In this document: in pieces, positions 1 to 28,380 of the stretch
How positions within the stretch are numbered: position 1 is the stretch's first letter
Layout of the letters: every line of letters starts with the position of its first letter
Virus record (IMG/VR): IMGVR_UViG_3300010885_021549
Coordinates: 1 to 28,380 of that record
DNA: 28,380 nucleotides
Origin: a virus
Direction: 5' to 3' (one strand)
The notes under the pieces: model-generated
The model's input: only the letters and a program-made list of their open reading frames with translations
What the model was told of the DNA's origin: nothing
Databases searched by the model: none
Translations under genes and position numbers: made by a program

Positions 1-201
1 ACAACAGGTGTTACAGGTTCAGTTGCTTACTTAAATCACAAAGGTGCTTCTCAATCATTATATAATATGACTGTATTAGATATAGATAGTTCAGGTGGTA
101 ATACATTATGGGTATATAAACCTGTTTCATTAACAAATACTACTAACTGGAATACATTAAATGCTAATAGCTTACAATCAAGTAATATAAATATGAGTTA
201 A
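1..201 (+). CDS. C-terminal end of a tail fibre-like protein (5' truncated by window edge)
   Basis: Frame 1 is open from the first base to a TAA at 199-201 and encodes 66 residues. The first residues read TTGVTGSV, which keeps a glycine every third residue as in a collagen-like stalk. A globular-looking end with NTLWVYKPVS and an Asn/Ser-rich tail follows. The gene at the right edge of the window is an open collagen-like fibre gene, so this piece is most simply the C-terminus of that same gene on a circular or permuted genome. Direct joining of the two edges is out of frame by one base. The link is inference; it could also be the end of a separate fibre gene. Confidence 0.6.
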   Translation, partial: TTGVTGSVAYLNHKGASQSLYNMTVLDIDSSGGNTLWVYKPVSLTNTTNWNTLNANSLQSSNINMS

Positions 202-211
202 AAAAATAAAT

Positions 212-227
212 AAAAATATAATATATA
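212..227 (+). promoter_or_regulatory. AT-rich leader box upstream of the ATP-grasp gene
   Basis: The 16-mer AAAAATATAATATATA ends 4 nt before the ATG at 232. The identical 16-mer, also with a 4-nt gap, precedes the ATG at 2201. A closely related box precedes 7424 and 24205. It is either a translation-enhancing A/T leader, as expected where Shine-Dalgarno pairing is not used, or part of a phage promoter. Confidence 0.4.
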
Positions 228-231
228 CCTT

Positions 232-1530
232 ATGAAATTAAAGTTTAATAAATTAAAAATAGATAATCAATTATCAGTCTGTGTGATTGATAACATAGGT
301 GGGTGTTACGTTAATGTAGCACAAGCACTTTCAAAAGTATTTAACAAAGTATATTACCACTCAGTTAATCAAAATCCATTCCCTATGATTAGTATGCAAC
401 ATATAGGTACTGGTTATAATAATATAGAAAGAGTTAATGACTTCTGGTCTAATCTTGATTTATTTGATATAATAGTATTTCCTGATATATATTTTAAGGA
501 TTGGGGTACTCATTTAAGGAAAATGGGTAAGTTAGTATGGGGTGGTTGTGCTTCCGAAATGTTAGAAACAGATAGACACCTATTCAAAGACGAATTAGCT
601 TCTAAAAATATGGCTGTTGCACCTACTAAATATATTATAGGTATAACTAATTTAATTAACTACTTAAAAACAACAGAAAATAAGTGGTTAAAGATTTCTT
701 ATTTTAGAGGCAATATGGAAACATTCCACCATATTAATATGAATCAATCAGCTATATGGTTAGAATCTCTTAAAGTATCTATGGGTCCTTTAGGTGAAAA
801 TATAGAGTTTATTGTTGAAGATTCAATCGAATCTGTTGCTGAAGTTGGTTATGATGGCTTCACTGTTAATGGTTTAATGTCTAATAATGTTATATGGGGT
901 ATAGAAACTAAAGATTGCTCTTATATTGGTACAGGAACTACAAATGATTTAGCGCCACAGCCAGTTCAAGAAGTAAATAGTAATTATCAATCTATATTAC
1001 AAAAATATAAACACACTGGTTTCTATTCTAATGAGATAAGAGTAGGTAATGATGGTAAAAACTATTATACAGATGCGGCTATGAGAGCTGGTAGTCCTCC
1101 ATCAGCTACTTATTTAGATTTAATTTCTAATTGGGATGAAATTATTATAGGTGGATGTAAAGGTGAGTTAATAGAGCCGAAGTTTAAGGCAAAATATGGC
1201 TGTGAGTTGATATTAAAATCTAATTATTGCTATAAAAATTATTTACCTATTACTATTCCAGATGAGTTTAGAGATAATGTTAAGTTAAAAGGTTCATTTA
1301 GATATAATAATCAAGATTTTATTGTGCCTTTTGATCAAGGTGGTGTTATGGAGATGGATGCATTTGGTTCTGTTGTTGTTATAGGTGATAACGTAGATGC
1401 TATTTTAAGTCAATCTATTAAGATAGCTGACTCACTTGAAGCATATGGATTAAATTATGATAAGGACGCCTTAAATCGCACTAAAAAGTCTATTAATGAT
1501 ATAACAACAACACTTAATGTTAAGTTTTAA
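232..1530 (+). CDS. ATP-grasp ligase-like protein
   Basis: This 432-residue protein looks like an ATP-grasp enzyme, a fold that uses ATP to activate a carboxylate and join it to an amine. The N-terminal 100 residues look like a Rossmann-type pre-ATP-grasp region. Residues 102-132 (WGGCASEMLETDRHLFK then APT) resemble the segment of phosphoribosylamine-glycine ligase relatives that ends in IPTA. KWLK at 151-154 fits the ATP-binding lysine strand. Residues 268-290, with EIR, a DGK turn, D281, R285 and GSPP, match the metal-binding end of the fold. It lies between the fibre gene and tail-completion/tail-tip genes, so modification of a virion protein or a small metabolite are both possible. Substrate unknown; the fold assignment is from motifs only. 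Confidence 0.65.
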   Translation: MKLKFNKLKIDNQLSVCVIDNIGGCYVNVAQALSKVFNKVYYHSVNQNPFPMISMQHIGTGYNNIERVNDFWSNLDLFDIIVFPDIYFKDWGTHLRKMGKLVWGGCASEMLETDRHLFKDELASKNMAVAPTKYIIGITNLINYLKTTENKWLKISYFRGNMETFHHINMNQSAIWLESLKVSMGPLGENIEFIVEDSIESVAEVGYDGFTVNGLMSNNVIWGIETKDCSYIGTGTTNDLAPQPVQEVNSNYQSILQKYKHTGFYSNEIRVGNDGKNYYTDAAMRAGSPPSATYLDLISNWDEIIIGGCKGELIEPKFKAKYGCELILKSNYCYKNYLPITIPDEFRDNVKLKGSFRYNNQDFIVPFDQGGVMEMDAFGSVVVIGDNVDAILSQSIKIADSLEAYGLNYDKDALNRTKKSINDITTTLNVKF

Positions 1531-1549
1531 TTAAGATAAGTGGGTCTAT

Positions 1550-1568
1550 AAAAGTGTGCGTAGCACAC
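1550..1568 (-). terminator. Possible leftward terminator hairpin
   Basis: GTGTGC (1554-1559) pairs with GCACAC (1563-1568) around a 3-nt loop. Read on the minus strand the stem is followed by TTTTAT, so it could end a short leftward transcript. On the plus strand no U-tract follows. It stands just downstream, in the leftward sense, of the inverted copy of the repeated element at 1614-1643. Confidence 0.35.
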
Positions 1569-1613
1569 AGACAGATAAAGTATAAGGAGTAAAGGAGGTA
1601 AGTATATTATTAT

Positions 1614-1643
1614 TATATTATATATCATTATTACTCTTATGCA
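1614..1643 (-). repeat. Inverted third copy of the phage intergenic repeat element
   Basis: These 30 nt are the exact reverse complement of 23291-23320 and share 23 nt with the copy at 23199. The element sits in the 169-nt gap between the ATP-grasp and tail-completion genes (1531-1699). That gap also holds two hairpins and a purine stretch (AAAGGAGG near 1592) but no convincing gene. In its own orientation the element is followed by TACTT, CTCC, TTTACTC and TACTTT blocks that recur in the same order after the copy at 23289. A phage promoter, operator or replication element is likely. Confidence 0.75.
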
Positions 1644-1671
1644 CTTATTTAAAAAACAAATCAAAACATAA

Positions 1672-1690
1672 GACGCTCACCAAGAGCGTC
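1672..1690 (+). promoter_or_regulatory. Hairpin in the leader of the tail-completion gene
   Basis: GACGCTC (1672-1678) pairs perfectly with GAGCGTC (1684-1690) around a 5-nt loop ACCAA. The stem ends 9 nt before the ATG at 1700 and is GC-rich in a very AT-rich region. No U-tract follows, so it is more likely an mRNA-stability, processing or translation-control structure than a terminator. Confidence 0.45.
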
Positions 1691-1699
1691 AATTAATAT

Positions 1700-2182
1700 A
1701 TGCAAAACAAGGTAGAACATAAAGAATTATATAAAGCACTTAGAAAGATAGGTGCTGAATCTGTTGCTTTCTTAACTCAATTATTAACAGAAGAGGGTCA
1801 TTATGCTACTGGTAATTTAATTAAGTCATTAGATTATGATGTGATACAAAATGTAGATGATTTATTATTAAAGCTAACTGGAGCTGATTATTTTAAGTAT
1901 GTAGATAATGGTAGAAAGCCTGGTAAGCAACCACCTATTAAACCTATATTATCTTGGGTTAAACATAAAGGTATAAAGTTTGCTAATCATACTGATAAAC
2001 AAACAGCGTTTATGATTGCGAGAAGCATAGGTAAGAAAGGTATAAAACCTTTACATGCGACTGACAAAATGATAAATAATATAATGCAAAAAAAGACACA
2101 ATTATTGGCTAATGCGTCAGCACAGGATATAAGTTTATATTTAGATAAAATAATAAATGACTTTAATAAAAAACAAGATTAA
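1700..2182 (+). CDS. Tail-completion / neck protein, HK97 gp10-like
   Basis: This 160-residue protein resembles HK97 gp10-type tail-completion proteins, which sit at the head-tail joint. The central signature is YVDNGRKPGKQPP (about residues 67-79) followed by a PILSWVKHKGI segment. A later AFMIARSIGKKGIKPLHA stretch matches the usual IAR-I-KKGI-P pattern before the C-terminal helix. The C-terminus is charged and helical. It is preceded by a hairpin leader and followed after 18 nt by a tail-tip gene. In most siphoviruses this gene lies beside the connector genes; here it lies in the tail-tip block, far from portal and adaptor. Confidence 0.7.
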   Translation: MQNKVEHKELYKALRKIGAESVAFLTQLLTEEGHYATGNLIKSLDYDVIQNVDDLLLKLTGADYFKYVDNGRKPGKQPPIKPILSWVKHKGIKFANHTDKQTAFMIARSIGKKGIKPLHATDKMINNIMQKKTQLLANASAQDISLYLDKIINDFNKKQD

Positions 2183-2200
2183 AAATATAATATATAGAAT

Positions 2201-3649
2201 ATGGCAACAACAACTATTTTAACAAACCCAGATCAAATCTCACCTATAAACTCTATTTATGGTAATACTTTTGTATTGAATAATGTTTCATCATCAGCTT
2301 TGAACTTTAAGTATTTAGTAAAGGTGTTTGCTAATAATGTGTTTTTAATTCAAGAATCAGCTCCACCAAGACCTATTACAGGACAAGGTCAATACTCACC
2401 ACAGAAGTCGTTGTTAACTCAAGTTAGTTATGATTTACCACAAGCTATAACACAAGCAACAGAAGCTATTAATAGTTTAGTATATTATAGAATACAATAT
2501 GGTTATTCATATAATCCAAACTTAACTATTGCTGGTATATATCAAGTGCCTGTTGGTGCTGGATATAATTTTGGTTATACATTTTCAACAGCTCATAACT
2601 TAACAACAGGAGATATAATTACTATACAAACAGATAATCCTTATTTCTCTGGTACATCATCTATTATAGGTGCGACATTTGTTGGTGAGAATCCATTAGT
2701 TTCGTTTGTAACTGATAGAGCATTTTCAGCTTCGTCATCTGTATCAACAGGTGTAATAAGTAATGTATATAGATTTAATGGTACATCATCTACATTTTTT
2801 GGTTATAATGGCACAAGACAGTATAATCAAGTTGGATATAATTTCAATGCTTTTATAATGGGTTCGTCTGGTTCGTCAACGATTCAATCAAGACCATTTT
2901 TAACTAACTATAATAATACTACATTAGCAAATGCTAAAATGATAATGCCTACTCAACAAGAAACGATTGGTTTTTTAATTAATACAGCGGCATTTCCTTC
3001 ATTACAATTAACAACACAAGTTAATTATTACAATGTAAATAATGTATCATTAGGTACATATTCAGGTTCTGTTACTATACCAAGAGGTTTTACACCTTCT
3101 ATACAGTTTTGGAATACTACTTGTGGTCCAAATGCTGGCACAACATTACCAGCTACTACTGATAATTATTCAATTAAAATTAAGTTTGGTTCATCAACGG
3201 TATATTCGGAGACAAGATGGTTTAGAATAGATAATAGTTGTTCTATTTATGATAATGTAAGAGTAATGTTTATGAATAGATATGGTGCTTTTGATTATTG
3301 GAACTTTAGACAAGACGATCAACAGAGCTATAATGTATCAAGAAATGAATATAAACAAGAATTAGCTTGGAATTATTCAATAGGAGATAGAGAGAGAACA
3401 ATTTTAAGTCAAAAAGTAGAAGAAACACATATAATAAATACGAATTGGATAAGTGAAAATGATTATGCTTTCTTAGCGGAGTTAGTAACAAGTCCAGAGG
3501 TATATATAGTAGATGAAACAACATTACAAGCGTATCCAATAATAATAACGGATAGTTCTTATACATTTAAGACAGCAAATAGAGATAAGATATTTAATTT
3601 AACATTAAGTTATGTAATGTCTTATTCAATAGAAACACAAAATCAATAA
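2201..3649 (+). CDS. Tail-tip / distal tail structural protein
   Basis: This 482-residue protein is rich in Ser, Thr, Asn and aromatic residues and looks like a beta-sandwich virion protein. From about residue 350 the sequence VRVMFMNRYGAFDYWNF begins a C-terminal part that I associate with a tail protein family of Bacteroidetes phages and prophages. That part continues with a W-S-N-DY-FL-EL-TSPEVYI pattern and ends at a segment near YPIIITDSSY. The N-terminal part (about 1-120) may be another beta domain. It lies directly before the 1244-residue tail-tip gene (6 nt apart), so a distal tail or baseplate role is likely. Its start is set by the AT leader box ending 4 nt upstream. The exact position in the virion is unknown. 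Confidence 0.6.
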   Translation: MATTTILTNPDQISPINSIYGNTFVLNNVSSSALNFKYLVKVFANNVFLIQESAPPRPITGQGQYSPQKSLLTQVSYDLPQAITQATEAINSLVYYRIQYGYSYNPNLTIAGIYQVPVGAGYNFGYTFSTAHNLTTGDIITIQTDNPYFSGTSSIIGATFVGENPLVSFVTDRAFSASSSVSTGVISNVYRFNGTSSTFFGYNGTRQYNQVGYNFNAFIMGSSGSSTIQSRPFLTNYNNTTLANAKMIMPTQQETIGFLINTAAFPSLQLTTQVNYYNVNNVSLGTYSGSVTIPRGFTPSIQFWNTTCGPNAGTTLPATTDNYSIKIKFGSSTVYSETRWFRIDNSCSIYDNVRVMFMNRYGAFDYWNFRQDDQQSYNVSRNEYKQELAWNYSIGDRERTILSQKVEETHIINTNWISENDYAFLAELVTSPEVYIVDETTLQAYPIIITDSSYTFKTANRDKIFNLTLSYVMSYSIETQNQ

Positions 3650-3655
3650 TAAAAT

Positions 3656-6600
3656 ATGAGATATGAATTAATAGTAGAAGCAAATGGATATACAAGTATA
3701 AACGGTTTAGCTTCAATAACTATAGCTAATGGTGGTTATGGTTGGAGTATAGGTAGCACTTTTTCAATAGGCACAGGTGGTGCTGTTGGTGTAGTAAGTA
3801 CATTATCAACACCGACTGGTTCATCGTTCATAATAACTATAGATGCTATTGGTGGTAGTGGTGATATAACAGCTTCAAGTATTTTAACAGCTGGTACTGG
3901 TTACACTGTTGGAGAGTATTTCTCTTTATTAGGTGGTGCAACATTAGCTATTGGAATAGTGTTAGCAATAAATGGTAGTGGTGGCATAACAAGTTATGGT
4001 ATTTTAACTGGTGGTTCTGGTTACACTCTTAATGATGCCTCATATGGACAACCTATTGCTTCTGTAACAAGTGCTGCTGTAACTATTATAGGAGCTGGAT
4101 ATGTTATTGGAACAACTTATACAACTTCTGGTGTTGGTTTCTTATTAACAGTAATTGGAGCTACATTAAATTACAATAGTAGTGCTTATTTAGACACCGA
4201 AAATGAGATTGATAGTTCTGTATCCTTAAACTATAACATCGCTGATATAAGTGATATAAGCTCAAAGAATAGTGGTTATTCAAAGACTATAACATTACCT
4301 GATACAAAGAATAATAGAGAAGTATTTCAATATATTTTTGGTATTAACTCTGATTCAACATTTGATGCTGGTAAAAAGAGTAGAGTATGGGTAGTTAAAG
4401 ATAGTGTGACTCAGTTTGAAGGTTATTTACAAATGACTAATATAATTTATGATAATAATACTAATAAAAATTATTATGAAGTAATTATTTATGATGATGG
4501 TAATGGTTTATTTGTAAATATAGGAGAAAGTTATTTAAGTGATTTATCTTTATCACAATATAATCACTTATATGGTGCAACTGCAATTTCTGCTTCTTGG
4601 ACTAAAGATTATACTAATGGGTATTATTATCCATTAATAGATTATGCATATCCATTAGATTATGATATAGTAAATGGTGGTGGAATTGGTTCATCAACAC
4701 AATCATTACAAATTACTAATTTTGCACCAGCTACTTATTTGAAGGTTATAGTAGATCAGATTTTTGTTGAAGCTGGTTATAGTTATACATCTAATTTCTT
4801 TAATAGTGATTTTTATAAACAATTAGTTGTACCTTTTTGTAATAAAACATTAACACCTTATTTACCTAATTTAGTTGTTAATTCAACTAACCAATTATTT
4901 TTAGCTCACTCAAGCACAACACAATCTTGGTATGGTAGTGATACAACATCATTTCCAACAGATTTCTTTTGGGGTAATATGTTTGCTAATGTGGCTGATT
5001 ATAATCCAAATGGATTTTACAATACAGCTACGCACTCTTATACAAATACATATACAAATCCTATTATACAAAGATTTGGTGTTGATATAGATATAGCGTT
5101 TAACTCTGCTGGTGCGTCAACTGGTTCACCTTGGTTATCAGCTACTGATACAATTATAGTATCATTAAAAAGAAGTTTAGATACATCTGGCGCACCTGTT
5201 GCTGGATGGGGAGATATGCCGAATCTATCACAAGTTCAACCAGGTGGTTGGCCTGCTGTTACTTTTGGTGGCATCGATTATATAATAATAGCTGATGCTT
5301 CGGGTTATTTAGCACCTGGTATATCGTTTACACATAGTTCTTATACTTATCCATATATGTGGAAAGTAAGTGGTACTATATATAGCGATTATTTAACAAC
5401 AAATCCTATAAGAATAGGTGAGCAAGTAAGATTTTTCTTTGAAAGATCTACTGGTGCATCAGGTTACACAAACACATTTGTGGGTGTTACTCCATTAAAT
5501 CACATATTCTCTGAGGTAAGCACAACAATAGTAGTACCAGGTTATTCTAAGATTGATATACCATCTTCTTTACCTGCTAATGTAAAGCAAAAAGATTTAA
5601 TGTCTTCAATAATGAAAATGTTTAATTTGTATTTTGTACCTGATAAATATAATCCTATTAATCTAATTATAGAACCAAGAGATTACTACTACTCAAAGTA
5701 TCAAGTTGTTAAAAATTGGAGTAAAAAATTAGATTTAATGATGCCTATTAATAGTCAAATAGCTTCTAATACACAAAAAAAGACTAACTTATTTACATAT
5801 AAACAAGATAAGGATATATATAATAGTAGTTATGAAACTAATACTAATAAAGTATATGGTGAATATAAATATGAAATTAATAATGATTTTATTAATGATA
5901 TAAATACTATCGAACCTATATTCTCACCTACTATAATAGATAAATTAATTGGTAGCACAGAAATATATTTACCATCTATTGCTAATTTGAATAATGGTAA
6001 CTATGTTAGACCTGACGGTATGAATATAAGATTGTTATATAAGAAACCACAGACATTAACTACAGATACTTTTTATTTTAGTGGACATACTTATTCATAT
6101 TATCCATATGCTGGACCTTGTGATAACCCATTAACACCAACTGTTAGCTTAAACTTTGGACAAGTTAGTTCTTTTTATGCTGGATTTACAGATACGGTTA
6201 ATAACTTATTCTATAATTATTGGCAAAATGCTATGACTGAATTGAGTAATAAAAATAGTAGAATTATTACCGCTTATTTTAACTTAAATGCTGTTGATAT
6301 ATCACAATTTAATTTTAGCGACCTTATATTCTTTACACTAAATGGTATTGATGGTTATTATAGAGTTAATAAAATTGTAGATTACAATCCATCACTTAAT
6401 CAAACTACAAAAATAGAATTAATAAAAGCTGATAATTTTGGTATTAATCCTGCTACAAGTTCGGCAGCTTATATACCTGAATTAAGTCCTCCAATTACAA
6501 TAGCTACTAATTATAAACCTATGGTTGGTAATATAAGTTTATCGACTACCAATACTATCAGCGATTCAACTGGTGTTGTTGTGGCTGGTAAGAGCAATAA

Positions 6601-7390
6601 AGTTTATGGTAGTAATAATATAATTTCTGGAACTAATAATTTAGTAACAGGAACTAATAATTATATTACAGGAGATAATCATAATGTTACAGGAGATAAT
6701 GTATTTATAACTGGTGTTGGTGCTAATGTGACATCAAACGACCATTTTATTATAGGTGCTAAACCAGGTTATAATGTAACAGGATCTGTGAGCACTACAC
6801 ATATATTAACTGATGTAATCTATCAACAAAAAAAAGTTGGTATTTATTATAATAAAGTTGATGAAGGGTTTATTCAATATACTGATGTAGGTAGTGTAAT
6901 ACCTGGTTTGACTATATTTGCTGGTTCGAGTATTTTACCTGTAACTGCTTATGTTGTAAAAACTATCATGACTGATACGGATTTAAAAACAAAAGAAGTT
7001 TCGTTTACTTGTGATAATACTGGTTTATCAGCATCTGGTATAAGTAGATGGGAATTAGATTTAGCACAATTTAATCAACCTTATACATCAATTGGTGCTT
7101 ATACCGTTAATATAAAAACAAATGGTTATTTAAGTAATCCTACACCAATAGATACTATGTTTTCTGTTGATTCGGAGTGGGGTGTTTTTTGTTTAAGTAC
7201 AGGAACCATAAATATATTTAACAATTTTTACAATCAATCTAATAATGGTGGTTTAAGTATTAACGCAAGTACTTATGGACTTTTTAACACTACTGGACTT
7301 GTATTAAAATCAATATCATCCTTAGGTCCAGGTTCAACAACAGTTACGCTTTCTCAGAGAGTGGTTATAACATATAAAGCTCAGGTTTAA
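3656..7390 (+). CDS. Large tail-tip / baseplate hub protein with beta-roll heptad repeats
   Basis: This 1244-residue protein is the largest in the window and lies between a tail-tip gene and the tape measure, where a tail hub or tail-associated protein is expected. Residues about 20-170 are glycine-rich and contain a repeated motif (ILTAGTGYTVGEYF at 76-89, ILTGGSGYTLNDAS at 116-129). Residues about 175-430 resemble the conserved hub region of Bacteroidetes phages (YLDTENEIDSSVSLNYNIAD, then a TLPDTKNNREVF signature). Residues 979-1034 form eight exact 7-residue repeats of the type TNNxITG, as in YadA-head-like beta rolls. A separate C-terminal domain follows. The repeats suggest a trimeric, possibly receptor-facing extension. 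No catalytic motif was seen. Confidence 0.6.
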   Translation: MRYELIVEANGYTSINGLASITIANGGYGWSIGSTFSIGTGGAVGVVSTLSTPTGSSFIITIDAIGGSGDITASSILTAGTGYTVGEYFSLLGGATLAIGIVLAINGSGGITSYGILTGGSGYTLNDASYGQPIASVTSAAVTIIGAGYVIGTTYTTSGVGFLLTVIGATLNYNSSAYLDTENEIDSSVSLNYNIADISDISSKNSGYSKTITLPDTKNNREVFQYIFGINSDSTFDAGKKSRVWVVKDSVTQFEGYLQMTNIIYDNNTNKNYYEVIIYDDGNGLFVNIGESYLSDLSLSQYNHLYGATAISASWTKDYTNGYYYPLIDYAYPLDYDIVNGGGIGSSTQSLQITNFAPATYLKVIVDQIFVEAGYSYTSNFFNSDFYKQLVVPFCNKTLTPYLPNLVVNSTNQLFLAHSSTTQSWYGSDTTSFPTDFFWGNMFANVADYNPNGFYNTATHSYTNTYTNPIIQRFGVDIDIAFNSAGASTGSPWLSATDTIIVSLKRSLDTSGAPVAGWGDMPNLSQVQPGGWPAVTFGGIDYIIIADASGYLAPGISFTHSSYTYPYMWKVSGTIYSDYLTTNPIRIGEQVRFFFERSTGASGYTNTFVGVTPLNHIFSEVSTTIVVPGYSKIDIPSSLPANVKQKDLMSSIMKMFNLYFVPDKYNPINLIIEPRDYYYSKYQVVKNWSKKLDLMMPINSQIASNTQKKTNLFTYKQDKDIYNSSYETNTNKVYGEYKYEINNDFINDINTIEPIFSPTIIDKLIGSTEIYLPSIANLNNGNYVRPDGMNIRLLYKKPQTLTTDTFYFSGHTYSYYPYAGPCDNPLTPTVSLNFGQVSSFYAGFTDTVNNLFYNYWQNAMTELSNKNSRIITAYFNLNAVDISQFNFSDLIFFTLNGIDGYYRVNKIVDYNPSLNQTTKIELIKADNFGINPATSSAAYIPELSPPITIATNYKPMVGNISLSTTNTISDSTGVVVAGKSNKVYGSNNIISGTNNLVTGTNNYITGDNHNVTGDNVFITGVGANVTSNDHFIIGAKPGYNVTGSVSTTHILTDVIYQQKKVGIYYNKVDEGFIQYTDVGSVIPGLTIFAGSSILPVTAYVVKTIMTDTDLKTKEVSFTCDNTGLSASGISRWELDLAQFNQPYTSIGAYTVNIKTNGYLSNPTPIDTMFSVDSEWGVFCLSTGTINIFNNFYNQSNNGGLSINASTYGLFNTTGLVLKSISSLGPGSTTVTLSQRVVITYKAQV

Positions 7391-7423
7391 AAAAGATTTT
7401 AGTAATTAAAATATATATACAAT

Positions 7424-9766
7424 ATGGCTGAAAATAAGAAAATAATAATAGAAGTAGACACCAAAGTAGATGATAAAGATTTAGATAAAGTTTCTGGTAA
7501 CGTCAAGAAAATTGGTGATGGTGCTAGTAAAGCAAAGAAAGGTCTTGATGGTATGTCGGATGGTGCTAAGAAATTAACAACATCCTTCAAAGAAGTCACT
7601 AAGGCTATGGGCTTCATTAAACTATTGGAGATGCTTAAAGATGTCTTTATGCAAAACCAAAAGGTTATGGACCTTGTAGCTACTGCTATGGGTGCTATTA
7701 ATATAGTATTTAACCAAATTGTTGATGTTATTACAAAAGTTGTAGAAAAAGTTGGTGCATTAACTAATGGTTTTGAAGGCACTACTAAAGTTATTAAAGG
7801 TGTTTTTGGCATAGCATTAGATTCATTAAAACTCCAATTCTATTCTATTAAATTAGTTATACAAGAATTACAATTAGCTTGGGAAAACTCATTTTTTGGT
7901 GGTAAAGATCCTGCTAAAATTAAAGAATTAGGTGATAAAATAGATGAAACCAAAGGTAAAATCAAAGAAACTGGTGAAGACATTATTAAAAATGGTAAAC
8001 AAGTTGTTGATAATGCTGGTAAAATGGTTAATGAGTTTGGACAAGTAGTAGAGGGTATTGTTGATGGTGTATCTAAGATTGATCCTTCTAAAGCTTTAGA
8101 TCAATCTAAGGCATTAGTTGCCGCATTAAAGGCTGCTAAAATGGCTACTGCTCAATTGGGTGGTGTTGTTGCTGAATATGAAAGAAAAGAAGAAAAGTTA
8201 AGACAAACCAGAGATGATGCAACCAAATCTATTAAAGAAAGAATAGAAGCAAGTGATAAATTAAAGGGTATTATTAAAGATGAGTCTAAGGCACAATTAG
8301 AATTAGTTAATCTTAATATAAAGGTTGCGCAATTAAACTATAATATAAATAAATCAGATGAGAATGCTGTTGCTTTAAGAGTAGCTAAGAATAAAGTTAA
8401 AGAAGTTGAATCACAAATTGAAGGTAAAGTTACTGAGCAAAAAATGGCTGGTATTGCTATTACTAAAGAACAAGTTGATTTAGATAAATCTGTTATTAAA
8501 GGTGCTCAAGATAGAACTACTAAACAATTAGAGTTTAGTCAATCTTTAATGGATGATAATGTTGCTAAATTAGAGCAACAAAAGGCTAATTTAGAAACAT
8601 TAAAAACTACCGAATTAGTTTATCTTAAAGATAATATAGATCGTTACAAAGAAGGCACACAAGCAAGAGTTGATGCTGAACAAGAATATGCTAATAGAAA
8701 ACAAGAGATAGATAATCAAATTGTTGCCACTGATAAAGCTATTGTTGATAAGAACAAAGCTCTATATAAGAAATCATTAGATGATACATTAGCGGCATTA
8801 CAGGCTAACTTAGATGATATTAATAGAACTAATGTTTTAGGATATAATATAAAGAAAAACTTAATAGAAAAGGCTTGGAAAGAACAGAAGAAGATTTTAG
8901 AAGTTGCTTATGAGGAAGAAAAGAAATTAGCTGGTGATAACTTAGAAGCTTTAATTGCGTTAAAAAAGAAATATGATGCTCAAGTTAAAAAAGCGGATGA
9001 TGATAAAAGACAACAAGATATAGATAATTTTACTAAACAAGTAAATCAATATAAAGAATATGCTAATCAAGTATTAGGTATAGCTACTGATATAGGTGCT
9101 ATATTTGATAATTTAGCAAACCATAAAATTGCTCAATTAGATAGAGAAAATGCGGCATTAGAAAAACAAACATCTAAACAAGCTGAGGAATTAGATAGAC
9201 AAAGAGCGCAAGAAGATGCTAATATAGAAGCTTCTAATATGAGTGCTGAACAAAAAGCTGCGGCACATAAAGCATTAGAAGGTAGAACAATAGCGGAAAA
9301 AAATGCTAATGAAAAGAAAAAGTTTGAAATAGAATTAGCCAATTTTAATGCTACTGAAAAATTAAAAAAGCAAGCATTTAATAGAAATAAAGCATTTCAA
9401 ATAGCTGGAGCTGTTATTAATACAGCGGCTGGTATAACTATGGCATTAGGCACTATGCCTCCACCATATTCTTTTGTTGAAGCTGCTTTAGTTGGTGCTG
9501 CTGGTATAGCACAAATCGCTAAAATAGCAAGTACAACTTATGAAGGTGGAACACCACCAGAGTTAAACACTTTATATGCTTCTCCATCAACAGCGACTAC
9601 ACCATCTTCATCAGGCCCATCTGCTGGCGCAACTGGTAATTTGGGCCAATCACAATTAAAATTACAAAACGATCAATTCAAATATATGAAAGTTCAAGTA
9701 GCTCAAGGTGATATAAGAGATACAATTGGTAAAGTAGAGTTAATAGAAAATAGATCTAAACATTAA
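7424..9766 (+). CDS. Tail tape measure protein
   Basis: This 780-residue protein fits a siphovirus tape measure, which sets tail length and is held by the tail chaperones before tube assembly. It is mostly helical, with long Lys/Glu/Ala/Gln-rich coiled-coil stretches (about 235-430 and 450-680). A hydrophobic segment lies near residues 60-130. The C-terminus has an alanine-rich region (AFQIAGAVINTAAGI, then a GTMPPPYSFVEAALVGAAG stretch) typical of tape measures. By the usual rule of about 1.5 angstroms per residue the tail would be near 115 nm. The two chaperone frames lie downstream, whereas in most phages they precede the tape measure. Confidence 0.85.
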   Translation: MAENKKIIIEVDTKVDDKDLDKVSGNVKKIGDGASKAKKGLDGMSDGAKKLTTSFKEVTKAMGFIKLLEMLKDVFMQNQKVMDLVATAMGAINIVFNQIVDVITKVVEKVGALTNGFEGTTKVIKGVFGIALDSLKLQFYSIKLVIQELQLAWENSFFGGKDPAKIKELGDKIDETKGKIKETGEDIIKNGKQVVDNAGKMVNEFGQVVEGIVDGVSKIDPSKALDQSKALVAALKAAKMATAQLGGVVAEYERKEEKLRQTRDDATKSIKERIEASDKLKGIIKDESKAQLELVNLNIKVAQLNYNINKSDENAVALRVAKNKVKEVESQIEGKVTEQKMAGIAITKEQVDLDKSVIKGAQDRTTKQLEFSQSLMDDNVAKLEQQKANLETLKTTELVYLKDNIDRYKEGTQARVDAEQEYANRKQEIDNQIVATDKAIVDKNKALYKKSLDDTLAALQANLDDINRTNVLGYNIKKNLIEKAWKEQKKILEVAYEEEKKLAGDNLEALIALKKKYDAQVKKADDDKRQQDIDNFTKQVNQYKEYANQVLGIATDIGAIFDNLANHKIAQLDRENAALEKQTSKQAEELDRQRAQEDANIEASNMSAEQKAAAHKALEGRTIAEKNANEKKKFEIELANFNATEKLKKQAFNRNKAFQIAGAVINTAAGITMALGTMPPPYSFVEAALVGAAGIAQIAKIASTTYEGGTPPELNTLYASPSTATTPSSSGPSAGATGNLGQSQLKLQNDQFKYMKVQVAQGDIRDTIGKVELIENRSKH

Positions 9767-9811
9767 AAAAAGATTTTATATATTTAATATATAATAAAAA
9801 GAAATAAAGAT

Positions 9812-10393
9812 ATGAAAAAAGAAATGATACAAGGTGTAGAATTATCTATACCAGAAAATTGGAGTGAAATAAAGTTAAAAGACTTTATGAAAATAATGGA
9901 TTTATATGCTGTATATGATGATATGGTAGAAGAAGAGTTCATAATCAAAATGATTGCTGAATTAACTAATACAAGTCCTGATTTTTATTTTAATAGCGAT
10001 TTAACCGATGACGAAGTTGAAAGATTAATTACTTGTTTAGAACCTTTTAAGACTAAAATGGTACCTGAAAAGGCTGATAGCTTCGAAATTAATGGTACTT
10101 TATATTCATATAATATACCTGATAAATTAACATTTGGTGAAAATGTTTCTATTAAGATTTTAGAAAAACAATCTAAAAGTCAATATGAAGGATGGTTAAA
10201 TATATTATCTATTATCATTAGACCAGCAACTGAATCTAAAAATGAGTTTGGTGATACAATCTATAATGTAGAACCGTTTAATGGTGATATAGAAACTATT
10301 AAAAGAAGGAAACAATTGTTATTAAATATACCTTGTGATGCTGCTTTGTGGATTATAGAGGCTTTTATGAGTGGGAAAAGCTTATCTTCATAA
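9812..10393 (+). CDS. Tail assembly chaperone, first frame (G-like)
   Basis: This 193-residue protein, next to the tape measure and overlapping a second frame, fits the gpG-type tail assembly chaperone. Such proteins coat the tape measure during tail assembly. It begins MKKEMIQGVELSIPENW and is acidic and helical. A related protein extended by the next frame would be the G-T form. The ATG follows a leader (TATAATAAAAAGAAATAAAGAT) similar to those before 23525 and before the leftward genes starting at 23100 and 21122. Assignment rests on size, position and the overlapping frame pair rather than a strong motif. Confidence 0.65.
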   Translation: MKKEMIQGVELSIPENWSEIKLKDFMKIMDLYAVYDDMVEEEFIIKMIAELTNTSPDFYFNSDLTDDEVERLITCLEPFKTKMVPEKADSFEINGTLYSYNIPDKLTFGENVSIKILEKQSKSQYEGWLNILSIIIRPATESKNEFGDTIYNVEPFNGDIETIKRRKQLLLNIPCDAALWIIEAFMSGKSLSS

Positions 10394-10626
10394 ATTATGA
10401 AATAATCTTTTCCCTACCGACATCAGCACAAACTAATAGAGTAGCTGTTGATGAAATGCCAGAACATTTGAATTGGATCGCTATGGTTGATAGACTTGCT
10501 AATGGTGATATAACTAAATATGAAGCTATATATAACTTATCATATGCGGAATGTTTAACTACTATGGCTTATTGGCATCACAGAGATAAGTATAACAACA
10601 ACATAAATAAAAAAATGAATAAATAA
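10348..10626 (+). CDS. Tail assembly chaperone, second frame (T-like), probably made by -1 frameshift
   Basis: This frame is in the -1 register relative to the preceding chaperone and overlaps its last 46 nt. Its first possible start is a GTG at 10348; the first ATG is 36 codons in. A stop in this register at 10336-10338 limits entry to 10339-10393. The T-like region reads MPEHLNWIAMVDRLANGD, then ITKYEAIYNLSYAEC, a helical end typical of the extended chaperone. GGGAAAAG (10373-10380) lies in the overlap, but its phase does not give cognate tandem slippage. CTTTTAT (10362-10368) would allow one Phe tRNA to re-pair perfectly. Alternatives are GTG initiation or re-initiation. Confidence 0.6.
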   Translation: MDYRGFYEWEKLIFINYEIIFSLPTSAQTNRVAVDEMPEHLNWIAMVDRLANGDITKYEAIYNLSYAECLTTMAYWHHRDKYNNNINKKMNK

Positions 10627-10628
10627 TT

Positions 10629-11774
10629 ATGAAAAAAAGTAAAATTAGGATGACCGATTTACCAATCTATGATATAACTATTGAGGAAGATAGTAATCAA
10701 GGTATTCAATTGGTATCATTAGTTAAAGATCCAGCTATTGAAGTTAAAGGTATGTATTTTTCTAATCTTGATTTATCAACCGAACAATCTTATGAATTCA
10801 AAGCTATACCAGAACAACAAATAGTTTGTGGCCCAGCTATGATTCCCAACCGTAAGATTCTTCGTAAGAACCAAAATGGAGATATGTATTATGTTCGTTT
10901 TAGTGAAGAAGTTATTACTCAAATGGTTGATAAGTTTAATAGAGAAAATAATAATAAAGCTATTAATGTTGACCATACAGAGATAATGGCACCTGCTTTT
11001 ATTAGAGCAAACTGGCAAATTGAAGATTCTAACTATGATAAGTCTAAATTATATGGTTTTAATTTACCAAAGAAATCTTGGTTTATTGAAGTTAAAATTG
11101 AAGACAAAACTTTTTGGGAAAGTGAAGTAAAAGATGCTAATAGATTTTCTTTTTCTATTGAAGGATTAATGGGTCAAGAATTAGTTGAAATGGTTGAAGA
11201 ACAATTATCATTTGATGAGTTTATTGATTCATTAAGCGATATGGAACTATTAGAATTAATGTCTTTTGCTGACGAACCATATAATTTACCACCTGATAAT
11301 CCAGATTCAACTTGGCATACACATCCAAATTGTAAATGTTCTTTCAAAGGCTCAACTTGGACAAGCGTTCCATCAGGTGATGGTTTATATCCTTGTGATA
11401 AATGTTTAGATATGGCTAAACAATATAGAAAGGCACAAAGAAGTGGTAAAAGAAGTGGTTATTCTGCTATACAAAATATATCATTTGATTATGATGGTAC
11501 TTTATCTGAACCAAAAGTTCAAGCAATAGCCGAAGATTGTATATTAAATGATAATAATGTTTATATAATTACTAAAAGAAGTCCAACAGATAGTAAAGAA
11601 GTTTTTGATACAGCTATGAAATTAGGTATTAAAAAAAGTAATATAATTTTTACTAATGGTGAACCAAAATGGTCTTATTTAATAGATTGTAATATAGATA
11701 CACATTATGATGATATGCAAGATGAAATAGAACAAATGAAACAAAAAACCTCTACTAAATTAATTAAAGTATAA
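10629..11774 (+). CDS. Capsid maturation protease (XkdF-like) fused to a HAD-like domain
   Basis: This 381-residue protein lies just before scaffold and major capsid genes. Residues about 25-185 resemble the XkdF-type putative serine protease, with a VDHTE motif (H116) and a RFSFSIEGLM strand (candidate S174 or S176). Such enzymes cleave scaffold during capsid maturation. Residues about 215-262 carry a WHTHPNCKC motif (like the HPNCRC end of Mu F/SPP1 gp7 head-morphogenesis proteins) and a C256-x2-C259 pair, probably zinc-binding. Residues 284-370 form a small HAD-like domain: FDYDGT (D287, D289), IITKR (motif II), K347 and DD at 361-362. Head proteases do not normally carry this domain. No stop or frameshift separates the parts. 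Confidence 0.7.
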   Translation: MKKSKIRMTDLPIYDITIEEDSNQGIQLVSLVKDPAIEVKGMYFSNLDLSTEQSYEFKAIPEQQIVCGPAMIPNRKILRKNQNGDMYYVRFSEEVITQMVDKFNRENNNKAINVDHTEIMAPAFIRANWQIEDSNYDKSKLYGFNLPKKSWFIEVKIEDKTFWESEVKDANRFSFSIEGLMGQELVEMVEEQLSFDEFIDSLSDMELLELMSFADEPYNLPPDNPDSTWHTHPNCKCSFKGSTWTSVPSGDGLYPCDKCLDMAKQYRKAQRSGKRSGYSAIQNISFDYDGTLSEPKVQAIAEDCILNDNNVYIITKRSPTDSKEVFDTAMKLGIKKSNIIFTNGEPKWSYLIDCNIDTHYDDMQDEIEQMKQKTSTKLIKV

Positions 11775-11840
11775 TACAAAAGAGGAACAAGGTATAGGTA
11801 TATATATCAAATATATCTAATAAAAAAATAGGATAAAAAA

Positions 11841-12467
11841 ATGAATAGAAACGAAACAATTAAATCTATTAAAGAAAGTTTGAAGAAGTTATTTTCTGCG
11901 GAAGAAAAGACTTTCTCTGATTTTGTTTTAACTGATGGAACGAAGATTACATCTTCTGCTTCTGATTTGGAAATTGGCGTTGAGGTTTATGCTGTTGATG
12001 ATATGGGTAATCAAACACCGTTAAATGATGGTGATTATGTGTTAAATGATGGTAGAACAATCACTGTTGTTGCTAATGCGATTACAAACATATCAGGAAA
12101 TGCTGATACAACCGAAGCTGAAACACCTGTTTCAGATGCTAATGTCGCTAACACAGCTATGGCTGATGGTTTAGCTGATAAACCAGCGGATGAAGGAGAT
12201 TTAGCAAGTAGAGTTACTGATTTAGAAGCACAATTAGAGGAAATCTTGAATATGCTTAAAACTATGTCGGAAGGAACGGCTCAAGCTCAATCACAAATGA
12301 TGAGTGCTGTTAACAAAATTAGCGGTGAACCTGGTGCCGAAGCAATTAAACCTGCTAAAATAGGTTATGAGGAATATAATTCTAAAAAAATTAATTCTAA
12401 AAAGAATATGGGTGAGATTGAAGAGTTAAGATCTTTAATCGCAAACAAAAACAAAGTAAACTTTTAA
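11841..12467 (+). CDS. Capsid scaffold / head assembly protein candidate
   Basis: This 208-residue acidic protein lies between the protease and the major capsid gene, the usual place of the scaffold. Residues about 20-80 look like a small beta domain (repeated NDG turns). The middle is a low-complexity Ala/Asp/Thr linker. Residues about 123-165 form a predicted coiled coil (SRVTDLEAQLEEILNMLKTM), followed by a basic C-terminal end that may contact the capsid shell. The gene starts 66 nt after the protease gene and ends 25 nt before the capsid gene. Scaffold function is inferred from position and coiled coil; there is no specific motif. Confidence 0.6.
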   Translation: MNRNETIKSIKESLKKLFSAEEKTFSDFVLTDGTKITSSASDLEIGVEVYAVDDMGNQTPLNDGDYVLNDGRTITVVANAITNISGNADTTEAETPVSDANVANTAMADGLADKPADEGDLASRVTDLEAQLEEILNMLKTMSEGTAQAQSQMMSAVNKISGEPGAEAIKPAKIGYEEYNSKKINSKKNMGEIEELRSLIANKNKVNF

Positions 12468-12492
12468 GTTAAATAAAAAAAACAAATAAAAA

Positions 12493-13509
12493 ATGGCTTA
12501 CAATTCAACCGTAATTACTTCTGCCCTTACTAAATATGTTGACCAATTGTCTATGGACTTGGTTAGAGAAATGGTATTACAAGGTAGAACACAACAATTT
12601 ATTAGTGTTCAAACTGGCGTTAAATATGCTGATGCATTAAACATTATGACTTCAAACTTAGTCGTTCAACCAGCTGGTTGTGGATTAATAAGTGCTTCTG
12701 GTTCAGTAACACTTACACAAAACAATTTACAAGTTTGTCCTCTAATGGTAGAAGAACAAATCTGTATGCAAGGCGCTGGTTCATTAGAGCAATACTGGAC
12801 TGGTATGACTTTGAAGAAAGGTTCTTACTATGATGAACTTGGACCAGAAATGTTCGCTAAGCAATATGTTGCTGATAAAGTGGATAAAATACAAGGTGTT
12901 ATTGACGACCTTATATGGGTTGGTGCTTCAACAGGTACTCCATATACAGCGGATCCAAATATGGTTCAGTGTAATGGTTTCTTAAAATTATTTGATGGTT
13001 CTTACAACACATCAATTAATACAGTTGGTGCTACAAACTCAACTTACCCAACTCCAAATGGTTATACTTTCTCTGGTGCTATCACAGTTAATAACGCTAT
13101 TGATATAGTAGATGCTATGGCTTCTGCTTTACCTCAAGACCTTTGGGATCAAGAAGATTTAACTTTATTCTTGTCTTACGCTCAGTTTAGAACTTATGTA
13201 AGAGCATTAAGAGGTTCAAATCCAATTGCTTACAACTTCCCAGCGTTAGAATCTGATGGTTCTTTAGCTTACTCTATCTACCACCCAGGTACGAACATAA
13301 GATTACTTGCTACAAGAGGTCTTAAAGGTTCAAATAGAATGATATTAACTTCTGCTAAAAATCTTTACTTCGGTACAGATATGCAAAATGATTACGAATC
13401 TTTCAGAATCTGGAAATCAGAAGACTTTAACTCTATATTCTTCAGAGCAATCTGGAAGCAAGGTGTTCAAGTAGCTTATCCTTCATACATTGTATCTTAC
13501 AACGGATAA
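12493..13509 (+). CDS. Major capsid protein, HK97-like fold
   Basis: This 338-residue protein follows protease and scaffold and is followed by the tail tube gene, as expected for the major capsid protein. It starts with a helical region (TSALTKYVDQLSMDLVREMV). A middle part with LGPEMFAKQYVADKVDKIQG resembles the spine-helix region of HK97-like shells. The C-terminal strands read GSNRMILTSAKNLYFGTDMQND, then WKSEDFNSIFFRAIWKQGVQVAYP, a pattern I recognise from capsid proteins of Bacteroidetes tailed phages. Its codon use includes more C-ending codons (AAC, TAC, TTC) than its neighbours, consistent with high expression. No stretch suggests a cleaved N-terminal delta domain, in keeping with a separate scaffold. 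Confidence 0.82.
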   Translation: MAYNSTVITSALTKYVDQLSMDLVREMVLQGRTQQFISVQTGVKYADALNIMTSNLVVQPAGCGLISASGSVTLTQNNLQVCPLMVEEQICMQGAGSLEQYWTGMTLKKGSYYDELGPEMFAKQYVADKVDKIQGVIDDLIWVGASTGTPYTADPNMVQCNGFLKLFDGSYNTSINTVGATNSTYPTPNGYTFSGAITVNNAIDIVDAMASALPQDLWDQEDLTLFLSYAQFRTYVRALRGSNPIAYNFPALESDGSLAYSIYHPGTNIRLLATRGLKGSNRMILTSAKNLYFGTDMQNDYESFRIWKSEDFNSIFFRAIWKQGVQVAYPSYIVSYNG

Positions 13510-13529
13510 TAAAAAAATAAAGAATATGC

Positions 13530-13549
13530 GGGTGAGCTTCGGCTCACCC
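13530..13549 (+). terminator. Hairpin after the capsid gene, possible partial terminator or mRNA stabiliser
   Basis: GGGTGAGC (13530-13537) and GCTCACCC (13542-13549) form a perfect 8-bp stem closed by a TTCG tetraloop. It sits 20 nt after the capsid stop and 33 nt before the tail tube start. Only TATTATT follows, so termination would be weak. A stable stem of this kind could raise capsid mRNA half-life. Confidence 0.6.
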
Positions 13550-13582
13550 TATTATTCATAGAAAAATAATAACATAAAAACT

Positions 13583-14107
13583 ATGGCTTGTATATTAACA
13601 TCTGGTTACACATTACCTTGTAAAGGTATTGCTGGTATTCAAGAAGTCTACATTGGCACTTGGAATGATGGTTCATTAACTTATACTACTGGTACAACCG
13701 CTTCTAATCTTAATCAGATTACAGCATTTACTGGTGCAACCGTCTCTTTCTATAAGTTCCAACAAACAATTGAAACTGGTTCTCTTACTGAAACTGGTAA
13801 CTATAACGAACAAAATGGTACTGCATATTATGATCAGGTAGTAGAAATTACCGTTCATAATGTAAACCAAACATTAAACGATCAAATGAACACACTTGGT
13901 AGAGGTAGATGGAGAATTATTGTCCTTGACTCTAACGGAAACTATTTCTTAGTGGGTAAAGTAAATCCTGTATCTGTTACAGCATTAACAGGTGGCTTAG
14001 GTAAAGCATATGGTGACTTAAATGGTTACACAATTACCTTCACCGGCAAGGAATACGATGTACTTACACAAGTAACATCAACTGCTGCGGCTTCTGTAAT
14101 TTCTTAA
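13583..14107 (+). CDS. Major tail tube protein candidate
   Basis: This 174-residue protein has the length and beta-rich pattern of a siphovirus tail tube subunit. It begins MACILTSGYTLPCKGIAGIQ. From about residue 80 a run of alternating beta strands follows: VVEITVHNVNQ, a helix, RWRIIVLDSNGNYFLVGK, then GYTITFTGKEYD. The VLDSNGNYFLVGK strand pair and the late TITFTGKE strand are typical of tail tube or related Hcp-like folds. Like the capsid gene it uses more C-ending codons than other genes, as expected for an abundant protein, and it is flanked by a stable hairpin upstream and a strong terminator downstream. A head-decoration role is the main alternative. Confidence 0.6.
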   Translation: MACILTSGYTLPCKGIAGIQEVYIGTWNDGSLTYTTGTTASNLNQITAFTGATVSFYKFQQTIETGSLTETGNYNEQNGTAYYDQVVEITVHNVNQTLNDQMNTLGRGRWRIIVLDSNGNYFLVGKVNPVSVTALTGGLGKAYGDLNGYTITFTGKEYDVLTQVTSTAAASVIS

Positions 14108-14136
14108 TTCATATCTTTTTAACAAAGAAGCAACTT

Positions 14137-14162
14137 AAAACACCTGTAAAAAGGTGTTTTTT
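14137..14162 (+). terminator. Rho-independent terminator after the tail tube gene
   Basis: AAAACACC (14137-14144) pairs with GGTGTTTT (14153-14160) around an 8-nt loop, followed by further T. It closes the protease-scaffold-capsid-tube segment before the small genes that lead to the portal. Confidence 0.8.
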
Positions 14163-14189
14163 GTGTTTATTTAATTTAATATATATTAT

Positions 14190-14522
14190 ATGAAAAAATA
14201 CACATATAAAGTTTGTTCTCTTTGTAAAGAGGATAAAATAGAGAACAGAAATCCTTATTGTAAGGAATGTTCAAGAGAATATAGTAAGCGATATAGGCTA
14301 CTTAAAAAGTCAAAACCAAATATAAATATGGATGGTTTAGGCACATTTATTAAAAAGATAGAAGGACAAAATCTTGATGTTGATTTTAGTGATATAAACA
14401 ATATATTATTCTTTTATGAAATAATAACCACAAATATAAATGAATATGATCACTATAATAGTGGTAAACAAATTAAACTAATGTGGGATAGAATTAATAT
14501 ATACTATAAAAGAAATCTATAA
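14190..14522 (+). CDS. Small zinc-ribbon protein
   Basis: This 110-residue protein starts with two CxxC knuckles (C9-x2-C12 and C24-x2-C27) followed by a Lys/Arg-rich helix (SREYSKRYRLLKKSK), a form seen in many small phage proteins and in zinc fingers linked to endonucleases. The C-terminal 60 residues are acidic and helical with no known motif. It begins 27 nt after the terminator behind the tail tube gene and has its own AT leader, so it may be separately transcribed. Two other small proteins in the window (19149-19415 and 21172-21396) share the same N-terminal knuckle pair. Nucleic-acid binding is likely; function unknown. Confidence 0.6.
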   Translation: MKKYTYKVCSLCKEDKIENRNPYCKECSREYSKRYRLLKKSKPNINMDGLGTFIKKIEGQNLDVDFSDINNILFFYEIITTNINEYDHYNSGKQIKLMWDRINIYYKRNL

Positions 14523-14541
14523 CAAAAAAATATATAACATT

Positions 14542-14727
14542 ATGAAAATAAAAGAAGAGTTCTTGGATGTAAATATAGGTGATCCATTAACAAGAAAAGA
14601 AATCTTGGTTAGATTTATACCAATTGAATTATATGATTATTACTTTAATAATGGCTACTCTATTCTATTTGAGGAAGAAATACCACAAGAGGAAATTACA
14701 AAAACAAAAACAAAAAATGATATTTAA
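14542..14727 (+). CDS. Small acidic protein of unknown function
   Basis: This 61-residue protein (MKIKEEFLDVNIGDPLTRKE, then an RFIPIELYDYYFNNGY segment) has an acidic middle and an Ile/Thr/Lys tail. Similar short proteins occur near the portal in Bacteroidetes phages, but I cannot name a family. It follows the zinc-ribbon gene by 19 nt with an AT leader (AAATATATAACATT). Its last 11 nt overlap the start of the collapsed GIY-YIG frame, so the TKTKTKNDI end may be altered by the event that removed most of that gene. Confidence 0.55.
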   Translation: MKIKEEFLDVNIGDPLTRKEILVRFIPIELYDYYFNNGYSILFEEEIPQEEITKTKTKNDI

Positions 14728-14794
14728 AATTGGTTATATATATAAGATACAATCGCCTAGTAATAAAATATATATAGGTCAAACCCTTGGATAA
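14717..14794 (+). pseudogene. Remnant of a GIY-YIG endonuclease
   Basis: ATG at 14717 opens a 25-codon frame whose product contains GYIYKIQSPSNKIYIGQT, the N-terminal half of the GIY-YIG domain (the G-IY and YIG strands), then LG and TAA at 14792. A full endonuclease would continue past 90 residues and carry the catalytic Arg, Glu and Asn, which are absent. A short coding-like tail in another frame (NGEYKKNKVI, stop overlapping the ATG at 14822) follows. The simplest history is an internal deletion that left the first and last parts of a homing endonuclease gene. Confidence 0.7.
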
Positions 14795-14821
14795 TGGTGA
14801 ATATAAAAAGAATAAAGTAAT

Positions 14822-15217
14822 ATGATATATTTAGAAACAGGATTAAACACTATAACATTAACTTTGTATGAGAAAACTACACAATTTCCTCCTTATTATA
14901 CCTTTCAATTGGTTAGAAAAGGCACATTTGATGATGTTATATTCTACCAAGAAGATAATTCACCTATACCTTACTATTGGAATTCATTTACAATTTCTGT
15001 TGCTACACCAGTTGGTTTAACATCAGGTATTATAGATGTAAATAGCGGTGAGTGGACATATAATGTTTATCAAATGGCTACTCCTTATGATTTAGACTTA
15101 AATAATTCATTAGGTTTAGTTGAAACAGGTATATGTATAGTTAATGGTAGTTTTTCTAATAATGAAAGTTATAGAGGAACTATGAACGATACAATTACTT
15201 ACTATAAAAATATGTAA
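14822..15217 (+). CDS. Virion structural protein candidate upstream of the portal
   Basis: This 131-residue protein is beta-rich (LNTITLTLYEKTTQFPPYYT, FQLVRKGTFDDVIF, FTISVATPVGLTSG, GEWTYNVYQMATP). The pattern of an F-QLVRK-T strand, a PYYWNSFTIS segment, a glycine turn and GEWTYNVY recurs in small structural proteins of Bacteroidetes phages. The later LVETGICIVNG strand supports this. The gene ends 6 nt before the portal start. A head-tail joining or tail role is possible. The start at 14822 is supported by overlap of its ATG with the stop of the degraded frame upstream. Confidence 0.5.
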   Translation: MIYLETGLNTITLTLYEKTTQFPPYYTFQLVRKGTFDDVIFYQEDNSPIPYYWNSFTISVATPVGLTSGIIDVNSGEWTYNVYQMATPYDLDLNNSLGLVETGICIVNGSFSNNESYRGTMNDTITYYKNM

Positions 15218-15223
15218 AAAAAT

Positions 15224-16549
15224 ATGAATAACGAAAAAAAGACAATAGAATCATTTAATTTTTCCTCATTTAGTCTACCATCTGCTACTGAAAAGATTAA
15301 TAGAACTAAAAAGTGGATTGAGTATGGTGTTGATAATTTATTTCCAAACTATTTAATTAGTTTGTTAAATAAATCTTCATTACACTCAGCTATTGTAAAA
15401 CAAAAATCTATGTTAATAGGTGGTGGTGGTATAGCTAAAACTAATTTAAGTCCAGAAGCACAATTGTTTATTAAAAATGTATATAACGATGACGATTTAG
15501 ATGAAATCTTATTTAAGATAGCTGTGGATTTAGAAGTATATGGTGCTTTCTTTTTGAACTTAATATGGAGTAAAGATAGAGAAAGAATTGCCGAAATTAA
15601 CTATATTGATCCTTCTAAGGTTAGAATATGTGTTCCAGATTCGGAAGAAAAGTATCCTCAAATAGAAAAGTATTGGATAAGTGATGGTTGGGAAAAGTTA
15701 GATAAGTATCCACCAGTTCTTTATGATGGATTTTCTACTAACGATAAGAAAAATAGAAGTCAAATACTTTATGTTAAAGAATATAGACCAGGTACAGAGT
15801 GGTATGCGAAACCAGAATATGGTGAAGCCGGTATGAGATGGATTGAAACTGAATATGAGATTGCTAATTATCACTTAAATAACATTAAAAATGGTTTTCA
15901 TCCTTCTATGCATATTAACTTTCCAATAGGACAACCGTCTATGGAAGAAGCTTCTGAAATCATAAGAAGATTAAAGAATCAGTATCAAGGTAGTGATATG
16001 GCTGGTAATGTTTTAGTAACGTTTTCCGATAAAGCTGAAACATCAGCTACATTTGATCCAATTGAGTTAAATAGTTCTGATGCAAGATTCCTTATGTTAA
16101 ACGAACAAGTTACAGATGGTATATTAAAGGCACATAGAGTTACTAATCCAGCATTATTTGGTATAGAAACACCAGGAGCTTTGGGTTCAAGAAATGAAAT
16201 GTTAGAAAGTTTAGAGATATTCCAAACACAATATACCGAACCAAAACAAAGATTAATAGAAAAGATTTTTAACTGGATTAGAAGAATAAATGGTATTAAT
16301 GATCAGATTTTAATTAATAAATATGCTCCACAATTTAGTAAATTACATACTAACTTAAATGATGTATTAAATATATTACAAGCTAATATAACACCAGAAC
16401 AAAAGTATTATCTTTTAATTCAAAATGATTATGATCATCAAACAGCTATGAAATTATCTGGTTTTATTGATGGTAATAACTTAAAAGAAGCAAAAACAAT
16501 TACACCAGTTGCTCCTACACCTGATGCAACACAAAATAACAATCAATAA
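15224..16549 (+). CDS. Portal protein
   Basis: This 441-residue protein fits a phage portal, the dodecameric ring that DNA passes through into the capsid. Features include an early KWIEYGVDNLFPNYLISLLN segment, a HSAIVKQKSMLIGGGGI stretch that resembles the N-terminal wing, EVYGAFFLNLIW, and a YIDPSKVRI strand typical of portals (position about 127). The helical region around residues 285-330 contains ITVTNPALFG-like text (VTNPALFGIETPGALGS), which matches the portal tunnel-loop/stem region. The C-terminus is low-complexity Pro/Thr/Asn. It is followed after 2 nt by the adaptor gene. In this genome the portal lies downstream of the capsid genes and far from terminase. Confidence 0.82.
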   Translation: MNNEKKTIESFNFSSFSLPSATEKINRTKKWIEYGVDNLFPNYLISLLNKSSLHSAIVKQKSMLIGGGGIAKTNLSPEAQLFIKNVYNDDDLDEILFKIAVDLEVYGAFFLNLIWSKDRERIAEINYIDPSKVRICVPDSEEKYPQIEKYWISDGWEKLDKYPPVLYDGFSTNDKKNRSQILYVKEYRPGTEWYAKPEYGEAGMRWIETEYEIANYHLNNIKNGFHPSMHINFPIGQPSMEEASEIIRRLKNQYQGSDMAGNVLVTFSDKAETSATFDPIELNSSDARFLMLNEQVTDGILKAHRVTNPALFGIETPGALGSRNEMLESLEIFQTQYTEPKQRLIEKIFNWIRRINGINDQILINKYAPQFSKLHTNLNDVLNILQANITPEQKYYLLIQNDYDHQTAMKLSGFIDGNNLKEAKTITPVAPTPDATQNNNQ

Positions 16550-16551
16550 TT

Positions 16552-17148
16552 ATGCTACAAAATGTTTATTTTATTACCGTTGATTATATAAAAAAATACT
16601 TATCAGGTTATTTGGATCCAAATATAGATGCAAACGCCTTAGGTAGTTTTATATTAATCGCTCAATCAGTTAGAACACAAAATATATTGGGTTATGACTT
16701 ATATACTAAATACCAAAACGACATTAACACATATAATGCACCACAAGGTGCTCAATATATTTATTTAATGAATAACTATATTCAAATGTCGGTTGCGTTA
16801 TGGTCTGTATATGAAGCATTACCTTCATTAAACTTCAAATTAACTAATAAAGCTCTTTCACAAAAGTCATCAGAGTATGGACAACCTTCAACAAGAGATG
16901 ATGTTGAATATATTAGACAACAAATTAGTAATCAAGCTCAATTCTATGATAGTAGAATAAGAGAATATATTACAAACTATCCTTCTGACTTTCCAGAATA
17001 CTATGTTACAACAGGTGTTAATAGAGTTAGAGCTAAAGAGAATCCTTATTTTGCTGGTTTATACTTACCAGATAGAATGCAACCAAGAAAAGGTGGTGGT
17101 AGAATAGATGGTGGTCCAGGATGCTGTGGTGCTGGTTATTACCTATAA
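16552..17148 (+). CDS. Head-tail adaptor / connector protein
   Basis: This 198-residue protein follows the portal after 2 nt and is helical, as expected for an HK97 gp6-like adaptor under the portal ring. It starts with a DYIKKYLSGYLDPNIDANAL helix, then FILIAQSVRTQNILGYDLYTK, a pattern common to adaptor proteins. The middle contains YIQMSVALWSVYEALPSLNF. The C-terminus is Gly-rich (GGGRIDGGPGCCGAGYY) and may be flexible. I recognise it as similar to a family of connector-like proteins in Bacteroidetes phages; a DUF name is uncertain. Confidence 0.7.
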   Translation: MLQNVYFITVDYIKKYLSGYLDPNIDANALGSFILIAQSVRTQNILGYDLYTKYQNDINTYNAPQGAQYIYLMNNYIQMSVALWSVYEALPSLNFKLTNKALSQKSSEYGQPSTRDDVEYIRQQISNQAQFYDSRIREYITNYPSDFPEYYVTTGVNRVRAKENPYFAGLYLPDRMQPRKGGGRIDGGPGCCGAGYYL

Positions 17149-17164
17149 AAATTAACTTTATATA

Positions 17165-17545
17165 ATGAGAGGAGATAAAGATATAAATATAAAGTTTATT
17201 GACGGTAAAGAGCAACGATATATTACTTGTGGTGATTATTGGGAAACAGATAATAGTATTGAAATTAGAATAACGAAACAAGACAATCCTGAGTGCAACC
17301 TTTTAATTATGTTACATGAAATGATAGAATATATCTTATGTGAAAAAAGAGGCATTAAAGAAGCTGATATAATGAAGTTTGATTTAGCTTGGGAAGACTT
17401 ACCTGAACCAAAAGAAGACGAACCTGGTAATTGTAAATGGGCTCCATATTATGTAGAGCATAGAATTGCTGAGAATTACGAAAGACAATTAGCCAGTCAT
17501 ATGAATATAGATTGGATTAACTATGAAAATAACTTAAAATTATGA
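17165..17545 (+). CDS. HExxE protein, metallopeptidase-like
   Basis: This 126-residue protein has a MLHEMIEYIL helix (H51-E52-x2-E55) and a second conserved-looking segment, APYYVEHRIAENYE (H99, E103, E106). The HExxE helix with a distal EH-x3-E segment resembles small zinc-dependent peptidases, but a third ligand is not certain. Between them lies an acidic stretch with EDLPEPKEDEP. The gene follows the adaptor by 16 nt and overlaps the holin start by 4 nt (ATGA), so it is translated with the lysis/neck genes. A structural role that has lost catalysis is also possible. Function unknown. Confidence 0.55.
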   Translation: MRGDKDINIKFIDGKEQRYITCGDYWETDNSIEIRITKQDNPECNLLIMLHEMIEYILCEKRGIKEADIMKFDLAWEDLPEPKEDEPGNCKWAPYYVEHRIAENYERQLASHMNIDWINYENNLKL

Positions 17546-17985
17546 GAACTTGGATTACAACACACATTAATAGCTTAATCATTGCTATATTAGCTGTATT
17601 CACACCTATATTACCACTATTATTAACAACAGGCTTTCTTATAGTAGCTGATTTTTGTTTCGGTATATATAGAGCATATAAAAAAGGAGAAGTTATTACA
17701 AGTCGTAAGATGGGTAATACTATTTCTAAAATTGTTTTATACAATTTAGCTATATTATCTGTATATTTTCTTGATCATTATGTAATAAATAGTGGATTAA
17801 ATCTTGAAAAGATAGTAGCTGGTTTAATAGGATTAACAGAGATAAAAAGTTTAGATGAAAGTTTTAATACTTTATTTGGATTTAGTATATGGAATAAATG
17901 TAAAAAATTAATACAAAGAGGTAGTTCTACAACTAAAGATTTATTGGATGATGTAGATACAAAAGAAGAAACTAAAGATATATAA
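17542..17985 (+). CDS. Holin
   Basis: This 147-residue membrane protein resembles the Phage_holin_4-type family. Two or three hydrophobic segments can be seen: about 10-40 (SLIIAILAVFTPILPLLL then TTGFLIVADFCFGI), about 62-80 (SKIVLYNLAILSVYFLDHYV) and a weaker one at 90-102. A basic loop KKGEVITSRKM lies between the first two, and a GLTEIKSLDESFNTLFG motif follows, close to the family's E-I-S-L-EN motif. The C-terminal tail is charged. A holin forms membrane lesions that let endolysin reach the wall. It overlaps the previous gene by 4 nt. The lysozyme is in the opposite block, so the lysis genes are split by the terminator. Confidence 0.8.
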   Translation: MRTWITTHINSLIIAILAVFTPILPLLLTTGFLIVADFCFGIYRAYKKGEVITSRKMGNTISKIVLYNLAILSVYFLDHYVINSGLNLEKIVAGLIGLTEIKSLDESFNTLFGFSIWNKCKKLIQRGSSTTKDLLDDVDTKEETKDI

Positions 17986-18022
17986 CGCCTAGTACCGTTA
18001 TAGTTAACGCCGTAAGGCAAAG

Positions 18023-18055
18023 AAAAACTCACCATATCGCTACGGTGAGTTTTTT
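18023..18055. terminator. Bidirectional terminator between the convergent gene blocks
   Basis: AAAAACTCACC pairs with GGTGAGTTTTT (core stem ACTCACC 18027-18033 with GGTGAGT 18044-18050) around the loop ATATCGCTAC. The A-tract on one side and T-tract on the other make it work in both directions. It lies between the holin stop (17985) and the lipoprotein stop (18058). The 37 nt before it contain a second weak stem (CGTTA/TAACG). Confidence 0.85.
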
Positions 18056-18057
18056 AT

Positions 18058-18387
18058 TTAATAGTATCTTCCATATTGATAATGAGTTACAAACCTACCA
18101 TCTAAAACATTAAAATCATTTAGATTAAGTGGATGATATACAGCTGCTATAAAAGAATCGGCTGATACTTTATTAGTAAATGTATAAGGCACTCTATCTA
18201 TTCTATAAGTTGAATACTCATAGTGTGCTGGTAGAGTTAATACTCTTGTTATCAACACTATTGAATCAGTATATAACACATTATATGTGCTTGGTGTTAC
18301 TGGTGTCGGTGTTGTTGGAGCAACGCTCTTTTGTTTTGTGCAACTAAATAATGTTAATGTTGCAATTGCTAATAAAATCTTTTTCAT
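18058..18387 (-). CDS. Phage-encoded lipoprotein
   Basis: This 109-residue protein starts MKKILLAIATLTLFSCTKQK, a signal peptide with lipobox LFSC (Cys16 is the first mature residue). An 18-codon upstream extension is possible but the signal peptide and the AT leader (AATATATACAAT) support the ATG at 18387. The mature part has a flexible Pro/Thr/Ser linker (SVAPTTPTPVTPS) and a beta-rich C-terminal domain with no transmembrane segment. It has its own host-type promoter and terminator. Candidate roles are superinfection exclusion or surface change during lysogeny or infection, or an outer-membrane spanin-like part of the lysis system, as it lies in a lysis neighbourhood. Function is inference; the lipoprotein call is strong. 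Confidence 0.8.
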   Translation of the reverse strand: MKKILLAIATLTLFSCTKQKSVAPTTPTPVTPSTYNVLYTDSIVLITRVLTLPAHYEYSTYRIDRVPYTFTNKVSADSFIAAVYHPLNLNDFNVLDGRFVTHYQYGRYY

Positions 18388-18411
18388 ATTGTATATATTA
18401 TTTTTCTTACA

Positions 18412-18443
18412 CAAAGATACGAAATTATTTTGAATTAACAAAA
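18412..18443 (-). promoter_or_regulatory. Bacteroidetes-type promoter for the lipoprotein gene
   Basis: On the minus strand TTTTG (18443-18439) is followed after 19 nt by TATCTTTG (18419-18412), matching the known Bacteroides/Flavobacterium primary-sigma consensus TTTG and TAnnTTTG with the usual spacing. It lies 25 nt upstream of the lipoprotein ATG. No equally good match was seen upstream of other gene blocks, where spacing or sequence deviates. Confidence 0.75.
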
Positions 18444-18468
18444 CAATTTCATATATTTATTTTTCTAA

Positions 18469-18534
18469 TTAATCGTCTATTTCATCTTTATAGTCTTCTA
18501 AAATCCAATCTTCTTCTGTCTTTGGTTCAACCAT
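18469..18534 (-). CDS. Possible 21-residue acidic peptide
   Basis: ATG at 18534 opens a 21-codon frame (MVEPKTEEDWILEDYKDEID then D) with a TAA at 18469. It is strongly acidic and overlaps the last 8 nt of the preceding 55-residue gene, as coupled genes do. It is too short to judge by composition alone and has no clear leader, so it could be chance. Confidence 0.35.
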   Translation of the reverse strand: MVEPKTEEDWILEDYKDEIDD

Positions 18535-18694
18535 TTTTTCTAATTTTCATTTTATTTTCTGTAAGAAACTTAATAGTTAGCTTACCAATGCGTTGTGAAA
18601 AGTATTCTATATTATCATAATCTAATAAGAATACCGCTTTTTCAAACTCCATTTTATATTCTATTAACTTTAATGTATATTCGTTATGGTTCAT
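18527..18694 (-). CDS. Small protein of 55 residues, unknown function
   Basis: ATG at 18694 shares its A with the TAA of the lysozyme gene (TAATG), a tight translational coupling, and the frame runs 55 codons to TGA at 18527. The product (MNHNEYTLKLIEYKMEFEK, then AVFLLDYDNIEYFSQRIGKL) is probably helical and soluble. There is no signal peptide. It lies between lysozyme and lipoprotein genes. Function unknown. Confidence 0.6.
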   Translation of the reverse strand: MNHNEYTLKLIEYKMEFEKAVFLLDYDNIEYFSQRIGKLTIKFLTENKMKIRKNG

Positions 18695-19137
18695 TATGAT
18701 ATATAATTTTTATATTCAGCATTTCTACGATTCAAAAGACCTGGTAATACTTTACCACCTGCTCTACACCAAGATAGAAATTGAACTTCTATTGAAGTAT
18801 CATTTGGATTTTTATTTACTACTTTTAATAGAGTAGAAGTATTAAAATTACCTTTACCTATGTTATAGCATATACTAACTAAACTATCAAATTGATTTTG
18901 TGTTAATTTAGTTGTAACTTTACTATTAATATATTCACCAAATGAATCAGCTATCAATTTTAATAGACTATCAGCTCTTTCTTGTGTTATTACATCACCT
19001 TTTTTAACAGGTGATTTATCTTCATAATAAGTATTACCAACACCTATCGTCCATATACCAACGCTATCTTGGTATGCTTGTAATTTAACTCCTTCAAATC
19101 TTTTAAGAAGGTTAATTGTTGATTTTTCTATATTCAT
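18694..19137 (-). CDS. Endolysin, T4-type lysozyme (GH24)
   Basis: This 147-residue protein is a phage muramidase that cuts the glycan strands of peptidoglycan. The catalytic triad has the family's spacing: E15, eight residues, D24, five residues, T30, in FEGVKLQAYQDSVGIWTIG. GVGNTY follows, and the C-terminal part has a LTQNQFDSLVSICYNIG helix and WCRAGGKVLPGLLNRR near the end, as in T4/lambdoid lysozymes. There is no signal peptide or anchor, so release would depend on the holin encoded in the opposite block. The length is close to a minimal GH24 enzyme. It starts 11 nt after the zinc-ribbon gene. Confidence 0.92.
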   Translation of the reverse strand: MNIEKSTINLLKRFEGVKLQAYQDSVGIWTIGVGNTYYEDKSPVKKGDVITQERADSLLKLIADSFGEYINSKVTTKLTQNQFDSLVSICYNIGKGNFNTSTLLKVVNKNPNDTSIEVQFLSWCRAGGKVLPGLLNRRNAEYKNYIS

Positions 19138-19148
19138 TTTGTATATAT

Positions 19149-19415
19149 TTATTTATATTTTCTTGTTTTTATATATACCGCATTTAATTCTACAATTGCT
19201 TCTCTCATAAATGCGTCTATTCTTTCTCTCCAACCTTCCTCAAAATATAAATCTAAATTATTATATTTATATTTATCTACTATTTCTTTTTTTACTAATT
19301 TTTTATTTTTATGATATGATTTGCGATTTTGTATATTAACACAAAGCTTACAGGCATTCCTACCTTTGTAGAAATGCCATTGACTTTTATCCTCTTCACA
19401 ATTTATGCATATCAT
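19149..19415 (-). CDS. Small zinc-ribbon protein
   Basis: This 88-residue protein begins MICINCEEDKSQWHFYKGRN and has two CxxC knuckles (C3-x2-C6, C22-x2-C25) followed by a basic helix (NIQNRKSYHKNKKLVKKE). The remainder is helical (EEGWRERIDAFMREAIVEL) with no known motif. Its ATG directly abuts the TAA of the methyltransferase (no bases between), so the two are co-translated. It shares its N-terminal knuckle and basic helix with two other small proteins here. Probably binds nucleic acid; exact role unknown. Confidence 0.6.
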   Translation of the reverse strand: MICINCEEDKSQWHFYKGRNACKLCVNIQNRKSYHKNKKLVKKEIVDKYKYNNLDLYFEEGWRERIDAFMREAIVELNAVYIKTRKYK

Positions 19416-20825
19416 TTATTTAATAATTTTTTTATATTCTTCCCAACTTTCAATTCTTTTTTCAGCAATCTTAAAGTATTCAGGATCCATTTCCATACCT
19501 ACAAATCTTTTATTTTCTAACATTGCTGCAACTCCTGTACTACCAGACCCCATAAAAGGATCTAATACTATACCATTTTCAGGTGTTACTAAACGAATTA
19601 AATATTGCATTAATTTAATAGGTTTAACAGTTGGATGGAAATTGGCTTTTGGTGTATTTGTTGGTTTATGTTTAGCATTTGTTTTATCTTGATTAGGGTC
19701 TCTACCAATAGGTATTTTCTCCTCAAATCCTTCTAATCCCATATTGCGTTCCTTTTTTGAAACTTTTGCTATATAAAAATAGCGACTTGCTCCACCTTTT
19801 GTTTTATCTTTTGGACCAACACCTTCATATACATTACTACCACCACCGTATTCACCAAATCCAGTAGTTTTACTTTTAGCCCAATGTCCTTGATTTGTTA
19901 TACCACTTTGCTGATCTAATTGATAACAAGGACAATCTGGATTAGTATGTATATCACCGGTGTCGTTATACCAAATTCCTTGTACAGCATCGCTCATATC
20001 ACCACCACCAAATGTGTTTCCACCTGGTTTTCCTCTCTTAACTTCACCCTTCTCACCTTTAATCACCTCATCACATATACACTCAAATATAATGTTTGCT
20101 GGAAATCTACCTTCTGTTGTATATTCACCTGTCCTTTTACTCCCTACATTAAATATGTCACCCTTTGATTGATTTTGTTTATTAAATTTTGGTTTTTCTT
20201 CATTACCTATCCTACAACCATCTATATTTATTCCACCTGTTCCCCATTTAATCATATTAGCGGCAACCGTCTTTTCACTTAAAGGTTTTCTTGCTACACA
20301 AATTGGTTCATTTGCTGGTTTCAGTGCCGTCCCATACCCCTCATATTTAGAATTACCTTTTGTTAATTTTATATCCTTTTTATTATCTGTATCTATATCT
20401 CTCATATTAACAAACGAAACACCATTATCCTTAAATTGGCTCTTATATCTACCAGTTGGTTCAATTTCAACTCTTTCATTACCTTCTAGTTTGTCTATTG
20501 CTTTACCTATATTATGAGACTTTGGAAAACCTGAACCATATATCCACATTATCTGGTCTCTAATTTCAAACCCAGCATCTTCTATATTAACTACCATACG
20601 GTGATAAGTTCTTGTACCACCAAATGATAATATATGACCACCTGGTTTAAGAACTCTATATACTTCTTTCCAAAAATCTATTGAAGGCACATCATAGTCC
20701 CATTTCTTACCCATAAAAGATAAACCATATGGTGGATCTGTTACGACACTATCTACCGAATTATCAGGTAGTTTTTTAAGGCTAATCATATTGTCGCCTA
20801 ACATTAATTTATATTTAGTTTTCAT
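19416..20825 (-). CDS. Adenine- or cytosine-amino DNA methyltransferase, beta class
   Basis: This 469-residue enzyme transfers a methyl group from S-adenosylmethionine to the amino group of adenine (N6) or cytosine (N4). DPPY (30-33, motif IV) precedes FMGSGSTG (424-431, motif I), the permuted order of beta-class enzymes. Near residue 60 is RVLKPGGHILSFGG, a conserved strand, and YGSGFPKSHN follows. A central insertion carries a CxC pair, a HTNPDCPCY motif and LDQQSG, as in a known group of phage-borne methyltransferases. No restriction enzyme is adjacent, so it is probably an orphan enzyme protecting phage DNA or marking sites. Target sequence unknown. Confidence 0.92.
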   Translation of the reverse strand: MKTKYKLMLGDNMISLKKLPDNSVDSVVTDPPYGLSFMGKKWDYDVPSIDFWKEVYRVLKPGGHILSFGGTRTYHRMVVNIEDAGFEIRDQIMWIYGSGFPKSHNIGKAIDKLEGNERVEIEPTGRYKSQFKDNGVSFVNMRDIDTDNKKDIKLTKGNSKYEGYGTALKPANEPICVARKPLSEKTVAANMIKWGTGGINIDGCRIGNEEKPKFNKQNQSKGDIFNVGSKRTGEYTTEGRFPANIIFECICDEVIKGEKGEVKRGKPGGNTFGGGDMSDAVQGIWYNDTGDIHTNPDCPCYQLDQQSGITNQGHWAKSKTTGFGEYGGGSNVYEGVGPKDKTKGGASRYFYIAKVSKKERNMGLEGFEEKIPIGRDPNQDKTNAKHKPTNTPKANFHPTVKPIKLMQYLIRLVTPENGIVLDPFMGSGSTGVAAMLENKRFVGMEMDPEYFKIAEKRIESWEEYKKIIK

Positions 20826-20826
20826 T

Positions 20827-20907
20827 TTAATCTTCTAAAATAGAGTTAATTTGTTGTTCTCTCCAATCTGCTAAAGAGATAAACTTTCCTTCGTAATATA
20901 TCCACAT
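20827..20907 (-). CDS. 26-residue protein between two leftward genes
   Basis: ATG at 20907 opens 26 codons (MWIYYEGKFISLADWREQQ then INSILED) with TAA at 20827. It starts 2 nt after the stop of the 70-residue gene and ends 1 nt before the methyltransferase ATG, so it fills the gap exactly, which favours a real gene. Nothing more can be said about its function. Confidence 0.6.
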   Translation of the reverse strand: MWIYYEGKFISLADWREQQINSILED

Positions 20908-20909
20908 AA

Positions 20910-21122
20910 TTATCTTTTTAATTTATTTACCATATTCATTATCTTACTATTTCTTTCTAATATATCACCATACTTTTCATAGTGTTGTATTGCTTCCTCA
21001 TCTGTCGTCATATCAGTATCGCAATCTATTCTTGAATATGTACCGTCTTTGAAATATAAGAAGATTGCTTCTTCTGTATAATTTCTAACTATTCCTATTA
21101 ATTTCTTTTGTCCTTTTTTCAT
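20910..21122 (-). CDS. Small protein of 70 residues, unknown function
   Basis: The protein begins MKKGQKKLIGIVRNYTEEAI and has a beta-rich first half (FLYFKDGTYSRIDCDTD) and a helical second half. It is soluble with no signal peptide. The 49-nt gap before it contains the AGAATATAATATATAT motif and a leader like that of the polymerase-like gene, so a new transcript or boosted translation may begin here for the methyltransferase-lysozyme segment. Function unknown. Confidence 0.6.
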   Translation of the reverse strand: MKKGQKKLIGIVRNYTEEAIFLYFKDGTYSRIDCDTDMTTDEEAIQHYEKYGDILERNSKIMNMVNKLKR

Positions 21123-21144
21123 ATCTTTTGTTTATTTTTATATA

Positions 21145-21160
21145 ATATATATTATATTCT
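21145..21160 (-). promoter_or_regulatory. AGAATATAATATATAT motif, leftward copy 2
   Basis: This exact 16-mer on the minus strand lies 22 nt upstream of the ATG at 21122. The same 16-mer lies upstream of 23100 (minus) and just before 24205 (plus). In both leftward copies it is followed by an A-rich TATAAAAAnAAACAAA leader. A phage promoter element or A/T translation leader is likely. Confidence 0.5.
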
Positions 21161-21171
21161 CAAAGCGTAAT

Positions 21172-21396
21172 TTAGTCAATTTTGAATAATTGTTTAATTA
21201 TTTCTATTCTAAATCTCAAATCGTCTTTTAATTCAAGCTTCTCCTTTAATGAGAGATTATTAGTTTTTTTTGCTTTATATTTATCTTTTTTTCTTTGATT
21301 GAAACATATTTTACAATTTGGAAAGTAAGCTTCTTTTGTTCTTAAATAGTAATCAGTTAATTCTTTTTCTATCTTACAGGTTTTACATATTTTCAT
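21172..21396 (-). CDS. Small zinc-ribbon protein
   Basis: This 74-residue protein has two CxxC knuckles (C4-x2-C7, C28-x2-C31) and a basic segment FNQRKKDKYKAKK, then a charged helix LKEKLELKDDLRFRIEIIKQ. The form K-x-C-x2-C, a short loop with an aromatic residue, then C-x2-C is a common small phage zinc finger. It overlaps the HNH gene by 4 nt (ATGA), so the pair is co-translated. The HNH protein also has CxxC knuckles, but the two are not obviously homologous. Function unknown. Confidence 0.6.
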   Translation of the reverse strand: MKICKTCKIEKELTDYYLRTKEAYFPNCKICFNQRKKDKYKAKKTNNLSLKEKLELKDDLRFRIEIIKQLFKID

Positions 21397-22121
21397 TTTA
21401 ATTTATATTCTCCATTTATTTTATAATATATCTCACCATAATAATCATAAACATTATCGAATAGATACATAGCTTCTCTTTCAATCTTTATTTGTTTTTT
21501 AAGATTATTCCAATAATAATTGTTAATTAGTTTATAATAATCATTAACAGATAATTCCATAGCATTAATTTTATTATGTTCGTTATTGTGGCATATATTA
21601 CATAAGGTAATTAAATCTTCATCTTTTTCATTATAAATGTTTTCATAACTAATATGATGGCAATTTAAGTTTAATTTACTATCACAAATAACACATTTAT
21701 TATTATCTCTTTTATATATTCTATTTCTTATTTCTATCCACTCTTTAGTTTTAAGGTATTCTTTATAATTACTTAATAATGGTTGTTTAATTATTTTTTC
21801 TGTTTTTATTATAGACATTAATTGTTCATCCTTATCCATTTCTTTAATTATTTTCTCTAAATTAAAGTCTTTATTTATCTTATTTATTAGTGTATTTTTT
21901 GTTTTACCAGTTATAATTGTATAATCATCTGGTATTTCCTCATTATCATCAATTAATTTATAATTTTTATTATATCTTACTAACACAGACATTTTTGCTG
22001 CTAAGAAAATTGATTCTTTTTTATAATTATTATATACATATACACAATAATTAATAATATAATCATCACTTTTGCTTTTTGTTGTATATACCACTTTTAA
22101 TTTAGTATTAATTATTCTCAT
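21393..22121 (-). CDS. HNH endonuclease
   Basis: This 242-residue protein contains a clear HNH domain: C143-x2-C146, H155-H156 (NCHHISYEN), and C174-x2-C177 with H178 and H182 (LCNICHNNEH), the zinc-coordinated beta-beta-alpha-metal nuclease site. Residues 1-110 are a separate Lys/Asn/Ile-rich region with no clear homology. Such enzymes are often mobile homing endonucleases, though some phage HNH proteins work with terminase in DNA packaging. Here the gene lies in the replication-like block, directly after the polymerase-like gene, not beside terminase, so a homing or host-DNA-cutting role is more likely. The N-terminal region is the open question. Confidence 0.88.
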   Translation of the reverse strand: MRIINTKLKVVYTTKSKSDDYIINYCVYVYNNYKKESIFLAAKMSVLVRYNKNYKLIDDNEEIPDDYTIITGKTKNTLINKINKDFNLEKIIKEMDKDEQLMSIIKTEKIIKQPLLSNYKEYLKTKEWIEIRNRIYKRDNNKCVICDSKLNLNCHHISYENIYNEKDEDLITLCNICHNNEHNKINAMELSVNDYYKLINNYYWNNLKKQIKIEREAMYLFDNVYDYYGEIYYKINGEYKLK

Positions 22122-22122
22122 A

Positions 22123-23100
22123 TTATTTTATTATTTCTTTTTTAAATCTTAAATTAGTATATTTATTTTGGCAATACTCTAAAACTCTATCAGCATCCTT
22201 TTCTTTAATTATTACACAATCATGAACAGGTAAAGCAAAATCACAAGGTATTTCATTTAATATATCATCTATCCATATTTTACTTTCTATTCTTTGTAAT
22301 AAAGAGCCACCGTTTTTATAATTTCCAGATTTTATTTGCTTTAAGAAATAACTTACAATAGGAAATAAACTATGTATTTTAAAATTAGGAACATATCCAT
22401 TACCATTTATCCAGTGCATAAATAAATCTTTTGCTTCTTCTCTGCTATTCATTTCTAATTTATAAGCAACCTCTCTGTAAAAATCTTTCTCATTATCAAA
22501 AATCTCATTATAATTATTATCTATAACATTTTTTTCTTTTAAATAATTATAAAGTATTCTTGGTTGACTACAAATAGCATCTATTGTATAATAACCACCA
22601 AAATCTTGTTTGTAATTTCTTATTGCACTATGATGAACTCTTCTACCAAATGAATCTCTACTTATTGTTACATCAAATCCTGTTTCTATTAACGATTGTT
22701 CTATAATTTCATACCATCTATTATGTCTATTAGACAACATATCAACCTCAACTTCACTACCTATTTCTGTGTTAATTAAAAACTTATATTTAGCACATAT
22801 ACCTTTATCTTTATTATAACTCTTAGTCCATTTTGTTGAGAATATATCATTTTCATCTTGATAAGCTCTCTTATAATAAGTTATTATATTCTTTTCTATA
22901 AAATATGTTAATATATTATTATACCTACAATTAACACTCATTAAATATGTTGAAGCTACTGGGAAATAACCTTGACTATTCTTTAAATGACTCTTTAACC
23001 ATAATGCCGTATATATCTTTATAGCATTTATTTTAACCGTTTTGTTATAAGGCATTTCATATATTGCGTTCTTTACTTCTTGTGGAATTATTACTTTCAT
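22123..23100 (-). CDS. Divergent family A-like polymerase with N-terminal winged-helix-like region
   Basis: This 325-residue protein carries three segments in the order and form of family A polymerase motifs. Motif A: YYTIDAICSQPRIL (D174). Motif B: R220-x3-K224-x2-F227 then G233/G235, close to Pol I R754-x3-K758-x3-F762. Q269 in LLQRIESKIWID fits the Q849 region of Pol I, and VHDC (H293-D294) fits motif C. The A-to-B distance (50) matches Pol I (53). The N-terminal 80 residues look like a winged helix (TALWLKSHLK, then a helix and NIITYYKR wing). No exonuclease domain is seen. It is the first gene of the leftward block and the only replication-like gene. It may be a DNA or RNA polymerase; the assignment is by motif reading only. 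Confidence 0.55.
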   Translation of the reverse strand: MKVIIPQEVKNAIYEMPYNKTVKINAIKIYTALWLKSHLKNSQGYFPVASTYLMSVNCRYNNILTYFIEKNIITYYKRAYQDENDIFSTKWTKSYNKDKGICAKYKFLINTEIGSEVEVDMLSNRHNRWYEIIEQSLIETGFDVTISRDSFGRRVHHSAIRNYKQDFGGYYTIDAICSQPRILYNYLKEKNVIDNNYNEIFDNEKDFYREVAYKLEMNSREEAKDLFMHWINGNGYVPNFKIHSLFPIVSYFLKQIKSGNYKNGGSLLQRIESKIWIDDILNEIPCDFALPVHDCVIIKEKDADRVLEYCQNKYTNLRFKKEIIK

Positions 23101-23123
23101 ATCTCTTTGTTTCTTTTTATAAT

Positions 23124-23139
23124 ATATATATTATATTCT
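23124..23139 (-). promoter_or_regulatory. AGAATATAATATATAT motif, leftward copy 1
   Basis: This exact 16-mer on the minus strand ends 23 nt upstream of the ATG at 23100. It belongs to the set of three identical motifs before 23100, 21122 (both leftward) and 24205 (rightward). It is probably the start region of the leftward block. Confidence 0.5.
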
Positions 23140-23140
23140 A

Positions 23141-23160
23141 AAAGTGGTTTTCCTCACTTT
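23141..23160. promoter_or_regulatory. Inverted repeat AAAGTG / CACTTT, possible operator
   Basis: AAAGTG (23141-23146) and CACTTT (23155-23160) form a 6-bp inverted repeat with 8 nt between, right behind the leader of the leftward block. A further CACTTT half-site occurs at 23174-23179. The position and symmetry suit an operator for a repressor or for the block's own control. The transcripts are unknown. Confidence 0.35.
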
Positions 23161-23198
23161 CTTATATTATAGGCACTTTTTTAATAAAAGTTTTAATA

Positions 23199-23248
23199 AC
23201 TGCATAAGAGTAATAATGATATATATATAATAATTATACTATTACTTG
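23199..23248 (+). repeat. Phage intergenic repeat element, copy 1
   Basis: ACTGCATAAGAGTAATAATG and the following ATATATA are repeated at 23289. A second block, ATAATAATTATACTAT (23227-23242), also recurs at 23323-23338. The copies start 90 nt apart. The unit ends in ACTTG; TTG at 23246-23248 is followed after 17 nt by TATGTTTT (23266-23273), loosely like a Bacteroidetes promoter. An iteron-like origin or promoter/operator role fits the divergent intergenic position. Confidence 0.8.
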
Positions 23249-23288
23249 TTTATTCTACATATTATTATGTTTTATAGATAATTAAAAT

Positions 23289-23343
23289 ACTGCATAAGAG
23301 TAATAATGATATATAATATACTATAATAATTATACTATACTTG
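23289..23343 (+). repeat. Phage intergenic repeat element, copy 2, with promoter-like sequence
   Basis: This is the second direct copy, with 8 extra nt between its two conserved blocks. It ends in ACTTG; TTG at 23341-23343 is followed after 20 nt by TACTTTTT (23364-23371), an imperfect TAnnTTTG box. Rightward transcription toward 23525 is therefore plausible. An exact 30-nt reverse-complement match is at 1614-1643. Confidence 0.8.
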
Positions 23344-23375
23344 GTTCTCCACCGTATTTACTCTACTTTTTCTTA

Positions 23376-23432
23376 ATGAAACAACAATCTATACGAGGAC
23401 TGACTGCGCTTTCAAGAGCGCAAGGACGATGA
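23376..23432 (+). CDS. Possible 18-residue leader peptide overlapping a GC-rich hairpin
   Basis: ATG at 23376 opens MKQQSIRGLTALSRAQGR and ends with TGA at 23430-23432. Within it TGCGCT (23405-23410) pairs with AGCGCA (23417-23422). This stretch is clearly richer in G and C than the surrounding leader. It may be a leader peptide or a structured 5' RNA upstream of the first rightward gene. The rest of the 424-nt intergenic region (23101-23524) holds the repeats and promoter-like boxes and no other convincing gene. Confidence 0.3.
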   Translation: MKQQSIRGLTALSRAQGR

Positions 23433-23524
23433 CATATCATTTCATAAATAAAAACGATAAACCATCCTTCTTTCCAAAAATACCTTTTTAAACTCAATAT
23501 ATATCTTATAAAAAGAAATATATT

Positions 23525-24076
23525 ATGTCTTACACACCACAACAAATTATTAAAATGAACGCTTATGAAACATCAGAGATTACTTGTAGAAGGATGTTTA
23601 GTGTTTTTAAGAAACAATACTCAAATAACAAAATAGATTTGAAGATACAATCAACATTACCACAAACTATATATGATGCTAATTTAAGATATACCGATAC
23701 TAATAATAAAGTTAGAAAATGTCAGGTTGAGTTTAAGGTAAGATATAAATTATATGACGAAATGTTTATAGAACCAAAAAATGTTAAACATGCTAATCTA
23801 TGTAATTATGAATACCTTTATATTAACTTTTATGACGATTTAAGCACTCAAAAAAGACATATGTATATTTGGAGTTCATATGATATAGACTTCAATAATT
23901 TAGATACCATTTCAAAAGAAATAGGCATTAGTGAAGTAGAAGATAAAGGAACTAAAACATCATTAAGATACCTATTACCTATTTCAATTGCGTCAGAACA
24001 TTATGTAACAGATATAACTGAATTATGGCCTGAATTACAAACACAAGAATATATAGATATGCTATTCTCTAAATAA
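23525..24076 (+). CDS. PD-(D/E)XK nuclease-like protein, first gene of rightward block
   Basis: This 183-residue protein has a segment resembling a PD-(D/E)XK core: D51 in IYDANLRYTD, then a strand with E69-x-K71 (QVEFKVR), then K85/K88 and NYEYLYINFYDDL, MYIWSSYDI. The D, about 18 residues, E-x-K strand, and a following beta strand with aromatic residues is the usual order of that nuclease fold. No partner gene is seen, so it may act in DNA repair, host-DNA degradation or as an early protein. The AT-rich leader TTATAAAAAGAAATATATT precedes the ATG, and a terminator follows. The nuclease call is tentative. Confidence 0.4.
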   Translation: MSYTPQQIIKMNAYETSEITCRRMFSVFKKQYSNNKIDLKIQSTLPQTIYDANLRYTDTNNKVRKCQVEFKVRYKLYDEMFIEPKNVKHANLCNYEYLYINFYDDLSTQKRHMYIWSSYDIDFNNLDTISKEIGISEVEDKGTKTSLRYLLPISIASEHYVTDITELWPELQTQEYIDMLFSK

Positions 24077-24078
24077 AA

Positions 24079-24105
24079 AATGCCACTCAATTTGAGTGGC
24101 ATTTT
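24079..24105. terminator. Strong terminator after the first rightward gene
   Basis: TGCCACTCAA (24081-24090) pairs with TTGAGTGGCA (24092-24101), flanked by an A-tract before and TTTT after, so it can work in both directions. It isolates the 183-residue gene from the small-gene cluster that leads to terminase. Confidence 0.9.
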
Positions 24106-24185
24106 AATAAAAATAAATTATTCATATGGACTTAATTTATATTAAAAAAGTATATTAAAGTTTAATATAATCATTTTCCATATTT

Positions 24186-24201
24186 AGAATATAATATATA
24201 T
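24186..24201 (+). promoter_or_regulatory. AGAATATAATATATAT motif, rightward copy
   Basis: This 16-mer is identical to the two leftward copies and ends 3 nt before the ATG at 24205. It follows a terminator and 80 nt of AT-rich DNA, so transcription of the small-gene/terminase segment may begin near here. Confidence 0.5.
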
Positions 24202-24204
24202 AAT

Positions 24205-24381
24205 ATGAAAACAAGTAAAGAAATTAAGTTAGAGATAAGTAAAGTAAATAAAAAAATGACTATGTGGAAGAATATACCATTTGTAAATAGTTATTACAAA
24301 ACAAAGTTTCAACGATTATCAGTTCAATATGCTGTAATGTTACAATATGAATTAAAGCATAAAAAGAGGAATGAAAAATAA
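24205..24381 (+). CDS. Small basic protein of 58 residues, unknown function
   Basis: The frame from ATG 24205 to TAA 24379-24381 encodes a Lys-rich, probably helical protein (MKTSKEIKLEISKVNKKMTM, then WKNIPFVNSYYKTKFQRLSV). It has its own leader motif and is the first gene after a terminator. Its basic charge suggests RNA, DNA or acidic-protein binding. No family is recognised. Confidence 0.55.
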   Translation: MKTSKEIKLEISKVNKKMTMWKNIPFVNSYYKTKFQRLSVQYAVMLQYELKHKKRNEK

Positions 24382-24405
24382 TATATAACTAAAATTATAT
24401 ATGAG

Positions 24406-24783
24406 ATGAAAAAGAAAAGAGAAACTGATTTGGTTAAATTGTATTGGAAAGATATAGAAATGATACCTATATTTATAGATACAACTAAGTTTACACATAA
24501 ACAATGTAGAGATATAGCTTGTGAAATGTTTGGTAATATAAGTGTTTTATTTGAACCACATTTTTTAGAAAAGTCAACCATAAATTATGTATATGATTTA
24601 ACTATTACAGCTCTTGAAGAAATGATTAATATAGATACCGCTGTATGTGTATATTATACAAATTATATGGGTGAATTATTAAACTATTACATAAAAGAAT
24701 CAACTAATAGAGAATTGTTTGAGGTATCAAATAACATATTCTTATTTTTAGAAGAATATAAAATAATATATACCTATGAATAA
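24406..24783 (+). CDS. Unknown protein of 125 residues
   Basis: The protein begins MKKKRETDLVKLYWKDIEMI, with alternating helices and strands and a C-terminal helical region (FEVSNNIFLFLEEYKIIYTY). It has several cysteines in the middle without a CxxC knuckle. It is the second gene of a run of small, closely packed or overlapping genes before terminase; its end overlaps the next small gene by 8 nt. No family is recognised. The ATG at 24406 was preferred over one 5 nt upstream, which runs into TGA after one codon. Confidence 0.55.
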   Translation: MKKKRETDLVKLYWKDIEMIPIFIDTTKFTHKQCRDIACEMFGNISVLFEPHFLEKSTINYVYDLTITALEEMINIDTAVCVYYTNYMGELLNYYIKESTNRELFEVSNNIFLFLEEYKIIYTYE

Positions 24784-24904
24784 AATTATTGAAACATTAG
24801 ATTTAATTAAAATCTACGCACAAAAAGGTAATATAAAAGCTGTTGAAGTATTAACAGCCGAATTAAATGCCTTAATAAAAAAATACAAAAAAAATGGAAA
24901 CTAA
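24776..24904 (+). CDS. Small helical protein of 42 residues
   Basis: ATG at 24776 lies 8 nt before the end of the preceding gene, and the frame reads MNKIIETLDLIKIYAQKGNI, then KAVEVLTAELNALIKKYKKN, with TAA at 24902-24904 overlapping the next start. Both overlaps are typical of coupled genes. The product is probably a helical hairpin. Function unknown. Confidence 0.6.
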   Translation: MNKIIETLDLIKIYAQKGNIKAVEVLTAELNALIKKYKKNGN

Positions 24905-25118
24905 TCAAATTATACCAGATGCTAACGAAATAATTACTATTACATATAAAAATATGACGTTTGAAATAGATATGTTTAACGACATTATGTTATTAGAAGA
25001 CGAAGTAATAGATATTATTAATGCCGACAATGCTGAATCATTACCAGCTAACTTATTCTTTAGAAGATTAATAGATGGTTATGAATTATTACAAAAAAAT
25101 AACACAATCAATTTATGA
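24894..25118 (+). CDS. Small acidic protein of 74 residues, unknown function
   Basis: This acidic protein begins METNQIIPDANEIITITYKN, then has an EIDMFNDIMLLEDEVIDII stretch. It overlaps the preceding gene by 11 nt and the next by 4 nt (ATGA), so it belongs to a coupled run. Its form (a short beta start followed by acidic helices) resembles many phage small proteins with no assigned function. Confidence 0.55.
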   Translation: METNQIIPDANEIITITYKNMTFEIDMFNDIMLLEDEVIDIINADNAESLPANLFFRRLIDGYELLQKNNTINL

Positions 25119-25402
25119 ACGTAGATATATTATTAAAAGTATTACTAACAGCTTGGTTAATAACAAGTTATGATGGTATTCAATGGATTTTAGAAGCGAT
25201 TAGTCCTATATTTAACAAAAACGCTTTTACAAAATTAATATATAATAGTATAGTATTGGCTACTTCTTGTATCAAATGCTGTGCTTTTTATGTAGGATGG
25301 ATAATGGGTGGTTTTTATATTGGTTGTTTAGCTTCTTTTATAGCTTACTTATATTCTCAATTAATAATGCCTACAATAGATAAAATAAGATTTCAGATAT
25401 GA
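25115..25402 (+). CDS. Small membrane protein of 95 residues
   Basis: The protein has two to three hydrophobic segments: about 5-20 (ILLKVLLTAWLITS), about 42-65 (YNSIVLATSCIKCCAFYVG) and about 66-84 (WIMGGFYIGCLASFIAYLYS). A CIKCC cluster lies inside the second segment. There is no signal peptide with a cleavage site. It lies between small acidic and terminase-linked genes, with 4-nt overlaps on both sides. A second holin-like, superinfection-related or other membrane role is possible; nothing definite is visible. Confidence 0.55.
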   Translation: MNVDILLKVLLTAWLITSYDGIQWILEAISPIFNKNAFTKLIYNSIVLATSCIKCCAFYVGWIMGGFYIGCLASFIAYLYSQLIMPTIDKIRFQI

Positions 25403-25644
25403 AAAAAGAAATAGATCCAATTAAATTGGAAAAAGAACAAGACAAACTATTACTATTACAATTAGTTAAAGTAGTAGCTCCAACTGGAACAGATATGGAT
25501 AATATAGAAATGCTATATAAGAAATATATTGAACCAGGTGCAAGACCAGCAAGAAGAGGTGGTTGTAATACTTGTGGTAATTCAATAGTTAATTACTGGA
25601 GAGCATTGACTATATGGTTTAACCAAAATCAAAACTTGTTCTAA
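25399..25644 (+). CDS. Small protein with a CxxCxxSI motif, upstream of terminase
   Basis: This 81-residue protein has a helical first half (PIKLEKEQDKLLLLQLVKVV), then IEPGARPARRGGCNTCGNSI and a hydrophobic end WRALTIWFNQN. The GGCNTCGNSI motif followed by a short hydrophobic helix recurs in small proteins of Bacteroidetes phages that I have seen beside packaging genes, but I cannot name the family. It overlaps the membrane-protein gene by 4 nt and is 19 nt before the small terminase gene. Confidence 0.5.
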   Translation: MKKEIDPIKLEKEQDKLLLLQLVKVVAPTGTDMDNIEMLYKKYIEPGARPARRGGCNTCGNSIVNYWRALTIWFNQNQNLF

Positions 25645-25663
25645 AAAATAAAACCCGCCCATT

Positions 25664-26074
25664 ATGACTAACAAAGGCAAAAGACACACCCTTAAAAGGG
25701 AAGATGTGATAGAAACGATAATTAAAATGAGAATTAATCAGGGTAATACTTATTTAACTATTATGGAATGGTTGATGGTAGAGCAAGGTTATGCTCAATC
25801 ATATTCTTATGAGTTAATAAGAGATGCTAAAAAGGAAATTAATGAGCGTTCTATAATAAACTTTGGTGAGGACTTAAAGGAAGATATAGAACGCTTTGAG
25901 AAATTATATCAAGAAGCTTTATCAAGTGGTAATAGAAAAGAAGCAAGAGAGTGCTTAAAAGAAATTGCTAAATTAAAAGGACATTATGTTGAAAGACAAG
26001 ATATAACTTCTAATGGTAAAGAAATTACTGAAATAAAACTAATACATATTACAAATGGCGGCTCTGGAAATTAA
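25664..26074 (+). CDS. terS: Terminase small subunit
   Basis: This 136-residue protein lies directly before and overlaps the large terminase gene by 20 nt, the usual place of TerS. The first 50 residues (KREDVIETIIKMRINQGNTY, then AQSYSYELIRDAKKEINE) look like a helix-turn-helix DNA-binding region. A long helix follows (DLKEDIERFEKLYQEAL). The end, LKEIAKLKGHYVERQDITSN, matches the usual TerS C-terminal pattern (AKLKG, then a strand). TerS recognises phage DNA and loads TerL at the packaging site. The site itself cannot be read from this sequence. Confidence 0.75.
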   Translation: MTNKGKRHTLKREDVIETIIKMRINQGNTYLTIMEWLMVEQGYAQSYSYELIRDAKKEINERSIINFGEDLKEDIERFEKLYQEALSSGNRKEARECLKEIAKLKGHYVERQDITSNGKEITEIKLIHITNGGSGN

Positions 26075-27230
26075 ACATACTAATGTATTCGCTTGGAATT
26101 GGCAAGCATTAAATGATAAAGAACATAAATATATTCTAAATCAAGGTGGTACAAGAAGTTCTAAAACATATTCATTATGTCAAGTTCTTATTGTATATTG
26201 TTTAAAGAACCCAAAGACAACCGTATCTATGGTTCGTATATCATTACCATTATTAAAGCGTTCTATTATGAGAGATGTAATAGGTATTCTAAAAGATATG
26301 GATTTATATAATGTTGATTACCATAACAAAACAGAACAAGTTTATTCATTTCCAAATGGCTCTTCTATTGAGTTTATTAGTGCTGATTCATCTGATAAAC
26401 TAAAAGGACCAGGTAGAGATATATTAGTTCTAAATGAAGCTACTGAATTACCTCACTCTTCTTATATGCAATTAGCTATGAGAACAAGAGGTAAGATTCT
26501 AATTGACTTTAACCCAGAAGATATGGATCACTGGGTATATGAATTGATTAAAGATAATAAATCTATTCTAATTAAATCAACCTATAAAGATAATCCTTTC
26601 TTACCACAAGAACAAGTAGATTTTATTGAGGATATGATTAATGTGGATGAGAATTACTATAAGACTTATGTATTGGGTGAGCGTCCAACATCAACAACCA
26701 GAATATATACACACTTTAAGCAATATACAGACATACCAGAAGTAGAAGACTTCTGTTATGGATTAGACTTTGGTTTCAATCACCCTTGTGCTTTAGTTAA
26801 AACCAGTTTTAGTGGTAATAAAGTATATGTAGATGAATTAATATATAAGTCTAAGCTAACAACGGCTGATTTAATTAATGAAATGAATATATTAGGTATA
26901 GATAAACAAAGAAAAATCTATTGTGATAGTGCAAGACCAGAAGTAATTGAGGAATTAAAGAGAGCTGGTTATACAAGAGCTGATACATCTGATAAAGCTG
27001 TTAAGGCTGGTATAAATAAAGTTAAATCAATGGAAGTGTTTATACATTATGAAGCTATTAACCTTCTAAAAGAATATAAGTTATATAGTTGGAAGACTTC
27101 TAATGATGTAGTAATAGATGAACCAGTTAAATTAAATGATGATGGTATGGACGCATTAAGATATGCGATACATACACACCATAAATCAGGTGGTTTTAAT
27201 AAGTTTTATACTCAGGTATTTACTTTCTAA
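26055..27230 (+). CDS. terL: Terminase large subunit
   Basis: This 391-residue protein is the packaging motor, an ATPase joined to an RNase H-like nuclease. Walker A is GGTRSSKT (31-38), Walker B is ILVLNEA (123-129), and the nuclease acidic residues are D238 (LDFGF), D291 (CDSARPE) and D366 (DDGMDALRY). The overall form is close to the PBSX/Terminase_3-type family. It overlaps TerS by 20 nt; the ATG at 26055 gives an N-terminus of normal length. It is followed by a fibre gene rather than a portal, which is unusual. Nothing in the sequence indicates an inactive enzyme. Confidence 0.95.
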   Translation: MAALEIKHTNVFAWNWQALNDKEHKYILNQGGTRSSKTYSLCQVLIVYCLKNPKTTVSMVRISLPLLKRSIMRDVIGILKDMDLYNVDYHNKTEQVYSFPNGSSIEFISADSSDKLKGPGRDILVLNEATELPHSSYMQLAMRTRGKILIDFNPEDMDHWVYELIKDNKSILIKSTYKDNPFLPQEQVDFIEDMINVDENYYKTYVLGERPTSTTRIYTHFKQYTDIPEVEDFCYGLDFGFNHPCALVKTSFSGNKVYVDELIYKSKLTTADLINEMNILGIDKQRKIYCDSARPEVIEELKRAGYTRADTSDKAVKAGINKVKSMEVFIHYEAINLLKEYKLYSWKTSNDVVIDEPVKLNDDGMDALRYAIHTHHKSGGFNKFYTQVFTF

Positions 27231-27286
27231 AAAGAATTGAATTAAAAATTAATATATACAAAAAACAAATATAAAAACGAAAACCT

Positions 27287-28380
27287 ATGAGCGCAAATAC
27301 TCCCTCTTTACTTAAATTAGTTGAACTTATACAGTTAGTTAGTCAAAATCATATGATGGTGGCTGACTTTCGTTTCGGTCCATTATGGAATAGAAATGCT
27401 TTAAGAGACTTAAAGGCACCTTATGTATGGTTAGAAGAAGCTGGTAGTAGAATTACTATGGGTAATGGCTCACATAAGACAGCTTTATATACCTTCAACC
27501 TTTATTGTATGGATAGAATACAAAAAGATGAAACTAACTATGACGAAATCTTATCCGATACAAAGTTTATATTAGATACAATCGTTACTGAATTAGATCA
27601 ACATCCTTTATTTGTGGCGTTGGGTTTATCTTTTGATGCTAATAGTGATGTATCATTTGAACCTGTATATGAAGAAACAGATACTAATTCAAATGGACAC
27701 TCTTGTTCTATTACATTAAGATATCCTATTAGATATACACCTTGTAATGTACCTATTAAACCATTAGACGGTATAACATATTCATTAAATAATAATGTTT
27801 ACAATTATCAAATCAGTGGTGCAACTGGTCCACAAGGACCACAGGGTCCTCAAGGATATAATGGCTCAGATGGTGTTCAAGGTCCTCAAGGTGTTCAAGG
27901 TTCAAATGGTAATCAAGGCTCACAAGGACAAGGATTTACATATCAAGGCAATTGGATAGACACAACAACATATAATCCATATGATGTAGTAACATATCTG
28001 GGTTCAACATATATAACACCAACTATTAATATAAATAGTATACCTGTTTATGATAATTCTAATCCAGATTGGTATTTATTTACAAGTATAGGCGCTCAAG
28101 GCGCTCAAGGTGATATGGGTCCACAAGGTTTCCAAGGTGTACAGGGTGTTCAAGGTCCACAAGGTGTACAAGGTGTACAAGGTGTTCAGGGTATTCAAGG
28201 TGCTACTGGCTCAACTGGTGCTACTGGCTCACAGGGTCCACAAGGTGTACAAGGTACACAAGGTGTTCAGGGTGTTAAAGGTGCTACTGGCTCAACTGGT
28301 GCTACTGGCTCACAGGGTCCACAAGGCCCACAGGGTGTCCAGGGTATTCAAGGAGCACAAGGCTTCCAAGGTGCTACTGG
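27287..28380 (+). CDS. Tail-terminator-like domain fused to a collagen-like fibre (3' truncated by window edge)
   Basis: The frame is open from ATG 27287 to the window end (364 codons plus 2 nt, no stop). Residues 1-175 look like a small tail-terminator-like or adaptor fold (ADFRFGPLWNRNAL, then EILSDTKFILDTIVTEL and a SCSITLRYPIRYTPC strand). Residues 178-216 and 269-364 are Gly-X-Y repeats rich in Pro, Gln and Val (GPQGVQG). Residues 217-268 resemble a CBM5/12-type module (GNWIDTTTYNPYDVVTYLGS, ending NPDWYLF), which often binds carbohydrate. The whole looks like a fibre anchored at the tail and used for attachment. Probable C-terminus: bases 1-201. Confidence 0.8.
   Translation, partial: MSANTPSLLKLVELIQLVSQNHMMVADFRFGPLWNRNALRDLKAPYVWLEEAGSRITMGNGSHKTALYTFNLYCMDRIQKDETNYDEILSDTKFILDTIVTELDQHPLFVALGLSFDANSDVSFEPVYEETDTNSNGHSCSITLRYPIRYTPCNVPIKPLDGITYSLNNNVYNYQISGATGPQGPQGPQGYNGSDGVQGPQGVQGSNGNQGSQGQGFTYQGNWIDTTTYNPYDVVTYLGSTYITPTININSIPVYDNSNPDWYLFTSIGAQGAQGDMGPQGFQGVQGVQGPQGVQGVQGVQGIQGATGSTGATGSQGPQGVQGTQGVQGVKGATGSTGATGSQGPQGPQGVQGIQGAQGFQGAT
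28199..28326 (+). repeat. Direct repeat of 47 nt within the collagen-like region
   Basis: A 47-nt block (28199-28245) recurs exactly at 28280-28326, a period of 81 nt (27 residues, nine triplets). It encodes GATGSTGATGSQGPQG. Such repeats allow slippage and recombination and can change fibre length. They also complicate assembly, which may be why the window breaks here. Confidence 0.85.

Follow-up and report, generated by a model that had tools for sequence, protein, structure and literature searches.

The transposon-virus polymerases (TV-Pol; Iyer, Abhiman, Aravind 2008) have been predicted to serve as both primase and polymerase of mobile elements and small DNA viruses (PMC2579912). They are proteins of 400-600 aa with an all-helical N-terminal domain, and their minimal superfamily A core combines a conserved hairpin Arg, an RRM-like palm with two catalytic Asp, a fingers Asp together with an RxxxK motif and a thumb of two antiparallel helices. 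They have no exonuclease, and their genes are linked to a D5-like helicase, resolvase, integrase or transposase but not to a nuclease (PMC2579912). CCPol-MP of SCCmec elements, a family A enzyme counted among the TV-Pols, primes DNA de novo (PMC7581432, PMC10061031); CCPol is close to Pol I, requires the OB-fold partner MP for priming and has a helicase adjoining. The divPolA2 proteins of Rheinheimera Barba, Vibrio and related phages are also short (~430 aa), with a palm core, an unrelated N-terminal domain and neither exonuclease nor usual thumb, and in barbaviruses they occur beside a regular replicative polymerase (PMC11348598). ColE2 Rep, a plasmid protein, is both initiator and plasmid-specific primase; it acts with two iterons and relies on host enzymes for all further steps (PMC4980987).

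Here we describe a 325-aa polymerase-like protein encoded at 22123-23100 (-) of a viral DNA stretch of 28,380 nucleotides, analysed in full and referred to as the window. The gene opens a leftward gene block, and the ORF and its homologues confirmed both this and the placement of D174, R220-x3-K224-x2-F227, Q269 and H293-D294 given in the preliminary description. Both ends of the window (1-201 and 27287-28380) lie within a gene with a collagen-like GPQG repeat, inside which the viral genome was probably cut at assembly, and thus the window is probably near a whole genome. Given that three relatives of 29.6-30.9 kb (G793, G796 and G797) have terminal repeats, 122, 123 and 55 bp in length, phage genomes of that size appear to be complete; the carriers of the gene are a lineage of small, ~30-kb Bacteroidota phages. 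Directly downstream of the polymerase gene lies a gene for an HNH protein (21393-22121, -), the HNH part of which matches the IscB model NF040563 below its cut-off (E 1e-9). On the other side, a divergently transcribed gene at 23525..24076 (+) possibly encodes a PD-(D/E)XK-type nuclease. This was read by eye from ..VEFKVR.. in the window gene and ..IEVKVRD.. in genes of similar look near the polymerase gene of several relatives, and family searches gave no match.

Searches with the 325-aa protein gave no meaningful match among Pfam (PF00476 included), NCBIfam, PHROGs and PDB sequences, and tblastn found none in 50,697 phage records or 72,556 plasmids, so that relatives were gathered by iterative pattern scans. 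Scanning of IMG/VR yielded a short family with no fewer than 31 distinct homologues in phages, 37-72% identical, whose PHROG matches were marginal. Genome searches found a family member in the Mucilaginibacter achroorhodeus genome, in a prophage that also encodes a 688-aa integrase-like protein (by eye), and in one further genome of that same family. All 31 homologues carry the motif A catalytic Asp D174 (22579..22581, -), the motif B residues R220 and K224 (R220-x3-K224; 22429..22443, -), F227 and the hairpin arginine R154 (22639..22641, -), and Q179-P180 and D206-F207-Y208 are likewise invariant. One contig stops short of the C-terminal residues; in the other 30, H293 and D294 of motif C (22219..22224, -) are present throughout and Q269 in 29. 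D174 and D294, on whose conservation the preliminary description had made its reading depend, are therefore invariant wherever the sequence reaches them.

A profile of the short family further retrieved homologues of 387-686 aa in Bacteroidota genomes, on a Hymenobacter plasmid and in a megaphage. The two groups matched each other with a profile E-value of 3e-24 over 167 columns, and the reverse search from the long relatives recovered the prophage member (E 3.5e-10). In these distant homologues (n=21) R154, K224 and D294 are kept in every sequence, D174 in 20, and R220, Q269 and H293 in 19 each, which argues that the motifs are not due to chance. A profile of the long relatives matched 16 of 395 Bacteroidota genomes, one of the 16 matches being the short prophage protein. 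The long polymerase-like proteins of 440-690 aa (L040-L047, L148-L165 and L048; also on the Hymenobacter plasmid) are uncharacterised and matched no family model above cut-off. They resemble TV-Pols in size and setting; a serine-recombinase-like gene lies near one of them and restriction-modification-like genes near others (by eye).

The short-family profile alone had no significant match to PolA or T7 RNA polymerase. When short and long sequences were joined, the profile aligned with 30 cellular PolA proteins over 178 columns with motifs A, B and C aligned; the score was 38.2, whereas none of 60 column shuffles exceeded 24.6. This places the family in superfamily A, as a distant branch. The alignment also sets Q269 opposite the Q of the cellular PolA 'IQGTAAD' stretch, in agreement with the earlier reading of this residue as Pol I-like. 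At motif A it sets the SQ, rather than D174, against D705, and its register at this point is therefore approximate.

An AlphaFold2 model computed with a 31-sequence alignment (pLDDT 87.5, pTM 0.62) consists of a winged-helix-like N-terminus and a palm/fingers core; a first prediction, based on just five close relatives, reached only pLDDT 51 and was set aside. The N-terminal domain comprises residues ~1-81 (22858..23100, -), with helices 7-14, 20-39, 50-56 and 60-69 and a strand 73-81. The core, residues ~143-325 (22126..22674, -), is delimited by the model and by homology to the long relatives over residues 143-308. Within it, the model shows a strand 171-175 closed by motif A, helices 178-214, an O-like helix 220-232 bearing R220 and K224, helices 242-283 and a strand-turn-strand 290-298 holding H293-D294, which is the arrangement of a family A palm. 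The protein appears to lack a thumb and the greater part of the fingers, and it has no exonuclease domains.

In a Foldseek search of the PDB, the first 23 matches were all family A DNA polymerases, among them apPOL (5dkt, E 2.6e-3), Bst (1lv5), Taq, T7 DNAP and Pol theta. The best match had a probability of 1.00 and a TM-score of ~0.4 on the query; these PDB matches stayed at E >0.001 and covered the core only, and chance was rejected as their explanation since the first 23 were all family A polymerases. Ranked after these came MarR, TFIIE and La winged helices for the N-terminus (E ~0.09 to 1). Among viral models, E-values went down to 1e-12, with matches to a 403-aa 'putative DNA polymerase I', a Rheinheimera Barba phage DNA polymerase and a virophage helicase/primase/polymerase, the virophage polymerase fold matching at E 9e-3. 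A miniature family A-like polymerase with a winged-helix-like N-terminus, as the preliminary description had proposed, is thus borne out by a predicted palm, by the Foldseek matches to family A DNA polymerases and, more weakly, by the winged-helix matches. The polymerase identity of the protein is well supported.

Compared with cellular DNA polymerase I, the protein has motifs A, B and C in register in the profile alignment and matches the fold, but lacks its exonuclease domains and, as it appears, the thumb and most of the fingers, and does not match PF00476. Its likeness to TV-Pol extends over the minimal core without exonuclease. R154 fits the hairpin Arg described for TV-Pol (PMC2579912), D174 and D294 occupy strand positions that fit the palm in the model, and D206 and R220xxxK224, invariant in the short family, would correspond to the fingers Asp and RxxxK, D206 being equated with the described Asp by inference. 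It is, however, shorter than TV-Pols and starts with a winged helix instead of an all-helical domain. As candidates for the two-helix thumb of TV-Pol, the model offers just the helices 123-126 and 128-140 ahead of the hairpin. No D5 helicase is fused to it or recognised nearby, and in one relative only (L001) a DnaQ-type 3'-5' exonuclease gene (9041-9529, +; PF00929 E 4.7e-20, phrog_192 E 7e-38) lies 63 bp downstream of the polymerase gene, a nuclease linkage that TV-Pols do not show. Given the helicase link not seen and this one nuclease link, we call the protein TV-Pol-like rather than a TV-Pol member. MAP_030 of phage Ma-LMM01, a likely TV-Pol chosen by its position and used as a single yardstick, had no significant profile match.

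With divPolA2 the protein shares shortness, a palm core, an unrelated N-terminal domain and the lack of exonuclease and usual thumb. In profile comparison the short family did not match it significantly (E 0.3); the long-relative profile reached E 9.5e-6 (HMMER, one-sequence target), with motif C in register. Motif C of the divPolA2 example compared reads VFDEV, without the His of H293-D294. The new aspect is a small enzyme standing alone, without the regular polymerase that accompanies divPolA2 in barbaviruses. CCPol likewise brings a family A catalytic core to a mobile element, but it retains the equivalents of E710 and F762, both ribonucleotide-excluding residues of Pol I. At these positions the 325-aa protein appears to have Q179 and M228, so that the usual gate seems to be absent and its substrate may be either dNTPs or NTPs.

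The surroundings of the gene were surveyed for other replication functions in the window and in related contigs, 20 of which were compared and all of which carry the polymerase gene, having been picked for it. The window had no PF00476 or SSB match, SSB families had no match in 17 contigs, and no DnaB-type helicase was found in 15 related contigs. A strict P-loop pattern gave a single match in the window, in a tail-like protein. In the three complete relatives the terminase was the sole credible match, next to chance-like ones in a structural ORF and a 58-aa ORF, and across the 20 contigs the matches fell in terminases and were scattered in structural, methylase and other ORFs, among which inspection by eye showed no helicase-like protein. 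No alternative initiator was recognisable in the window or the complete relatives. The 325-aa protein is thus, as first described, the only recognisable replication protein of these phages as judged from their sequences, in which small ORFs without relatives might still encode a primase or SSB.

The analysis also revealed a conserved 28-bp element, ATATCATWAYTACTCTTRYNCACTTTT, upstream of the polymerase gene in at least 14 contigs, mostly 105-112 bp and otherwise 44-91 bp before the start codon. In the window it occurs twice at this place, at 23195..23222 (-) and 23285..23312 (-), ~112 and ~202 bp before the start codon, and a third copy at 1622..1649 (+) lies in the gap ahead of a tail-block gene at 1700. 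The underlying 26-bp repeat has two copies before the polymerase gene and one at 1620-1645; by chance none would be expected. The 28-bp profile, built from upstream sites, then found the element before the polymerase gene in contigs outside the build (G791, G792, G795, G002, G801, G803 and G804), and a shuffled-sequence control gave one match at score >=16 in 1.06 Mb; in about six contigs the profile detected no copy before the gene. Some genomes carry extra copies away from it, not always in the sense of transcription, and those of G801 and G804 are antisense to the flanking genes. A promoter is thus not the simplest reading of the element, and it was set aside.

Given these results, we regard the protein as a divergent minimal TV-Pol-type superfamily A polymerase with a putative DNA-binding winged helix of its own, and lean somewhat towards an initiator-primase/polymerase as its most likely role. 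As the sole recognisable DNA-copying protein, it may initiate genome copying unaided, with the host left to complete the work. We infer its function as follows: the winged helix would bind the repeated 28-bp element ahead of its own gene, the palm domain would synthesise de novo the first primer or nascent strand at this region, a putative origin, and the host replisome (helicase, SSB, PolIII/PolI) would then take over. This would resemble ColE2 Rep by functional analogy, with one protein for both roles, repeats and a hand-over to the host, and CCPol-MP shows that a family A palm is capable of de novo priming. Against this reading count the copies of the element away from the gene in some genomes, the PDB matches at E >0.001 over the core alone and the short family's lack of a significant PolA match. 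CCPol moreover needs MP to prime; searches for a helicase or an SSB family gave no match here, and small neighbours of no known fold might include a partner. Among the three functions suggested in the preliminary description, the fused initiator-polymerase fits best, given the conserved repeats ahead of the gene and the lack of any further recognised replication protein; a minimal replicative polymerase is less likely, and the single-subunit RNA polymerase has lost ground. A stronger form, which we hold only tentatively and consider rather doubtful, is a one-protein replicon, where a 325-residue enzyme with a gate-less family A palm recognises its own repeats, primes and starts DNA synthesis and is the only phage-encoded replication protein in the lineage.

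That the protein is instead the main replicative DNA polymerase, extending host-primase primers and copying the whole genome without acting as initiator, is unlikely. Its full catalytic motifs, the lack of any other recognised phage polymerase and the exonuclease gene adjoining in one relative would suit such a role, but the winged helix and the upstream repeats point to site-specific action, and the apparent lack of a thumb and of most of the fingers argues against processive synthesis.

Still less probable is a single-subunit RNA polymerase that transcribes phage genes from promoters holding the 28-bp element. Both in the window and in G803 the element, which is asymmetric, precedes the polymerase's own gene and also a tail gene. 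Motif A of the protein reads D-x-x-C-S and motif C HDS, which is closer to T7 RNA polymerase than to Pol I, and the protein seems to lack the Glu steric gate. The short family divPolA2 has moreover been proposed as a possible RNA polymerase (PMC11348598). Nevertheless, no T7-type or mitochondrial RNA polymerase appeared among the best 50 PDB matches, which DNA polymerases head, the profile had no match in T7 RNA polymerase, and the protein is far smaller than the 883-aa T7 enzyme. The antisense copies in G801 and G804 and the DnaQ-type exonuclease gene after the polymerase gene in one relative also speak against transcription, and a conserved, weakly sigma-factor-like protein in 15 of the 20 related contigs (Sigma70_r4_2 E 0.007; e.g. 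L121 5723-6247, +), not found in the window, points to the use of host RNA polymerase.

The least probable reading is that the protein acts in repair, recombination or regulation and merely has a polymerase fold, in a phage replicated by the host through another initiator. In its favour, divPolA2 proteins, which occur beside a regular replicative polymerase, have been proposed for repair (PMC11348598), and the Hymenobacter plasmid encodes an annotated replication initiation protein besides its long homologue. Against it, no other initiator was recognisable in the window or complete relatives, and the gene is in all 20 contigs compared, though these were picked for it.

As an initiator-polymerase, the protein would rank among the smallest enzymes of family A and would illustrate how small an outfit suffices for a phage to set off its own replication. 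Its family forms a bridge between cellular PolA, TV-Pol-like proteins of mobile elements and small phages. Given that no Pfam or NCBIfam model or PDB sequence matches it meaningfully and the PHROG matches of its relatives are marginal, the carrier phages look free of replication genes. Being so compact, the protein lends itself to direct tests of origin binding and de novo synthesis. A candidate partner is a small conserved protein of ~70 aa (..RKYIYKDIS..), encoded in seven contigs and near the polymerase gene in several of them, for example at 4603-4812 (+) in L121 and 11314-11520 (+) in L007.
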